Origin: Aquificota bacterium
GTDB lineage: Bacteria > Thermosulfidibacterota > Thermosulfidibacteria > Thermosulfidibacterales > B14-G1
Direction of reading: 5' to 3'
Assembly: GCA_015486015.1 (NCBI GenBank)
Contig: WFSL01000010.1
Span: forward strand, 1 to 64,000
DNA: 64,000 nucleotides
Shown here piece after piece: positions 1-64,000 of the stretch; position 1 is the first letter of the stretch; each line of letters starts with the position of its first letter. The notes under the pieces are model-generated. The model was not told the origin of the DNA. It saw only the letters and a list, made by a program, of their open reading frames with translations, and searched no databases. The position numbers and the translations under genes were made by a program.

Positions 1-1214
1 AGCCTTCCGCTATAAATTAAAGTTTTGCCATCCAAAGTTAATTGGCCCTTTCTAATGCAAACTGGGGCATAAAAGTCCTGAAAGATAGTGACGTCCAGAT
101 TCTCCACCCGAAATTTCACCCGCCCATCTTGTGCTTTCGGATTAAACCATCCTGAAGCGGAAGAATGAGTAACATTTGGACCAGAAATCGCCAAATCAAA
201 GTGAGTCTTTGAGGAACTAAAGGGGTAAACCAAGTTTTTTAGACCCAACCGAGAATTCAGGTATTCCAAAACCAGGCGGGGAGAAGAGGTCTTATCTATT
301 GTTGCCCCAGAAAGAAGAAGATAGCCTTTCTTTAGAATAAACCCACGAGAGGAAGTCTGACTCTTAAAATCAAGTGTTGCCTCACGAATAGATGAGGAAA
401 TACCTTTTGAAAGAACCTTTACTTTTGAAAAAGTCGTCTTGCCTTTGAACCTGATAGTTTTCCCTTTGAAAGAGAAGGTCACCCTCCCGATAGCCAATCC
501 GGTCGCTTTTAGGTTTAGAGGAGAATAAAAACTTATATATTTCTGGAAAAGTAGAAGGTTGATACCAGAAAAAGAGATTACTCCCTGCCCAGAAAAAGTT
601 TTCAAGAAAACCGAACCATTAAGACTGATTTCTCCTCTTCCTAATCGGCCAGATAAATTGAAGGTGCTTTTTCCAGAGAATGGGTAATTAATTTGAATAA
701 TCTGGGCGTTAATTCCATTGAGGTGGGTATTTGCTCCGACCAATTTGTCCATAAGAGCAATTCTCCCACCAGTAAGAACAACTCTCCCAATATGAAGCTG
801 AACGGATGAAGATGACTCAGCTTTGCTATCAGAAGCTTTAGAGGTAGGAGGAATCGGAAGAACAAATTTTCCGTTTTTCTCTCTGATAAGGGCGACTTGA
901 AAGCCTTGAATCTCAACCCTGTCTAAATCAAACTTTTTACTCTTGAGATATTTAGAAACAGAGGAAACAACGCCACTGAAATGAATTTGGACCTTTTGCG
1001 CCTGAAAAAATGCCTCTCCATTCTTGATAATAGGATCATCGATAATCAGAGAGTTACTCGTTAAATGAACACTCTTCACTTTCAATCCTGGAACAGTATT
1101 TTCGATTTGAGACTTGATAATCCTGCTTGGGAAAAAGGTGATAAAGATGATTCCAGAAATACCGAGAATTAAGAGAAGCAAAACAAAAGCTAAAATCACT
1201 CTTCTTTTCTTCAT
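1..1214 (-). CDS. AsmA-like membrane-anchored protein, partial (left edge)
   Basis: An open reading frame of about 404 codons runs from an ATG at 1214 to the left edge with no stop, so the C-terminus is missing. A strong Shine-Dalgarno (GAGGAGGTG) lies 5-6 bases before the start. The protein opens with a basic MKKRR and one hydrophobic segment (about residues 6-28). It then continues as a long, Ser/Gly/Lys-rich, beta-strand-like sequence, with a typical 'ALIREKNGKFVLP' segment near residue 105. This is the look of AsmA/DUF748-type proteins, which are inner-membrane anchored, lie in the periplasm and are linked to envelope lipid transport. Codon use is AT-rich (AAA, TTT, ATT) unlike most of the window. 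The family name is inferred from overall character, not from a diagnostic motif; a DUF945-like protein is an alternative. Confidence 0.72.
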   Translation of the reverse strand, partial: MKKRRVILAFVLLLLILGISGIIFITFFPSRIIKSQIENTVPGLKVKSVHLTSNSLIIDDPIIKNGEAFFQAQKVQIHFSGVVSSVSKYLKSKKFDLDRVEIQGFQVALIREKNGKFVLPIPPTSKASDSKAESSSSVQLHIGRVVLTGGRIALMDKLVGANTHLNGINAQIIQINYPFSGKSTFNLSGRLGRGEISLNGSVFLKTFSGQGVISFSGINLLLFQKYISFYSPLNLKATGLAIGRVTFSFKGKTIRFKGKTTFSKVKVLSKGISSSIREATLDFKSQTSSRGFILKKGYLLLSGATIDKTSSPRLVLEYLNSRLGLKNLVYPFSSSKTHFDLAISGPNVTHSSASGWFNPKAQDGRVKFRVENLDVTIFQDFYAPVCIRKGQLTLDGKTLIYSGR

Positions 1215-1547
1215 CTTGCACCTCCTCTTCTGTTCAGTTTCCTTAAAAATAATAAAACGGATTGGGGAAAAGTCAACCTTTAATCGGCCTTAGGAATTCT
1301 CCCTCACCAGATCAAGGGGCAATCTTTCTCATTTTTCAATCATCTTTTCTTGTTCTTCTTCAGTCCTTGCCTTTGAACATCAGTCTCTCAATTTAACCAG
1401 TTTTTCTCTCCTCTTTCTTTTTGTTGCTAACTTCGCATGGGGTGATTGCCCATATTCTTAGGAAGCCGGAGGGATCTGCTCTCTTAATAATGAGGTGGGA
1501 CTTCTTAAGACGGGCCTGCCATTAATTTCCCGCTCAAACCGGTGGTT
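1215..1547. other. 333-base intergenic stretch without a recognisable gene
   Basis: Apart from the promoter for the left-edge gene (1249-1276), I see no open frame, tRNA or clear terminator. Composition shifts from AT-rich, with pyrimidine runs on the plus strand (about 1320-1430), to the GC-richer composition of the following gene. The left-edge and dedA genes both read leftward, so this gap separates two transcription units. Confidence 0.5.
1249..1276 (-). promoter_or_regulatory. Sigma70-type promoter for the AsmA-like gene
   Basis: On the minus strand TTGACT (1276-1271) and TATTAT (1254-1249) are separated by 16 bases. The pair sits 35 bases before the ATG at 1214, close to consensus and in the right place. 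Confidence 0.6.
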
Positions 1548-2171
1548 TCAGGTGCTTCGGCCTCCAGTGGATCTGCCCCTGCTGTGCCGCCATGCCATAT
1601 AGACGATGGTTAGGAACACCGAGAATCCCACCATGGCCCAAGTGATTTTATGAAGGTAAAGCCTCAAGAGCTCCTGGTTGTAGCCCACCAGGTAGCCTGC
1701 CAGGGCTAACACCAGTACCCAGAGCCCGGCGCCTAAGAGGGTAGATATCACAAAGAGGGGGAGGTTCATTCGGGCCATGCCTGCAGGGAGAGAGATGTAC
1801 TGGCGGATGCCTGGGAGAAGGCGACCTATAAATGTGCTGATGTGGCCATGTCGCTCGAAGAAGCGGTCCACCCGTGATAGGGCCTTTTCGCTGATTAAAA
1901 GGTACCTCCCATAATGTTGAAAGAAGGGGCGTCCCAGCATCAAGGAGATCCAGTAGTTGAAGAGTGCCCCTGAGAGGGAACCTAAGAGGCCGAAAAGTAC
2001 GACGAGGGGCAGGTTCATCCTCCCTTGGGAGGCCAAATACCCTGCAGGAGGGATGACCACCTCGCTGGGGAAGGGGAAGAAAGAGGACTCTAAGAACATG
2101 AGTACCAAAATGCCAGGATAGCCTATATGGCCCACGGTGTTCACTATCCACGAGATTATCTGATGTACCAT
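1548..2171 (-). CDS. DedA family membrane protein
   Basis: This 207-residue polytopic membrane protein belongs to the DedA/SNARE-associated family. Members affect membrane-potential homeostasis and lipid-carrier recycling (undecaprenyl phosphate or phospholipid flipping). The family hallmarks are visible: '[20 protein letters not shown]' near residue 26, a conserved Arg-rich stretch, and '[20 protein letters not shown]' near residue 116, matching the F/R-x-x-PG-x-R motif. Four to five hydrophobic segments are evident and the C-terminus ends in a basic tail. It lies 4 bases downstream of the radical SAM gene on the same strand, so the two are probably cotranscribed. The substrate cannot be told from sequence. 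Confidence 0.9.
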
Positions 2172-2175
2172 GGCC

Positions 2176-3105
2176 CTAAGTGGTGAGGCACTTCTGGCAT
2201 AGGAGACCCTTGAGGTCTCCCTCCAGATACCTCCTTCTGATCTCCATAAACCGGGGACTATTCCAGACCTCTTCCAGGGTCTGTTCCCTCAGGTTGCCCA
2301 GGATGGTGGTCCGCTCCCAATCCACACAGCATAGCACCACATCGCCGTTGTAAAGGATATAGGCCTGCTCGAAGAGGCGGTTGCAGAAGGAGAAGGGTTT
2401 CCATTTCCTGGGGTTAAGGCCTGTGGAGGCGATCTCCTTCATTGCCCTATTCTCCAAGGGCCTTACATTCACCCTTACCCCTCGCGCCTTCCAATAGGCC
2501 ATGATCTCAGGGAGTTCCTCCTCTATGGCCTTTGTCCTTACCATGGTGACCCTAACCCTGGGCCTTTTGGACCCCTTCTTGTTCTTCAGCTCCAGAAAGG
2601 CATCGATGTTTTCCAGCACCTTCTCCAGTTTCAGGCCTACCATCTGTGATTCGTAAGTCTCTTTTCTGATGCCATGGACGCTGAAATTGATCCTATCCAG
2701 CCCCGACTCTATGAGCTGCTCTCCCATTTCTTCATCCAGTAAGGCACCATTGGAGTTTATCTTAATGATAGTATCCGGTTTTTTTCTCTCACTCAGATAA
2801 GCGATTTTTTTACCCAGCTCTCTATCCAGTAAGGGTTCGTTCATGAGGTAGGGGCTGATGCGAGCCACAGGATGGCGGGTAACCTCATCGGCGATTTTGG
2901 TGAAGAGTTCCCAGTCCATTTCACCGTGGGTGAGCCTGTGCCCCACAATGGAGTTGGGACAGAAGACGCAACGGGCGTTGCACCCGCTCTTGGTCTGGAT
3001 TTGCACCACCCGGGGAAATGGAGGAAGGGGACGCTCCTTCTTGATGAGCCGTTTATAGCTTCTCATCAAAGGATTTGTATCCTGGGGTATGTAGTATCTC
3101 CTCAT
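2176..3105 (-). CDS. Radical SAM protein with SPASM-like C-terminus
   Basis: A 309-residue radical SAM enzyme. The [4Fe-4S]-SAM motif CNARCVFC (CxxxCxxC) lies near residue 42, after the strand '[11 protein letters not shown]'. The TIM-barrel core continues with '[12 protein letters not shown]' and '[11 protein letters not shown]'. The C-terminal 70 residues carry further cysteines: one in '[10 protein letters not shown]', the pair in 'VVLCCVDWE', and the terminal CQKC. With '[18 protein letters not shown]' these form the SPASM/twitch arrangement that binds auxiliary clusters. SPASM enzymes modify peptides, proteins or small molecules; no precursor peptide gene is seen next to it. The ATG at 3105 follows AAGGATGG. 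The substrate is unknown. Confidence 0.85.
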
Positions 3106-3190
3106 GGCCCATCCTTTCTAAGGCACAGAATGGGAGAAATCAATGGACGATTCTGGACATGGGTTTTTAGGAGGTGTTTAGTTTAGGCCC

Positions 3191-4177
3191 ATGGTTTGGG
3201 TCCAGTTTGTGGTGTGTGCCTTTCTTGTGGTCTTGGTGGGCAGTCGTCTGTCCTTCTACGGCGACGTGATAGCCGAGAAGAGTGGACTGGGTCGGCTTTG
3301 GATAGGGGCCGTCCTCATTGGGGGGGTCACCTCTCTCCCTGAATTGGCTACTGGGCTCTCGGCGGTGATCCTTGTGAAGCGTCCAAACTTGGCTGCAGGT
3401 GGTATATTTGGGTCCTGCCTCTTCAACCTTTTAATTCTAGCGTTGATGGATGGTATATATAGAGGTGGCCCATTGCTCTCTGCAGTTTCTGGTGGTCAGA
3501 TCCTCTCAGCTTCACTCAGCCTACTGATGATGGCCCTTGCTGCCTTATCCCTCTTATTGGCCTCCAAGTTTTCTATCCCATCCTTCCTGGGCTTTCAGGT
3601 GCCCTCCATTCTCATCCTGTTGGCCTATCTTATAGGGTATAGGATAATCCTTTCTCGCGAACGAAGGGTGTTTAAGCGGCGCAATCTCTATCCCCATGTG
3701 GGCTCTTCTGGGGCTTATCTGTGGTTCTTCATTATGTCTGTCGTCATGGTTGCCTTGGCCGTATGGCTGGCATACATTGGAAATGAAATATCCAGGGTTA
3801 CTGGCTGGGGATGTACATTTGTCGGTCTCCTCTTTCTTGCGGTAGTCACCTCCCTTCCTGAGTTGGTGGTCAGTTTTACTGCAGTGAGGCTTGGGGCCCC
3901 AGACCTCGCCGTGGGAAACGTGTTTGGTTCCAATGCCTTCAACGTGGCTATCCTTGCCTTCTTCGACTTTGCTTATAGGGGCGATTTTTGGCATTCCCTT
4001 GCGACTTCTCAACTTTTGGCCCTGACCTCCGCCATGGGGATGACCGGTTTGACCCTTTTTGCACTGACCCATCCTAAGAGGCGTGCCTTTTGGGGTATGG
4101 GATGGGAAAGCCCGCTCCTCATACTCATCTACCTGGTAACCTCCTGGTTTCTCTTCGTCCTTAGGAAGTTGGGATAG
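3191..4177 (+). CDS. Calcium/cation antiporter (CaCA family, YrbG-like)
   Basis: A 328-residue integral membrane exchanger with the two alpha repeats typical of Na+/Ca2+ exchangers. The first is 'GGVTSLPELATGLSAV' followed by 'GGIFGSCLFNLLILALMD'. The second is 'AVVTSLPELVVSFTAV' followed by 'GNVFGSNAFNVAILAFFD'. The acidic residue in each TSLPEL and the GS-x-x-FN motifs form the ion-binding centre in this family. About ten hydrophobic helices are predicted by eye. It is divergent from the radical SAM gene across 85 bases. The best Shine-Dalgarno (AGGAGGTG, 3169-3176) is 14 bases before the ATG, which is long, so the exact start is uncertain. The ion actually transported is inferred from the family. 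Confidence 0.88.
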   Translation: MVWVQFVVCAFLVVLVGSRLSFYGDVIAEKSGLGRLWIGAVLIGGVTSLPELATGLSAVILVKRPNLAAGGIFGSCLFNLLILALMDGIYRGGPLLSAVSGGQILSASLSLLMMALAALSLLLASKFSIPSFLGFQVPSILILLAYLIGYRIILSRERRVFKRRNLYPHVGSSGAYLWFFIMSVVMVALAVWLAYIGNEISRVTGWGCTFVGLLFLAVVTSLPELVVSFTAVRLGAPDLAVGNVFGSNAFNVAILAFFDFAYRGDFWHSLATSQLLALTSAMGMTGLTLFALTHPKRRAFWGMGWESPLLILIYLVTSWFLFVLRKLG

Positions 4178-4250
4178 GGCTCCCTTGCATTTTCTTGCCT
4201 TGTGGGGCATCTCTTAAGTTGTCCCTTTTTGGTTTGCCGTGGAGGTATCT

Positions 4251-5816
4251 TTGAGGTATCAGGTAATAGCCAGGAGGTGGCGTCCCCAAACCTTTCAGGA
4301 GGTGGTGGGGCAAGATCAGGTTGTGGACACCCTGATGAAGGCTATTCAGCGGGGTAGGGTGGCCCATGCTTATCTCTTTTCTGGCCCCAGGGGAGTAGGC
4401 AAAACCAGCGTGGCCAGGATCCTGGCAAAGGCCTTGAATTGTAGCGAGGGTCCAACCCCCTATCCGTGTTGTCGGTGCGGACCATGCTTGGAGATCGCCC
4501 AGGGAAACTTCATAGACGTGGTGGAGATGGACGCTGCCTCCAATAGGGGGATAGATGAGGTGAGGGGGCTAAGGGAGAATGTGAGGTATGCCCCGGCGGT
4601 AGGCCGCTTCAAGGTCTATATTATTGACGAGGTCCATATGCTTACAGAGGCTGCCTTTAATGCACTCCTCAAGACCTTAGAGGAGCCCCCCTCCCATGTA
4701 GTCTTTATTATGGCTACCACTGAGGCAAAGAAGATCCCATCCACCATCCTCTCCCGTTGCCAGCACTTCCATTTCCGCCCCCTGGCGCCTGGGGAGGTGC
4801 GCACCCTTTTAAAAAAGATTGGGGAACATGAGGGCTTAAAGCTTGATGAGGGGGCATTGGAACTCCTCAGCAGGGCCTCAGGTGGCTCCTTGAGAGATGG
4901 GGAGATGCTTTTGGAGCAGGTGCTGGTTTCTGCCTCTGGCCCAGTCTCCAAGGACGAGGTGGCCAGGCTCTTGGGAAGGGTGGAGGCTGGTGTGGTGGAA
5001 GAGGCGTACAGGGCCCTTGTTCGTGGGGATCCTGAGAGGGTCTTGTCCCTCTTCAAGGAGCAGGTGGTGGATAGGGGATTCGATGTGTATGGCTTTGTGG
5101 AGGAGTTGGTGGGAGAGGCAAGGGGGGCCCTGGTAGAGGTAGTGAAGAGGAGAGAGGAGTCGTACAATCATCAATTGATCCTCGATCTGCTCTTGAAGCT
5201 CTTAGAGAGGCTGAGGCGCCATCCCCTCCCCGATGCGTTGGCAGAGATGGAGTTGGTAAGGATAGCCTCTATGCCCCGCCTCGTCTCCCTGGCCCAGTTA
5301 GTTGATGGGCTCCGTGCTATAAAGGGGGATCATCCCACAGAGAAACCTGTTGCTGTGTCTCCACTGCCTCGCGAAGGGGATCTTTCGAGGGAATTGAGGG
5401 AGTATATGGAGAAGGCCAGACCCCTTTTGGCCCCTATACTCGAGAAGTGCAGGGTTTTCAAGGAAAAGGGATACTTGGTTGTTGAGTCTAAGAGGCTCAA
5501 TGCCTTCGAGAAGGAGAGGCTGGAGGAACAGGAAACGGTGGGCCTTATCCATCGCTTTCTTGATGAGAGGGGCCTTGATGTGGAGATTAAACTCAGAGAC
5601 AATGGAGAAGAACTGCTGGAGCCCCTCGAGGCAAGAAGCCCCCAAGAGGAGATACTAAATGACCCCAGGATTCAGAGGGCCTTGAAGCTATTTAGAGGGA
5701 GGGTAGTGCAGATAAAACCCACAAAGGAGGAGGGATGTGAATCTGGCAGCTATCATGAAGCAGGTGCAGAGGCTCCAGGCACGGGTGGGGGAGATAAAGG
5801 AGGAATTGGCCAATAA
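4251..5816 (+). CDS. dnaX: DNA polymerase III subunit gamma/tau
   Basis: The clamp-loader ATPase subunit of the replicative polymerase, 521 residues. Walker A is 'FSGPRGVGKTSVARILAKALNC'-like near residue 42. It is followed by the four zinc-ligand cysteines (NCSEG..PCCRCGPC), then Walker B 'VYIIDEVHML', sensor 1 'ATTEAKKIPSTILSRC' and the sensor 2/lid region. I place the start at TTG 4251, because GGAGG (4241-4245) lies 5 bases upstream and the protein then begins MRYQVIARRWRP like other DnaX proteins; a GTG at 4239 is also in frame. The last 80 bases overlap ybaB. It heads the cluster dnaX-ybaB-recR, a widely conserved order. Confidence 0.95.
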   Translation: MRYQVIARRWRPQTFQEVVGQDQVVDTLMKAIQRGRVAHAYLFSGPRGVGKTSVARILAKALNCSEGPTPYPCCRCGPCLEIAQGNFIDVVEMDAASNRGIDEVRGLRENVRYAPAVGRFKVYIIDEVHMLTEAAFNALLKTLEEPPSHVVFIMATTEAKKIPSTILSRCQHFHFRPLAPGEVRTLLKKIGEHEGLKLDEGALELLSRASGGSLRDGEMLLEQVLVSASGPVSKDEVARLLGRVEAGVVEEAYRALVRGDPERVLSLFKEQVVDRGFDVYGFVEELVGEARGALVEVVKRREESYNHQLILDLLLKLLERLRRHPLPDALAEMELVRIASMPRLVSLAQLVDGLRAIKGDHPTEKPVAVSPLPREGDLSRELREYMEKARPLLAPILEKCRVFKEKGYLVVESKRLNAFEKERLEEQETVGLIHRFLDERGLDVEIKLRDNGEELLEPLEARSPQEEILNDPRIQRALKLFRGRVVQIKPTKEEGCESGSYHEAGAEAPGTGGGDKGGIGQ

Positions 5817-6045
5817 GGAGGTGGAGGGTTATGCAGGAGGGGGCATGGTAAAGGTGGTGGTCAATGGCCGCCAGGAGGTCCTTTCTGTAACCATTGAACC
5901 TGGGGCCTTGGAGGATAAGGAGATGCTGGAGGACTTGGTGGTGGCAGCGATGAACGATGCCCTGAGGAAGTCCAGGGCCCTTATGGAGGAGGAACTCTCA
6001 CGGGTTACCTCCCAATTGGGTATAAACCTCCCTGGCCTCTTTTGA
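5737..6045 (+). CDS. ybaB: YbaB/EbfC nucleoid-associated protein
   Basis: A 102-residue YbaB/EbfC family DNA-binding protein, encoded between dnaX and recR as in most bacteria. It begins with an amphipathic helix 'IMKQVQRLQARVGEIKEEL'. The family's central signature follows as 'GGGMVKVVVNGRQEVLSVTIEP'. The C-terminal helix contains 'AAMNDALRKSRALMEEELSRVT'. The GTG start at 5737 has an excellent AAAGGAGG (5723-5730) six bases upstream. The start lies inside dnaX, giving an 80-base overlap in a different frame. The protein dimerises as a tweezer-shaped nucleoid protein; its exact role is not settled for the family. Confidence 0.93.
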   Translation: MNLAAIMKQVQRLQARVGEIKEELANKEVEGYAGGGMVKVVVNGRQEVLSVTIEPGALEDKEMLEDLVVAAMNDALRKSRALMEEELSRVTSQLGINLPGLF

Positions 6046-6068
6046 GGCATTGATTCATCAGTGGGGAC

Positions 6069-6668
6069 ATGAGCTTTAAGGTGCCCTATAGCCATCTGAG
6101 GCGTCTGGCCAATCAGCTGAAGCGTCTTCCAGGTGTAGGGGAGAGGGGGGCGTGGAGGATAGCCATAGATTTGGCCAGCTCTCCCCCAAGGAGGGTCAGG
6201 GAGCTGGCGAAAGCCCTAATTGCTGTCACTGAAAAGACGGCGCTCTGCCCAAAGTGCCACAACCTCGCAGAGGGGGAGGCATGTTGGATTTGTATGGACC
6301 CCGAGAGGGACAGAAGCAAGATTTGCGTGGTAGAGGACCCACTGGATCTCTTTTCCATAGAGGGAACCGGTGCATATAGGGGGCTCTACCATGTCTTGGG
6401 GGGACTCATCTCCCCATGGGAGGGGGTAACCCCCAGCTCACTGCACGTGGGAGATCTCTTGGAGAGGGTGCAGGAGGGCGTCAGTGAGGTGATCTTGGCG
6501 CTTCCATCCACGCTGGAGGGAGAGGCCACCTCTCAGTATGTTGCGAAACTGCTTAAAGGAAAGGTGAAGGTGACCCGCTTAGGTAGGGGATTGCCTGTGG
6601 GGGTGGAGCCTGAGTTCGCTGATCCCATCACCTTAGGGGATTCCTTGAGAGGCAGGGAGGAGGTTTGA
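6069..6668 (+). CDS. recR: Recombination mediator protein RecR
   Basis: RecR, 199 residues, the usual family length. It acts with RecO/RecF to load RecA on gapped DNA. Visible parts are the helix-hairpin-helix 'LANQLKRLPGVGERGAWRIA' near residue 13, the zinc finger CPKC...CWIC near residue 57, and a Toprim domain starting 'KICVVEDPLDLFSIEGTG'. The C-terminal part contains 'ATSQYVAKLLKGKVKVTRLGRG' and 'GLPVGVEPEFADPITLGDSL', a strongly conserved RecR signature. It is 23 bases after ybaB and followed immediately (0 bases) by the thiolase-like gene, implying one transcript. Confidence 0.96.
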   Translation: MSFKVPYSHLRRLANQLKRLPGVGERGAWRIAIDLASSPPRRVRELAKALIAVTEKTALCPKCHNLAEGEACWICMDPERDRSKICVVEDPLDLFSIEGTGAYRGLYHVLGGLISPWEGVTPSSLHVGDLLERVQEGVSEVILALPSTLEGEATSQYVAKLLKGKVKVTRLGRGLPVGVEPEFADPITLGDSLRGREEV

Positions 6669-8180
6669 ATGGAGGTATACGTGGATGGAGTGGGAATGGT
6701 GCCCTTTGGAAAGCATCCAGATCGCTCTCTGGTGAGCCTTATGGTTGATGCGGCCAGGGAGGCCTTGCAAAAGAGCAAGCAATCAGAAGTAGAGGCCCTC
6801 TTTGTGGGTGCAATGAACCCGGAGGAGTTTACAGGGGAGGGGAACGTAGCCGCTGCCGTTGCCGACGCCATAGAGCTTGCTGGCCTTCCTTCCGTGAGGG
6901 TAGAAACCGCTTCCAGCTCTGGCGCTGCTGCATTGGCAGCGGGGTTTTATGCCGTGGCCAGTGGCACTTACTCCTCAGTCTTGGTGGTGGCCGGGGAGAA
7001 GATGACGCATCTGTCTACCCCCAAGGTAACCAAGATCCTGGCGGAGGTGATAGAGGGATACGAGAGGAATTCAGGGGCCTCAATGGTGGCCTTAGCTGCC
7101 ATGGTGACCCAGGCCTATTCACACAGGTGGGGGGTCTCCCATAAGAGGTTAGAGAAGAGCCTGTGCCGAATTGCCATGAAGAACCATAGGAACGGCGTCT
7201 TCAATCCGTATGCCCAATTCAGGAAGGAGATCACTGAGGAACAGTACTTCAATAGTCGTATGATTTCTTACCCCTTAAGGCTCTATGACTGTGCCCCTAT
7301 CACAGACGGTGCGGCTGCCTTGGTCCTCACCAAGGAAAAGAGGGATGTTAAGGTGACAGGCCTGGGACAGGGGAGTGACACCTTGGCCGTGAGGCACCGG
7401 ACCCATCTTCACATGTTTGCTGCGTGTAGGTCGGCGGCTGCGCAGGCATATTCGATGGCCCGCAGGGACCCAAGGGATGTGGACGTGGCAGAGGTGCACG
7501 ATGCATTCACCTGCTTCGAGATTATAGGCGCAGAGGATTTGGGGCTTCTTGATGAGGGGAAGGGATGGAGGGCTGTGGATAGAGGGAGGACGGAAGTGGG
7601 TGGTGATATACCCATAAACCCCAGCGGTGGCCTCAAGGCGAGGGGGCATCCTGTAGGGGCCTCTGGATTGGCTCAGGCGGTGGAGATTGTGCGTCAGCTC
7701 AGGGAGCAGGTGGATCCCAACATCCAGGTAAAAGGGGCGAGGGTGGGGCTTTTACACTCCATAGGAGGGTTGGCAAACAACAACACTGTGGTGATAATAG
7801 AGAAGAGCGACACCCCTGTGCATCCTGTTTCCTGGGAACCCCGGTATGAAAGGCCTGTTGAAATAGATAGGCATCACAGACCGGATCCCAGCAGAGTAAG
7901 CAAAGAAGGTATCCTGGATGCCTATACCATTCTTTATGTCCCTCCAGAGGGTTTCCCATCACCCTTGGTACTGGGCATGGTCACTACCTATTCTGGCCAT
8001 AGGATTCTGGCCCGGGCTGCGGCTCCCACTACCTTCAAGGTTGGGGAAAGGGTGGTAGTGGAAAAGGAAGAGGACACCTTTTACTTTATGCGTTATGGCT
8101 TTACACAAAGGGTGGCATTCAGGGTTTCTCGTACCCTTAGGGGGTGGAGGCTCCGTCTGAAGAGGCGTATCAGGTTGTAA
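6669..8180 (+). CDS. Thiolase-like protein fused to a C-terminal OB-fold (DUF35-like) domain
   Basis: A 503-residue two-part protein. Residues 1-375 form a SCP2-type thiolase fold: 'ALFVGAMNPEEF' near 45, 'AEVHDAFTCFE' near 273, 'INPSGGLKARGHPVGASGLAQ' near 316 and 'GLLHSIGGLANNNTVV' near 357. The catalytic His of GHPVGASG is present. The nucleophilic Cys expected in the 'CASG' motif is replaced: the sequence reads VETASSSGAAAL (codon TCC). Residues 430-503 resemble the OB-fold of DUF35 proteins ('ILARAAAPTTFKVGERVVVE'), but no CxxC zinc ribbon is visible. DUF35 proteins normally sit beside SCP2-type thiolases as separate subunits, so the fusion is natural. Placement between recR and the fab cluster suggests acyl-CoA/lipid chemistry. 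Without the Cys, classical thiolysis is doubtful. Confidence 0.8.
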   Translation: MEVYVDGVGMVPFGKHPDRSLVSLMVDAAREALQKSKQSEVEALFVGAMNPEEFTGEGNVAAAVADAIELAGLPSVRVETASSSGAAALAAGFYAVASGTYSSVLVVAGEKMTHLSTPKVTKILAEVIEGYERNSGASMVALAAMVTQAYSHRWGVSHKRLEKSLCRIAMKNHRNGVFNPYAQFRKEITEEQYFNSRMISYPLRLYDCAPITDGAAALVLTKEKRDVKVTGLGQGSDTLAVRHRTHLHMFAACRSAAAQAYSMARRDPRDVDVAEVHDAFTCFEIIGAEDLGLLDEGKGWRAVDRGRTEVGGDIPINPSGGLKARGHPVGASGLAQAVEIVRQLREQVDPNIQVKGARVGLLHSIGGLANNNTVVIIEKSDTPVHPVSWEPRYERPVEIDRHHRPDPSRVSKEGILDAYTILYVPPEGFPSPLVLGMVTTYSGHRILARAAAPTTFKVGERVVVEKEEDTFYFMRYGFTQRVAFRVSRTLRGWRLRLKRRIRL

Positions 8181-8274
8181 AGAAAGGCTGCTTGACATCT
8201 CAAAGAAGGGGCGGATATAACTCAAAAAATTTTCATTGGGGAGATCTGATGGGGATCTTCCCACGAGGTGTCTT

Positions 8275-8802
8275 GTGGAGATAAAGGTAACAGAGATCCC
8301 CCGTGAGGGGCTTTTTTTTGAGATAGCACAGGAGAGGGGATACTTGGAGTGGGGGAGGGAGCGATTTCCCTTTTTGGGTGCACTCAAGGGGTGGCTGAGG
8401 TTACAGATGATGGGTTCAAGGCTCATTGTGAGGGGGGAGATCCACGCCACCCTTCTTCTCCCTTGCTCCAGATGTTTAAAGGAGTTCCCGTACAAGGTGG
8501 ATGTGGAGTTTATGGATGAATACCTCCCCGCAGAGGCGTTAGAGGGGAGAGATGAGGTGGAGATTTCAAGCGAGGAGGCAGGTATCTCCTTCTATGAAGA
8601 TGTGGTTGACTTAGAGAATCTATACATGGAAAAAGTGTATTTGTCGCTGCCCATGAAGCCCCTCTGTTCTGATGAGTGCAAGGGGCTTTGCCCCTACTGT
8701 GGGGTTGACCTGAATGTGGAGAGCTGCAATTGCCATTTGAGAGAGGTGAACTCCAGGTGGGAGGCACTCAAGAGAGTGAAGGAAGGGCTGTTGAAAAAGT
8801 GA
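8275..8802 (+). CDS. yceD: YceD/DUF177 family protein
   Basis: A DUF177 (YceD) family protein, 175 residues, in the near-universal order yceD-rpmF-plsX-fabH. I choose GTG 8275, which has GAGGTG (8265-8270) about 4 bases upstream and gives the family-like N-terminus MEIKVTEIPREGLFFE; an upstream in-frame TTG at 8236 exists without a good site. 'ATLLLPCSRCLKEFPYKV' carries the conserved CxRCL motif. The C-terminus has the cysteine cluster CSDECKGLCPYCG..CNC, which probably binds zinc. The family is linked to 23S rRNA/ribosome assembly and regulation in some bacteria and plants; its function here is not known. Confidence 0.9.
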   Translation: MEIKVTEIPREGLFFEIAQERGYLEWGRERFPFLGALKGWLRLQMMGSRLIVRGEIHATLLLPCSRCLKEFPYKVDVEFMDEYLPAEALEGRDEVEISSEEAGISFYEDVVDLENLYMEKVYLSLPMKPLCSDECKGLCPYCGVDLNVESCNCHLREVNSRWEALKRVKEGLLKK

Positions 8803-8817
8803 GGAGGGAGACGGCGT

Positions 8818-9006
8818 ATGGCTGTACCGAAGAACAGGACCAGCAAGGCCAGGAGAGACAAGAGAAGGGCTCAATGGAGGGCAAAGTTTAAGCCCGCAGG
8901 TTACTCCATCTGTCCTAACTGTCAGGAGCCCAAGCTTCCTCACAGGGTTTGTCCCCACTGCGGCTTTTACAGGGAAAGGAAGGTCCTAAGCCTGGAAGAG
9001 TATTGA
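8818..9006 (+). CDS. rpmF: Ribosomal protein L32
   Basis: bL32, 62 residues. The N-terminus [20 protein letters not shown] is diagnostic. The zinc-binding form is encoded: CPNC and CPHC pairs flank 'QEPKLPHRV'. It follows yceD by 15 bases with GAGGGAG as ribosome-binding site, and is the classic neighbour of plsX. Confidence 0.97.
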
Positions 9007-9081
9007 GAAAGTAGCGAAGGGGATTGGTCTGGAAGCTAATGTGGGGTTTTCCTTGATTTTTCATGGGATTAGGAGTGAAGA

Positions 9082-10230
9082 TTGAGGATTGCTATTGACG
9101 CTATGGGAGGTGATCTTGCCCCCGGGGCCGTGGTGGAGGGGGCATTGGAGGCGGTTAAGGGATGTGCCTGTGAGGTGATCCTCGTGGGCGATAAGGATAT
9201 TATCGAGCACGAATTAGGGAGGCTCGGAGGCGCCCGAGGGCTTCCAGTTTTTATAAAAGATGCCCCAGAAGTGATCGGCATGAACGAGCATCCGGTGCAG
9301 GCCCTAAGGCAGAAGAGGAATTCCTCCATAAAAAAGGCCGTGGAGCAGGTCAAGAAGGGAAAGGCCGGGGCAGTGGTAAGTGCGGGGAACACCGGGGCGG
9401 TGATGGTAGCTGCGAAGCTTATCCTGGGTACCCTGGAAGGGGTCAGCAGACCTGGTATCGCGGTCACCTTGCCTGGCAGGAGAGAACCATTTCTCCTTAT
9501 AGATGCAGGGGCCAATGTGGGGAGCCGGCCAGAGAACCTGTTAGAGTTTGCCGTCATGGGCCATCTCTATGCCAAGCACATCATGGGGAGGCCACATCCA
9601 AGGATAGGGCTTCTCAGCATAGGGGAGGAGGAGACGAAGGGAGATGGCCTCATCCGCACATCCTATCAGTTGCTGAGGAAGGCCACTCAGCTCAATTTTG
9701 TGGGGAACGTGGAGGCGAAGGAGGTATTCAACAATATCACTGATGTGGTGGTATGTGATGGTTTGGTGGGCAACATCACCCTCAAGGTGGGAGAGGCAGC
9801 AGCCTCACTTTTGGCCTCTTATCTTAGGGAGGAATTTAGGGGGAGCCTCAGGGGAAAGGCGGCTTACCTCCTCTTCAAGAAATCCATAGATAAGATAAAG
9901 AGGCGCACAGACTATAAAGAATATGGTGGTGCACCCCTCTTGGGCGTGGATGGCATTTGCGTTATCTGCCATGGGAGTTCCAACGCATATGCCATCCGTA
10001 ATGCTGTGAAGATGGCTTGTGATTTTGCAGAAAAGAGGCTCAATAAGAGGATTGAGAGCAATTTAGGGGTGGTTAAGGAGAGCTTAGGGTTGGGGAAGGG
10101 TTTCTGGTCGAGTATAAGGGACTGGAGGGACTGGAGAGACTGGAGAGATGCCCTCAAGTGGAGGGCGGAGCGCCTTGGTGAGGCTGGAAGGGTGGGAGAG
10201 ACTGAGGGCAAAGGGGGGAAAGGTGATTGA
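9082..10230 (+). CDS. plsX: Phosphate acyltransferase PlsX
   Basis: PlsX converts acyl-ACP and phosphate to acyl-phosphate, the first committed step of phospholipid synthesis with PlsY. The family start 'IAIDAMGGDLAPGAVVEGA' is clear. Further conserved parts are 'AVVSAGNTGAVMVAA' near residue 100, 'LLIDAGANVGSRPENLLEFA' near 140, and 'YGGAPLLGVDGICVICHGSSNA' near 281. The start is TTG 9082 with AGGAG six bases upstream. At 382 residues it is longer than typical (about 330-345). The extra C-terminal tail contains DWR three times, then a charged Arg/Glu/Gly/Lys-rich end. It overlaps fabH by 8 bases. Confidence 0.95.
   Translation: MRIAIDAMGGDLAPGAVVEGALEAVKGCACEVILVGDKDIIEHELGRLGGARGLPVFIKDAPEVIGMNEHPVQALRQKRNSSIKKAVEQVKKGKAGAVVSAGNTGAVMVAAKLILGTLEGVSRPGIAVTLPGRREPFLLIDAGANVGSRPENLLEFAVMGHLYAKHIMGRPHPRIGLLSIGEEETKGDGLIRTSYQLLRKATQLNFVGNVEAKEVFNNITDVVVCDGLVGNITLKVGEAAASLLASYLREEFRGSLRGKAAYLLFKKSIDKIKRRTDYKEYGGAPLLGVDGICVICHGSSNAYAIRNAVKMACDFAEKRLNKRIESNLGVVKESLGLGKGFWSSIRDWRDWRDWRDALKWRAERLGEAGRVGETEGKGGKGD
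10120..10148 (+). repeat. Triple 9-base tandem repeat inside plsX
   Basis: Three copies of GACTGGAGR follow each other in frame and encode DWR-DWR-DWR in the PlsX C-terminal extension. This looks like a slippage-type expansion. Confidence 0.8.
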
Positions 10231-11203
10231 ACCCAGGATCAGTGGGTTGGGGGTTTATGTACCGGAGAAGGTGATGACAAATGCAGATTGGGAGAGGCTT
10301 GTAGATACATCGGATGAGTGGATCATCCAGAGGACAGGGATCCGGGAGCGGCATGTAGCTGCTCCTGAGGAGGTAACCTCTGATCTTGGGGTGCATGCTG
10401 CCAAGAAGGCTATGGATGATGCCAGGATCACTGCAGAGGAGGTGGATCTCCTCATATGTGCCACTGCCAGTCCTGATACCCTCCTGCCCTCTACAGCTTG
10501 CTGGATGCAACCCAAGCTGGGCCTCGAGGGGAAGCCCGCCTTTGATCTTAGTGCAGCGTGTTCCGGTTTTATCTATGGGCTTACCGTGGCAGGTCAGTTT
10601 GTGAGGTCAGGCATGTATGAGAACGTTTTGGTGGTAGGGGCAGAGTTGCTCACCAGGGTCATGGACTGGCAGGACCGCTCCATCTGCGTGCTCCTGGGTG
10701 ATGGGGCAGGGGCGGCCGTTGTCTCACCCCAGGGTGACCGTGGAAGGATCCTTGGATCTAAGCTCCATGCTGATGGTACCTATGGTGAACTTTTGTGGAT
10801 GCCTGCCGGGGGGACACGGATGCCTGCCACCATAGAGACGGTGGAGAAGCGCCTGCACTATTATCTCATGCGTGGAAACGAGCTCTTCAAGATCGCTGTG
10901 AAGTGTATGGCTGAGGCTACAGGGGAGCTCCTTCAGGAGCTTGGGATGGCAAATGAGGATATAGACTGGGTCATTCCCCATCAGGCCAATATGAGGATCC
11001 TTCAGGCCTTGGCTAAGAGGCTTCGGGTGTCCTGGGAGAGGGTAGTGGTTAACATACAGAGATACGGAAACACCTCTGCCGCATCCATACCCTTAGCCTT
11101 CAGGGAGGCCTTGGACGATGGGAGAATCAAAAAAGGGGACAAGATACTCTTGGTCTCCTTTGGAGGGGGGCTCACCTGGGGTGCCCTCATGATAGAGTGG
11201 TGA
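10223..11203 (+). CDS. fabH: 3-oxoacyl-ACP synthase III (FabH)
   Basis: FabH condenses acyl-CoA (usually acetyl-CoA) with malonyl-ACP to start fatty-acid synthesis. The catalytic triad is visible: Cys in 'DLSAACSGFIYGL' near residue 113, His in 'WVIPHQANMRI' near 250, Asn in 'RYGNTSAASIPLA' near 280. It also has the conserved 'SDEWIIQRTGIRERH' near residue 28 and the terminal 'LVSFGGGLTWGALMIEW'. I place the start at GTG 10223 (MIEPRISGLGVYVPE), preceded by an AGGGGGG ribosome site. This overlaps the plsX stop by 8 bases, pointing to translational coupling. Length is 326 residues, as usual. Confidence 0.95.
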   Translation: MIEPRISGLGVYVPEKVMTNADWERLVDTSDEWIIQRTGIRERHVAAPEEVTSDLGVHAAKKAMDDARITAEEVDLLICATASPDTLLPSTACWMQPKLGLEGKPAFDLSAACSGFIYGLTVAGQFVRSGMYENVLVVGAELLTRVMDWQDRSICVLLGDGAGAAVVSPQGDRGRILGSKLHADGTYGELLWMPAGGTRMPATIETVEKRLHYYLMRGNELFKIAVKCMAEATGELLQELGMANEDIDWVIPHQANMRILQALAKRLRVSWERVVVNIQRYGNTSAASIPLAFREALDDGRIKKGDKILLVSFGGGLTWGALMIEW

Positions 11204-11212
11204 GGGTCTGGT

Positions 11213-12163
11213 ATGTTTCGAACGGGGCTATGTGATCTCTTAGGCATTGAGTATCCCATTTTGCAGGGTGGCATGGCTTGGCTATCTGATGCTTACCTTG
11301 CCGCTGCTGTGTCGGAGGCAGGGGGGCTGGGTGTTATAGCCACAGGGCATCTGATGGATCCGGACACCTTAAGGAGGGAGATCGAAACGGCTAAGGGGCT
11401 TACCACTAAACCATTTGGCGTGAATATAATGCTCATGAACCCCTCTGTACCCGAGTTTGTGGACGTGGTGATTGAGGAGGGCGTAAAGGTGGTTACCACT
11501 GGGGCAGGCAACCCTGGTAGGTACCTCCCAAAGCTCCGAGAGGCGGGTGTAAGGGTGATCCCTGTGGTACCTTCGGTTGCCCTGGCTAAGAGGGTGGAGA
11601 AGGAAGGGGCCAATGCCTTAGTGGTGGAGGGTACAGAGGCTGGGGGACACATAGGGGAGCTTACCACCATGGCCCTTGTCCCTCAGGTAGTGGATGCAGT
11701 CTCTATCCCCGTAATAGCTGCGGGTGGCATTGCTGATGGAAGGGGGTTTCTTGCTGCTTTGGCCCTCGGTGCTCAAGGCGTTCAGATGGGCACCCGATTT
11801 GCTGCCAGTACCGAGTGCCGGGTGCATGAAAACTGGAAGAAGGCCTACTTGGAAGCAGGGGATAGGAGCACTGTGGTGACAGGTCGCTCTACTGGCCATC
11901 CAGTGCGTATCATTAAGAACAAGTTGGCCAGAGAGTTTGCCAAGCTTGAGAGTCAGGGGGCCTCCCTTGAGGAGCTGGACATGCTGGGGACAGGGGCCTT
12001 GAGGAGGGCAGCCCTTGAGGGGGACGTGGTTATGGGTTCTGTGATGGCGGGTCAGATTGTAGGCCTCATTCGGGAAGTGAAGCCGGTGAAAGATATCATC
12101 TGCGACATCATGGCTGAGGCCCAGAGGGAGCTGGAACGACTTTTGGGGTTCAAGGTTGGGTAA
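11213..12163 (+). CDS. fabK: Enoyl-ACP reductase II (FabK), FMN-dependent
   Basis: FabK performs the last reduction of each elongation cycle using FMN and NAD(P)H, in place of FabI. The 316-residue protein shows the nitronate-monooxygenase/FabK fold: 'LGIEYPILQGGMAWLSDA' near residue 9, 'PFGVNIMLMNP' near 68, 'GTEAGGHIGELTTM' near 143 (conserved His), and 'IPVIAAGGIADGRGFLAALALGAQGVQMGTRF' spanning residues 164-195, the FMN phosphate site. It lies between fabH and fabD, the order seen in Firmicutes and many anaerobes, which supports FabK over 2-nitropropane dioxygenase. No fabI or fabL is seen in the window. Confidence 0.93.
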   Translation: MFRTGLCDLLGIEYPILQGGMAWLSDAYLAAAVSEAGGLGVIATGHLMDPDTLRREIETAKGLTTKPFGVNIMLMNPSVPEFVDVVIEEGVKVVTTGAGNPGRYLPKLREAGVRVIPVVPSVALAKRVEKEGANALVVEGTEAGGHIGELTTMALVPQVVDAVSIPVIAAGGIADGRGFLAALALGAQGVQMGTRFAASTECRVHENWKKAYLEAGDRSTVVTGRSTGHPVRIIKNKLAREFAKLESQGASLEELDMLGTGALRRAALEGDVVMGSVMAGQIVGLIREVKPVKDIICDIMAEAQRELERLLGFKVG

Positions 12164-13100
12164 AGTGGGAAAGGTGGCCCTCATCTTCCCTGGTCAGGGC
12201 TCCCAAAGGGTGGGTATGGGAAGGGAGGCCTATGAGGCCTATTCAACGGTGAGGGATGTATTCAATGAAGCCAGTGATATCCTCGGACTTGATTTAGCCA
12301 CCATCTGCTTCAAGGGCCCTCAGGAAATGCTCACCCTGACAGAGAATGCCCAGCCCGCCATCCTCACCCTTAGTGTTGCCCTCTTTCGCATCCTTAAGGA
12401 GAAGGGGATCAAGGTAGATATGGTGGCCGGACACTCCTTGGGGGAGTTTTCTGCATTGGTGGCTGCTGAAGGTCTGCCCTTTGAGCATGCAGTTGAGACT
12501 GTGAGGCTTCGGGGCAGATACATGCAGGAGGCTGTGCCCCCAGGGAAGGGTGCCATGGCAGCCATTATTGGCATGGAGTCAAAAGCAGTGGAAGGGCTTT
12601 GCGAGGAGTTTTCCACCTTTGGGGTGGTGGAAGTGGCCAACTACAACTCACCGGAGCAGACGGTGATCTCTGGGGAGAGGGGGGCTGTGGAGATGGCGGC
12701 GGAGGCTGCCCGGGGTAGAGGGGCTAAGAAAGCCATTCTATTGGAGGTGAGTGCCCCCTTCCACTGTAGCCTCATGGTCCCTGCAAGAGAAAGACTACGC
12801 CCTGTATTGGAGTCCCTCCCCTTTTCACCATTGGGCATTCCTCTGATCTCAAATGTGACGGCCCAGGCCATCACGGATGGTGAGATGGAGCGTGGGCTCT
12901 TGGTGGAGCAGGTCACTTCTCCTGTGCGTTGGGCCCAATCTATTCAGTTTGCCATTGACCAAGGTGTTCAAATCTTTGTAGAAGTGGGACCGGGGACGGT
13001 GCTTACAGGTCTGGTTCGAAGAATTGCGAGGGATACAAAGGCAGTCTCCTTTTCTGGTCCAGTGGGCATAGGTAGATTGGAAGGGTTGGGGGTTTTTTGA
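12156..13100 (+). CDS. fabD: Malonyl-CoA:ACP transacylase (FabD)
   Basis: FabD loads malonyl groups onto ACP. The 314-residue protein has the family start 'ALIFPGQGSQRVGMG', the nucleophile elbow 'VAGHSLGEFSALVAA' (Ser near residue 92), the Arg in 'VRLRGRYMQEAV', and the catalytic His in 'APFHCSLM' near residue 205. The C-terminal region has 'FVEVGPGTVLTGLVRRI'. A TTG at 12156 overlaps the fabK stop by 8 bases; GTG at 12165 is a possible alternative. The stop overlaps the fabG start by one base (TGATG). Confidence 0.95.
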   Translation: MGKVGKVALIFPGQGSQRVGMGREAYEAYSTVRDVFNEASDILGLDLATICFKGPQEMLTLTENAQPAILTLSVALFRILKEKGIKVDMVAGHSLGEFSALVAAEGLPFEHAVETVRLRGRYMQEAVPPGKGAMAAIIGMESKAVEGLCEEFSTFGVVEVANYNSPEQTVISGERGAVEMAAEAARGRGAKKAILLEVSAPFHCSLMVPARERLRPVLESLPFSPLGIPLISNVTAQAITDGEMERGLLVEQVTSPVRWAQSIQFAIDQGVQIFVEVGPGTVLTGLVRRIARDTKAVSFSGPVGIGRLEGLGVF

Positions 13101-13834
13101 TGGATAAGGTGGCGTTGGTTACTGGGGGAAGCAGGGGGATAGGGAGGGCTGTGGCCTTGGAGTTGGCTGTTCAGGGTTTTAAGGTGGTGGTTAATTACAG
13201 GAGTCGAGAGGCCGAGGCCCAGAAGGTGGTTGGTACCATTAGGGAGATGGGGGGAGAGGCCATGGCGATTAGGGCTCACGTGGCCTCCATCCAGGAGGTG
13301 GAAGAGATGGCCAGGAGGGTTAAAGACGAATGGGGGCCCGTGGGAGTGTTGGTGAATAATGCGGGGATCACAAAGGACAACCTTTTGGCCCGGATGAAGG
13401 AAGATGAATGGGATCAGGTGCTGGGGACCAACCTTAAGGGTGCGTTTCTGTGTTGCAGGGCCTTCGTAAAGGATATGATGCGGCTTCGTTGGGGAAGGGT
13501 GATCAACATCACATCTGTGGTGGGGGTTACAGGGAGCCCTGGGCAGACTAACTATGCTGCTTCTAAAGCGGGGCTTATAGGTTTCACAAAGGCCTTGGCG
13601 AGGGAGCTGGCGTCCAGGGGGATAACGGTGAATGCTGTCGCACCAGGCTATATAGAGACAGAGATGACTGAGGTGCTCCCCCAGAAAGCGAAGGAGGCCA
13701 TACTGGGGTCTATACCCTTGGGCAGATTTGGTAGCCCTGAGGAGGTGGCCAAGTTGGTTTCTTACCTGGTTTCGCCCCATGCCAGTTACATCACAGGGCA
13801 GGTGTTGGTGATAGATGGTGGTATGACCATATAA
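13100..13834 (+). CDS. fabG: 3-oxoacyl-ACP reductase FabG
   Basis: An NADPH-dependent short-chain dehydrogenase that reduces 3-oxoacyl-ACP. The 244-residue protein shows the nucleotide motif '[13 protein letters not shown]', '[16 protein letters not shown]', and the catalytic Ser, Tyr and Lys in '[24 protein letters not shown]'. The FabG-type C-terminus is '[11 protein letters not shown]' and '[11 protein letters not shown]'. I use ATG 13100, which shares its A with the fabD stop. Its place in the operon makes FabG far more likely than another SDR. Confidence 0.95.
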
Positions 13835-13854
13835 TTGTTGAGGAGGTGTGTAGG

Positions 13855-14100
13855 ATGGATGTGAAGGAGATTGAGCAGAAGGTGAAGGAAATCATAGTGG
13901 AGCAACTGGGCGTGGATGAGAGTGAGGTAACTCCTGAGGCCTCTTTCATTGACGATTTGGGGGCTGATTCTCTGGATACGGTAGAGCTGGTCATGGCATT
14001 TGAAGAGGCCTTTGACATCGAGATACCTGATGAGGATGCGGAGAAGATCGCCACAGTGAAAGAAGCCATAGATTACGTGGCTGAGAAGTTGGGGGCTTGA
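13855..14100 (+). CDS. acpP: Acyl carrier protein
   Basis: ACP, 81 residues, acidic, carrying the growing acyl chain on phosphopantetheine. The attachment Ser is in the invariant '[19 protein letters not shown]'. ATG 13855 has a perfect AGGAGGTG (13841-13848) six bases upstream, which decides the start over the in-frame GTG at 13846. It sits between fabG and fabF as in many bacteria. Confidence 0.97.
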
Positions 14101-14107
14101 TCGCTCT

Positions 14108-15355
14108 ATGGGAGGGAAGAGGGTCGTTATTACCGGTATGGGATGTGTCACTCCGCTGGCCAATGATCTTGAGGGGAGTTGGGCTGCAGCCTTGGAGGGT
14201 AGGAGTGGGATAGCCCTCATAACAAAGTTCGACGCTTCCACCTATTCCAGCCGCATCGCAGGAGAAGTTAAGGGTTTTGAACCTGAGAAATTTATGGATA
14301 AGAAGGAGGTAAGGCGGACAGACCCCTTTGTGCAGTATGCCTTGGCTGCAACAGCTATGGCCATAGAGGATGCGGGGCTGGACTTAGAGAAGGAGAATCG
14401 TGACAGGATTGGGGTCCTCATTGGCTCGGGGATAGGAGGCTTAGAGACCATCGAGCGGAACCATACCCTGCTGATGGAAAAGGGCTGGAAGCGTATCTCT
14501 CCCTTTTTTGTACCCATGGCAGTGATAAACATGGCCTCCAGTGCTGTTGCTATCCACTATAGGCTGAGGGGTCCTTCTTCTGCAGTAGTGACGGCTTGCG
14601 CTACAGGGGCAAATGCCACGGGGGATGGTTTTAAGATAGTCCAGAGGGGAGATGCAGATATAATGGTGGTTGGAGGAAGTGAGGCAGTGATTACCCCTAT
14701 GGCTGTGGGTGGTTTCTGTGTTATGAGGGCCCTGTCTACAAGAAACGAGGAGCCTACCAGAGCTAGCCGTCCCTTTGACAAAAACAGGGATGGCTTTGTG
14801 ATGGGGGAAGGCTGTGGGATCCTCATCTTGGAGAGTTTGGATCATGCCTTGGCCAGGGGTGCAAGGATCCATGCCGAGGTGGTGGGCTATGGAATGAGCA
14901 GCGATGCCTACCATATCACCATGCCCGATCCCAAAGGCGAAGGGGCTGTACTTTGCATGGAGGCGGCCCTCCGGGATGCAGGTCTTTCCCCTGAGGAGGT
15001 GGAGTACATAAATGCCCATGGCACTTCTACCCCACTTAACGATAAGACAGAGACCATAGCCATTAAGTCGGTCTTGGGAGAGAGGGCATACAAGGTGCCC
15101 ATAAGCTCCACCAAGTCTGTAACAGGTCATCTGATGGGTGCTGCGGGTGCAGTGGAGGCGATATTTACCGCCATGGCCCTTGAAACAGGGACGGTGCCCC
15201 CCACAGCGAACTATGAAGAGCCAGACCCGGAGTGTGACCTGGACTATGTTACAGAGGGGGCGAGGCAGGTGAACCCAAAGGTTGCTCTCTCTAACTCGTT
15301 TGGCTTTGGCGGCGTAAACGTAACTCTGGCTTTCAGAAAGTGGGAGGGTGTGTAA
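14108..15355 (+). CDS. fabF: 3-oxoacyl-ACP synthase II (FabF)
   Basis: The elongating ketosynthase, 415 residues. The Cys-His-His triad is visible: Cys in '[19 protein letters not shown]' near residue 164, His in '[16 protein letters not shown]' near 305, His in '[16 protein letters not shown]' near 342. The start '[14 protein letters not shown]' and the end '[17 protein letters not shown]' are typical of FabF. It closes the fab operon, 7 bases after acpP, and is followed by a 9-bp hairpin (15367-15391). fabZ is absent from the window, so the dehydratase must be encoded elsewhere. Confidence 0.96.
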
Positions 15356-15366
15356 GGTTTTCAGTG

Positions 15367-15391
15367 GGAGGTCCCATTTTCAGGGACCTCC
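15367..15391. terminator. Hairpin between convergent fabF and bpsA (possible bidirectional terminator)
   Basis: A perfect 9-bp inverted repeat (GGAGGTCCC / GGGACCTCC) with a 7-base loop sits 11 bases after the fabF stop and just before the end of the opposing bpsA. There is no U-tract on either side, so intrinsic termination is uncertain. Confidence 0.5.
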
Positions 15392-15395
15392 TCCA

Positions 15396-16415
15396 TTAGG
15401 CTTTCGGTGGAGAGTGTGGCGTAGCCCAGGATTCCTCGTCAAAGTAAAGTTCATGGAAATCCCTTACAGTGGGTACCTCACTCTTGAGGGGTTCAATGGC
15501 CTCCACCCTTAAAAAAGAAGACTTATACCAGTCCACCTGGGGGATGGGGAGGTCCATCCTTTTCATTATCTCGTAGGTCTCATAGAAATGTTCAAAGCGG
15601 TTTTCCTCTTCAGGATAGGTGGCCAGATTCCTGAGTATGTCCGTCACCACCAGCCCTGAATCCAGAAAGAACCTCTGGAATTCAGCCCACTTCTTTAGTG
15701 AGGCCTCTCTATGGGTAAGGCCAATGTATCCAGAGCTTCCTGGTCCTCTGAGGGCCGAGATGCACCTGCCTATAAAGAGCTTAAACCCCTTGTAGGTCTC
15801 TACAGGGTCTGTGACAAAGACGTCATATTGGCCTTGAGCCTCCTGAGGGAGTTCCTCTAATACATTATACTGACTTACCGTGATATTTTTTATTTCCCAC
15901 TTTCTACAGGAGTGTTCTATGAAGTAAGTGAGTCTGGGATCTATCTCTACCACGGTGATGCTCTCTGCCATGCCGGTGAGTCCCATGGCGAGACTGAGGA
16001 GGTCATCGTCACCAAGTATAAATATCCTTGCCCCCTCCAAATCCCCCCGGGCGTATATAAAGGCCATGCGCCGGATGGTGTCTATGGGGCGTATAAAACC
16101 TTGATCATATTCTTCCAGGGGTAAGGGGCGATCTTGGGTGACCTGGAGAAAGGCCTCATACACCTGTTGAAAGAACCCCTTTATCTCTATACCCAAGCCG
16201 CAGGTAGAACAGAGGGTCTCTATCTCCTCCCGTATGTCTGTGGCCTTATTGAGGGAAAAGACATGATCCCGGTATACTATCACCCCTTCATCCATGAGTT
16301 CCTGAAGGGTTCGGTAAAACCCTGCTATGTGAGCGTCTTGTTTGTTTATCAACTCCCAAAAGGTCTTGGGGCCTGTTTTTAAGGCCCTTAGTATCTGGTT
16401 TCTTATCCTTCTCAT
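15396..16415 (-). CDS. bpsA: N4-bis(aminopropyl)spermidine synthase (BpsA, DUF43)
   Basis: An aminopropyltransferase that makes branched-chain polyamines, compounds that stabilise nucleic acids in thermophiles. The 339-residue protein has an N-terminal winged-helix-like part ('RNQILRALKTGPKTFWELI') and two cysteines in 'ETLCSTCG' near residue 69. The family's acidic motif follows as 'ARIFILGDDDLLSLAMGLTG' near 130. Next come 'VVEIDPRLTYFIE' and 'YDVFVTDPVETYKGFKLFIGR', whose DP-x-ET is the catalytic signature of this family. I start at ATG 16415, preceded by AGAGGG; an in-frame ATG at 16457 would overlap the upstream gene. It is the last gene of a four-gene operon with UspA and two kinase-like proteins. 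The assignment rests on motifs I recognise from Thermococcus/Thermus BpsA. Confidence 0.88.
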   Translation of the reverse strand: MRRIRNQILRALKTGPKTFWELINKQDAHIAGFYRTLQELMDEGVIVYRDHVFSLNKATDIREEIETLCSTCGLGIEIKGFFQQVYEAFLQVTQDRPLPLEEYDQGFIRPIDTIRRMAFIYARGDLEGARIFILGDDDLLSLAMGLTGMAESITVVEIDPRLTYFIEHSCRKWEIKNITVSQYNVLEELPQEAQGQYDVFVTDPVETYKGFKLFIGRCISALRGPGSSGYIGLTHREASLKKWAEFQRFFLDSGLVVTDILRNLATYPEEENRFEHFYETYEIMKRMDLPIPQVDWYKSSFLRVEAIEPLKSEVPTVRDFHELYFDEESWATPHSPPKA

Positions 16416-16432
16416 AGTACCCTCTTGCCTCT

Positions 16433-16888
16433 TTATCTTACTACGAGCACAGAGCATCTGGCCTTCATGGCCACCTTCTCCGAGACACTCCCTAAGAGGA
16501 GGCGCTTTACCCCTTTCTTGCTATGAGAGCCTACAACTATTAGGTCTACCTTCTCATCATCTGCCTTGTCTAAGATGAGTTCGAAGGGTTCTCCGAGGAG
16601 TACCTGGGTTGACGCCTCGAATCCCCACCTTTCCTCTGCCCCCTTGGCGAGTTCCTTTAGCCGATGCCTGGCCTTTTCCTCCAACATACTGTGCATCTCA
16701 TTGATCTTCTCTATTTCCGGCTTTGGCAGCACGATACCCTCCGAGATGAGGAGGGGCACATCCCTCTCCACTACATGGATAAGGAGCACCTGTGCATCGG
16801 TAAGGTGGGCCAATTCCCCTGCAACCTCCAATACCTTTTTGCTTATCTCCGAAAAGTCCAAACATGCCATAATCTTTTCATAGGGCAT
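16433..16888 (-). CDS. Universal stress protein (UspA family)
   Basis: A single-domain 151-residue Usp protein. It begins 'KIMACLDFSEISKKVLEVA' and ends with the ATP-binding type signature 'VVGSHSKKGVKRLLLGSVSEKV' (G-2x-G-9x-G-S). Such proteins bind ATP and are induced in stress; a partner is not known. GGGAGG lies six bases before the ATG at 16888, and the gene overlaps the preceding kinase gene by 11 bases. A second UspA gene lies at 45650-46099. Confidence 0.9.
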   Translation of the reverse strand: MPYEKIMACLDFSEISKKVLEVAGELAHLTDAQVLLIHVVERDVPLLISEGIVLPKPEIEKINEMHSMLEEKARHRLKELAKGAEERWGFEASTQVLLGEPFELILDKADDEKVDLIVVGSHSKKGVKRLLLGSVSEKVAMKARCSVLVVR

Positions 16889-17429
16889 TTATTGCCTCCC
16901 TCACCCTTTCGATCAAGGTCTCCACCCTCTGCCGAGTGTCCACCAGCACTATGGGACCCTCCTCTTCGGTGGGTTCCTGAAACCTCTCTCGGTGTCTCAG
17001 ATATATTTCCCACCGGCCGTTGGAAACAACCCTTTCCTTTGCCCTGGCTTGGAGCCTTTCTCTCACCACATGGGGTGGGGCAGTGGCCAACACCATGAGA
17101 AAGGGGATGTCCATCTCCTCTGCGAGGCCCCTCGCCAGGGCACGCCACCTCTTCTGTGAGAAGGTGGCATCTAATATCACGCCTTTTCCCTCTTTTAAAA
17201 TGGGGCGTGCCTTCCGGACCATGGTTTCATAGACGAGATCAGTCATCTCGGGTGTGTAGAGGCCTTGGTCGAAATCGTCCCTTTGGGGCTGGTAAGGATT
17301 CAACCCTGCCAGTCTCTTGCGCAGCAGGTCGGAGGATATCACCTCCATGCCCAATCTTGTCCCCAGGGCTTCTGCCAGGGTGGTTTTCCCTGTACCTATG
17401 TGCCCCATCACCAGAATGAGGCCTCTCAA
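16878..17429 (-). CDS. P-loop kinase-like ATPase (AAA_33 type)
   Basis: A 183-residue P-loop protein with Walker A 'VMGHIGTGKTTLAEALG' near residue 8, 'EVISSDLLRKRLAG' near 29 and 'GVILDATFSQKRWRALARG' near 83. These are features of the zeta-toxin/gluconokinase-like AAA_33 family. In many bacteria this domain is the C-terminal half of a fused aminoglycoside-phosphotransferase-like/ATPase protein. Here it is a separate gene starting at TTG 17429, inside the stop of the APH-like gene (4-base overlap), with GGAGGAG upstream. Its substrate is unknown; translation coupling suggests the two act as a pair. Confidence 0.82.
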   Translation of the reverse strand: MRGLILVMGHIGTGKTTLAEALGTRLGMEVISSDLLRKRLAGLNPYQPQRDDFDQGLYTPEMTDLVYETMVRKARPILKEGKGVILDATFSQKRWRALARGLAEEMDIPFLMVLATAPPHVVRERLQARAKERVVSNGRWEIYLRHRERFQEPTEEEGPIVLVDTRQRVETLIERVREAINAL

Positions 17430-18442
17430 ACCATCTCCTCCGTGTAGTTTTCGGCCAGGGAGAAGTACCGGTGAGCCCTTAGGAGGGCCTGATGCTTGGC
17501 CTCATGGCTTATTTCCGGGTCCCTCAGGCAGAAGCTCTCTACCTTTCCTCTTACAAAGGCCCTGTAGCACTTATAGAAGCCCAGCACTTCCCTGAGGGTC
17601 TCGTCCTGTCTTTCCCTCAGATAGTGGGTTAAGAAGGCATCTGCCAGTTGGGGCCTCATAAGGAAGTCGAGGTCCATCATCAGAAACGCCACTTCCGAGG
17701 CCACATCCCCATACCTGAACCTATCGTTGAACTCGATGCAATCGAAAATATAGACTTTGTCCTTCCAAAGGCAGATATGCTGAGTATGGAGATCTCCATG
17801 ACAGTCTCTCACCAATCCTCTTCTGGCCCTCTCCTCCATGATATGCCCCTTTGTTTCATAGAATGCCTCTGTCTTTTCTCTTATCAGTTCCCACTGCCTC
17901 CGGGAGATGGAGAGACCTATGAACTCCATGGTTTGGCTGAAGTTCTCTTCCGTATTCTTCCTAAACCCCTCGGGTGTACCTAAGGTAGCCATGGATGGCT
18001 CCGCTGGAGCCTGGTCATGAAAATGGGCTACCTTCATGGCTATCTTCCTCATGGCCTCGGGGGGCACCTGACCCTTCATGATGAGGTAACTCAGGAAACC
18101 CTCTTTGGGAAGGAGGAGCATCTCCACCGCTACCTCTTCCACCCCTTTATCTAAGGGGTCCATCCATCTCCACTGACCATGAATCCTCCCCATCCCTCTC
18201 ACCCCCAGGTATATCTCCGGTGAGAGCCTGGAATTGAGCGCCACCTCACGGTGTGAAAAGTGGATGCGGCTCTCGAGGGTGGAGAAGTCGAGAAAGCCAA
18301 AGTTTACAGGCTTCTTGACTTTGTATGCCCTGTGATCTGTTAGGAAGATGTGAGAGATATGGGTTTGGATGTGCTGTACCTGAGTAGTGGTATGTGGATA
18401 GAAGCCAGGATCGAGCATCCTCCTTAGCAGAGTGGGATCCAT
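17426..18442 (-). CDS. Aminoglycoside-phosphotransferase-like kinase
   Basis: A 338-residue protein of the APH/choline-kinase fold. The Brenner motif is 'LVRDCHGDLHTQHICLW' near residue 210 (HGDLH with catalytic Asp), followed by 'VYIFDCIEFNDRFRYGDVASEVAFLMMDLD', which holds the metal-binding Asp and the following helix. A Lys in 'RAYKVKKPVNFGFLDFSTL' near residue 40 matches the ATP-binding Lys. It is the first gene of the operon ending in bpsA and is normally fused to the AAA_33 domain encoded next. There is no evidence that it confers antibiotic resistance; a metabolic phosphotransfer is more likely. Confidence 0.83.
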   Translation of the reverse strand: MDPTLLRRMLDPGFYPHTTTQVQHIQTHISHIFLTDHRAYKVKKPVNFGFLDFSTLESRIHFSHREVALNSRLSPEIYLGVRGMGRIHGQWRWMDPLDKGVEEVAVEMLLLPKEGFLSYLIMKGQVPPEAMRKIAMKVAHFHDQAPAEPSMATLGTPEGFRKNTEENFSQTMEFIGLSISRRQWELIREKTEAFYETKGHIMEERARRGLVRDCHGDLHTQHICLWKDKVYIFDCIEFNDRFRYGDVASEVAFLMMDLDFLMRPQLADAFLTHYLRERQDETLREVLGFYKCYRAFVRGKVESFCLRDPEISHEAKHQALLRAHRYFSLAENYTEEMV

Positions 18443-18539
18443 TTCCCTCTCCTGTACCGTTTTGAGGTAGTTGTAACAAGGCCTGAGGAGATGTGCAATC
18501 TCACTTAAGGTGGTTGCAAATCCCCATTCGGTAGGAGTA

Positions 18540-18569
18540 TTGAAAAGTGGGTCGTATGTGGGCTAATCT
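18540..18569 (+). promoter_or_regulatory. Possible promoter of ino1
   Basis: TTGAAA (18540-18545) and TAATCT (18564-18569) are spaced 18 bases apart, 44 bases before the ATG. The -10 box is weak. Confidence 0.3.
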
Positions 18570-18613
18570 AAGGCGCCCCGTGCTGACAACTCGGTTCCAT
18601 GCGGAGGTTTAAG

Positions 18614-19714
18614 ATGAGTAATAGGAAAGTGAGGTTGGCAATAGTGGGGGTGGGAAATTGTGCCTCTTCACTTATTCAGGGGCTTTATTATTACAAAGCC
18701 AGGCAGGATGAGCCTGTCAACGGGCTCATGCATCAAGACATCGGAGGATACAAACCATGGGACATCGAGGTGGTGGCAGCCTTTGATGTGGATGAGAGAA
18801 AGGTAGGGAAGGACCTATCTGAGGCCATATTTGCTCCTCCAAATTGCACCAAGGTCTTCTTCTCCGATGTTCCAAAGTTGGGGGTAGAGGTCTGCATGGG
18901 TCCTGTGATGGACGGGGTAGCGTCTCATATGGAGGAGTATCCACCACAGAAGAGGTTTTTGGTGGCTGATAGGGAGCCAGTGGATGTGAAGAGGGTGCTT
19001 CAGGACTCTGGTGCGGAAGTGGTAGTGAATTACCTCCCCGTGGGCTCCGAGGAGGGGGTGAGATTCTATGCCCAGGCAGCTTTGGAGGCAGGATGCGCCT
19101 TTGTGAACTGCATGCCGGTATTTATAGCCTCGAGCGAGGAATGGGGCCAGAGGTTTCAGGAGGCAGGTCTCCCTGTGGTGGGGGATGACATCAAGTCCCA
19201 GTTAGGCGCTACCATTACTCATAGGGTGCTGGCCAACCTTTTTTCCCAGAGGGGCGTCTCCTTGGACAAGACCTATCAGTTGAACTTTGGTGGGAATACC
19301 GATTTTCTCAATATGCTGGAGAGGAAGAGGCTTAGGACAAAAAAGATCTCCAAGACAGAGGCTGTCCAATCCTCCCTGAGTACTCCCATGCCAGCCGACA
19401 ATATCCATATTGGGCCTTCTGACTATGTGCCTTGGCTCAATGATAACAAGATATGCTATGTCAGGATGGAGGGGAGGCTTTTTGGAGATGTACCCATGTA
19501 TCTGGAGCTGAAGCTGAGCGTGGAGGATTCCCCTAATTCTGGAGGTTGTTCTATTGACGCTATCAGGTGTGCCAAGCTCGCCTTGGAGCGTGGGGTGAGT
19601 GGCCCCCTATATTCCATCTCCGCCTATACCATGAAGCATCCTCCCATTCAGTATCCTGAGCATGAGGCCAGGAGGATGTTGGAGGACTTCATCAGGGGTG
19701 AGAGAGAGCGTTGA
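18614..19714 (+). CDS. ino1: Inositol-3-phosphate synthase
   Basis: Myo-inositol-1(3)-phosphate synthase, 366 residues, the length of the short actinobacterial/archaeal form. NAD binds at 'VRLAIVGVGNCASSLIQGLYYY' near residue 6. Core motifs are 'FVNCMPVFIASSEEW' near 165, 'GDDIKSQLGATITHRVLANLF' near 190 and 'QLNFGGNTDFLNMLERKRL' near 220, which carry the conserved catalytic Lys and metal residues. ATG 18614 is chosen because GGAGG (18603-18607) lies 7 bases upstream; ATG 18599 is also in frame. The product could feed phosphatidylinositol-type lipids or di-myo-inositol phosphate, a thermoprotective solute; the gene for the next step is not in the window. Confidence 0.93.
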   Translation: MSNRKVRLAIVGVGNCASSLIQGLYYYKARQDEPVNGLMHQDIGGYKPWDIEVVAAFDVDERKVGKDLSEAIFAPPNCTKVFFSDVPKLGVEVCMGPVMDGVASHMEEYPPQKRFLVADREPVDVKRVLQDSGAEVVVNYLPVGSEEGVRFYAQAALEAGCAFVNCMPVFIASSEEWGQRFQEAGLPVVGDDIKSQLGATITHRVLANLFSQRGVSLDKTYQLNFGGNTDFLNMLERKRLRTKKISKTEAVQSSLSTPMPADNIHIGPSDYVPWLNDNKICYVRMEGRLFGDVPMYLELKLSVEDSPNSGGCSIDAIRCAKLALERGVSGPLYSISAYTMKHPPIQYPEHEARRMLEDFIRGERER

Positions 19715-19743
19715 TGCGCCTCTTGCCTCTTCTGAGAGTGTAG

Positions 19744-20946
19744 ATGGCTATTAGGACCATCCAAGAGATAAACGAGAAGATTGCAAAGGGGAAGGTGGTT
19801 GTGGTCACCGCTGAGGAGATGGCCTCTATTGTGGAAGAGAGGGGTGTGGAGAAGGCAGCTCGAGAAGTGGATATAGTGACCACGGGTACCTTCGCCCCTA
19901 TGTGTTCCAGCGGTGCCCTATTGAACCTTGGGCACCCAAAGCCAAAGATAAAGATTGAAAGGGCCTGGCTGAATGGTGTGCCTGCCTATGGGGGATTGGC
20001 GGCGGTGGATATATACATTGGTGCCACAGCGCTGCCAGAAGAGGATCCCAGGAACAAGGTGTATCCAGGTGAGTTTAGGTATGGTGGTGGGCACGTCATT
20101 GAGGAGCTTATCCAGGGAAAGGATGTGATCCTTAAGGCCCAGGGATACGGTACAGACTGTTACCCCAGAAGAGAGTTGGAAACCTGGATCAACCTCGGTG
20201 GTATCAATCAGGCTTACCTGTGGAATCCCAGGAATTGCTACCAGAACTATGCTTGTGCCGTCAATCTCTCTGAAAGGGTAATATATACGTATATGGGGGT
20301 GCTTAAGCCGCATCTGGGCAACGCCAATTACTGTTCTGCCGGGCAACTCAGCCCTCTTCTTAATGATCCTTTTTATAGAACAATCGGCATAGGTACCAGG
20401 ATATTTCTCGGTGGTGGTGTGGGGTATGTAGTGGGTGCAGGTACCCAACACAATCCTACGGTGGATAGAAACGATAAGGGGGTAACAAGAGGACCGGCAG
20501 GCACACTCTCGGTGATGGGGGACATGCATCAGATGGATCCTTTTTGGGTAAGGGGCGTGAGCATCTTGGGCTATGGGGTGAGTCTGGCAGTCGGTATAGG
20601 CATTCCGATACCCATCATAGATGAGGAGATGGCTGCTTACACAGGTGTGAGGGACGAGGATATCACCACGGTAGTGGTGGATTTTGGAAGGGACTATCCT
20701 TATGGGGAGGAGAGGGTGTTGGGAGAGGTGAGCTACAAGGAGTTGAAGAGCGGATGTATCAGGATTATGGGGAAAGAGGTACCCACAGCCCCCCTCTCCA
20801 GTTATCCCATGGCCCGACGTATCGCAGAGACCTTGAAGGGATGGATAAGCTCTAAGGTCTTCACCCTCACGCAGCCTGTGGAAGCCCTTCCTGGCCCTGA
20901 TTCTGAGTTGAGGCTTAAGGGGTTGAGTATAAGGCCCCTCAAGTAA
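19744..20946 (+). CDS. Homocysteine biosynthesis protein (DUF39; aspartate-semialdehyde sulfurtransferase-like)
   Basis: A 400-residue DUF39 protein. In methanogens and sulfate reducers this family makes homocysteine from aspartate semialdehyde and sulfide. Conserved cysteine motifs are 'GTFAPMCSSGALLNLGH' near residue 49 and 'AQGYGTDCYPRRELETW' near 135. The glycine-rich stretch 'IFLGGGVGYVVGAGTQHNP' lies near 220. The usual partner, a NIL/4Fe-4S ferredoxin-domain protein, is not adjacent, and the separate CBS-containing form is not seen. It follows ino1 by 29 bases and is probably cotranscribed with it. Specific activity is inferred from the family. Confidence 0.85.
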   Translation: MAIRTIQEINEKIAKGKVVVVTAEEMASIVEERGVEKAAREVDIVTTGTFAPMCSSGALLNLGHPKPKIKIERAWLNGVPAYGGLAAVDIYIGATALPEEDPRNKVYPGEFRYGGGHVIEELIQGKDVILKAQGYGTDCYPRRELETWINLGGINQAYLWNPRNCYQNYACAVNLSERVIYTYMGVLKPHLGNANYCSAGQLSPLLNDPFYRTIGIGTRIFLGGGVGYVVGAGTQHNPTVDRNDKGVTRGPAGTLSVMGDMHQMDPFWVRGVSILGYGVSLAVGIGIPIPIIDEEMAAYTGVRDEDITTVVVDFGRDYPYGEERVLGEVSYKELKSGCIRIMGKEVPTAPLSSYPMARRIAETLKGWISSKVFTLTQPVEALPGPDSELRLKGLSIRPLK

Positions 20947-21049
20947 CCATACCCTCGCAGAGAGCAAGGTTGCATTCTGCCTTCTGGAAATAGAGTACTT
21001 GTGAGCGTTTGTTCTTGAACCGAATCAATATTCGAAGTAATGTATCCTT

Positions 21050-22315
21050 ATGAGAAGAAGGGGCATCCTGGTTTTGGGTCTTATTATTCTCTTTGTATCC
21101 ACAAGCGGATGGGGAATGACCTTGAAAGAGTGCATATTAGAGGCCTTTAAACACAGTCCCTACCTTCTTCAGGCCAAGGCAGATCTGGAAGCAGAGAAAC
21201 CTCGCCGTCTGGAAGAGTTTTCCGGGTTTTTACCCCAAATCTCCCTTAAGGACACACTTACCCGTACGGGCGCAGAGGATATATCCCCTTACTACCAACA
21301 ATACATGGGACTTGAATTGGATTACAATCTCTTTCAGGGTTGGGGCACCCTCTCTTCATACTTTGCGGCCAGGAGGGAAGTAGATGCAGCCAGGGCCAAG
21401 TACAGGGAGGCTGTGTTGGATACGGCCTACAGGGTAACAAAGGCCTTTTATACTGTGCTGGAAAAAAAGAGGCTATGGGAAGCGGCTAAGGACGATTTGA
21501 GGGATGCCCAGGTAAATCTCGATACGGCAAAGGCCAGGTATAAGGAGGGGCTTGCCCCTTATGCCGACGTGATCAAGGCCAGGGCTTATGTGGCTAATGC
21601 CCGTTTTGTACTGAGGGAGAGGGAGTCTGAGTATTGGGTGGCAGTGGGTACATTGAACGTAGAGATGGGGAGATCTGTCACCTCTTCCATTAACCCCGAG
21701 GGGGAGTTGAAGGAAGAGGGTTGGGATGTAGACTTTTCTACGGCTCGCCATGAGGCCCTTTCCCATAATCCTTTGGTGCTTCAGGCAGAGAAGGAGGTCG
21801 AGGCGCAGATGTATCGGAAGTGCCAAGTGTATAGCGAGTTCTCTCCCCGGGTGGACTTTCAGTGGCGATACGGGTGGCAGGATAAATCCTTCCCTCCTAA
21901 CGATTACGAGGAATGGAGTTGGGAATTCACCTTTACCCTTCCCATATTCTCTGGATTTGCCAGTAGGGCGAGGTTGGCTGAGAGGAGGGCCCTGCTTGAC
22001 AGTAAGACCTACTATCTGTCCAGGGTGAAATTGGAAGTGGAGCAGGAGGCATGGCAGGCATTTCAGGAGCTGAAGAAGAGCCAAGCGAATGTTCTCTCTG
22101 CCCGGGCCCATTTGAGGGATGCCACCCATGATCTTCATGTGACTCGAGGGCGTTACAGAGAGGGACTGGCCAATATGGTGGATCTTACCACAGCTCAGGC
22201 CAACCTTTCAGACGCCAGGGCTCAGTATATCTCGAGTCTCGCTGATTTAGAGAGATCCATTGCCGCCTTGGAGAAGGCTATGGGTCGAGTTCCCTACTTA
22301 GAGAGGAGCCGATGA
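21050..22315 (+). CDS. TolC family outer-membrane channel protein
   Basis: A 421-residue outer-membrane efflux protein. It has a signal peptide (residues 1-22, MRRRG followed by a hydrophobic core and SGWG) and two TolC-type repeats of long coiled-coil helices ('AKARYKEGLAPYADVIKARAYVANA' spans residues 162-186; 'VTRGRYREGLANMVDLTTAQANL' spans 363-385). The repeated 'Y-x-E-G-L-A' preceding the helix turn is a family hallmark. It is the first gene of an export operon, overlapping the adaptor gene by 4 bases (ATGA). No clear Shine-Dalgarno precedes the ATG. Confidence 0.9.
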   Translation: MRRRGILVLGLIILFVSTSGWGMTLKECILEAFKHSPYLLQAKADLEAEKPRRLEEFSGFLPQISLKDTLTRTGAEDISPYYQQYMGLELDYNLFQGWGTLSSYFAARREVDAARAKYREAVLDTAYRVTKAFYTVLEKKRLWEAAKDDLRDAQVNLDTAKARYKEGLAPYADVIKARAYVANARFVLRERESEYWVAVGTLNVEMGRSVTSSINPEGELKEEGWDVDFSTARHEALSHNPLVLQAEKEVEAQMYRKCQVYSEFSPRVDFQWRYGWQDKSFPPNDYEEWSWEFTFTLPIFSGFASRARLAERRALLDSKTYYLSRVKLEVEQEAWQAFQELKKSQANVLSARAHLRDATHDLHVTRGRYREGLANMVDLTTAQANLSDARAQYISSLADLERSIAALEKAMGRVPYLERSR

Positions 22316-23451
22316 AAAGGATCACGGCATTATTGGTAGTGCTGATCCTCCTTATAGGCTGTGGCCATAGAGGCAGGGGGGAGAGGCTCCCCAGAGCGGA
22401 GGCACGAGTAGAGAGGAGGACGGTGAAGAGAGAGGTGCTGGCTACAGGGGCGGTGAAGCCTAAGGTTGGGGCCCAGGTGAAGGTGGGGAGCCGCATATCT
22501 GGGAAGCTGGAACGGCTTATGGTCCAGGTTGGGGATAACGTAAAGAAGGGCCAGCTTATAGCAGTGGTGGAGCATAGGGATCTTCAGGCCAGAGTGGATA
22601 GGCTAACGGCTGTCCTTAAGGGCTTGAGGATAAGGAAGAGGGAGGACCTCGCGGAGACCCAGCATGCCATCAAGGAATTGAAGGCAAAGCTTGCCCTGGC
22701 CATCTTAGAATTGAAGAGGTACTCTTCACTTTACAAGAAAGAGTACGTCCCCAAAGACGATGTGGACAAGGCTGAAAGGGATGTGAAGGTTCTCACGGCC
22801 CAGCTAAATGCCACCAAGAGGCGCTACCAGTCTATTAAGGCCCGGTATGATGAGGATATTGCCCAAACCGAGGCAGAGTTGGAGGAGGCTAAAGTAAAGC
22901 TGTCATATGCCTTTATCCATGCGCCCATCTCGGGCACCGTTTCTTCTGTGAGCACCCAACAGGGCGAAACAGTGGTAGCAGGTCTAAATGCCCCCACGTT
23001 CATCACCATCATAAACCTGGCCCGTTTGCAGGTGGACGCCTTTGTGGATGAGACAGACATAGGCAAGGTGAAGCCCGGACAACCTGTGGAATTCACGGTG
23101 GATGCTTATCCGGATAGGGTGTTTAGGGGGGTGGTCTCTACCATTTATCCCGGGGCGGTGATCAGGGAGAACGTGGTCTATTACGATACTGCCATTGAGA
23201 TAAAGGATAGGTATGTGGGAATTTTGAGGCCCGAGATGACCGCCAATGTCACGATAGTGACAGGAGAGAGGAGGAATGTACTCACTGTGCCTGATAGGGC
23301 CCTGCGGATGGACATGAATGGCAGAAACTATGTGATGGTGAAGAAGGGGAAGGGATGGGAAAAGCATTATGTAAAGACAGGCTGGTCCAGTGGAGGTTAC
23401 ACACAGATTGTGAATGGGCTTAGAGAGGGAGAAGCGGTGGGTGTTTGGTGA
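22312..23451 (+). CDS. Periplasmic adaptor lipoprotein (MacA/HlyD family)
   Basis: A 379-residue membrane-fusion protein. A lipobox 'VLILLIGC' places the lipidated Cys at residue 17. The biotinyl-lipoyl halves are 'VGSRISGKLERLMVQVGDNVKKGQLIAVV' (residues about 62-90) and 'FIHAPISGTVSSVSTQQGETV' (about 203-223), separated by an alpha hairpin rich in Lys/Glu. The C-terminal beta-barrel includes 'GQPVEFTVDAYPDRVFRG'. Its neighbours, TolC, an ABC ATPase and two permeases, make it the adaptor of a MacAB-TolC-type tripartite exporter. Confidence 0.92.
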   Translation: MKRITALLVVLILLIGCGHRGRGERLPRAEARVERRTVKREVLATGAVKPKVGAQVKVGSRISGKLERLMVQVGDNVKKGQLIAVVEHRDLQARVDRLTAVLKGLRIRKREDLAETQHAIKELKAKLALAILELKRYSSLYKKEYVPKDDVDKAERDVKVLTAQLNATKRRYQSIKARYDEDIAQTEAELEEAKVKLSYAFIHAPISGTVSSVSTQQGETVVAGLNAPTFITIINLARLQVDAFVDETDIGKVKPGQPVEFTVDAYPDRVFRGVVSTIYPGAVIRENVVYYDTAIEIKDRYVGILRPEMTANVTIVTGERRNVLTVPDRALRMDMNGRNYVMVKKGKGWEKHYVKTGWSSGGYTQIVNGLREGEAVGVW

Positions 23452-24158
23452 TCTCCCGACCAGGTGATGCAGTGGCCCGAATCATCATAGAGGCAATAGA
23501 CCTTTGGAAAGAGTATAGCATAGGTGAAAACACAGTCCCTGTGCTCAAGGGGATCAACCTTACAGTCTGGGAGGGGGAATTTGTAGCCATCATGGGGCCA
23601 TCTGGTGCAGGCAAGTCCACACTGATGCATATCCTCGGGTGTCTGGATACACCCACGAAGGGCCGGTATGTGCTGGACGGTGAAGATGTCTCCCTTTTGG
23701 ATGACTACCGGCTCTCCAAGATTAGGAATAAGAAGCTCGGTTTCGTTTTTCAGGCATTTTATCTGGTGCCATGGGCCACTGCCTTGGAGAATGTGATGCT
23801 CCCATTCCTTTACAGTGACAAAGTCCCTCCTAATGCCCAAGAGACAGCGGTGAGGGCCTTAGAGCGGATGGGTATGGGTGACAGGCTCCATTACAAGCCA
23901 TCCCAGCTCTCAGGCGGCCAGCAGCAACGGGTAGCCATAGCCAGGGCATTGGTCACTAACCCTTCCCTTATTCTGGCGGATGAGCCCACAGGAAATCTGG
24001 ACTCTAATTCCAGCAGGGAGGTGATGGCCCTCTTCCAGGAGATGAACAAAGAGGGTCATACTATAGTACTAATCACCCACGATCGGGAGGTGGCAGCTTA
24101 CGCCTCTCGTAGAGTTCTGCTACGAGATGGCCGCATATTTGACGATGAGGTTCCTTAG
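23448..24158 (+). CDS. ABC transporter ATP-binding protein (MacB/LolD type)
   Basis: A 236-residue ABC ATPase. Walker A is '[25 protein letters not shown]', Q-loop '[23 protein letters not shown]', signature '[15 protein letters not shown]', Walker B '[12 protein letters not shown]', and the H-loop '[14 protein letters not shown]'. The 'LGCLDTPT' and 'PTGNLD' stretches are typical of the MacB/LolD/FtsE subfamily, which acts with FtsX-type permeases. GTG 23448 overlaps the adaptor stop by 4 bases (GTGA). Unlike MacB, it is not fused to a permease domain. Confidence 0.94.
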
Positions 24159-25350
24159 AGTTGCCAGAGAGGTATTTCGGGAGATGAGGGCCTCTCGCCT
24201 GGGAGTATTCTTTATGTCCTTAGGTGTGGTGGTCTCTGTGGTGGCTATTACACTGATTGCCTCCTTGGGAGAGGGTACGAGGATACAGATCACAGAGATC
24301 CTCCAACAGTTGAACTTTGGTTCAAACGCTTTTCTTATACTGGCAGGGGGAGGGAAGTTCTTTGGTCCTTCCGAAACCAGGAATGATACCCTTACTATGA
24401 GTGATATGGATGCCATTGCCCGATTCGACTTTGTGGAGGGGATATCGCCTGATCAGTTTGACTTTGCCCCTGTTTCTTATAGGGGGAGGGTCTATAAAAC
24501 CCGCATTAATGGGGCGACGCCTAAGTGGGCTCCCTTAGCTAATTGGGGGCTCATAGCAGGGCGGTTCATTACTACGAGGGATATGAAAGAAAAGGCAAAG
24601 GTGGCCGTTTTAGGCTGCAAGACTGCCAGGGACCTCTTTGGGTCCGAGCCTCCCTTGGGGAGGTACATCAAGGTCTCTGGTGTCTTTTTTAGAGTGGTGG
24701 GTGTGTTGGAGTGTAAGGGCTCTGTGGGGAGGCACCAGTTGGACACCAGGGTGTTGATACCCCTTACCACTTCTCAGGACCGGCTCCTCAACAGGGACTG
24801 GCTCAACGCTGCCAAGGTGGTACTGGTGCCAGGGGTGAACGTCAAAAGGGCCCGCGAGGAGGTGGTCCGGTTGTTGAGGGAAAGGCATGGGATACACCCA
24901 CCTCAACCAGATGACTTTCGTATCATCACGCCAAAACAGATCATCGCATTCCTTACCAAGGCATCTCATACGCTGACCATTATGCTCTTGTTGGTTGGTA
25001 CCATAGCTATGGTGGTGAGTGGCATCGTGATCTCTAATATCATGTTGGCTGTAATCACCGAGAGGAGGAGCATCATTGGCATCAGGAGGGCCCTTGGGGC
25101 CACTGCCCAGGACGTCTTGATACACTATGCGGTCTTTGCGCTTGTGGTTTCCATGAGTGGGGGGATCCTTGGGTTGCTGACCGGCATCGGTTTGGCGCAT
25201 GTGGTTTCACGATTCTCTCCCCTCCCAGCCAGGGCACCAGAGTTTATCCTGATAACTGCCCCCCTCTTTGCCTTGGTTGTTGGGGGGGTGTTCGGGATGC
25301 ATCCTGCCAGAGTGGCCTCTAAACTCCATCCCATGGAGGTGATCAAATGA
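24127..25350 (+). CDS. MacB-type ABC permease (first)
   Basis: A 407-residue permease of the FtsX/MacB family. One N-terminal helix (about 28-50) is followed by a long periplasmic MacB_PCD-like domain (about 60-270) and three C-terminal helices (about 280-390). 'MLAVITERRSIIGIRRALGATAQDVLIHY' spans residues 307-335, the conserved cytoplasmic coupling region. It overlaps the ATPase gene by 32 bases from ATG 24127; ATG 24145 is an alternative. It pairs with a second, non-identical permease, suggesting a heterodimeric transporter. Confidence 0.9.
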   Translation: MAAYLTMRFLRVAREVFREMRASRLGVFFMSLGVVVSVVAITLIASLGEGTRIQITEILQQLNFGSNAFLILAGGGKFFGPSETRNDTLTMSDMDAIARFDFVEGISPDQFDFAPVSYRGRVYKTRINGATPKWAPLANWGLIAGRFITTRDMKEKAKVAVLGCKTARDLFGSEPPLGRYIKVSGVFFRVVGVLECKGSVGRHQLDTRVLIPLTTSQDRLLNRDWLNAAKVVLVPGVNVKRAREEVVRLLRERHGIHPPQPDDFRIITPKQIIAFLTKASHTLTIMLLLVGTIAMVVSGIVISNIMLAVITERRSIIGIRRALGATAQDVLIHYAVFALVVSMSGGILGLLTGIGLAHVVSRFSPLPARAPEFILITAPLFALVVGGVFGMHPARVASKLHPMEVIK

Positions 25351-26558
25351 GGATGGCGGTGGTCAAAGAGGCCATGGGGGCCTTGGGGGCACAGCGGCGC
25401 AGATCCCTCTTGGCCACCATCGGGGTGGTGATAGGGGTGTGTGCTTTGGTCCTCATGATTGCCGTGGGAGAAGGGGCCAAGAGGAAGGTCTTGAAGGAGT
25501 TTGAATCCATGGGAAAGCACCTTTTGGTGGTCTCTGCAGGTAAGGTTACCATCAGGGGTGGTCGTGTCATTCAACATGAGACAGCCACAACCCTCACCAT
25601 AGATGATGCAAGAGCCGTTAAGGATCGGGTGGTGGGAGTGAAAGCTGCTGCGCCTATTTATGATGCATTGGCCTTGGTAAAAAGGGGAGGAACGGTGATT
25701 CGTACCCGTATCACTGGGACTGTCCCGGCCTTTACACAGGTAAGGAACTTCTATCCCCTTCATGGAAGATTTTTTACAGAGGAGGAGATGAGGGGGCGGG
25801 TGAGGGTGGCTGTTCTTGGGTATTCCGTTGCTGAAAGCCTCTTTGGCGCAGCAGACCCTGTTGGGCATGGCATTCTTATCAGGCGTATACCTTTTAAGGT
25901 GGTGGGTGTGATGGAACCCAAGGGGGTGGATGCAAGTGGAGAAGATCAGGATGATCAGATTATCATTCCTATTACCACCGCCACACTCCGAGTTTTCCAT
26001 GTCACCTATGTTAAAAATATCCTCGTGCAGGCCAGCTCAGAGGGGGCAATGTCGGAGGTGGCTGAAGGTATAAGGCACCTCCTTCATGGAAGGCATAGAT
26101 TGGGCAAGAGATCCGATGATTTTTCCATAAACGCCATGGAGGAGGTGCTGAAGGAGAAGACCAAGGCTGCCTCTATATTTGCCGTATTGGTGGCAGCAGT
26201 GGCCGCTGTCTCTCTGATGGTTGGGGCTATTGGGGTATTGGCTGTGATGCTCCTCTCTGTGAGAGAGAGGATTCAAGAGATCGGGATTCGCCGGGCAGCA
26301 GGGGCTACCAGGGGTGCTATCCTTTTGCAGTTTCTCTTGGAGTCGCTGGTACTATGTTTGGCAGGTGGGGTCTTGGGTTTGGCCTTGGGTATGGCGCTCA
26401 GCGTCTCCGTGAGCCTGTTAGCAAAATGGGAGCTGGTATTGCCCGTCAAGGGAGCGATAATAGGGGTACTTGTTTCAGTGATTACTGGGGTACTCTCAGG
26501 ACTTTATCCGGCGTATAAAGCATCTCTCATCCACCCCATCCAGGCCTTGAAACTGTAA
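25347..26558 (+). CDS. MacB-type ABC permease (second)
   Basis: A 403-residue paralogue of the preceding permease with the same topology. It has an N-terminal 'QRRRSLLATIGVVIGVCALVLMIAVGEGAKR' region (about 15-45), a periplasmic domain, and 'SVRERIQEIGIRRAAGATRGAILLQFLLES' near residue 302 before the last two helices. It starts with an ATGA overlap on the first permease, so expression is coupled. The five genes from 21050 to 26558 form one exporter operon; the cargo (drug, lipopeptide or lipoprotein) cannot be read from sequence. Confidence 0.91.
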   Translation: MRMAVVKEAMGALGAQRRRSLLATIGVVIGVCALVLMIAVGEGAKRKVLKEFESMGKHLLVVSAGKVTIRGGRVIQHETATTLTIDDARAVKDRVVGVKAAAPIYDALALVKRGGTVIRTRITGTVPAFTQVRNFYPLHGRFFTEEEMRGRVRVAVLGYSVAESLFGAADPVGHGILIRRIPFKVVGVMEPKGVDASGEDQDDQIIIPITTATLRVFHVTYVKNILVQASSEGAMSEVAEGIRHLLHGRHRLGKRSDDFSINAMEEVLKEKTKAASIFAVLVAAVAAVSLMVGAIGVLAVMLLSVRERIQEIGIRRAAGATRGAILLQFLLESLVLCLAGGVLGLALGMALSVSVSLLAKWELVLPVKGAIIGVLVSVITGVLSGLYPAYKASLIHPIQALKL

Positions 26559-26611
26559 TACTCACCTAAAATTGGATGAGTTTGCCTAATCAGGTGATTA
26601 ACCTAAGGGGC

Positions 26612-26681
26612 ATGTCAAATGTTGAGACCTGACACCTTCAATGGGGATGTCAAATGTTGAGACCTGACACCTTCAATGGGG
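26612..26681. repeat. Tandem pair of a 27-bp core repeat, 35-base period (locus A)
   Basis: Two identical copies of a 27-base core (26613-26639 and 26648-26674), each starting TGTCAAATG and ending ACCTGACACCTTC, each followed by the same spacer AATGGGG. Each core has TGTCA near its start and TGACA near its end as inverted termini. The same core recurs as a tandem pair at 39441-39520 with a different spacer. The pair lies between the end of the exporter operon and the opposing tRNA-Ala gene. Confidence 0.85.
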
Positions 26682-26730
26682 AAACTCTTTTTAGGTCTTT
26701 GGAGCGGTTTTTGTAAATGCTTGATTTACC

Positions 26731-26806
26731 TGGTGGAGCCGACGGGAGTCGAACCCGTGACCTCCTGAATGCCATTCAGGTGTGCTCCCAACTGCACTAC
26801 GGCCCC
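26731..26806 (-). tRNA. tRNA-Ala (anticodon GGC)
   Basis: A complete 76-base cloverleaf on the minus strand. The acceptor GGGGCCG pairs with CGGCTCC and contains the G3-U70 pair that identifies tRNA-Ala. The D-stem is GTGC/GCAC, the anticodon stem CCTGA/TCAGG with loop ATGGCAT (anticodon GGC), the variable loop AGGTC, and the T-arm ACGGG-TTCGACT-CCCGT. The 3' CCA is encoded. Confidence 0.97.
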
Positions 26807-26818
26807 TGCATATATATC

Positions 26819-26847
26819 TATTTATTCCCCTTCTATGCCTGTGTCAA
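26819..26847 (-). promoter_or_regulatory. Promoter of tRNA-Ala
   Basis: On the minus strand TTGACA (26847-26842) is followed after 17 bases by TAAATA (26824-26819), 12 bases before the tRNA 5' end. The -35 box is perfect and the spacing ideal. Confidence 0.6.
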
Positions 26848-26851
26848 GCAC

Positions 26852-28123
26852 TTATTTTGTGTCTGGGGCTTTATGTTCAGACGGGCGGCCTAATGGGATA
26901 ATCTTTTCACATCTCTCTCCCTGGCAGGACATACCTTCAAAGATCGCTGCTATCTTTTCGCTTGGTATACCTGCCCTGGCAAATACGTCCAAGAGCTTTT
27001 CCTTTTTGGTCACCACAAGCTTCGCACTCGGGGGACCCTTTTTCTGCATGAGCTGGGCCATAGGGACTTTCATATCCATTGATATTCCCGATTCCCTTGG
27101 GAAACCTATAGTGATTTTCCCCTCAAACAGGCTGCCCTGTAGCTGGATAATGGCCTTCTGTAAGAATCCCAGCAGCATAACCAGTCTCTTCCCCGGGGGC
27201 ATATTTCCACTGCGTAGCAGCGTGAAGGTCTCTATGGTGGTGGATACCAAGGTAGGTGGAATCTTTGATAGTTCTAAGTTAAGGTTCCCTTTCATGGGCA
27301 AGAGCGCATTGGGGTGAAGGGTCTTTTTCAGAGGGGCAATTTGTAGTTTTGTGAGATGTAAGCCCACGTCTTCATGAAAGGCAAAACCCCCTTCTCTCTT
27401 TTTTAATCCTGCATCCATGTCCAGGGAGTCAAAGAAGAGGCTACCCTTATATGTGATAGGGCCCTTCTCTTGAGCATATTGCAATAGGGTCCCTTTTGCA
27501 TAGAGGGTAGACCATAAAGGTTCCTCTTCCAACGAGCCTCTTATCTCACCTGTGGTGAGAGATCCCTTCTGATGAAAGCTGAGTTCCTGTGAAGAGAGGG
27601 AGATCCTGCCCAATTTTGGGCTATTAATGCGAAGGGCAATCCCCTGGGCATGCGCCTGAACCTCTTTCGGAGGGGGAGCCCCTTGGAGGATAGATACATC
27701 AAACGGTGGGTAGAATGTGGCCCTATCTGCCTTGGCATAAAAGATTCCCTTCCTCCCTTTGGCCTCGACACCTTCAATCTCGGCCACCTTGAGGCGCTCC
27801 ACCTTTCCTACCCTCGCATACGCTGTACCCCTGAGGCACTGGATGGTAAGGCTCCCGTTGGGTAAGGCTAAATCCATGCCTTTTAATTCAAAGGGGTTGG
27901 AAGTGGAGAGGAGCGGAATAAGGGAAAAGGCAGGTTTTAGTTCCTTTACAGTGATCTTTATTCCTCTACCGGGACCCAGTCTCTCGTTGATCCTCTCCTC
28001 AAACTGCCTGAGATGGGCATGAAAGGAGCGTTTTACCTGTTGCTGCATGTATAGATTTCCACCTACTATATAGGCAATTGCTATTATTACAATAATCAAT
28101 AAAATGTTTCTCAATACCTTCAT
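26852..28123 (-). CDS. Membrane-anchored protein of unknown function (DUF945/AsmA-like)
   Basis: I do not recognise a defined function. The 423-residue protein starts MKVLRNILLIIVIIAIAYIV, a single signal anchor. A helix rich in charged residues follows (about 25-50), then some 330 residues of alternating strands with many 'GxL/GxI' turns, suggestive of a periplasmic beta-rich protein like DUF945 or AsmA relatives. Near the C-terminus is a pair of cysteines, 'GMSCQGERCEK', which could form a disulfide. It has its own promoter (28166-28195) and GGGGG four bases before the ATG. Confidence 0.7.
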   Translation of the reverse strand: MKVLRNILLIIVIIAIAYIVGGNLYMQQQVKRSFHAHLRQFEERINERLGPGRGIKITVKELKPAFSLIPLLSTSNPFELKGMDLALPNGSLTIQCLRGTAYARVGKVERLKVAEIEGVEAKGRKGIFYAKADRATFYPPFDVSILQGAPPPKEVQAHAQGIALRINSPKLGRISLSSQELSFHQKGSLTTGEIRGSLEEEPLWSTLYAKGTLLQYAQEKGPITYKGSLFFDSLDMDAGLKKREGGFAFHEDVGLHLTKLQIAPLKKTLHPNALLPMKGNLNLELSKIPPTLVSTTIETFTLLRSGNMPPGKRLVMLLGFLQKAIIQLQGSLFEGKITIGFPRESGISMDMKVPMAQLMQKKGPPSAKLVVTKKEKLLDVFARAGIPSEKIAAIFEGMSCQGERCEKIIPLGRPSEHKAPDTK

Positions 28124-28165
28124 AATTCCCCCTTTTTAAGCTTTTAGAAAAGGACATTTTCAGCT

Positions 28166-28195
28166 TAAATAACCTTTGCGCAGTCTCCCCGTCAA
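28166..28195 (-). promoter_or_regulatory. Promoter of the 423-residue membrane protein gene
   Basis: On the minus strand TTGACG (28195-28190) is followed after 17-18 bases by TTATTT/TATTTA (28172-28166), about 43 bases before the ATG at 28123. Confidence 0.45.
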
Positions 28196-28720
28196 CTAAC
28201 CCTTGAGGGACCTTATGGGTGAGGGGAGGCGCTTTACTGGAGTGCACCCTTCCTTAAGGCGTGCCTCAAGCCACGATGAAGGGGAAGTACATCCCTTAAG
28301 CGGTATGGCACCATTCTCTAACAGATTTAAGTAATAACTCATGGAATATTCTATCTCCTTGATGCCTTGGCTGTAAATATACGCTCCCATGCCAGTGTGG
28401 ACCCTTTCCCTCTTCCATAGCTTATCCATTCGGTATTTCAAGGTAGAAAAGTAGCAGTACTGAAAGAGGGTCTCCCCTTTAGGGTAGTTGCGCTCTGTGA
28501 CACACTCGCGCACCAAACGTTTAAAGTGCCTCCGTTCCTCTAAGTTGAGCTCCCTCAGGAGTTTCTCATAGAGCACTAAGTCTTTTGGGGCCACCCAATC
28601 CAATACCGGCGAGGAAAGGGTGCCTTTCCAAACCACGGAGCTCTCTTTCGCCCTGGAAGGGGAAAGGAGCCTCTTTATGAAAAAGAAAAATGGAATAAGC
28701 ATCTCTTCGCTTTTTAACAT
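28196..28720 (-). CDS. Uncharacterised protein
   Basis: No family recognised. The 174-residue frame has a short hydrophobic N-terminus ('MLIPFFFFIKRLLSP'), then a basic, probably soluble body with 'LNLEERRHFKRLVRECVTERNYPKGETLFQYCYFSTLKYRMDKLWKRER' (about 74-122), and ends in a basic tail with a Cys-Thr-Pro segment. The start is uncertain: ATG 28720 lacks a ribosome site and ATG 28702 has a weak GAAGAG. It precedes the 423-residue protein gene, whose promoter touches its stop codon. The charged, codon-like composition argues for a real gene, but no homology is claimed. Confidence 0.55.
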   Translation of the reverse strand: MLKSEEMLIPFFFFIKRLLSPSRAKESSVVWKGTLSSPVLDWVAPKDLVLYEKLLRELNLEERRHFKRLVRECVTERNYPKGETLFQYCYFSTLKYRMDKLWKRERVHTGMGAYIYSQGIKEIEYSMSYYLNLLENGAIPLKGCTSPSSWLEARLKEGCTPVKRLPSPIRSLKG

Positions 28721-28761
28721 ACCATATCAAGGCCCATAAGACCAGAGGCAGCCATTCTCAA

Positions 28762-28790
28762 TTGACCATTTTAAGGAAGGGGAGTATATC
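28762..28790 (+). promoter_or_regulatory. Promoter of the cstA operon
   Basis: TTGACC (28762-28767) and TATATC (28785-28790) are separated by 17 bases, 43 bases before the cstA ATG. Confidence 0.55.
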
Positions 28791-28833
28791 AATAAAAATA
28801 AGTCTATTCATCACATCGCCAGGGAGGTGCCAG

Positions 28834-30567
28834 ATGAATGTATCATTGATTGTGGTGGTGGGCATCGTCTTTTATCTTTTTCTCTATCACGTCTATGGAA
28901 AGTACTTACAGAGAGGTGTGGTTAAGGCTACCGATGAGCGGGCTACCCCTGCTGTGAGGCTTTACGATGGCGTGGACTATGTGCCTGCCAACAAATATGT
29001 CCTTTTTGGCCATCACTTTGCCTCTATAGCAGGAGCGGCTCCCATAGTGGGTCCCGCCATTGGCATCGCCTGGGGTTGGGTACCAGCCCTCCTATGGGTG
29101 TGGCTGGGGAATGCCTTTATAGGTGCTGTGCACGACTATCTTTCCCTCATGAGCTCTGTGCGCTACGATGGGCATTCGATCCAGTGGATTGCAGGAAGGG
29201 TGATAAAGAAGCGCACAGGCTACATCTTTGCCTGGTTTATCTTTTTTGTGCTTATCTTGGTGGTAGCCGCTTTTGGTGCCGTGTTGGGTAAGATCTTTGT
29301 CAAGGTCCCTGCCGTCCCCAGTGCTTATATGTTCAAGATTGCAGCAGGACTTATCCTCGGCGTTTTGCTTTACAGGATCAAGTTGGATTTCAAGCTCTCT
29401 ACAGTGATCGGAATAGCTATGCTGATTGCTGCTATCATCTTGGGAGAGAATCTCCCGCTGAAGGCCAGCTACAATGCGTGGATGGTGATATTCTTCTTCT
29501 ATATCATCGTGGCGTCTGCACTCCCTGTTCATGTGCTCTTGCAGCCCAGGGATTACCTGAACGCCTGGCTCTTGGTAGGTGGACTTGTCGCCGGTGTGGT
29601 GGCGGTGATCGCCTCACTCAAGCCCATAACGATACCTGCATTTACAACTTTCAGCGCCCCTATCATTGCAGGTAAACCCACGCCCTTCTGGCCAGTAATT
29701 CCACTCATCATCGCCTGTGGCTCCCTTTCTGGATTTCACGCCTTGGTAGGCTCAGGCACCTCCTCCAAGCAGCTCTCAAGGGAGCTTGAGGGGCTGTTTG
29801 TGGGTTATGGTGGCATGCTCACAGAGGGGATGGTCTCCACCTTGGTGGTAGCATGCATAGGGACCTATGGCCTTGGCTTGCTGAAGCCTGAGGTGCTGGC
29901 CAAGGTGCAGGGTGGCGGGATGCAGTTTGCTTCCCACTACATGGCTGCTGCCAAGAGTTTGGGCGGTCCCGTGGGGATCTTTTCCAAGTCCTATGGAGCT
30001 GTGACCAGTGCTATTCTCGGTTTGCCCAAGACCTTCATGGCCATTCTTGGTGCTATGTGGGTTGCTTCCTTTGCCATGACCACCTTGGATACGACCAATC
30101 GCTTGGCCCGGTATACGTTTGCCGAGATCTTGGAGCCCATTAGAGAGGCACTTCCTGGGCCATATGCCTTTTTTACCAACAGGTGGGTGGCATCTACGAT
30201 CCCTGCCTTTATAGGGGTTGCCTTAGCGTGGACGGGGGCATGGACCATCATTTGGCCTGCCTTTGGTGGTGCAAACCAGATGCTGGCCTCTATTGCCCTC
30301 ATGACTGGGGCAGCTTGGGTGATTAGGGTTCAGAAAAAGCCAGGGTGGATGGTTCTGGGTCCAGCACTCTTCCTCTGGATAACGGTGACCCTTGCTCTTA
30401 TTTGGTACCTGTTTGAGGCAGTGCCTGTGTTTATGGCTAAACACCCTGGACAGGCCTATGCCCTGGGCTTCATAGTGGTGTTGATGCTGGTTCTCAACTT
30501 TATCCTTATTTTCGATTACTTTACTCCTAAGCCCGGAGAGCTGAAGGAGGCTTATGAGATCCAGTAA
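28834..30567 (+). CDS. cstA: Carbon starvation protein CstA (peptide/pyruvate transporter family)
   Basis: A 577-residue polytopic protein of the CstA family, which takes up peptides or pyruvate during carbon limitation. ATG 28834 is chosen because GGGAGGTG precedes it by about 6 bases. Family regions visible are 'YVPANKYVLFGHHFASIAGAAPIVGPAIG', 'LWVWLGNAFIGAVHDYLSLMSS', 'FHALVGSGTSSKQL' and 'MTTLDTTNRLARYTFAEI'. About 14-16 hydrophobic helices are present. It is shorter than E. coli CstA (701 residues), as in many anaerobes. It overlaps a small gene by 14 bases, so it is translationally linked to the ArsA-type ATPase cluster downstream. Confidence 0.93.
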   Translation: MNVSLIVVVGIVFYLFLYHVYGKYLQRGVVKATDERATPAVRLYDGVDYVPANKYVLFGHHFASIAGAAPIVGPAIGIAWGWVPALLWVWLGNAFIGAVHDYLSLMSSVRYDGHSIQWIAGRVIKKRTGYIFAWFIFFVLILVVAAFGAVLGKIFVKVPAVPSAYMFKIAAGLILGVLLYRIKLDFKLSTVIGIAMLIAAIILGENLPLKASYNAWMVIFFFYIIVASALPVHVLLQPRDYLNAWLLVGGLVAGVVAVIASLKPITIPAFTTFSAPIIAGKPTPFWPVIPLIIACGSLSGFHALVGSGTSSKQLSRELEGLFVGYGGMLTEGMVSTLVVACIGTYGLGLLKPEVLAKVQGGGMQFASHYMAAAKSLGGPVGIFSKSYGAVTSAILGLPKTFMAILGAMWVASFAMTTLDTTNRLARYTFAEILEPIREALPGPYAFFTNRWVASTIPAFIGVALAWTGAWTIIWPAFGGANQMLASIALMTGAAWVIRVQKKPGWMVLGPALFLWITVTLALIWYLFEAVPVFMAKHPGQAYALGFIVVLMLVLNFILIFDYFTPKPGELKEAYEIQ

Positions 30568-30835
30568 ACTGTTTGACCACTTTCTTGAGGCACTTAGGGG
30601 GTTTTCCAAGGGCTTCAAGGAGAGGACAGTTGATACCATTGAGAAGGAGCTCTTCGAAATGGAGGGCTCCTTCGCATTGCTTGTGTTCTCGTCCCTTGTG
30701 GGATTACCTTCGCCTCCTCCTTTAATAGGGCTCTCCCTCCTCCCATATATGGAGAGGGAGTTTTCTATTATGCTGGCCAAGTCCAGTGACCTGAAGGACG
30801 CCTGGTCTGTCTGGGCTGATCTGGCGGATATTTGA
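30554..30835 (+). CDS. Small uncharacterised protein between cstA and arsA-like gene
   Basis: A 93-residue protein of unknown function. It has an amphipathic N-terminus ('LFDHFLEALRGFSKGFKERTVDTIEKELFEMEG'), then a hydrophobic stretch with a Pro-rich turn ('FALLVFSSLVGLPSPPPLIG', about residues 40-60) and an acidic end. It may be membrane-associated. GGAGG lies just before the ATG, it overlaps cstA by 14 bases, and its stop overlaps the arsA-like ATG (TGATG). This tight nesting argues for a genuine gene working with the ATPase. Confidence 0.7.
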   Translation: MRSSKLFDHFLEALRGFSKGFKERTVDTIEKELFEMEGSFALLVFSSLVGLPSPPPLIGLSLLPYMEREFSIMLAKSSDLKDAWSVWADLADI

Positions 30836-31746
30836 TGGAGCGGGTCTTCTTCTTGCTGGGCAAAGGAGGCGTAGGTAAGACCACATCGGCAGCTGGCCTT
30901 GCTTTGACCCTGGCGGACAAAGGGAAAACGGTTTTCTGGGCCTCCATTGATCCTGCGCATAACCTATGGGATGCCCTGGGAATGGAACCTGCCTCTGGGG
31001 TGAGGCACATTGCCGAGCACCTGTGGGCTCAAGAGGTAGACTTAGACAGGTATCTGCAGCGGATTCTGAAAGAGACTACCCAGAGGATGAAGTCCTTCTA
31101 CCGCCACCTCCAGATCGTCAACTTGGAGGGGATCTTAGATGTTATCCGCTATTCCCCTGGTATGGAGGAGTCTGCTGTCCTGTATGCCCTGAGGGATATC
31201 CTTGAGAGGCACAGTGATAAGGACTACATTGTGGTGGACACCCCACCCACGGGGCTCACGCTAAAGATCCTCTCGCTCCCATTCTCCATCCTCCTGTGGA
31301 TCGAGCAACTCCGTAAGTGGAGAAGAAGGATACTGGATAGAAGGGGGATTGTTGCCTCTGTGATGGGGAGGGATGCCCTCGGCAAGGATGTGGCTGTGAA
31401 GGTGCAGGAAGACAGTATTTACAGAGAACTTGACCGTCAAGAGTCCCAGGCCAGGTATATGGCAGATCTCTTACGGAACGGGGAGATCGTGAGAAACATT
31501 TTGGTTCTCAATCAGGACCGTTTATCCCTCATGGAGAGCAAGAGGATAAAGGCTTTTTTAGATAGATTGGGATTGCCACTTAATATGATCCTCTTAAACA
31601 GGGTGGGTTTGGTGGACGAGGTCGAGGCCGACATTCTTGAGGCATTTCCGTCAATTCCCCTCAAGAGGCTTCCCAACATAGGTCCTTCTCCAGACTTGAA
31701 GGGGCTTCGCTCACTGGGCAGCCTCTGGGCAGAGGAGGTGGCATGA
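30835..31746 (+). CDS. ArsA/Get3-type P-loop ATPase without cysteines
   Basis: A 303-residue ATPase of the ArsA/GET3 class (SIMIBI). The deviant Walker A is 'LGKGGVGKTTSAAGLAL'. Switch I is 'ASIDPAHNLWDALG' (DPAH conserved) and switch II 'YIVVDTPPTGLTLKILSLP'. There is one ATPase half, not the doubled form of the arsenical pump. The protein has no cysteine at all, so it can form neither the As(III) site of ArsA nor the zinc-linked dimer of Get3. Flanked by two membrane-associated small proteins, it may handle a hydrophobic or membrane client. ATG 30835 overlaps the preceding stop. Confidence 0.87.
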   Translation: MERVFFLLGKGGVGKTTSAAGLALTLADKGKTVFWASIDPAHNLWDALGMEPASGVRHIAEHLWAQEVDLDRYLQRILKETTQRMKSFYRHLQIVNLEGILDVIRYSPGMEESAVLYALRDILERHSDKDYIVVDTPPTGLTLKILSLPFSILLWIEQLRKWRRRILDRRGIVASVMGRDALGKDVAVKVQEDSIYRELDRQESQARYMADLLRNGEIVRNILVLNQDRLSLMESKRIKAFLDRLGLPLNMILLNRVGLVDEVEADILEAFPSIPLKRLPNIGPSPDLKGLRSLGSLWAEEVA

Positions 31747-32381
31747 GGATCACCGGTCCCCTCTTTGGGGCCCTTGTGGGGACCAGCTTGGTGTTGGTGG
31801 GGGCATTCCATGTGGGGCAGAAGCGGAATCTCAGGCTCGCCACCCGCTTCAGTCGCCTTCTGGAAGACCACCTCAAGCCCAAAGACCAAGAGTATACATG
31901 GCTTGGGGGGGTGATGGGTTTTACAGGTGAGTATCAGGTGGCTGGTTTCAAGAAGGTGATGGTGGTCTATCGCCTCTTACCCAGGCAAAGCATATTGTGG
32001 CTTCCTTTTCACTACCTTACGGGCGATAGGGATAAGGTTCAGGTGCTGTTTTATCTGAAAAAGGGCCCATCTCAGGAGTTTCATCTGGTTCGGAGGGGAT
32101 TCTTCAACCAGCCCAAGATATACAATCTGCCTCAGTTGGAGGTGGAGGAGAGGGACCTTAGAGGCGGTAGGTTCAGGATCTTGTATGAGAGGGACCTTGG
32201 CCCCTTAGAGGGGGTGGAGGGGCTATTGGGGGAGGGACTATCTTTGGTGCACCACTTGGCCATGACCACAGAAAATGGGGTGTTCTACTTAGAGATACCC
32301 TTTACCCCCTCACAGCAAGAGAAGGTAGCGGTGCTCATAGGTGCGGTGGCCTCTGGGCTTTTAAAGATAGGCGCTGTTTAG
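31743..32381 (+). CDS. Membrane-anchored uncharacterised protein after the ArsA-like ATPase
   Basis: A 212-residue protein with one N-terminal hydrophobic helix ('[21 protein letters not shown]', about residues 5-25), a short basic linker and a beta-rich domain. It starts with an ATGA overlap on the ATPase gene and ends 4 bases inside the opposing xthA stop region. No family recognised. Four consecutive overlapping genes (cstA to here) suggest a functional unit. Confidence 0.72.
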
Positions 32382-33169
32382 CCCTTCCTAAAGAGGGCCA
32401 CTAAGGGTGTGTGGTCTGATGGCTTGGTGGCCAAGCGTGGCTCCGAGTCTATCCAGCAATCGGTAGAGTGTTCTGCTATGGGTGCCGTGGCCAAGATGTG
32501 ATCTACTCTCCAGCCCAGGCCCCGTTCTACGGCCTTGGGCACCCGATAGTCGAAAAAGGTGTACTGACCTGCCTCTCCTGGGTGGTGCTTCCTGAAGATG
32601 TCCACGAATCCCCAAGCCTTTACCCTCTCGAAGGCCTCCCATACCTCGGGACAAAAGCAGACATGGCCCAGGAGCCTCTTGGGATTGTGGACATCTATCA
32701 CTTCTGGGGCCACGTTTAGGTCTCCACACCAAATGAGAGGTTCGCGAGGAGAGTAATGTCTGTCAAAGAACGCCCGTAGTCGCTGAAACCACTCCAGCTT
32801 GTAAGCGAACATGGGGGAGTCGGGCTTTTGACCCTGGGGTACATAAGTGTTTACCACGGGGATCCCTGAGAAGACCCCCCGAATAAGACGGTCGTCATCT
32901 GGAGGGCCGCCATTGTCTAAACCAAAGGATATCTCTTGGGGTTCTTCTATGGATGCTATGGCTACCCCGTTTCTCCCCTTTACTCCTCTATAGACCACAT
33001 GATACCCGATTTTGAGGAACGCTTCCGAGGGAAACTCTCTATCAGCCACTTTGGTTTCCTGCATGCATAGGACATCTGGTCTGTACCTCTCCAGCCAGGG
33101 TATGACAAGATGAAGGCGGGACCTGATGGAGTTCACATTGAAGGTAGCGATGGTAAAGGCCTCAGCCAT
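32378..33169 (-). CDS. xthA: Exodeoxyribonuclease III
   Basis: An AP endonuclease/3'-5' exonuclease of the ExoIII family, 263 residues. Active-site motifs in order: '[12 protein letters not shown]', 'VLCMQETKV' (metal Glu), '[18 protein letters not shown]', '[17 protein letters not shown]', 'QYTFFDYR', 'WRVDHILAT' and '[12 protein letters not shown]' (catalytic His). I start at ATG 33169 with GGAGGG five bases upstream; longer in-frame extensions upstream have no family counterpart. The gene is convergent with and overlaps the preceding operon by 4 bases. Confidence 0.95.
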
Positions 33170-33293
33170 TTTCTCCCTCCTGGGACTTGAGTGTTCTGCC
33201 TCTTTACTATTCCTCGGGGGTTCGCCTTGTCCAGTGGCTTTCCCCATGACCACTTCTGCACCTCCAGGTCTTCTATCCTGAGGCTGGTGATTC

Positions 33294-34673
33294 TTACAGG
33301 GACCTGGAGAATCTTAGCTTCATCTGGAGGAAGAACCAGTCGGCCTGCGTGTCGTCAGCCAAACCCTTCACGAAGTCCCCGGGCCAGAAATGGCCGTAAC
33401 CAAACTGCACTTCCCTGTTTCTTGATGGCAAAAGGAGCTTTCCCACTACATCGAACTCCCAACCCAGATCCCTCCCCAAACCGCCACTCTTATCCCTGTA
33501 GACCTTAGGGTTGAAATACCAGGCGTCCTTATCTTGGGTCAGCCAGAACTTGTGGACCTCGGCCTTGAAGCTCAGCCCCTTCGCAGGCATGAGTTCCAGA
33601 TTGAACTGGGCATCTTCGAGGTTCTTCCAGTCCATAAGGTTCATCCTACCGTACATCTTGTCTCTGGCCCCGAAGATGCCGTCAAAGGTGTTCCTCTCGC
33701 CATCTTTTGGGTTCTTATCTCCCGAGGCATAAGAGAATTCAGTGCTGATCCTGGGTTCAAAGGGGACCTGCTTGAGTCTGTAACCCACAAGTATGTGATA
33801 TCCATATGCATTTATTTCATCATTGGCCCAATGGCCATCCTGCCAGGCGAAGATGAAATCCAGGTCAAGATTGGGGAGGATCTCAGAGTAAGCCCTGAGG
33901 CCATAGTAATTGGAGGCAAAGTCACCCTTTTTGCCCTCCTCCCCTTTGAAGTTGTGGTGATGGTCAAATTTTCTCACCAAGAATGGTTCCAGATAAAGTT
34001 TAATGCCTCTCCCCATCAGATGGAAGTGGCTGTAAATGGCTAAGCATTGATAGTAGTGCCGGTGACGCCAAGTGAATCGGGCAGGATCGTGGATGATGTT
34101 CTGACCATAGAGGAGGTCCACGAAGTCCCCCTTAAACTTATAGGAAAGCCTTACCGCATCCCATGCGTATCTGCCTGTGTTCCCCCACTGGCCAGGCCCA
34201 AATACCCTGTGGTCCCCGAAGGCTACGATCTGCCTCCCCATCTTTAAGCTGAGTCCTTTGATAGGGATGTCTCTTACTTGGATGTAGGTATTGTAGGGCT
34301 CTATGTAGTCTTTATACGGGTTGTGTTTGAGGCCCAAGCGCGGTTTGTAGAAGTCCTTATTGGGGATGGCTACATCATAGGCCCTGGAGTCTTGAATGCC
34401 AGCTGAAAGATAGACATGGTCGTTGAGCTTGTAGCCAAGCATAAATCTCGCCCTCTGCAGGAGAAAGCCATCATTGGATTTCCCCTTTAGGGGATGTTTG
34501 CCGTAATACTTGATGTTGAAATGATGCTGATATTCCCATCTGTATCTTATTTCCCCTTGAATTCTGACAGGTCCAGCCAAGGCCATTGAGGATAGCAGAA
34601 GCATCAAGACAATCTGGGCTAGGGGAAGTAGAGGACACCGCCTACCCCCATCTGGCGCTCTGTTTGGAGCCAC
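33294..34673 (-). CDS. Outer-membrane beta-barrel porin (alginate-export domain type)
   Basis: A 459-residue outer-membrane protein. A signal peptide ends near residue 33 ('LLLSSMALA'), starting from GTG 34673. The mature protein alternates aromatic and charged residues as in beta barrels, with '[14 protein letters not shown]' at the beginning and '[39 protein letters not shown]' (about 140-178), the pattern of the alginate-export (PF13372) family. The last strand is '[14 protein letters not shown]'. It is the last gene of the arsR-fmdE-tauE operon (5 bases after tauE). Probably a channel for a small anion; the substrate is unknown. Confidence 0.83.
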
Positions 34674-34678
34674 TCACC

Positions 34679-35437
34679 TTACCCCCAATGAATGAGGGCA
34701 TCCCTTAAGAGTATCATGCCCACAAGGAGGAGCAGGGTTGCAAAGAGGTATCTTACACCCTTGGGCTTCATTTTCCCTGCCATCAAGCGGGAGCCCACTT
34801 GTGATCCCCCAAGTACCGCTGCGACGCATCCAAGGGTGATTAAGGGATAAAAGTGGGCCTGAGGGATGTGGCTTATAAACCCAGAGGTAGCAGCAATTGT
34901 TACAATGAAAGAGGAGGTGGCCGCAGCGTGTTTGGGCTCCAATCCAGAGAGCAGTAAAATGGGTACCACCATAGCCCCACCACCCCTGCCGGCAAACCCT
35001 ACCACAAGCCCAAGGATGGAACCTGCTGCAATACCCAGGATCAGCTCCGCCTTCCGAGATTCCACCTTCCTCTTGGGCTTCCACCCAGTGAAGACCAGAA
35101 GAGACGAGGTAATGGTGAATAGGGCAAAGACCAGGATCACTAAGGCAACGGACACCTTGAAATTCATAAAGGCGCCGAGAGGGGCGGAGGCCACCATAGC
35201 AATGGCAAAGGGGAGTGCGAGGCGTACCCTTATGAGGTCATGTTTATGATAAGTGTATGAGGCAGAGGAGGAGGTGAAGATGTTTAGCAGTAGCCCAAGG
35301 GGGATAGCCCCGTGTTTAAAGTCCATGCCCAGCCAGTATAGAATAGGAATATAAAGCTGGCTGCCCCCCATGCCCAGCATGGAGAAGAGGAAAGAGATCA
35401 CAAAGAAGAGAGGTGGGGCCCAAAAAAGACTGTGCAA
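34679..35437 (-). CDS. TauE/SafE family sulfite/anion exporter
   Basis: A 252-residue membrane protein of the TauE/SafE (DUF81) family, involved in export or import of sulfite, sulfonates or organic acids. The two homologous halves show '[19 protein letters not shown]' near residue 19 and '[36 protein letters not shown]' near 145, the diagnostic G-x-GGG region. Seven or eight hydrophobic helices are seen. It lies 11 bases after fmdE and 5 before the porin, all under the arsR promoter. Confidence 0.9.
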
Positions 35438-35448
35438 GGCCCTTCCCT

Positions 35449-36069
35449 CTATTCGTGGCAGAGGATCTCATCATACCCGGAACACGGTATGCAGACCCTC
35501 TTCCCTTCCTTTATTCTAAGGGCTGTTTCAAAGGTGAGTTCGCCACAGATCTCACAGGGAACAGCTACAAAGCAGCCGATTTTCTTCTCAGTCTCGCATT
35601 CGAATACCTCACTGACGTTCAGGAACTCTTCCTCTGGCATGCTTAGGATCCTGGTGAGAAGAGGCTTGAGCACTTCAAAGGGCACGTCCTGAGGTGGGAT
35701 ACCCCTCTTTCGCATTTCTACAAATGGAGAGCTTAGGGCCTTGGCAAGGAATCCTGGCTTTAAAGAGACCCTCACCGCCCTCCTGGTCATAGTGTCAATA
35801 AGGGTGAAGGCCATCTTGTTCCAGTACTTCTTGATAATGTTCCCCTTGCCATATGTGCATCCCGTAGCTACCATTACACCATCCAGAAAGCATCCCGCTG
35901 CGTGGTTTCTTCCTGTCTCTGAAATACAAAAAAGCTCCTTATCCTTGGATCTCTCTACTTCTAAGGCCTCCATGGCTTTAAGCCCTGCTCTCAGACCCGT
36001 TGGCATGGCAGGGCATTTGTGGCCATGAAACTGAAATCCCATCTCCAGTAGCTCTTCCGGTACCACCAT
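35449..36069 (-). CDS. FmdE family protein with C-terminal zinc-finger-like region
   Basis: A 206-residue FmdE-type protein. The family motif '[18 protein letters not shown]' (HGH-x-C-P) opens the FmdE domain, followed by '[24 protein letters not shown]'. The C-terminal 40 residues hold CEIC and CIPC pairs ('[13 protein letters not shown]...[11 protein letters not shown]'), a probable zinc ribbon. FmdE was named for formylmethanofuran dehydrogenase operons; in sulfate reducers similar proteins occur with molybdenum/tungsten or redox genes, and their activity is not established. ATG 36069 has GGGGAGGTG five bases upstream and starts one base after arsR. Confidence 0.86.
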
Positions 36070-36070
36070 C

Positions 36071-36442
36071 CTACACCTCCCCATTTTTTCCGTGAATTAC
36101 TCGATAGGAGCTGTCTTCAAGGATCCTCTTCAATCTCGCATCAAGCTCTCTGGTCTCCTCTGCTTCTCCGACCAATGCACATATGGACTCGATCACCTTC
36201 TCCATTCCCTTTGGCAAGTCACCCCTTATTCTGTAAGTCACCCATCTGTCTACTCTCTCTCCTATAAGGATCCCAGCATTTTTCATGTAAACCAGATGCC
36301 TCGATGCCTTCGTCTGGGTGATCCCAAGGGTCCCCATCACCTCACAAACGCACATGGGGTGTTTCCAGAGGAGGTATAGGACCAAGAGCCTGGTCTCATC
36401 GGAGAGCCCTTTCACGAGATCTGCTATTTCCCTTATCCTCAT
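36071..36442 (-). CDS. ArsR/SmtB family transcriptional regulator
   Basis: A 123-residue winged-helix repressor. '[21 protein letters not shown]' and the recognition helix region '[34 protein letters not shown]' are typical. It has CVC in '[12 protein letters not shown]', the position of the metalloid-sensing CxC in ArsR alpha-3 sites, so As(III), another soft metal or a reactive sulfur species may be sensed. It is the first gene of an operon with fmdE, tauE/safE and a porin. A palindrome (36465-36476) lies inside its own promoter, indicating autoregulation. The leader is very short (about 11 bases). Confidence 0.9.
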
Positions 36443-36459
36443 CCCTCTGCCCCGCCTTT

Positions 36460-36487
36460 TTTATATATGCGCATATGCGGATGTCAA
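36460..36487 (-). promoter_or_regulatory. Promoter of the arsR-fmdE-tauE-porin operon
   Basis: On the minus strand a perfect TTGACA (36487-36482) is followed after 16 bases by TATAAA (36465-36460). The arsR ATG lies at 36442, so the 5' leader is only about 11 bases. Confidence 0.75.
36465..36476. promoter_or_regulatory. Palindromic operator (probable ArsR site)
   Basis: The 12-base perfect palindrome ATATGCGCATAT fills most of the -35/-10 spacer of the arsR promoter and touches the last base of the -10 box. Its size and AT-flanked form resemble ArsR/SmtB operators. It also lies about 80 bases before thiL on the other strand. Confidence 0.6.
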
Positions 36488-36555
36488 TAGTTGATCTGCA
36501 ATGTTTTGGGAGTTTCCCCCTTCCCTTTGTTTCTCTACCCAGATATGCTCGGTGC

Positions 36556-37590
36556 ATGCAGATAAGGGACCTTGGGGAGTTTGGACTCATAGAGAGGATC
36601 TCCAGGCTTCTGCCTCCGTATGCCAAGGACGTGGTGGCAGGAGTAGGGGAAGATGTGGCGGTGGTAGAGACCCAGGGGGACTGTTACCAGCTTTTTACCT
36701 GTGATATTCAAATAGAAGGTACCCATTTTTACCCTTCTGTCTCCCCCTATTGCCTGGGTCGCAAGGCCGCTGCTGTGAACCTCAGTGATATAGGGGCGAA
36801 GGGAGGGGAACCCCTACACTTTCTGGTCTCCTTGGCGCTGAGGAGTGAATGCCAGGTTAAGTGGGTAGAAGAGTTTTACGTGGGGCTGTGTGAGGAGGCA
36901 TCTCGATATGGGGCGGACATTGCTGGAGGCAATCTTTCTCACATTAATGGTCCACAGGTGATTGACCTGTTTCTTATGGGGAAGGTGAAGAAGGATCGAA
37001 TCCTCTTAAGGAGTGGGGCGAAGCCTGGTGACGTGGTCATGGTCACGGGGCATTTAGGGAATGCAAAGGGGGGGCTGTTACTTGAGAAGAGGAGCATAGA
37101 TGGTATATGCCCAGAGATGGCTAAGTTCTTGCTCCGCGCGTGGCAAGTGCCTACGCCCAGGGTAAAAGAGGGACAAGTTATTGCCCAGAGCCGTAAGGCT
37201 ACAGCCATGATAGACATAAGCGATGGTCTGGCCCAAGACCTGCTTCACATCTGTGATGCAAGTGGGGTGGGGGTAGAGGTGTGGGCAAACAGGATCCCTG
37301 TTTCGCCTGCACTTGAGGGGTTGGCTCGTATCCTAAATGTTCCTGTCTGGAGATTGGCCCTAAATGGAGGAGAAGACTACGAGCTCTGCCTTACTGCTCC
37401 AGAGGAAGAGGCACAGGAGCTGGCCAGGGAAGTAAAAAAGGCCACAGGTACCCTCCTCTCTGTTGTAGGTAGGATCCTCCCCCTTGAGGAGGGGACGTGG
37501 CTGATTATGCCTGACGGAGAGAGACGCCCCCTCGGTTCAAGGGGTTGGGACCACTTCATGGAGGTGTGGGATGGACGTGAAAGAGCTTGA
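36556..37590 (+). CDS. thiL: Thiamine-monophosphate kinase
   Basis: ThiL phosphorylates thiamine monophosphate to the active diphosphate. The 344-residue protein shows 'GVGEDVAVVE', 'KAAAVNLSDIGAKGGEPLHFLVSLAL' (about 72-97), 'VMVTGHLGNAKGGLLL', 'ATAMIDISDGLAQDLLHIC' and 'LALNGGEDYELCLT', the conserved acidic ATP/Mg sites of the PurM-like fold. I start at ATG 36556 (MQIRDLGEFGLIERI), which fits the family; no clear ribosome site is seen. Another thiamine gene (thiD-thiN) lies at the right end of the window. Confidence 0.94.
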   Translation: MQIRDLGEFGLIERISRLLPPYAKDVVAGVGEDVAVVETQGDCYQLFTCDIQIEGTHFYPSVSPYCLGRKAAAVNLSDIGAKGGEPLHFLVSLALRSECQVKWVEEFYVGLCEEASRYGADIAGGNLSHINGPQVIDLFLMGKVKKDRILLRSGAKPGDVVMVTGHLGNAKGGLLLEKRSIDGICPEMAKFLLRAWQVPTPRVKEGQVIAQSRKATAMIDISDGLAQDLLHICDASGVGVEVWANRIPVSPALEGLARILNVPVWRLALNGGEDYELCLTAPEEEAQELAREVKKATGTLLSVVGRILPLEEGTWLIMPDGERRPLGSRGWDHFMEVWDGRERA

Positions 37591-37948
37591 GAGGCTTTTT
37601 CGCAAAGGGGGCATAGGGATCATGGGTACTGCTGATGGCCAGGGGTGGGTGAATCTTGCCATCTATTCCCCTCCCATCATTACCCCCAGGGGTTACTTAG
37701 TCTTTGGTGCTACCCAACGACTCACATACAAAAATCTCATGGAGAACCCTAAGGCCATGTTCATGTATGTTACCCAGGAATGGGAAGGAGCAAGAATAAG
37801 GATGAGCTTAATGAGGGATGAGACATCTGGAGAGTACCTTGATGCTTTAAAACAGCGCTTCTTGGATATGGGCTATACCGATTTGGCCCACGAGATTCAT
37901 TACGCCCTGCACTTCCGGATAGAAGAGCTAAGACCATTAAAGAGTTAG
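37571..37948 (+). CDS. Pyridoxamine 5'-phosphate oxidase-like flavin-binding protein
   Basis: A 125-residue split-barrel protein resembling the pyridoxamine-phosphate-oxidase/FMN-binding family. 'IGIMGTADGQGWVNLAIYSPP' and 'TQRLTYKNLMENPKAMFMYV' match the strands and the loop that hold flavin phosphate. It lacks the longer C-terminus of true PdxH, so it is probably a small flavin- or F420/haem-type binding protein. The ATG overlaps thiL by 20 bases with GGAGGTG upstream. Confidence 0.78.
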   Translation: MDVKELERLFRKGGIGIMGTADGQGWVNLAIYSPPIITPRGYLVFGATQRLTYKNLMENPKAMFMYVTQEWEGARIRMSLMRDETSGEYLDALKQRFLDMGYTDLAHEIHYALHFRIEELRPLKS

Positions 37949-38026
37949 CAGGGCTTGACCGTAGGGAGAGCGGGGAGTACCCTCCCCCTCTTGTAAGGGA
38001 CGCTTAAACTTAAGGAGGACACTGTG

Positions 38027-39421
38027 ATGAAGAAAGGCTTAGCAAGGCTTCTGGTAGCACTTTGTCTTATCTGTGTATGCGCCCTCCCTGCCTATTCTAT
38101 CCCCGCCATACCCTTCACGCTCCCAGACTTTACCAGGATAGCCAAAGAGGCTAACGAGTATGTCGTAAATATATATACTACTCAGGTGATAGAGCGGCGC
38201 TTCACAGGTCCTGAAGACATGTTTCGCTTCTTCTTCGGAGAGCGGTTCAACCACCTGTTTCCTAACTTTCCCAGTATCCCCAGAAAATTCAAGAGGCGCT
38301 CTTTGGGTTCTGGTTTTGTCATTGATCCCAAGGGCTATATCCTCACCAACTACCATGTAGTGAAGGGGGCCACAGAGATAAAGGTGAGGCTCCATGACGG
38401 TTCCACATATAGGGCCAAACTGGTGGGAGCGGATCCCAAGACAGACATTGCGCTCATCAAGATCAATCCCAAGGGGAGGGTCCTGAAATGTGCAAAACTC
38501 GGGGATTCGGATCGGGTTAAGATAGGAGAATGGGTCTTGGCCGTGGGCAATCCCTTTGGCCTTAGCTATACAGTGACAGCTGGGATTATTAGTGCCAAGG
38601 GCAGGGTCATTGGGGAAGGTCCCTACGACAACTTCCTCCAGACAGACGCATCCATCAACCCTGGGAACAGTGGGGGGCCTCTCATAAACTTGAGGGGAGA
38701 GGTGATCGGTATCAACACGGCCATTGTAGCCCATGCTCAGGGCATCGGCTTTGCCATCCCCATAAATATGGCAAAGGAGATCCTCCCTCAGCTCAAGAGT
38801 AAAGGCAAAGTGATTAGGGGTTGGTTGGGTGTTTATGTGCAGGGCCTCACTCCAGAGCTGGCCAAGTCCTTTGGACTTAAGAAGACGGAAGGGGTGGTGG
38901 TTACTCAGGTGATAAAGGACAGTCCCGCAGAGAAGGCAGGAATCAAGGAGGGGGATATTATCCTGGAGTTTAATGGGAAGCGGATAAAGGAGATAAGGCA
39001 GCTGCCCCATACAGTGGCCATGACTGCCCCAGGCACAGTGGTGCCTGTGAGGATTCTCAGGAACGGGAAAGAGATCAATCTAAGGGTGAAGGTAGGGACC
39101 ATGCCTGAAGAGGAGGTTTCCCTGGGGGAATCCGGAGGGATAAAGGCCAGGATAGGTCTGAAAGTGGCGCCGTTACCACCAGATGTGATCCAGCAGACGG
39201 GGATCAAGGGGGGGGTCTATGTGGTAGAGGTGGACCCAGGTAGCCCCGCGGATGAGGCTGGTATACACCATGGGGATATCATCCTCAGGGTTAACAGAAG
39301 GAGGATCAGAAACCTTGGGGATTTCAACAAGGTAATGGCCGGCATTCGACCTGGGGAGGTGGTAGCCTTCCTGATACGGCGTGGAGACACCTCGTTCTAT
39401 GTGGCTTTACAGATAAAGTAA
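38027..39421 (+). CDS. degP: Periplasmic serine protease HtrA/DegP
   Basis: A Do-like protease/chaperone of the envelope, 464 residues. A signal peptide covers about residues 1-25 ('LLVALCLICVCALPAYS'). The catalytic triad is His in 'ILTNYHVVKGA', Asp in 'TDIALIKINP' and Ser in 'NPGNSGGPL'. Two PDZ domains follow: 'GWLGVYVQGLTPELAKSFGL' (from about 265) and 'ARIGLKVAPLPPDVIQQTG' (from about 375). AAGGAGG lies 8 bases before ATG 38027; GTG 38024 is an alternative. The gene is followed directly by the second tandem-repeat locus. Confidence 0.95.
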   Translation: MKKGLARLLVALCLICVCALPAYSIPAIPFTLPDFTRIAKEANEYVVNIYTTQVIERRFTGPEDMFRFFFGERFNHLFPNFPSIPRKFKRRSLGSGFVIDPKGYILTNYHVVKGATEIKVRLHDGSTYRAKLVGADPKTDIALIKINPKGRVLKCAKLGDSDRVKIGEWVLAVGNPFGLSYTVTAGIISAKGRVIGEGPYDNFLQTDASINPGNSGGPLINLRGEVIGINTAIVAHAQGIGFAIPINMAKEILPQLKSKGKVIRGWLGVYVQGLTPELAKSFGLKKTEGVVVTQVIKDSPAEKAGIKEGDIILEFNGKRIKEIRQLPHTVAMTAPGTVVPVRILRNGKEINLRVKVGTMPEEEVSLGESGGIKARIGLKVAPLPPDVIQQTGIKGGVYVVEVDPGSPADEAGIHHGDIILRVNRRRIRNLGDFNKVMAGIRPGEVVAFLIRRGDTSFYVALQIK

Positions 39422-39440
39422 ACTTTAATAAAATGCGGGC

Positions 39441-39520
39441 AAATCTGTCAAATGTTGAGACCTGACACCTTCGTTTGCTTAAATCTGTCAAATGTTGAGA
39501 CCTGACACCTTCGTTTGCTT
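39441..39520. repeat. Tandem pair of the 27-bp core repeat, 40-base period (locus B)
   Basis: Two perfect 40-base copies (39441-39480, 39481-39520). Each contains the same 27-base core as the locus at 26612 (cores 39446-39472 and 39486-39512). Around the core the spacer is locus-specific (GTTTGCTT after it, AAATC before it) and different from locus A. The last bases run into the stop codon of the opposing gene at 39519. Confidence 0.88.
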
Positions 39521-40055
39521 ATCCACCTTCTATCTCCCTCAGTTCTTCAACAATAGGTCTGTAATAGTGTGACATAATCTTGTATATACCCATACCGTGC
39601 CTCTCATAGGAGAGTTGATAGTAAAAGGCCCCGAATGCCATGTAGTACTCTTGGGTAGGTCTCGCCCTCGACGCTTTTCTCCATAACTTTCTCTCGAATC
39701 GTCTCCAGAATAGGGAATTCACCACTAAGAAGTCTTCGGCAAAGGTCAGAGGTGTATCCTTCTCGGGGGGGCCCGTATAATACCCCAAGAGGCCATCAAC
39801 CACATATACATTGATTCTTGCTTCTCTGAGCTTTCTCCAGAAAACCTCAGGCACGTACTCGGCTATGAGATGAAGGGTGGGCAGATCTACCTTCCAAGCT
39901 AAGCGTCTGGAGTCCAGGATAAAACCCTTTACATACCCTTTAAACTCCCACTCCCTAAATGCGTAAACTTGCTTACCCAGTGGATCTTCCATCTTACCTA
40001 TTACCTCACTAAGGGGCGTACAAGACACTATCAAAATATGGGATGCCCTCTCCAA
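39519..40055 (-). CDS. Uncharacterised protein
   Basis: I do not recognise this 178-residue protein. It is soluble-looking, aromatic- and Arg-rich in its second half ('WRRFERKLWRKASRARPTQEYYMAFGAFYYQLSYERHG', about 117-154), with a strand-like first half ('ILIVSCTPLSEVIG'). The start is TTG 40055 with GAAGG close upstream and is uncertain. Its stop codon overlaps the tandem repeat at 39441-39520. No neighbour gives a hint of function. Confidence 0.55.
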   Translation of the reverse strand: MERASHILIVSCTPLSEVIGKMEDPLGKQVYAFREWEFKGYVKGFILDSRRLAWKVDLPTLHLIAEYVPEVFWRKLREARINVYVVDGLLGYYTGPPEKDTPLTFAEDFLVVNSLFWRRFERKLWRKASRARPTQEYYMAFGAFYYQLSYERHGMGIYKIMSHYYRPIVEELREIEGG

Positions 40056-40140
40056 CCTTCAACCCCCTTTCCCGTCATCCTTTTGAGGGGGTCCGAGATG
40101 GATCTGGATAAGGGCTCGTAGATATGATAGTCCCAAGGTC

Positions 40141-41076
40141 GTGGAAATACCATCAGGATTAAGAAAACGCTACGAGGCGCTTTTGGGCGAAGAGGCTGAG
40201 GCCTTCATGGGCACCCTGTTTCGGCCCATCAAACCCAGCATTCGTATAAACAGCTTAAAGTGTGATCCTACCGAAGTGCGGCGTCGATTGGAGGAGAAGG
40301 GTCTGAAACTCACACCTGTGCCATGGTGCCCATGGGGATACTGGGTAGAACACTTAGAGGAGGAAGGCACCTTGGGCAATTCTCTGGAGCACTTCTTGGG
40401 GGAGATATACATTCAGGAGGCCTCCAGCATGGTGCCTGTAGAGGCAGCAGAGATCACTCCCGACATGAGGGTGCTGGACATAGCAGCAGCTCCGGGTTCC
40501 AAGACCACCCATGCTGCCCAACGCATGGAGAACAGAGGAGTCATTGTGGCCAATGACGTGAGCATCCCGCGCATTAGGGCCCTCATCTACAATTTGGACA
40601 GGATGGGGGTGATCAATACCGTGGTCACTTCCATAGATGGGAGGAGGTTTGGTCGGCTTCTCCCCGGTTACTTCCATCTCTCTTTGGTGGATGCACCCTG
40701 TTCGGCTGAGGGTACAGTGAGGAGGAGTTTCAGGGCCTGGGCAAACTGGCGGCCCAAGGCTTATAGGAAATTGGCAGAAATCCAGAAGGCCCTGTTGGTT
40801 TCGGCCTTCAAGGCCACCATTCCAAGGGGTATCATTATATACTCTACATGTACTTTTGCACCTGAGGAGAACGAGGGGGTGGTTTCATACCTGCTTGACC
40901 ATTACCCCTGTCATATTGAGGAGCTGGCAATTCCAGGACTGGACCCATCTCCTGGGCTTTCCTCTTGGGAGGGGGAGGTGTATAACCCCCAGGTCAGAAG
41001 AACCGTGAGGATATACCCTCACAGAAATGAGGTGGGGGGCTTTTTTGTGGCAAGGATCCGGAAGGAGGAGATTTGA
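40141..41076 (+). CDS. RNA (cytosine-5) methyltransferase, NOL1/NOP2/Sun family
   Basis: A 311-residue RsmB/RsmF-like rRNA or tRNA m5C methyltransferase. SAM binds at 'VLDIAAAPGSKTTHAAQRM' near residue 118. Motif IV is 'LVDAPCSAEGT' and motif VI 'IIYSTCTFAPEENEGVV', giving both cysteines of the mechanism. The N-terminal part ('KPSIRINSLKCDPTEVRRRLE') is the usual RNA-binding start. No NusB-like domain is present. It runs straight into mqnE (0 bases), so the menaquinone genes probably share its transcript. Confidence 0.9.
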   Translation: MEIPSGLRKRYEALLGEEAEAFMGTLFRPIKPSIRINSLKCDPTEVRRRLEEKGLKLTPVPWCPWGYWVEHLEEEGTLGNSLEHFLGEIYIQEASSMVPVEAAEITPDMRVLDIAAAPGSKTTHAAQRMENRGVIVANDVSIPRIRALIYNLDRMGVINTVVTSIDGRRFGRLLPGYFHLSLVDAPCSAEGTVRRSFRAWANWRPKAYRKLAEIQKALLVSAFKATIPRGIIIYSTCTFAPEENEGVVSYLLDHYPCHIEELAIPGLDPSPGLSSWEGEVYNPQVRRTVRIYPHRNEVGGFFVARIRKEEI

Positions 41077-42198
41077 GTGGGGGCCTTTGCAGAGGTAGAG
41101 GGTGTGCTGGACCATTTCGAGGATAAGGCCCTCATACCCATAGCAGAAAGGGTTTTTGAAGGTAGGTCCCTCTCTTTTGAGGATGGCCTCATCTTATACA
41201 GATCTCGGGACCTCTTTGCCTTAGGATCTATGGCAGATATCTTGTCCAGAATGATCAACGGTCCATATGCATACTTTGTGGTGAACCGCCACATCAATCC
41301 TACAAACCTGTGTGTAAACCAGTGCCGGTTCTGTGCCTTCTGTAGAAGGAGGGGAGATGAGGATGCTTATGAGCTATCAATTGAGGAGATACTTCAGAAA
41401 GCCCAAGAGGCTGCAGCCCTGGGGGTTAGGGAGTTCCATATTGTTGGGGGTCTCCACCCAGAGTGGCCGTTTGAGTACTATATAGAGATCCTAAGAGAGT
41501 TGAAGAAGGCCCATCCGCGGGTCCACATTAAGGCATACACCGCCGTGGAAGTGGAGCATATGGCCCGGATCTCAGGGCTATCCATAGAGGAGGTCCTCAT
41601 CCAGTTAAGGGAGGCAGGGTTAGATTCCATGCCTGGTGGGGGAGCAGAGGTATTCTCTCAGAGGATAAGAGATGCACTCTGCCCCAAGAAGACATCGAGC
41701 CAGGACTGGCTAAATATCCACATGGTGGCCCACCGCTTGGGGATAAAGACCAACTGCACCCTCCTTTATGGCCACATAGAGACCATAGAGGAGCGCTTGA
41801 GGCACCTTATCCTGTTGAGAGAGGCTCAGGAGGAGGCCCCGGGTTTTTTGGCATTTATCCCCTTGGCCTTTCATCCTGAAAACACACCTATACCTGCCAG
41901 GGGCACCTCTGGTATAGACGACCTGAAGACTGTGGCCGTCTCCAGACTTATGCTCCACAACATACCCCATATCAAGGCATACTGGGTGATGCTGGGTGAG
42001 AAGACAGCCCAGGTGGCTCTCACCTTTGGTGCCGACGACCTGGAGGGCACTGTAGTGGAGGAAAAGATCACCCACATGGCGGGGGCCCTCTCGCCTCAGG
42101 CCCTTCCAAAAAGGCGGCTGGTGCACCTTATTCGGAGGGCAGGGAAAATCCCTGTGGAGAGGGACGCCCTTTATAACTGCCTGAGGGTCTACCATTGA
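41077..42198 (+). CDS. mqnE: Aminofutalosine synthase (radical SAM)
   Basis: MqnE joins the chorismate-derived enolpyruvyl benzoate with the SAM adenosyl radical to form aminofutalosine. The 373-residue protein has the cluster motif [20 protein letters not shown] (CxxxCxxC) near residue 79. '[17 protein letters not shown]' near 125 and '[18 protein letters not shown]' near 183 are shared with MqnC. The 'NPTNLC...[11 protein letters not shown]' form separates MqnE from MqnC, which reads FWRDKGD. GTG 41077 follows the upstream stop immediately. It forms a unit with mqnA and mqnC. Confidence 0.93.
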
Positions 42199-43016
42199 GG
42201 ATCGGGAAGGCAAGTTATCTCAACACCCGTCCTGTATACTATGGACTCGAGCGGGGTGCTGTTCCGGCAAGGCCAGGCTGGACGTTCATTGAGGGAACCC
42301 CTTCTTACCTCAATGACCTCCTCAAAGCTGGGGCCTTGGACATATCTGTGGTTTCCAGTGTGGAGTACGCGCATCACTGGAGAGACTACTACATCTTGCC
42401 AAACTTGTGCATAGGGGCCGATGGTGATGTAAAGAGTGTGCTTTTCTTCTCCAAAAGGCCTTTGGAAGAGCTGTCGGGCTATGAAGTATGGCTCACTAAA
42501 AGCTCTCTTACCTCCAAAACCTTGGTGAAATGGATACTCGAGGAGAGGGGAGTGGAGCCCGTTTATAGAGAGTTTACCTTGGGTGATGAGGTCTTCATCA
42601 ATCATGCCACTGAGGCCATCCTCCTCATAGGGGATGAGGCACTTAGGAAGAGGGAAAGCCGCCTCTTCCCCCATGTGCTGGACTTGGGGGGCTACTGGAA
42701 GGCCAAAACGGGATTACCCTTCGTCTTCGCCCTGTGGTGCGTGCGCCAGGAAGTGGCTCACGCTCATCCCCAAGATGTGGAGGAGGTGTGGCATGCTCTC
42801 CTCTCATCTAAGGTTTATAGTTCCAAGCGTATGGCCGAGATTGCTAGACTGTGCCACCGTGAAGTAGGTCTCTCATTAGAGCAGTGCAGTTCATACCTTG
42901 AAGGACTGGACTTTGACCTCGCACCTGGGCATATCAAAGGCATGAAACTATTTTTTTCCTTGCTGGCAGAGAGGGGGCTTGTTGCTCAAGTTCCCCCTTT
43001 GAGGTTCTTTCCGTAA
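42195..43016 (+). CDS. mqnA: Chorismate dehydratase
   Basis: MqnA dehydrates chorismate to 3-enolpyruvylbenzoate, the first step of the futalosine route. The 273-residue protein has a periplasmic-binding-like fold: '[18 protein letters not shown]' at the start, '[29 protein letters not shown]', and '[20 protein letters not shown]'. TTG 42195 overlaps the mqnE stop by 4 bases. MqnB/MqnF and MqnD are not in the window. Confidence 0.92.
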
Positions 43017-43017
43017 G

Positions 43018-44052
43018 GTGGGGATGGAACGGATAGGTGAGGAAGAGGCCTTGGCTTTATTTGATGAGGACCTCCTCAGCTTGGGAAGAAGGGCCTACGA
43101 GGCGAGGAGGGTGCTTCACCCGGACAACTTGGTCACCTTTTGCGTGGACAGGAACATCAACTATACCAACATCTGTATCAGCAGGTGCTGCTTTTGTGCC
43201 TTCTGGCGCGACAAGGGAGATTCAGAGGCCTTTTTGCTGCCTAAGGTGGAGATCTTTAAAAAGATTGAGGAGACCATTAACTTAGGGGGTACATCCATTC
43301 TTATACAAGGGGGACTTCATCCCGATTTGGAGATTGGCTATTTTGAAGATCTCTTTTCCTCCATCAAGTCCCGGTACCCCATCCATATTCATGGCCTCTC
43401 ACCTCCTGAGATCTGGCACATTGCTCGGAAATCGGGGCTCACGTTGGAAGATACTATCCGGAGGTTAAAGGCAGCAGGGCTGGACTCTATCCCTGGAGGA
43501 GGGGCGGAGATCCTCAGCCCAAGGGTAAGGCAGAGGCTTTCCCCCAATAAGGTTTCAGTGGAAGGGTGGCTGGAGGTGATGGAGACGGCCCATAGGCTAG
43601 GACTCAAGAGTACGGCGACTATGATGTTTGGCCACATAGAGGGGCCAGGGGACATAATTGAGCACCTGGATCGTATCCGAAGTCTCCAGGACAGGACAGG
43701 AGGCTTTACTGCCTTCATTCCATGGACCTTCCAGCCCCTTCATACAGGATTGGCACATATAGAGAAGGCTACGGCAGTGGATTATTTGAGGGTCCTTGCC
43801 ATCTCAAGAATCTACTTGGACAATGTGCCCAACGTCCAGGCCTCCTGGGTAACCCAAGGTGCTAAGATTGCCCAGTTGGCCTTGTACTTTGGGGCAAATG
43901 ACTTCGGCTCTACCATGATCGAGGAGAATGTGGTGGCTGCTGCTGGGGCTACTTTCCGCATGAGCAGGGATGAGATTATACGCTGCATCAAGGATGCGGG
44001 ATTCACCCCTGCCCAGAGGGATACGCTTTATAGGGTGATTAGGACCTTTTAA
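43018..44052 (+). CDS. mqnC: Cyclic dehypoxanthinyl futalosine synthase (radical SAM)
   Basis: MqnC cyclises dehypoxanthine futalosine by radical chemistry. The 344-residue protein has 'NYTNICISRCCFCAFWRDKGD' with CxxxCxxC near residue 57, 'SILIQGGLHPDLEIGYFEDL', 'AGLDSIPGGGAEILSPRVR' and 'GGFTAFIPWTFQPLHT'. The FWRDKGD variant and the position after mqnA support MqnC rather than MqnE. GTG 43018 or ATG 43024 may be the start. Its stop overlaps that of the convergent pckA by 4 bases. Confidence 0.93.
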   Translation: MGMERIGEEEALALFDEDLLSLGRRAYEARRVLHPDNLVTFCVDRNINYTNICISRCCFCAFWRDKGDSEAFLLPKVEIFKKIEETINLGGTSILIQGGLHPDLEIGYFEDLFSSIKSRYPIHIHGLSPPEIWHIARKSGLTLEDTIRRLKAAGLDSIPGGGAEILSPRVRQRLSPNKVSVEGWLEVMETAHRLGLKSTATMMFGHIEGPGDIIEHLDRIRSLQDRTGGFTAFIPWTFQPLHTGLAHIEKATAVDYLRVLAISRIYLDNVPNVQASWVTQGAKIAQLALYFGANDFGSTMIEENVVAAAGATFRMSRDEIIRCIKDAGFTPAQRDTLYRVIRTF

Positions 44053-45653
44053 GCGGGTCCACCTTGTAGGATCTGGGGTCCTACCTGTGACCTGTAGCCT
44101 TGGAAGTTTTCGTGAAAGAGGGCAGCCAACCTCCTTTTCTGCTTACTGTAGGCTCCCTTATCTTTCCAAGTCCCCTTGGGGTCCAGGATCTCTGGAGGCA
44201 CATCAGGACAAACCTTGGGCACGGCAAAGCCAAAGACCTCGTCCTTCCAGTACTCTACCCCTTCCAGTTCCCCATTTAGGATAGCCTTAATCACACGCCT
44301 CGTATGCTTGATGGAGATTCTGTGACCAACCCCATAGGGCCCTCCAACAAGGCCTGTATTAACCAACCATACCTTCACCCCATAGCGCTGGATCTTCTCC
44401 CCCAGAAGTTTTGCATAGACCCCAGGGGAAAGCACCATAAAGGGGGAACCAAAGCAAGCCGAGAATACGGCCTGGGGCTCTGTAACCCCTACCTCTGTAC
44501 CTGCCACCTTGGAGGTATAACCTGATATGAAGTGGTACATAGCCTGTTCCGGCGTGAGCCTTGCTACAGGAGGGAGCACACCGAAGGCGTCGTATGTGAG
44601 GAATACAATATTCTTAGGATGGCCAGCTAAGCCCTCCCGGACTATACGGGGGAGGTGAGTGATGGGAAAGGATGCACGGGTGTTTTCAGTGAGGGAGTCA
44701 TCCTCGAGATTCACCCTCCTTGTCCTCACATCTATGGTCACATTCTCCAGGATGGTGCCAAAGCGTCTGGTGCATTCATAGATGTCTGGCTCGTCCTCCT
44801 TTGAGAGGCGTATTACCTTGGCGTAGCACCCCCCTTCCAAGTTGAATATGCCTTCCTCGCACCATCCATGTTCGTCATCACCAATGAGATACCGCTCTGG
44901 GTCCGTAGAGAGGGTGGTCTTTCCAGTACCAGAAAGTCCAAAGAAGAGCGCCACATCACCTTTGTCTCCCACATTGGCTGAGCAGTGCATGGAGAGAACG
45001 TCTTCCTTGGGCAGATAGTAATTCATCATGGTGAAGATGGCCTTCTTTATCTCTCCAGCATATGAGGTCCCGCCGATCAAGACCACCTTTTCCTTTAGAT
45101 TGATAACGATGAAGACCTCGGAGGCGGTACCGTCTATCTCTGGGATGGCGTGAAAGCGCGGTACTACTATAACGGTGAAGTGGGGCTGGAAGGCAGAAAG
45201 CACGTCGGGGTCAAGCTCGCGGATAAACATGTTCCGGGCAAAGAGACTGTGCCAAGCATACTCTGTAATCACCCTTACTGGCCTTCGGTAGCGGGGGTGC
45301 GCCCCTGAATAGCACTCCTGAACAAACACATCCTTGGACTGAAAATAGGCGCAGAGACGCCTGTAGAGCAGGTCAAAGGTGAGGGGTTCCATGGGCTGGT
45401 TCTCCTTTCCCCAGTATATCTCTCCCTCACTTGAGGGCTCCCTCACCAGAAACTTGTCCCTGGGAGAGCGGCCAGTGTGGTGCCCAGTCCTCACCACAAG
45501 GGGTCCAAGGTGTGCCAATAGCCCTTCCTTTCTACGGATGGCCTCTTCGTAAAGGGAGGGTGTTGGAAGGTGCCAATAAATCCTGGCTAGGTTCTTCAGA
45601 CCGTGCATCTCCAGCCCTGAATACTCTGTCTTCTCTTCCATGGCCATCCTCAC
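44049..45653 (-). CDS. pckA: Phosphoenolpyruvate carboxykinase (ATP)
   Basis: PckA interconverts oxaloacetate and PEP with ATP, for gluconeogenesis or, in some anaerobes, CO2 fixation. The 534-residue protein shows 'RTGHHTGRSPRDKFLV', 'IGGTSYAGEIKKAIFTMMNY', the P-loop 'FGLSGTGKTTLSTDPER', 'LIGDDEHGW' and 'ENTRASFPITHL'. These mark the ATP-dependent class, not the GTP class. The GTG at 45653 overlaps the stop of the preceding uspA gene by 4 bases; ATG 45641 is an alternative. Confidence 0.95.
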   Translation of the reverse strand: MRMAMEEKTEYSGLEMHGLKNLARIYWHLPTPSLYEEAIRRKEGLLAHLGPLVVRTGHHTGRSPRDKFLVREPSSEGEIYWGKENQPMEPLTFDLLYRRLCAYFQSKDVFVQECYSGAHPRYRRPVRVITEYAWHSLFARNMFIRELDPDVLSAFQPHFTVIVVPRFHAIPEIDGTASEVFIVINLKEKVVLIGGTSYAGEIKKAIFTMMNYYLPKEDVLSMHCSANVGDKGDVALFFGLSGTGKTTLSTDPERYLIGDDEHGWCEEGIFNLEGGCYAKVIRLSKEDEPDIYECTRRFGTILENVTIDVRTRRVNLEDDSLTENTRASFPITHLPRIVREGLAGHPKNIVFLTYDAFGVLPPVARLTPEQAMYHFISGYTSKVAGTEVGVTEPQAVFSACFGSPFMVLSPGVYAKLLGEKIQRYGVKVWLVNTGLVGGPYGVGHRISIKHTRRVIKAILNGELEGVEYWKDEVFGFAVPKVCPDVPPEILDPKGTWKDKGAYSKQKRRLAALFHENFQGYRSQVGPQILQGGPA

Positions 45654-46099
45654 TCCACCACTAAGACCGGGACGGTGGTAAACTCCAACACCCTGAAGGC
45701 TGCACTCCCCATGAGCAACTTCTTCACTCCCCTCTTTCCAATCTTCCCCATGATGATAAGATCGACCCCTTCCTCATTCGTGGCTTCTATGATCTGTTGG
45801 TAGGGGATCCCCTCCTTCAGGATGAGCTTCACAGGCACCCTATATTTTTGAAGGAGAATCTCTGTAGAGTGCAAAAGTGCCCATGCTTGCTCCTCAAGTT
45901 CCTTTTCAAGGGCATCGGGCGCCTTACTTACAAACCTCTTTAACTCATCTATCACCAATTTATCCACTACGTGCAGTAGGATGAGCTCGGCACCCTGATC
46001 ACTCGCCAGTCTGGCCGCCATATGTGCGGCTTTGTTAGCCTGCTCGGAACCGTCCACAGCTACCAGTATTTTCTTGAAAAGCTTTCCTTTTCTAAACAC
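45650..46099 (-). CDS. Universal stress protein (UspA family)
   Basis: A 149-residue single-domain Usp. It begins 'KKILVAVDGSEQANKAAHMAARLA', has 'GAELILLHVVD', and ends in 'IMGKIGKRGVKKLLMGSAAFRVLEF', where the second Gly of the usual G-9x-G-S/T loop is kept (LMGSA). GTG 46099 has GGGAGGT upstream. It is cotranscribed with pckA, with overlapping stop and start. It is a paralogue, not a copy, of the Usp at 16433-16888. Confidence 0.9.
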   Translation of the reverse strand: MFRKGKLFKKILVAVDGSEQANKAAHMAARLASDQGAELILLHVVDKLVIDELKRFVSKAPDALEKELEEQAWALLHSTEILLQKYRVPVKLILKEGIPYQQIIEATNEEGVDLIIMGKIGKRGVKKLLMGSAAFRVLEFTTVPVLVVE

Positions 46100-46110
46100 T
46101 TTACCTCCCT

Positions 46111-46141
46111 TTTATATCAGAATAGCCCAAATTTGCCTCAA
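46111..46141 (-). promoter_or_regulatory. Possible promoter of uspA-pckA
   Basis: On the minus strand TTGAGG (46141-46136) and TATAAA (46116-46111) are 19 bases apart, just before the GTG at 46099. The spacing is long and the leader short. Confidence 0.3.
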
Positions 46142-46157
46142 TGAAAAGGTTAGGGGC

Positions 46158-46973
46158 TCACCTCCCTCTCTGCCTCAAGGCCTCATAGAGCACAACGGCT
46201 GTGGCTGTGGCTACATTGAGGGAGTCTACCTTCCCCCTCATGGGTATCCTGACCCTATGGGTAGCAGCATCCATGAGAGAACGGCTCACCCCTTTATGCT
46301 CACTGCCCACCACCACCGCCACGCCCTTATTATAATCCACCTCTGTGTATCCCGTGTCACCGGCAGGTGTGGTCACTACTGCTTCGATACCCCTTCTCTG
46401 TAAATAGGTAATGGCCTCGGCTGTGGAGGCAGTGGCGACCTTGAGGGTGAATAAGGTGCCTCTACTGGCCCTAATCACATTGGGATTGAAGAGGTCTACC
46501 ACGGGGTCACACACTACCACTCCATCTACCCCCACCGCATCGGCAACCCTTAGGATGGCCCCCAGGTTCCCTGGCTTTTCCACCCCCTCTACCATCAGGA
46601 TTAGAGACGGTGCTCTGCTTGGGATCTCTTCCAGCCCCTTCTCATAACGATGAGCCACAGCCATGACCCCATCTGGGTTTTCTCTATAAGAGGCCCTCCT
46701 GAACAGCCCTTTGGAAAGCTCCACCCATGGCGGATCCGTCTCCCTCACCCGTTCGAGGAGTCTCCTTCCCCCCTCTCCGAAAAGGGGTGGGCAAAAGAGG
46801 AAACGTTCGATCTCCACGCCTCCTCTCAACGCCATTTCTACCTCTGCAGCCCCCTCGATTAGAAAAAGCCCCTTTTGTTCCCTGTATCTCCTCCTGGCGA
46901 GGCGAAGGAGCTCCCTAAACACGGGGTTATGGATGCTTGTGATCTTGCCTCGAGGCGCTTGAGGAAGACCCAC
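46158..46973 (-). CDS. SpoU/TrmH family RNA 2'-O-methyltransferase
   Basis: A 271-residue rRNA/tRNA methyltransferase of the knotted SPOUT class. The N-terminal substrate-binding part includes 'YREQKGLFLIEGAAEVEMAL'. The three SPOUT motifs are 'GNLGAILRVADAVGVDGVVV', 'VAVVVGSEHKGVSRSLMDAA' and 'VRIPMRGKVDSLNVATATAVVLYEALRQR'. I place the start at GTG 46973, which has GGGAGGG seven bases upstream, rather than the in-frame GTG at 47033. The target nucleotide is not determinable from sequence. Confidence 0.9.
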   Translation of the reverse strand: MGLPQAPRGKITSIHNPVFRELLRLARRRYREQKGLFLIEGAAEVEMALRGGVEIERFLFCPPLFGEGGRRLLERVRETDPPWVELSKGLFRRASYRENPDGVMAVAHRYEKGLEEIPSRAPSLILMVEGVEKPGNLGAILRVADAVGVDGVVVCDPVVDLFNPNVIRASRGTLFTLKVATASTAEAITYLQRRGIEAVVTTPAGDTGYTEVDYNKGVAVVVGSEHKGVSRSLMDAATHRVRIPMRGKVDSLNVATATAVVLYEALRQRGR

Positions 46974-47104
46974 CGCCCGGCCCTCCCATCCGTTCAAGAC
47001 CTTTCCCTTGGTTTGTCCCTTCAGGCCTATCACCCCTTTTCATGGTACCAATAATCTCATTCGACCACCCTGGCATCACCTGGCCTTCTTCAAAGGCCCT
47101 ATCA

Positions 47105-47923
47105 TTAGAGTCCTAAAAATTTCAGAGGGTTCTCGGACAGGATCTTATCCACCACTTCTGGTTTCAAGCCCTTGTGCCCCCTGAGTTCGCTGATGATGCG
47201 TTTCCTGCTCACTAAGGGATAATCGGATCCAAACAGTACCTTATTCTTCAGGGGGCCGTTTGCATACCTTATTAAGAGATCGGGATAGTGCTTGGGGGCC
47301 CAACCAGCTACGTTGAGATAAAGGTTTTCGTGCCTCATGGCCAAGGCTATAGCATCCCCCACCCAGGGCCACCCAAAGTGTGCAGCCACAATCTTCAAGC
47401 GTGGGAAGTCCACAGCCACATCATCCAGGTCCAAGGGGTGACAGTACCTGAGACGGGTCTGGGCATGATACTGGGTACCTGTATGGAAGATGATGGGAAT
47501 GCCCATCTCTTGAGCCATCTCATAGATGGGATAAAATAGAGGATCATTGGTCCTCAGTTTATTGAGGTGGGGAATGAACTTGAGTCCTTTGAGGCCCAGC
47601 TCTTTCACGGCATGCTCTATCTCTTTCAGCGCTATTTTCCCTTTCCTGGGGTCTACCCCGGCAAACCCTATGAGGCGATCTGGATATTTCGCCACTGCTT
47701 GGGCTACCAGGTCGTTGGGGGTCTTGAAACCATAGGTAGTTTCGGCATCAACAGCTACGATTACAGCCCTGTCCACCCCTGCCTCGTCCATGTCTCTGAT
47801 AGTGTCATCAATGGTGGGAGTGAGGTGTTTACCAAACATCCTCTGGTAACTCTCCAACATAAAGTTGGGAAAGGTGGCCAAGGCCTCCTTGGTCCACAAC
47901 TGAGAATGTGTATCCACGATCAT
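47105..47923 (-). CDS. Amidohydrolase-family (Amidohydro_2) TIM-barrel protein
   Basis: A 272-residue metal-dependent hydrolase-like protein related to ACMS decarboxylase/Amidohydro_2. Features are the start 'MIVDTHSQLW', 'RLIGFAGVDPRKGK', 'GLKGLKFIPHLNKL', 'GIPIIFHTGTQ', 'KIVAAHFGWPWVGDA' and 'KVLFGSDYPLVSRKR' (metal Asp in FGSDYP). The usual H-x-H at the end of strand 1 is H-S-Q here, so one metal ligand is altered. AGGAGGGG precedes the ATG, and the gene has its own likely promoter. The substrate is unknown. Confidence 0.85.
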   Translation of the reverse strand: MIVDTHSQLWTKEALATFPNFMLESYQRMFGKHLTPTIDDTIRDMDEAGVDRAVIVAVDAETTYGFKTPNDLVAQAVAKYPDRLIGFAGVDPRKGKIALKEIEHAVKELGLKGLKFIPHLNKLRTNDPLFYPIYEMAQEMGIPIIFHTGTQYHAQTRLRYCHPLDLDDVAVDFPRLKIVAAHFGWPWVGDAIALAMRHENLYLNVAGWAPKHYPDLLIRYANGPLKNKVLFGSDYPLVSRKRIISELRGHKGLKPEVVDKILSENPLKFLGL

Positions 47924-47964
47924 TATCCCCTCCTGATTTTGATAATACTATATTGGTTTTTGCA

Positions 47965-47993
47965 AGACTACACTAAATTGAGGGGGCTGTCAA
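47965..47993 (-). promoter_or_regulatory. Probable promoter of the amidohydrolase gene
   Basis: On the minus strand a perfect TTGACA (47993-47988) is followed after 17 bases by TAGTCT (47970-47965), 41 bases before the ATG at 47923. Confidence 0.45.
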
Positions 47994-47998
47994 AAAGA

Positions 47999-50236
47999 CT
48001 ATGAACCATCCAGCACCTGACGCACCCTTTTGAGGAGGGCATTCCTTGCAAAGGGTTTTTGAATGAAGTTTGGCATCTCCTCCAACACATCGCGGTACGC
48101 TATGATATCACCCGTATATCCGGACATATAGAGCACCTTAATCTTCGGGTCTATTGCTCTCAATCGCTCTGCGAGTTCTTTCCCACTCATCCCTGGCATC
48201 ACCACATCTGTTATCACCATGTCTATAGAACCTTTATGCTTCTTACATACCTCAAGGGCCTCTTCTCCATTGGAGGCTTCAAGCACCTGATAGCCTGCCT
48301 CCCTCAGCACTGTGGCCGCTATTTCCCTTACCTTTTCATCATCCTCTACGAGTATCAGCATTTCTGTTCCACCAATTGAAACCTCGGCCCCCTCTGACAC
48401 CCTCTCCTCCATTGCCCCTTCTACTCGGGGCAGATATACCTTGAACGTGGTTCCCTCTCCAGGCTCGCTGTAGCACCAGATGTTGCCCCCAGACTGTTTC
48501 ACTATCCCGTAGACCGTGGAGAGCCCTAACCCTGTACCGCCACTCCTTGTAGTGAAGAATGGCTCAAAGATCCGGGCCTTGGTCTCGTCATCCATGCCAT
48601 GTCCTGTGTCACTCACTGCTAACATCACATACTCCCCGGGTTTCACACCCACATGATCCCTGGCATACACCTCATCCAGCTTCACATTGGTCGTTTCAAT
48701 GGCGAGCACCCCACCGCGTGGCATAGCATCCCTGGCATTCACCGCCAGGTTCATGATTACCTGCTCCACTTGGGCAGGATCTGCCTTCACCTTCCACAAA
48801 TCAGGGGCCAGTCTAACCTTCAGCTCTATGTCCTCGCCTATGAGCCTACGCAGGATCTTCTCTGTGCCTTCCAGCACCCTGTTTAGATCTATTACCCTGG
48901 GCTCCATGACCTGGCGTCTACTGAAGGCGAGGAGTTGGCGAGTCAGTGAAGCAGCACGCTCAGCAGCCTTCCTTATAATCAGTATCCTTTCGTACCCTGG
49001 GTGTGTCTCCCCAAGGTCGTGCAAGAGCAGATCGCATGTACCTAAAATCACCATGAGCATGTTATTGAAATCGTGGGCAACTCCACCAGCCAGCCGTCCG
49101 ATGGCCTCCATCTTATGGAGGAGGTATAGCTGTCCCTGATACATCTTTTCGGTGGTCACATCTTGGCATATCCCCTCGTATAGGGCCCCTCCACCCTCCC
49201 TCACCTTATAAATGTGGAATCTAAGCCACAGGGAGGACCCATCTTCTCTCCCGATCTTGATCTCTCGCCCTACTACCTCCCCCGATGTTTCAAGCTTCTC
49301 AAGCCAGGCCCTAACCTCGCTTGAGTCTTCCCATATTTCCTTGAACAGATTGGTGCCAATCAGTTTATCAACGGTGGTCCCCATCATCTTGGCCATGTAA
49401 GGATTGGCTGAGACGATCTCCCCAATAGGTGTAAACTGAAACAGGCCTATGGGGGCCCTGTCAGCGAACAATGCCCACCTCTCTTCCAGCCTCCTTAAAG
49501 CCTGCACCGCTTTCATCCTCTCAGTGATATCAATGACTGTACCGTGATAGTAAAGGGGATTGCCTTCTTTATCCTTCTCTGCCATGGCATAGACACTGAT
49601 GCACACGGGGGTACCATCCTTCCTCTTCAACCAGATCCTGTAGCGATCCACTCTTTCTTTGGTCTCTATGGCCTCGACAAAGCGGCTCCAGTCCTCCGGT
49701 ATCAGGCAGAGGTCTCGGACAAGCTCCGACTTTCTGAGTCCTTCCACGTCATTGTAACCCAGTATCTCCAAAAATCTGGAGTTCACATCCAAAAACCGGC
49801 CCTCAGGGCTTATCCTAAAGATACCAGCCGCAGATTTCTCAAAGAGCTCCCTGTATCTTTGCTCGGATTTTTTGAGTCTCTCCTCTGCCTCCTTGTAATG
49901 GGTGATGTTCCTGGCCAAATGGATCCAAGGGCCTTTTTCTCCCATGGAGGAAACACTTGTCCAGAACCACTTATTTCCCAGGTGGGGGAAGAATATCTCA
50001 GCTTCCTGTTGCCCCATCCCCGTCTTTAAGCAATTGAGCAGGGGGCAGTTGTCCGGAGGGCTGTCGCTTTGGTGAAAAGACTGGTAGCACTTTTTACCAA
50101 TGAGTACCTCTTTGGGGAATCCAAAGAGTTCTTCGGTGATCTTGTTGACCCCGAGGATGGTGAAATCATTATCCAGCAGGAGGACAGAATCTCTTAAGTA
50201 TTCCAGCGCGCCTATGGTTGTATCCCCTTTCTTCAC
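47999..50236 (-). CDS. Hybrid PAS sensor histidine kinase with receiver domain
   Basis: A 745-residue soluble sensor kinase with no membrane segment. Order: PAS1 (about 10-115), PAS2 (about 125-240, 'AAGIFRISPEGRFLDVNSRFLEILGY'), PAS3 (about 255-370), HisKA with 'GRLAGGVAHDFNNMLMVI' near 390, HATPase ('NLAVNARDAMPRGG', 'SDTGHGMDDETKARIFEPFF', 'GTGLGLSTVYGIVKQSGG'), and a receiver domain with 'DMVITDVVMPGMSG' as phosphoacceptor. PAS1 carries 'KKCYQSFHQSDSPPDNCPLLNC', a three-Cys loop that could sense redox or bind a metal. GTG 50236 is the start. No separate regulator gene is adjacent, so the output is unknown. Confidence 0.93.
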   Translation of the reverse strand: MKKGDTTIGALEYLRDSVLLLDNDFTILGVNKITEELFGFPKEVLIGKKCYQSFHQSDSPPDNCPLLNCLKTGMGQQEAEIFFPHLGNKWFWTSVSSMGEKGPWIHLARNITHYKEAEERLKKSEQRYRELFEKSAAGIFRISPEGRFLDVNSRFLEILGYNDVEGLRKSELVRDLCLIPEDWSRFVEAIETKERVDRYRIWLKRKDGTPVCISVYAMAEKDKEGNPLYYHGTVIDITERMKAVQALRRLEERWALFADRAPIGLFQFTPIGEIVSANPYMAKMMGTTVDKLIGTNLFKEIWEDSSEVRAWLEKLETSGEVVGREIKIGREDGSSLWLRFHIYKVREGGGALYEGICQDVTTEKMYQGQLYLLHKMEAIGRLAGGVAHDFNNMLMVILGTCDLLLHDLGETHPGYERILIIRKAAERAASLTRQLLAFSRRQVMEPRVIDLNRVLEGTEKILRRLIGEDIELKVRLAPDLWKVKADPAQVEQVIMNLAVNARDAMPRGGVLAIETTNVKLDEVYARDHVGVKPGEYVMLAVSDTGHGMDDETKARIFEPFFTTRSGGTGLGLSTVYGIVKQSGGNIWCYSEPGEGTTFKVYLPRVEGAMEERVSEGAEVSIGGTEMLILVEDDEKVREIAATVLREAGYQVLEASNGEEALEVCKKHKGSIDMVITDVVMPGMSGKELAERLRAIDPKIKVLYMSGYTGDIIAYRDVLEEMPNFIQKPFARNALLKRVRQVLDGS

Positions 50237-50270
50237 ACCGGACGCCCTTCTTTATTTATTGGTATTTTTC

Positions 50271-50298
50271 AGTAAAACACTGGACCCAGAAATGTCAA
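50271..50298 (-). promoter_or_regulatory. Probable promoter of the hybrid kinase gene
   Basis: On the minus strand TTGACA (50298-50293) and TTTACT (50276-50271) are 16 bases apart, 34 bases before the GTG at 50236, in the gap after fbaB. Confidence 0.45.
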
Positions 50299-50337
50299 TC
50301 GACCACTATGAGAGGGCTTCTCAAGCTCGCTCTTTGT

Positions 50338-51225
50338 CTATCCCAGCAGGATCTCCTTCAGCCTTTGAGCCATCCTCAGCGCCTCTTTGAAAGGCCTCTG
50401 CCAGATGTTTCTCCCAAAGATGAAGCCGATGGCCCCTGCCTTGACGCAGATTCTGGCTCGGCGCAGGAGCTCTTCATCCTCCACCTTACCTCCCCCTGCA
50501 ATGATTACAGGGATCTTGCCTGCTGCTGCCACCACCCTCTCCATGGCCTCCTCAATGGTGATCTCATTTACCAACTCGTTATATGGAGGGGGCAGTTCAT
50601 TGGCCCTTAACCTGTCCAGCACAGGGATATTCACCTTCACCATGTCTGCTCCCAGCTCCAAGGCCACCCGTGCAGCATACTCCACGGCATACAAGCTGTT
50701 CCTTCCTCCTTTGGCCTCGATCTCCTTACCCCGGGGGTAAGACCATGCAATGAGAGGCATCCCCAATCTTTCAGCTTCCCTCCTCACCTCCCTGAACTGG
50801 GCAAAGTCCCTATCCTGGGCAGGGGATCCAACATAAATGGTATAGCCTATGGCATCAGCACCCAACCGCACGGCCTCCTCCACGGTGGCAGTCAGAGGGG
50901 AAAAGGCCTCCTCATCTGGCGGAATGTTTGTTTTACCATTGATCTTCAAGATTAGGGGCACGAGGCCAGCATATTCCCTCATATATTTCTGGGCCAGGCC
51001 AGGTTGAAAGACGATGCCAGAAAAGCCTCCTTCCACAGCGATCTTGAGCTGAAATTCAGGATTGGCACTCTCGGGATTGGGGAAGAAGTCCTTTGGCCCA
51101 TGCTCTAAGCCCTGGTCTATGGGTAAGAAAAGGGCCTTGCCGTTACCGGGACCATGGATATAGAGGAGCCGATAGAGCCTGGTTTTCTTTCCTATACTTC
51201 CCGTTATTTCATCCAAAAATCCCAT
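50338..51225 (-). CDS. Class I fructose-bisphosphate aldolase (FbaB/DhnA type)
   Basis: A 295-residue TIM-barrel aldolase of the archaeal-type class I (DeoC/FbaB) family. It has '[18 protein letters not shown]' near residue 31, '[11 protein letters not shown]', '[11 protein letters not shown]' (Tyr), '[12 protein letters not shown]' where the Schiff-base Lys is expected, and '[21 protein letters not shown]' near 232 (phosphate site). TAGAGGAGGTG precedes ATG 51225. It is 1 base downstream of the pfkB-type kinase, making a consecutive sugar-phosphate pathway pair. Confidence 0.9.
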
Positions 51226-51226
51226 G

Positions 51227-52171
51227 TCACACCTCCTCTACCACCGCCTCATGTAAGAGGCGGTTAAAGTCTTCAACCCTAAGGAGCTCTGTCCCTGGGG
51301 TCATAGCTGTAGCTGCACCGGCGGCAAGGCCCCACCTGAAGGCCTCCTCAAATCCCTCGCCGTGCAGAAGGGCTAAGAGAAACGCTGCTATGAAAGAATC
51401 CCCTGAACCCACAGAGTTGACCAGCCTTATGGTGGGAGGAGTGCCCATGTAGATTTTGTTATTGGTCACCAACACTGCCCTCCCTTTACCTCGGGTGACC
51501 GCCACCACTTCCACCCCTAACTCATGCACTTCTTTGGCAGCCTGGATCACTTCATTTTCCCCTGCCCCTTTTAACTCTCTGCCCACCAACCTCTCCAATT
51601 CGTAAGTATTGGGCTTCACCATGAAGGGTTTAGCCTTTACCCCTTGCTTTAAGGCATCACCGTCGGCGTCGAGCACTGCCTTTATCCCTCTTTCCTGGGC
51701 ATCCTCGATGAGGTCCCTGTAAGTGGTTCTCGGGAGTCCAGGTGGTATGGAGCCGGCAAAGACCATAAATCGGGCAGCACAGTAGACACCCCCCATCTTC
51801 CAAAGTCTCTCCCTCAATTTATCCAGATCCTCCACCTTTACCCTGGGCCCCTCAGCATTTATCCTCGTTTGGGTCCCAGACTCCCTCTCACTCACAATCA
51901 CGTTTATTCGGGTATCGCCATCTATAGCCACAAAGGAGGTAAGGATCCCCTCTTCTGCTAAGAGAACACTCAGTGCACCCCCTTCATGTCCACCTATGAA
52001 GCCGTATGCGATGGTGGCTCCCCCCAAGGTGTTCACCACTCGTGAGACGTTGATCCCTTTGCCACCAGGGTCTTTCCTCATGCCCCGCATCCGAATTACG
52101 TCATCCACCACGAGCCGATCCACTGTCAGGGTGAGATCGAGGGAGGGATTGAGGGTCACTGTTGCTATCAT
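51227..52171 (-). CDS. PfkB-type sugar-phosphate kinase (1-phosphofructokinase family)
   Basis: A 314-residue ribokinase-fold kinase of the 1-phosphofructokinase/LacC group. It begins '[19 protein letters not shown]', the hallmark of this group, with '[18 protein letters not shown]' near residue 36. The anion hole and catalytic Asp are in '[22 protein letters not shown]' near 250. Neighbouring fbaB suggests it makes fructose 1,6-bisphosphate, but fructose-6-phosphate or tagatose-6-phosphate kinase activity is equally possible since no PTS genes are seen. AGAGGAGG lies 8 bases before the ATG. Confidence 0.9.
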
Positions 52172-52240
52172 AGTGTTATCCTCCTCTACATTTTGGGCTG
52201 TAGGCGTAAGTATAACATTGAAGCAGGTTTGTTCAACGCC

Positions 52241-52909
52241 TCAGGCCAGGAGTACCGCAATAATGCCTGTAAGAAAGATCCCGTCGAAGGTGCCTGCCCC
52301 CCCTATGGAGGCTACAGGTGCCTCCAGCCGCTTGACCCTCTCAAGGTTCATGAGATCAGCTCCAATGAGGGTTCCCATGGTCCCAGAGATATAAGCTACA
52401 GGTGGGGAGAGAGCAGGGGAAAGGATGAGAGCTATCAGGGCAGCAAGAATAGGGGGTATGAAAAGGGGAACCACTATCCCTACTCCCCTTACTGGCTTGG
52501 ACAACCGGTGGGTTACCAGGGCTACTACGGCCACACCTATCAAAGGCTGCCAGGCAAAGGCCATCCTTATCCAGAGGTAGAGGGATAGGAGGGTAGGTAT
52601 CACACATCCCCCCAAGTTCACAGCCAGCACTGTCTCTCTCATCCGAGGAACCCTCACCCTATAAGGCATTCCCCATACAGAGAAGACAATTTCGTCCTCC
52701 ATCACAGGTTCCCCTCCAAAACGGGCAATGGGAATGTTGATGAAGCTACCAATGAGGGAAAGGAAGAGAAGGGAGAAGAGTTGTTGAGGTGGGATGCCCA
52801 ACCTCTGAAATGCCAAGGATATAATTCCCACCTGCACCAGGAAGAACAGGAAAGCGAGTCCAAATAAAAATATCAAAAAGTAGGCCAGCATCAATGGTAG
52901 AAAGAACAT
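52241..52909 (-). CDS. DUF1614 family membrane protein
   Basis: A 222-residue membrane protein that matches the DUF1614 pattern. It has an N-terminal hydrophobic pair (about 3-35), 'LLFLSLIGSFINIPIAR' near 47, 'AVNLGGCVIPTLLSLYLW' near 95, 'GVGIVVPLFIPPILAALIALIL' near 142, and a Gly-rich end 'SIGGAGTFDGIFLTGIIAVLLA'. The family is common in thermophilic bacteria and archaea and has no known function. It is upstream of pfkB-fbaB in the same direction with a 69-base gap. GAGGAGGTG precedes the ATG. Confidence 0.82.
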   Translation of the reverse strand: MFFLPLMLAYFLIFLFGLAFLFFLVQVGIISLAFQRLGIPPQQLFSLLFLSLIGSFINIPIARFGGEPVMEDEIVFSVWGMPYRVRVPRMRETVLAVNLGGCVIPTLLSLYLWIRMAFAWQPLIGVAVVALVTHRLSKPVRGVGIVVPLFIPPILAALIALILSPALSPPVAYISGTMGTLIGADLMNLERVKRLEAPVASIGGAGTFDGIFLTGIIAVLLA

Positions 52910-53070
52910 CCAACACCTCCTCTAATACCCTATCCGAGGGATCCACTCTTGTAAAGAAAGCGGACCTGAAAAAATTCTATTGATGCCCGGGGGTACCTTA
53001 GTCTTGACACATGAGGGGTACTATGTTACCAGAGTCACAAGGAATCAAAATCCCACGGGAGGTTTTGCAG

Positions 53071-54165
53071 ATGAAAGGGCGATCGTGGCTGTGGGCTTGC
53101 ATTATGGGAGTGGTGCTCCTGTTTGCCCTGTCTCCCCCTCTGAGAGCTATAGAAAACAGCGCATGCTTGGACTGCCATGGTGATCCAGATATGGTAAAGG
53201 AGCTGCCTAATGGGAAGGCCGTTTCCCTATATGTCAACCCTGACAGATTTAAGGCCTCGGTTCATGGTCGAAACGGTATCGGGTGTACCGACTGCCACTC
53301 GGACATTGAAAAACTTAACTATGAAAAGGAGGTCCCTCATCCTGTCCCTGTGGCTCCTGTCAATTGCGCCGACTGCCACGACGAAGAAAGTGCAGCCTAT
53401 GAAGAGAGCGTGCACGCAAAGGCCAAGGCCAAAGGCATAAAGGGTGCTCCCACATGTGCAACCTGCCATCAGTACCATTATACCCCTTACTTGGCTGCTT
53501 ACACCGTAAAGGAGAAAAGGGATCTTTTCTGTTCAAAATGCCATGATCCAATGTCTCACCACAAGTGGCTAACCCAGAAGGAGACCCACTTTGCCCATGT
53601 AGATTGCTCCCTTTGCCATGCTAAGACAAAAGGCATGACAAATTTGCGGCTGTACAATCCATTGACCATGAAGTTCATACCAGGGGGGAGAATCATCAAG
53701 GCTTTTGGAGGCAGCTACGATAGTTTCTTGAAGTCCTTAGACGCTAATAAAAATCACCAGCTTGAAAATGAAGAGTTGAAAGCGGTCAGTGATAAACTGG
53801 GCAAAAAAGGCTTTAGAGTAGCGCTTTATGGTGAAATGGTGGCAGAAAGTACCCCAGAAGTGCACAAGATCACTAAGAATGCTATAAGAAAATGTGATAC
53901 TTGTCATTCACCTAAATCTCCTTATCTAAGAAGTGTGAGCTTTGTTCTTACTAAGCCTGACGGGGAAATTTCAAGCTATAAAGTAGAAAAAGCCTCATTA
54001 AGTAGCTTCACTACTTCGAAGTTCTACCTTCTTAGTGCTACAAAGGTTAAATGGGTTGATATAATAGGGTTTATTTTAATCTTGGCAGGGCTCTGCTTTG
54101 CTGGGGGGCACTTCTTTATCAGGATCGTAACAATACCTATCAGGAGAAAGAGGGGGGATAAATGA
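53071..54165 (+). CDS. Seven-haem c-type cytochrome with C-terminal membrane anchor
   Basis: A 364-residue multihaem protein. A signal peptide (about 1-25, '[22 protein letters not shown]') is followed by seven CxxCH motifs: CLDCH, CTDCH, CADCH, CATCH, CSKCH, CSLCH and CDTCH. Between haems 6 and 7 lies '[17 protein letters not shown]', an EF-hand-like loop (DxNxNxxLxxxE). One transmembrane helix near the C-terminus ('[20 protein letters not shown]') anchors it. ATG 53071 has GGGAGG eight bases upstream; a longer frame from 53011 would hide the signal peptide. The last third is AT-rich. It precedes a cytochrome b, suggesting quinol-linked periplasmic electron transfer. Confidence 0.92.
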
Positions 54166-54166
54166 G

Positions 54167-54790
54167 ATGAAAAGGATATATATTCATCCTATTCCTGTAA
54201 GGATATGGCATTGGATCCATGCTATAGGCATAGTGCTTTTGGTGATTACTGGATTTCAAATTCGCTTTGCCCAACATATTCATCTAATGAGTTTATCCAC
54301 CGCAACAACTATGCACAACTGGATTGGTATCATTGTGATTTTAGATTTTGTTTTATGGTTTATCTTTTACACTTTTACCGGTAAGATTAGGGTATACTTT
54401 CCCTCAGTGGAGGAGATCTTCAAGGGCACAATTCGCCAAGCTATCTTCTACGGTTATAAAATTTTTAAGGGGGCTGCCAGACCTTATCCTGTTACTGCAG
54501 AGAATAAGTTTAATCCACTCCAAAAATTGGCATATTTGGCTATTATGTTCATACTCGTTCCTATACAACTATTGACAGGTTTGCTACTATGGAAAGTAGA
54601 GGAGTTGAAGAATATTGTGGACTTTCTTGGTGGGGTAAAAGTCGTAGATACCGTCCATGTATTGCTGTTTTTCTTCTTTGTAGCATTTATTATTGCTCAT
54701 ATCTATCTTGGCACCTTGGGGCATACACCCCTTTCTGATTATAAGGCCATGATCACAGGGTGGGAAGAAGAACCAGAAGAACACCAGTAA
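54167..54790 (+). CDS. Di-haem cytochrome b (thiosulfate reductase/formate dehydrogenase gamma type)
   Basis: A 207-residue four-helix cytochrome b. Histidines suited for haem b ligation are in '[15 protein letters not shown]' (helix 1), '[10 protein letters not shown]' (helix 2), '[12 protein letters not shown]' (helix 3) and 'IIAHIYLG' (helix 4). This pattern is that of quinol-oxidising b subunits such as PhsC/HydC/FdnI relatives. It follows the heptahaem cytochrome by 1 base and probably passes electrons between menaquinol and that protein. It is AT-rich, unlike its flanks. No catalytic molybdoenzyme subunit is adjacent. Confidence 0.88.
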
Positions 54791-54812
54791 AGTAGAAGCA
54801 GATGATTCAGGT

Positions 54813-54850
54813 AAGGGGACAATTTATTCAGTTGTCCCCTTTGCTTTTCC
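54813..54850 (+). terminator. Rho-independent terminator after the cytochrome genes
   Basis: A 10-bp perfect stem AAGGGGACAA / TTGTCCCCTT (54813-54822, 54832-54841) with a 9-base loop is followed by the T-rich tract TGCTTTTCCTTTTC. It ends the cytochrome operon ahead of cysS. Confidence 0.85.
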
Positions 54851-54855
54851 TTTTC

Positions 54856-54884
54856 TTGTCAATTAGATCTTGGCACTTTATTGT
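54856..54884 (+). promoter_or_regulatory. Probable promoter of cysS
   Basis: TTGTCA (54856-54861) and TATTGT (54879-54884) are 17 bases apart, just after the terminator and 33 bases before the cysS ATG. Confidence 0.4.
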
Positions 54885-54917
54885 TATGAAATAACACACA
54901 TTGACGAGGAGGGGGAT

Positions 54918-56360
54918 ATGTCCCTGAAGGTTTACAATACCCTGGGCAGGAAAAAGGTGGAGTTCTCTCCCCTGAGGAAAGGTAGGGTGGGTATGTATGT
55001 GTGTGGTGTTACGGTTTATGACTACTGCCACATCGGTCATGCCCGCTCAGTTCTGGTATTCGACATGATCTATCGGTATCTTAAGGCTAAAGGCTACAAA
55101 GTCATTTATGTTCGTAATTTCACGGATATAGACGACAAGATCATCAATAGGGCAAACCAGGAGGGGGTGGATTTCAGGGAGGTTTCTGAGAGGTTCATAG
55201 GGGCCTTCTATGAGGACATGGACGCCTTAGGGGTTGAGCGGCCTGATGTGGAGCCTAAGGCCACGGAACACATCAAGGAAATGATAGAGATGGTCCGGGG
55301 GTTGGTAGACAGGGGTCACGCCTATACGGTGGATGGAGACGTCTATTTTGATGTCATGAGCTTCTCTGATTACGGCAAGCTGTCGGGACGAAGCCTGGAA
55401 GAGATGAAGGCAGGGGCGAGGATAGAGGTAGGCGAGAAAAAAAGGAATCCCTTAGATTTCGCCCTTTGGAAGGCCTCTAAGTCTGGAGAGCCTGCCTGGG
55501 AGAGTCCTTGGGGGCTTGGCAGACCAGGCTGGCACATCGAATGTTCTGCTATGTCTATGAAGTATCTGGGAGAGACCTTGGACATTCACGGTGGCGGACT
55601 GGACCTCATCTTTCCCCACCACGAGAACGAGATTGCCCAATCTGAGGCCTACACAGGCAAACCCTTCTGCCTCTATTGGATCCACAATGGGTTTGTGAGT
55701 GTGGAGGGGGAAAAGATGTCCAAATCTCTGGGTAATGTTCTCCTCATCCGAAAGATGGTGAAGGAGTATCACCCCGAAGCCTTAAGGCTCTTTTTGCTCT
55801 CTACCCATTACCGCAGCCCCATAGACTTCTCTCGTAAAGGCCTTGAGGAGGCTAAGGGGGCTATGAATCGCCTTTATCGGACCTTGGAGGCTATAGAGGA
55901 GGTGGGGGTGTCCAAGGAAGATCCCATTAGTGAAGAGGGTAAAGAGGTGGCGGCCCGCTTGAAGGAGAAGAGGGAGGCCTTCTTTGCTGCAATGGACGAC
56001 GATTTTAATTCGGCTCTGGCCTTGGCCAAGGTCTTTGAGGGGGCCAGGGAGATGAACCGTTTTCTTAAGGAGAGTGGCGAATCCTATGAGGAGAAGGCGA
56101 GGGTGGCAGGAGTCTTTATGGAATTGGTGGGGCCTGTGAAAGGGGTTTTTGGTATCCTAAGGGTAACCCCCCAAAACTGGTTCAAAGGGATCAAGGAACT
56201 GCCTATGTCTGTGGAGGAGATAGAGAGGCTTATCCAGGAAAGGCAAGAGGCCAGGAGGGTGAAGGATTGGGCCCGGGCCGATTCCATTAGGGATGAGCTT
56301 AAGGCCAAGGGTATTGTTTTGGAGGATAAGCCTAAGGGTACCATCTGGAGGCTGGCATAA
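54918..56360 (+). CDS. cysS: Cysteinyl-tRNA synthetase
   Basis: CysRS, 480 residues. '[21 protein letters not shown]' contains the first zinc Cys and the HIGH-type signature. '[23 protein letters not shown]' and '[13 protein letters not shown]' supply the other zinc ligands and the Cys-binding pocket. '[11 protein letters not shown]' is the KMSKS loop. The C-terminal anticodon region includes '[23 protein letters not shown]'. ATG 54918 has GAGGAGGGGG directly upstream, which decides it over an in-frame upstream start. It lies behind a terminator, starting a new unit. Confidence 0.96.
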
Positions 56361-56363
56361 ATT

Positions 56364-57491
56364 ATGGAGATCACCTCTTTCATAGTTATGGATATACTGG
56401 AGCGTGCCAAGGAGCTGGAGGCTAAGGGTGTTGACGTGGTCCACATGGAGGTGGGGGAGCCAGATTTCCCCTCCCCTGACGAGGTGATAGAGGCGGGGGT
56501 AAAGGCACTTTGCGACAAAAAAACGGCTTACACCCAGAGCGTGGGGATACCTGAGTTGAGGGAGGCCATCTCTGGCTATTACTTAGACCAATACAAGCTG
56601 GAGATAGGGCCCGAAAGGATCATTCTGACTCCTGGTTCCTCTCCTGCCCTTTTGGCAGCCATTCGCATTTGTACAGAGGGGGATAGGGTATGTGGCCTTC
56701 CCGATCCTGGATATCCCTGCTATAAGAACATGGCCCGTTTCTTAGGAGGCAGATTTGTCTCTCTTCCCGTGGAGGCAGAAGGGGGATTCAAGGTATTTCC
56801 CTATCAGTTGGATGGAATCGGTGCCCTTGTGATCAACTCACCAGCCAATCCTACAGGGACTGTTTATGGCCGAGAGGAGTTAGGGCTCTTGGTGGAAGAA
56901 GCTGCCAAGAGGGGCGTTGCCATTATATCAGATGAGATCTATCACGGGATCACCTATGATAAGCCTGCCTCATCGGTCTTGGAGTTCACTGATGAGGCTA
57001 TAGTGGTTAACGGCTTCTCTAAGTTCTTCCTTATGACAGGCTGGCGTTTAGGATGGATGGTGGTGCCTCGGAAGATGGTCCGCCTGGTTCAGTCTATAGT
57101 CCAAAATCTCTTTATCTGTCCTCCGGCAGCGGCCCAATATGCGGCCCTTGCCTGCTTTGAGGGGGCTGTCTTGGCCCAGTTTCGGGAGAAGGTAAAGATT
57201 TATAGAAAGAGGCGAGACTTCATTGTTGAGGCCCTTAGTGAGATGGGGTTAAATGTTGGTGTGATGCCTCAGGGTGCCTTTTACGTCTATGCAAACGTCT
57301 CCAAGTATACCCAGGACTCTTATTCCTTTGCCAAAAGGGCCTTGGAGGAGGCCCATATAGGCATCACCCCTGGGGTGGATTTTGGGGACAATAAGACTCG
57401 CCTATATGTGCGTTTTTCCTATGCCAATACCTTAGAGCGCTTGGGAGAAGGTATGAGGCGTCTTAGGGAATGGCTGAGGGTTTTGGTTTAG
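56364..57491 (+). CDS. PLP-dependent aminotransferase (class I/II)
   Basis: A 375-residue fold-type I aminotransferase. Visible are 'VHMEVGEPDFPSPDEVIEAG' near residue 26, 'TPGSSPALLAAIRI' near 91, 'VINSPANPTGTVYGREEL' near 155 (Asn-Pro), 'AIISDEIYHGITYD' near 190 (PLP Asp and Tyr), and the Schiff-base Lys in 'VVNGFSKFFLMTGWRLGWMV' near 218. It ends with 'TRLYVRFSYANTLERLGEG' containing the substrate Arg. It falls in the broad aspartate/alanine/diaminopimelate group; the amino donor is not determinable. It follows cysS by 3 bases. Confidence 0.9.
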   Translation: MEITSFIVMDILERAKELEAKGVDVVHMEVGEPDFPSPDEVIEAGVKALCDKKTAYTQSVGIPELREAISGYYLDQYKLEIGPERIILTPGSSPALLAAIRICTEGDRVCGLPDPGYPCYKNMARFLGGRFVSLPVEAEGGFKVFPYQLDGIGALVINSPANPTGTVYGREELGLLVEEAAKRGVAIISDEIYHGITYDKPASSVLEFTDEAIVVNGFSKFFLMTGWRLGWMVVPRKMVRLVQSIVQNLFICPPAAAQYAALACFEGAVLAQFREKVKIYRKRRDFIVEALSEMGLNVGVMPQGAFYVYANVSKYTQDSYSFAKRALEEAHIGITPGVDFGDNKTRLYVRFSYANTLERLGEGMRRLREWLRVLV

Positions 57492-57494
57492 GCT

Positions 57495-58268
57495 ATGGCC
57501 TTAGTCACCCTTCTCACCGATTTCGGAGATTCCCCCTATCCAGGCATTATGAAGGGAGTCGTTTTATCTATTGCTCCCCAGGCTAAAGTGGTGGATCTTC
57601 ATCATCACGTGCCTATGGGTGACGTTACTGTTGCTGCTTTTATTCTTTACAATTCCTTTAGCTGTTTTCCCGCTGGTAGCGTCCATGTGGCCGTGGTGGA
57701 TCCTGGCGTAGGGAGCGAGAGGAGGGTGCTTATGGCCCATGCGGGGGAACACCTCTTTGTGGTCCCTGACAATGGTCTCCTTACCCTGGTCTTGGAAAGG
57801 GTGAAGGGGGTTAGGGTCTTTGCCTTTGGGCGTTGGGAGTTTGTTTTGCCTGGTGTGAGTGCAACCTTTCATGGCCGGGACATCTTTGCGCCTCTGGGGG
57901 CCTGGTTGGCCCGAGGTGTGCCTATGCCTATGCTGGGTAGGCCTGCTGTAGACCCTGTGATGCTTGATGCACCCAAGCCCAGAAGGGAAGGGGATAGGCT
58001 TTTGGGCCAAGTCATGTGGGTGGATCCCTTTGGCAATCTTGTGACCAATATAGAGAAGAGGATGGTGGGGCAGAATAGGGTGGAGGGTGTGATCGCCAAG
58101 GGGAGATGCTTACCCCTATGCACCCATTACGGTGAGCTATCTCCTGGGGAGCCTGGCGCTATCTGGAATAGCTGGGAGCTGTTGGAGGTATTTGTGAGTA
58201 ATGGCAAGGCCAACGAACTCCTTGGCCTCAGAAGGGGCGATACAGTGCTTCTTGGGGTCAGGTCTTGA
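57495..58268 (+). CDS. SAM hydrolase (DUF62; S-adenosyl-L-methionine hydroxide adenosyltransferase)
   Basis: A 257-residue member of the DUF62/fluorinase-like family, which in most microbes cleaves SAM with water to adenosine and methionine. Family parts seen are 'VTLLTDFGDSPYPGIMKGV' at the start, 'VDLHHHVPMGDVTVAAFIL', 'VAVVDPGVGSERRVL', 'FVVPDNGLLTLVLE', 'FHGRDIFAPLGAWLARG' and 'MWVDPFGNLVTNIEKRM'. The Asp-Arg-His set of the SAM hydrolase group appears present (VDPGVGS, FHGRD). The gene starts 3 bases after the aminotransferase. Its role may be in SAM turnover; no halogenase feature is claimed. Confidence 0.9.
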   Translation: MALVTLLTDFGDSPYPGIMKGVVLSIAPQAKVVDLHHHVPMGDVTVAAFILYNSFSCFPAGSVHVAVVDPGVGSERRVLMAHAGEHLFVVPDNGLLTLVLERVKGVRVFAFGRWEFVLPGVSATFHGRDIFAPLGAWLARGVPMPMLGRPAVDPVMLDAPKPRREGDRLLGQVMWVDPFGNLVTNIEKRMVGQNRVEGVIAKGRCLPLCTHYGELSPGEPGAIWNSWELLEVFVSNGKANELLGLRRGDTVLLGVRS

Positions 58269-58345
58269 ATTTGGCAATTTTGGCTTTCGCTTCTTTACAA
58301 AAACACTAGCCGGATTCTTTATGTTTTTAACTGAAATAGACCCAA

Positions 58346-58372
58346 TTGACACGTGTGCGTTTCTCATATAAA
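58346..58372 (+). promoter_or_regulatory. Promoter of prfB-rpsB-tsf-pyrH-frr region
   Basis: A perfect TTGACA (58346-58351) and TATAAA (58367-58372) are 15 bases apart, 27 bases before the prfB ATG. The 5' leader contains GCCCC ... GGGGGG, which could fold over the ribosome-binding site. Confidence 0.6.
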
Positions 58373-58399
58373 CAAGCCCCGTTATTTCAGGGGGGTGCC

Positions 58400-59585
58400 A
58401 TGTGGGATGAAAGAAAGATAAGGCTGAAAGGGATAATGAAAAGACTGGAGCAGCTTGGGAGGCATCTTTGACATCTCTGGTAAGGAGGCCAGGATAGCGT
58501 CCTTAGAGGAGAAGTCGTATAGGGATGACTTCTGGCATGATCCCGCCAAGGCTAAGGAGATCTTACAAGAGAAGAGCCACCTGGAGGAGGAGGTTAACAC
58601 CTTTAAGGGGCTGTTAAGGCAGTGGGAGGATGCCGATGCCCTCGTGGATCTTGCCCAGGAAGCTCAGGATCTCTCGCTGGTGGAGGAGATAGATGGGCAG
58701 ATTTCCCAGTTAGAGGCTGCCCTCCAGCGTGCAGAGCTCAAGGTTTTCCTCTCTGGGGGAGAAGACCGGAACAATGCGATTGTATCCATCAATCCCGGTG
58801 CGGGGGGTACTGAATCTCAGGATTGGGCTGCTATGCTTCTTCGCATGTACACCCGATGGGCTGAGGGAAAGGGATACAAGGTGAGGCTTTTGGATTACCA
58901 GGGGGCAGAGGATGCGGGGATCAAGGGGGCAACTTTCATAGTGGAAGGCCCCTATGCCTATGGGTATCTTAAAGGGGAGACGGGGGTGCACCGATTGGTG
59001 CGTATTTCCCCCTTTGACGCTGCCAGGAGGCGCCATACCTCCTTTGCTTCTGTGTTTGTATACCCGGAGGTGGAGAGGAGTATAGATATAGAGATAAGGG
59101 ATAAGGACCTCAGGATTGAGACTTACAGGGCCAGTGGTCCAGGGGGACAGCACGTCAATGTGACAGATTCGGCTGTGCGCATAACCCACATACCTACAGG
59201 AATTGTGGTCCAGTGTCAGAATGAGCGTTCCCAGTTAAGAAACAAGGAGATGGCGATGAAGGTCTTAAAGGCACGCCTTTATGAGCTCAAGAAGAAGGAG
59301 ATGGATAAAGAGAAGGAGGCTTTAGAGAAGGGCAAGAAGGAGATCGCCTGGGGCTCTCAGATTAGGTCATATGTGCTCCACCCTTATAGGATGGTAAAGG
59401 ATCATCGTACAGGGGTTGAAAGGGGAAACGCAGATGGGGTATTGGATGGAGACCTGGACCCATTTATAGAGGGATACCTCTTATGGGCCGGGAAGAAGGG
59501 GAATTACGCACGTCCCCCCTCTTTCCAGGGTGCCTCTATGAGAGGTGAAGATAGGGGGACGGAGGAGAAAACCCAGGGGAGGTAA
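58400..59585 (+). CDS. prfB: Peptide chain release factor 2, with programmed +1 frameshift
   Basis: RF2 terminates translation at UGA and UAA. The gene is in two frames. ATG 58400 (GGGGGG upstream) reads 23 codons, ending CAT-CTT-TGA at 58463-58471. A +1 shift on CTT skips the U at 58469 and continues GAC-ATC-TCT to the stop at 59585, for about 394 residues. The stop codon is followed by C and preceded by GGGAGG (58457-58462), the same arrangement as the known RF2 autoregulatory frameshift. Downstream, '[18 protein letters not shown]' holds the SPF tripeptide anticodon and '[18 protein letters not shown]' the GGQ hydrolysis motif. A basic C-terminal tail of about 20 residues is longer than usual. 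Confidence 0.93.
58457..58472 (+). other. RF2 programmed +1 frameshift site
   Basis: Shine-Dalgarno-like GGGAGG (58457-58462), CAT (58463-58465), slippery CTT (58466-58468), in-frame TGA (58469-58471), followed by C (58472). The SD-to-CTT spacing of 3 bases matches known prfB sites, where low RF2 lets the ribosome shift +1. Confidence 0.92.
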
Positions 59586-59589
59586 GGAT

Positions 59590-60423
59590 ATGGCAGTTCT
59601 TACCATGAAGCAGCTCCTTGAGGCAGGGGTGCATTTTGGCCATCAAACACGCCGTTGGAACCCTAAGATGAAGCCCTATATCTTCACAGCGCGAAATGGC
59701 ATCTACATCATTGATTTGCAGAAGACACTCACTATGTTTGAGACGGCCTATAACTTTGTCCGAGATCAGGTTGCCGAAGGGGCCAAGGTACTCTTTGTGG
59801 GTACAAAGAAGCAGGCCAAGGAGTCTATTGAGGAGGAGGCCACGCGGTGTGGCATGTTCTATGTGAGCCACAGATGGCTTGGGGGAACCCTCACAAACTT
59901 TGCCACTATCAGAAAGAGTGTCGAAAGGCTGAGGGAATTGGAGACTATGCGGGATGGTGGATTTTTTGACAATATTACAAAGAAGGAGGGGATTGCTATA
60001 AACAGGAAGATAGAAAAATTGCAGAGGAACCTTCAGGGCATCAAAGACATGGAAGAACTTCCTCAACTGCTCTGGGTGGTGGATCCCAAAAAGGAGTACA
60101 TCGCCGTGAGGGAGGCAAGAAAGATGGGAATACCCATTGTGGCTATTGTGGACACCAACTGCGATCCGGACGAAGTGGATTATGTCATCCCAGGCAATGA
60201 CGATGCCATTAGGGCTATCAGGCTCCTTACCTCTAAGATAGCCGACGCTGTGATAGAGGGTCAGCATTTGTATATGGAGAAGGTAGGGACTGAGATGGCA
60301 GCTCGGGAGGAATCCTCTAATGTCGAGGAGGCTGCACCCAAAGAGGCTGATATTGCAGGTGGTATCGAGGTGGAAGAGGAGATGGAAGAACTGGAAGAAT
60401 ATGAGGAGGATTGGGAGGATTAG
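59590..60423 (+). CDS. rpsB: Ribosomal protein S2
   Basis: uS2, 277 residues. It starts '[31 protein letters not shown]' and contains '[10 protein letters not shown]', '[18 protein letters not shown]', '[11 protein letters not shown]' and '[28 protein letters not shown]'. The C-terminus is a long acidic tail ('[15 protein letters not shown]'). ATG 59590 has GGGGAGGTAAGG upstream, overlapping the prfB end. It heads the classic rpsB-tsf-pyrH-frr cluster. Confidence 0.97.
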
Positions 60424-60425
60424 GT

Positions 60426-61747
<1,322 letters not shown>

Positions 61748-61748
61748 G

Positions 61749-62306
61749 ATGTTGGATGACCTCTACAGGCAGTTGAAGGAGAAGATGGAAAAATCCCTGT
61801 CAAGGTTAGAGAAGGAACTGGGAGGAATCCGAACCGGAAGGGCTTCTACCACCCTCTTTGAGGATGTAAGGGTACCTTACTATGGGACCCTTACTCCTCT
61901 CAGTCAGCTTGCCACTATTTCCGTGCCGGAGGCTCGGCTCATCAGCATCCAACCTTGGGATAAATCTATAATCAAGGAGATAGAGAAGGCTATTACCCAT
62001 TCTGATCTGGGCCTGACACCCACCTCAGACGGTAACATCATCCGCATCGTGTTTCCTCCCCTTACAGAGGAGAGGAGGAAGGAGCTCGTCAGGCTGGTAA
62101 GGAGGATTGGTGAGGAGTACAAGGTGGCCATACGCAATATCCGCAGGGAAGGCAATGAAGAGGTGAAGGGCATGGAGAAGGAGAAGCTCATCTCTGAGGA
62201 TGAAGGGAAGAGGGCGATAAAGGAGATCCAGAGGATCACAGATGAGTACATAAAGAGGGTAGATGAGGCCCTTTCTGTAAAGGAAAGGGAGATAATGGAG
62301 TTTTGA
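61749..62306 (+). CDS. frr: Ribosome recycling factor
   Basis: RRF, 185 residues, which with EF-G splits post-termination ribosomes. It shows 'EKELGGIRTGRASTTLFEDVRVPYYGTLTPLSQLA' in the long-helix/hinge region (about 19-55), 'ISIQPWDKSIIKEIEKAI', 'PPLTEERRKELVRLVRRIGEEYKVAIRNIRRE' (about 104-135), and the terminal helix 'DEYIKRVDEALSVKEREIM'. Normal length. Confidence 0.97.
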   Translation: MLDDLYRQLKEKMEKSLSRLEKELGGIRTGRASTTLFEDVRVPYYGTLTPLSQLATISVPEARLISIQPWDKSIIKEIEKAITHSDLGLTPTSDGNIIRIVFPPLTEERRKELVRLVRRIGEEYKVAIRNIRREGNEEVKGMEKEKLISEDEGKRAIKEIQRITDEYIKRVDEALSVKEREIMEF

Positions 62307-62327
62307 TCGCTCGTCAGGAGGTTTGCT

Positions 62328-62498
62328 ATGGCATATGTGATAACAGAAGAGTGTGTGGCTTGTGGCACATGTTTGGATGTATGCCCTGCAGAGGCTATTC
62401 AGGAGGGAGAGGAGAAGTACACCATAGATCAGGAAAAGTGTACGGAGTGTGGTTCCTGCATTGAGGTTTGCCCCACTGAGGCCATTATAGAGCAGTAA
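62328..62498 (+). CDS. Small 2[4Fe-4S] ferredoxin
   Basis: A 56-residue ferredoxin. Two complete cluster motifs are present: CVACGTCLDVCP (CxxCxxCxxxCP) near residue 9 and CTECGSCIEVCP near residue 38. The acidic, symmetric sequence is that of clostridial-type low-potential electron carriers. ATG 62328 follows TCAGGAGG (six bases upstream). It sits between frr and uppS, an unusual place, and is probably cotranscribed with both. Which enzyme it serves is unknown. Confidence 0.93.
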   Translation: MAYVITEECVACGTCLDVCPAEAIQEGEEKYTIDQEKCTECGSCIEVCPTEAIIEQ

Positions 62499-62538
62499 GG
62501 CCTGTGGGAGAGCTCCCTCAGGGACCTGGGGGACAAGG

Positions 62539-63276
62539 TTGTCTCGACGTATTCTGCTTAAAACAGAAGTGGAGAGTCTACCTCGTCATGTTGCTATCAT
62601 TATGGATGGTAACGGGCGCTGGGCCAAATTGCATGGTCATCCCAGGATATATGGTCACCAGAAAGGGGTAGAGAGAGCAAGGGAGGCTACGGAATTTGCT
62701 TTAGAGGTAGGTATAGAGGTTCTTTCCTTGTATGCCTTTTCTACCGAGAACTGGGCCAGGCCTCAGGAGGAGGTGGAGTTTCTTATGAAATTACTGGAAG
62801 AGTATCTTGCTGCGGAAACCCCTGTGATGGTGGAGAAGGGGATCAGATTTAATCCCATAGGGAGGATCTCCCAGCTTCCACCATCCACCCAGAGGATGGT
62901 GCTGGAGGCTGTGAAGGCCACTGATAATAACCAAGGTTTTACCCTGAATCTTGCCCTCAATTATGGGGGCCATGCAGAGATAGTGGATGCTTGCAAGAAG
63001 ATGTGCTACGAGGTGCAGAGGGGGGCTCTAACACCTCAGGAGATCGAAGAGGTAACCCTGGAAGGTTATCTTTATACTAAGGGCCAACCCCCATTGGACC
63101 TTCTCATAAGGACCAGTGGGGAGTTGAGGATAAGCAACTTCCTTCTGTGGCAGGTGGCATATGCTGAGCTCTACTTCACCCCTGTGCTCTGGCCAGACTT
63201 TGATAGGGTAGAGTTTTATAAGGCGCTTCTGGACTATCAAAAGAGGGAAAGGCGCTTCGGGGGAGTACGGGATTAG
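62539..63276 (+). CDS. uppS: Isoprenyl transferase (undecaprenyl-diphosphate synthase family)
   Basis: A cis-prenyltransferase, 245 residues, making the lipid carrier for cell-wall and O-antigen synthesis. The catalytic motif is 'HVAIIMDGNGRWAKLHGHPR' near residue 18 (Asp of DGNGRWA), followed by 'GHQKGVERAREATEFALEVGI', 'LYAFSTENWARP' and 'LLIRTSGELRISNFLLWQ', the last with the conserved Arg/Ser pyrophosphate site. The start is TTG 62539. As in many genomes it follows frr; no cdsA follows, because the gene on the opposite strand begins 2 bases later. Confidence 0.94.
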   Translation: MSRRILLKTEVESLPRHVAIIMDGNGRWAKLHGHPRIYGHQKGVERAREATEFALEVGIEVLSLYAFSTENWARPQEEVEFLMKLLEEYLAAETPVMVEKGIRFNPIGRISQLPPSTQRMVLEAVKATDNNQGFTLNLALNYGGHAEIVDACKKMCYEVQRGALTPQEIEEVTLEGYLYTKGQPPLDLLIRTSGELRISNFLLWQVAYAELYFTPVLWPDFDRVEFYKALLDYQKRERRFGGVRD

Positions 63277-63278
63277 GC

Positions 63279-64000
63279 TCAGAGTACCATATTTAGTATG
63301 CGCTTTGCCTTCTCTACTACATCGAGCGCATTTTTGCCCAGTATCCTGATCATGGGCTCCTTGCCCACATCCCCTCTGTCATAGATGATGTCGGGGACCC
63401 TGCCCAGTTTTGTGCAAACCTGAGCCACCCCCCACTCCAGTGTGGAGCCTTCCCGTGCCTTAATCTGAGGGGGTTCATCGCCCCTTGAGAAGGAGGAGAC
63501 ATCAAATGTGGAGGTCTTCAAAAGCTTTATCCATCCCTCTTCAAATCTGACATTCATGGCTGCCCGCATGGACGGATCGGTTTTCATAGCCGTGAGTACA
63601 ATGTTAGCCACATGGTGAGAGGCGCCGAACGAAGGACATCCTGCCGCCCTCAATCCCTCCCCCCACCTCACGATCCTCCCCTTTACCCCAGCCACATCCT
63701 GGTGGTTGCGGGCCAAAGGGATGGCCTCACATAGGTTGATTTGTACCTCAGGTACCAGGATCCCCCCCTTGCTTAGGGCCTCTAACTCCTCCACTGCCCT
63801 ACCTACCCGCTCTAAGACACTGCACCTCTCACGTTCCCTCTCTCCTATCACCAGAGGGTTGGCAGGGATGGCCCCATGTCCTACCTTGTAAGATCCCAAT
63901 AGATACATTTCCATCAGACTTATGGTTTCCTTACAGGCTGTGGGCACCTCCAGCCCTTGAGCCAGCATCACTGCAAGAGTGGAGGCAAAGGCACAGCCTG
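63279..64000 (-). CDS. thiDN: Bifunctional HMP(P) kinase / thiamine-phosphate synthase (ThiD-ThiN), partial
   Basis: The frame runs to the right edge, so the N-terminus is missing; about 240 codons are seen. The first part reads 'GCAFASTLAVMLAQGLEVPTA', the C-terminal end of ThiD (pattern GCTLASAIA..LAQG). After a linker comes a ThiN domain: 'FGASHHVANIVLTAMKTDPSMRAAMNVRFEEG', 'TFDVSSFSRGDEPPQIKAREGSTLEWGV' and 'RVPDIIYDRGDVGKEPMIRILG'. ThiN replaces ThiE in archaea and some thermophilic bacteria, coupling HMP-PP and thiazole phosphate. An ATG at 63968 is internal, not the start. The gene is convergent with uppS, 2 bases apart. Confidence 0.85.
   Translation of the reverse strand, partial: GCAFASTLAVMLAQGLEVPTACKETISLMEMYLLGSYKVGHGAIPANPLVIGERERERCSVLERVGRAVEELEALSKGGILVPEVQINLCEAIPLARNHQDVAGVKGRIVRWGEGLRAAGCPSFGASHHVANIVLTAMKTDPSMRAAMNVRFEEGWIKLLKTSTFDVSSFSRGDEPPQIKAREGSTLEWGVAQVCTKLGRVPDIIYDRGDVGKEPMIRILGKNALDVVEKAKRILNMVL

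Follow-up and report, generated by a model that had tools for sequence, protein, structure and literature searches.

An operon of four genes in the window (the whole stretch of DNA that was analysed, 64,000 nucleotides) resembles an arsenic-resistance operon whose effectors are a new pair, an FmdE-family protein and a TauE/SafE carrier. We consider the operon to be probably a module for the detoxification of arsenic or another metalloid, with arsenic as the most likely metalloid. The gene layout, the cysteines of its ArsR-type regulator, the constancy of the pair across genomes and the association of the pair with arsenic islands are described below.

Operon organization and promoter

The operon occupies positions 36487 to 33294 of the minus strand, with the following features in the order of reading:

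36460..36487, minus strand: promoter TTGACA-16-TATAAA (sequence; palindrome search)
36071..36442, minus strand: ArsR-type repressor, 123 residues, CVC at residues 30–32 (PF01022, 43.9 bits)
35449..36069, minus strand: FmdE-family protein, 206 residues (PF02663, 107.7 bits; PDB 2gvi, E=3e-37; conserved sites)
34679..35437, minus strand: TauE/SafE (TSUP) carrier, 252 residues, of an FmdE-linked clade (PF01925, 137 bits; tree; motifs)
33294..34673, minus strand: outer-membrane channel of the PF13372 (Alginate_exp) type, 459 residues (PF13372, 181.6 bits)

The intergenic gaps measure 1, 11 and 5 bases, in keeping with the anatomy of ArsR, FmdE, TauE and porin at distances of 1–11 bases that was given in the preliminary description. 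The ATG of fmdE lies one base past the stop codon of arsR; a start at the alternative in-frame ATG, 36084, would make the two genes overlap. The −35 element (TTGACA, 36487–36482) and the −10 element (TATAAA, 36465–36460) are separated by a spacer of 16 bases, and this promoter was missed by an automated promoter scan because its −10 element ends in A. Between the two elements, a palindrome search found a perfect 12-bp palindrome, ATATGCGCATAT (36476–36465), which is likely to be the ArsR operator; a repressor on it would block its own promoter, as expected from the autoregulation that had been claimed. With one promoter and no terminator-like site inside the operon on the minus strand in the automated scan, the earlier view of a single ArsR-controlled unit is supported.

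An exonuclease III-like gene (33253–32378) starts 40 bases downstream of the porin gene, and the transcription unit may extend into it. The gene divergent from the operon is thiL-like. Outside the operon, about 2.5 kb downstream and on the opposite strand, a single-domain ArsA/GET3-type ATPase (30832–31746) comes after a CstA-like transporter gene.

The ArsR regulator

The regulator scores 64.5 bits with the general metalloregulator model NF033788, above the cut-off of 55, but falls short with the BigR model, at 29.8 bits against a cut-off of 155; PHROGs and PADLOC searches gave weak or generic matches only. Its CVC (residues 30–32) aligns with the CVC of CadC and Lmo1102, so that the CxC type assigned earlier holds and the thiolate site of helix α3 is present. 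CadC-type cadmium/lead sensors are defined by an N-terminal cysteine pair that completes the α3N site; no cysteine precedes Cys30 in the window ArsR, which does not fit this type. The third cysteine of E. coli-type ArsR is also absent, a point against the arsenic reading.

These cysteines bear on sulfur detoxification as an alternative role of the operon, in which ArsR would sense persulfide or sulfide and the sulfite or thiosulfate would leave through TauE. The model would be the bigR operons, in which a repressor of the ArsR family is paired with a transporter related to TauE (PMC5823870); the presence of the pair in arsenic islands would then reflect sulfur chemistry that accompanies arsenic. 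TauE belongs to the sulfite-exporter family, 16 of the 40 loci in the replication sample described below have thioredoxin/CcdA-like genes no more than 5 kb away, and one locus (G028) includes DsrE and a sulfide-dehydrogenase-like flavoprotein. However, the position of BigR Cys42, to which HlyU Cys38 is equivalent (PMC5823870), is a tyrosine in the alignment of the window ArsR, which therefore lacks the two-cysteine pair of BigR/SqrR, and Cys88 in the α5 region is not common to the ArsR of G007. The operon also has no persulfide dioxygenase or rhodanese gene, and FmdE-linked TauEs form a separate clade. We regard sulfur detoxification as unlikely.

The FmdE-family protein

Structures of FmdE-family proteins have been available since 2010, and to our knowledge no function has been assigned to the family. 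The window protein consists of a thioredoxin-like domain with a metal site (His15, His17, Cys19 and Cys60) and a C-terminal Cys4 zinc finger (residues 172, 175, 193 and 196). All eight ligands, of the His2Cys2 core site and of the zinc finger, are present and conserved across the family, which agrees with the zinc-finger FmdE protein of the preliminary description. In a tree of 45 FmdEs, the window protein falls into a clade of 31 members (support 100/99), of which 26 have an adjacent TauE. In two loci (L031 and L084, from G041 and G321), fmdE-tauE lies downstream of a gene that we take to be TrmO/UPF0066-like; a fusion of PF02663 with UPF0066 has been mentioned (PMC2954224).

The ligands of both sites are known from FmdE-family crystal structures, which place the metal site in a cleft at the protein surface; one of the crystal forms shows an unidentified ligand in contact with the conserved cysteine (PMC2954224). 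The same structures bind zinc or nickel, and most genes of the family are said to adjoin metal-ion transporters (PMC2954224). The family name, which derives from formylmethanofuran dehydrogenase, would suggest a unit for molybdate/tungstate or another oxyanion. A ModE-like regulator is found beside another TauE on a Kosakonia plasmid, with insertion-sequence genes between this regulator and fmdE-tauE. Against such a unit, just 13 of 208 family members are located with fmd genes (PMC2954224), no fmd/fwd genes lie beside the loci that were read, and no fmd/fwd catalytic genes occur around the operon in the window; we judge it very improbable. In an archaeon on arsenopyrite, transcription of an 'FmdE' gene was lower under all mineral and sulfur conditions and is thus uninformative on arsenic.

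The TauE carrier and its pairing with FmdE

The TauE protein is full length, covering positions 4–235 of the 237 in the PF01925 profile, and carries the motifs GMGGS and GRGGG. The arginine in the second glycine motif, seen here only in one subgroup of FmdE-linked TauEs, would put a positive charge into the signature motif. Searching the PDB for TauE relatives gave no match. In a tree of 46 TauEs, 24 FmdE-linked proteins form one clade (support 100/99), apart from 20 unlinked proteins that come mostly from genomes that also supplied linked ones. In an independent sample, the phylum of G060, TauE is adjacent to FmdE in 36 of 40 loci. FmdE and TauE are thus a fixed pair. A search of E. coli genomes with plasmid fmdE-tauE DNA gave no match.

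Relatives in the order and recurrence of the gene set

Five other genomes of the order encode this FmdE, and all five keep TauE after it (the G002 locus was read across a contig break within fmdE); in three of the five, a small cysteine-containing open reading frame without Pfam match lies between the two genes. Within the order, only the window and G007 have ArsR immediately before FmdE; in the remaining relatives, an RND efflux set, or its on-contig remnant, is found upstream of FmdE. In G002, arsC and acr3 are located just upstream of the RND set. One contig of G003 carries arsC-acr3-tetR and ends soon after, and a contig of G005 with arsP, arsC and acr3 stops next to acr3; both would suit a layout like that of G002.

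The porin, whose N-terminus is signal-like, adjoins TauE in G001, G003, G005 and L217. The adjacency of the two genes in relatives, on which the preliminary description had placed weight, is borne out by three genomes of the order, in which the porin comes after TauE and the longest reading frames overlap by 14 bases. The porin is missing in two relatives of the order and present in several unrelated loci, and is an optional part of the module. Elsewhere, the window genome encodes another porin of this family, with 40% identity (G000:C24:46853-48115, L176).

The exact set of the window, ArsR, FmdE, TauE (PF01925) and porin (PF13372), recurs in the unrelated genome G736 (L217), where a single open frame of 312 residues (L217:8005-8943, G736:C3) encodes both ArsR, with its CVC, and FmdE; an internal ribosome-binding site and ATG in this frame could yield FmdE alone. 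The layout is arsR-fmdE-tauE in L203 and arsP-trx-arsR-fmdE-tauE in L205, with a porin further down. These recurrences show that the combination is no accident of a single genome, and the dependence of the proposal on a conserved gene order is answered by the five relatives and by L217. A neighbourhood search for ArsR-FmdE-TauE, as had been proposed, shows that the pair recurs with a CVC-bearing ArsR directly upstream of FmdE in the window, G007 (L028), G145 (L085), L203 and L217; the adjacent ArsR of G104/G371 has no CxC.

Association with arsenic islands

A first survey, of 386 genomes and additionally of plasmids, found the FmdE-TauE pair in about 18 lineages, with ars genes no more than 8 kb from the pair in nine of them. 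The layouts include arsR-arsP-fmdE-tauE-trx-arsR-arsC-arsD-arsA-acr3 (G327) and arsR-arsM-arsP-tauE-fmdE-CDF-trx-ccdA-arsC-acr3 (G113); a further example of the pair among ars genes is arsR-acr3-arsC-fmdE-tauE. In G328 the pair sits between acr3-arsC-ccdA and arsP-arsR, and in G028 an ars cluster lies about 7 kb away. On plasmids, a Tn3-flanked island of Citrobacter amalonaticus Y19 reads arsR-arsC-arsD-arsA-arsC-acr3-trxB followed by tauE, CDF, fmdE and an arsP-like permease, and pSCD of Sulfuricella carries arsM, arsC, RND, tauE and fmdE.

Enrichment of ars genes was predicted beforehand for a replication sample, the phylum of G060 (395 genomes, 40 loci); the phylum of G265 was passed over, with only 7 genomes. 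Acr3, ArsC, ArsA, ArsD or ArsM was found within 8 kb in 19 of the 40 FmdE loci, and in 23 if ArsP is included. Both counts are given because matches to PF03773 (ArsP) are not fully specific to arsenic; among curated models, SaoE and a Cu/Zn exporter come nearest, but neither match reaches its cut-off. Restricting the count to loci whose flanks extend far in both directions gives 12 of 18 with ars genes (ArsP counted). The same genes were found at none of 20 control loci, at which a TauE of the surveyed genomes stands without FmdE (Fisher p = 6e-5 for the strict set and 4e-6 with ArsP, both approximate, as some genomes are close relatives). Neighbours were called with small home-made profiles, partly checked against curated models, which confirm Acr3, ArsD, ArsA and ArsM in such loci; the ArsC that was tested scored 146.9 with its curated model, below the cut-off of 174.3. 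About half of the FmdE-TauE loci show no ars gene nearby, partly since contigs, many of them short, come to an end. The link of FmdE-TauE with arsenic islands is well supported by these data.

Other recurrent neighbours of the pair are metal exporters of the CDF family and sulfur-related genes (thioredoxins, CcdA, rhodanese, SQR-like and DsrE), and another metal or a sulfur species is a possible substrate. In a role in metal-cation homeostasis, FmdE would be a zinc or nickel protein that serves metal efflux or anion-coupled metal export, which would suit the metals and the transporter neighbours reported for the family, as well as the CDF exporters near the pair in L093, Citrobacter Y19, Halorubrum and 4 of the 40 replication loci. 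However, ars genes are far commoner neighbours than CDF (19 versus 4 of 40), the window ArsR lacks the N-terminal cysteines of CadC, and TauE carriers transport anions; this role appears more doubtful still than sulfur detoxification.

Some loci have further distinctive neighbours. CDF exporters stand beside fmdE-tauE in loci of the L085, L135, L136 and L147 type (Halorubrum, Sulfuricella, Citrobacter Y19, L093), a second association of the pair. In L032 (G028:C23:28000-45000) and L077, a Porin_O_P gene and tauE are enclosed by two copies of fmdE, with the DsrE and sulfide-dehydrogenase-like flavoprotein genes nearby and the ars cluster about 7 kb away. The pair is also found among Tn3/IS elements on large plasmids of Kosakonia (L133, pKrDSM16656L), Citrobacter, Klebsiella and Enterobacter, some from clinical isolates. 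The stretch of pKrDSM16656L that was read has no ars genes beside fmdE-tauE but holds the second TauE with its ModE-like regulator.

Proposed mechanism

We infer the inducer, the substrate and the direction of transport. In the arsenic detoxification that we favor, ArsR would be bound at the palindrome between −35 and −10, as motif and promoter suggest, and would be released when As(III), Sb(III) or another thiophilic metalloid or metal binds Cys30 and Cys32. FmdE and its dedicated TauE partner, whose association is observed, would then be co-produced. With the metal site in its cleft, FmdE may act as an arsenical chaperone or as a converter to a thiolated or otherwise conjugated anion, the TauE-type carrier would move the arsenic-derived anion out across the inner membrane, and the porin would offer it an exit from the periplasm. 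Relatives may accomplish this outer step with a TolC-HlyD-RND set whose genes lie immediately upstream.

Of the two-membrane route proposed in the preliminary description, the exporter and porin remain a possible path for a small anion. Sulfite and thiosulfate are no longer the leading substrates, because the regulator has the α3 CVC and lacks the BigR/SqrR pair, and because FmdE-TauE is strongly enriched in arsenic islands, an association that a single window could not reveal. Thioarsenate is the favored, if tentative, candidate: TauE relatives carry sulfur anions, monothioarsenate resembles thiosulfate, with which it has been compared structurally (PMC6620896), and thioredoxin/CcdA-like genes accompany many of the loci. 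It is conceivable, although short of probable, that FmdE-TauE forms a route of arsenic export as yet undescribed, which probably carries thioarsenates or some other arsenic conjugate and works beside or instead of Acr3 in anoxic sulfidic habitats, with a porin or RND outer step. A 2018 review held that mechanisms of thioarsenate resistance should exist, as yet unverified (PMC6205960).

Comparison with known systems and significance

Canonical ars operons (arsR-arsC-acr3/arsB, arsD, arsA, arsP, arsM) share with the window operon the α3 CxC of ArsR and a self-controlled promoter, and in other genomes FmdE-TauE occurs inside them. In contrast, the window operon has no arsenite permease or arsenate reductase and so does not qualify as a canonical ars operon; its effectors are FmdE and TauE. 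In bigR/sqr-type sulfide operons, an ArsR-family repressor likewise controls a TauE-family carrier; the window operon differs in regulator cysteines, TauE clade and the presence of FmdE, and given those cysteines and the missing persulfide dioxygenase it does not qualify as a bigR-type operon. The two-domain FmdEs of PF02663 (2gvi from Thermoplasma and a Syntrophus protein) have the same domain order and metal ligands, whereas the window FmdE has a fixed TauE partner and is not beside formylmethanofuran dehydrogenase genes; with fmd/fwd genes not adjacent, the operon does not qualify as one for that enzyme. With TauE/SafE (TSUP) anion carriers, the window TauE shares the fold family and the paired glycine motifs, but it belongs to its own FmdE-linked clade, with a GRGGG subgroup. 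A literature text search, with subscription journals mostly outside its scope, found no paper tying FmdE to TauE or to arsenic resistance, nor a described system with this exact gene set, consistent with the earlier claim that none was known.

In the window genome (96.75% complete), the best Acr3 match reaches 23.7 bits (cut-off 282.8), and no ars-type ArsC was found, the single low-molecular-weight phosphatase being on another contig. The operon may therefore replace a canonical ars operon there, and may be the main arsenic-type operon of this genome. Although catalogues of arsenic-resistance islands go back decades, the FmdE-TauE pair that recurs in many of them has seemingly been left without an assigned role. 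Since fmdE-tauE is also found on plasmids of culturable bacteria, its role can be tested in laboratory strains. Arsenic export by FmdE-TauE, if true, would be the first function for the two-domain FmdE family.
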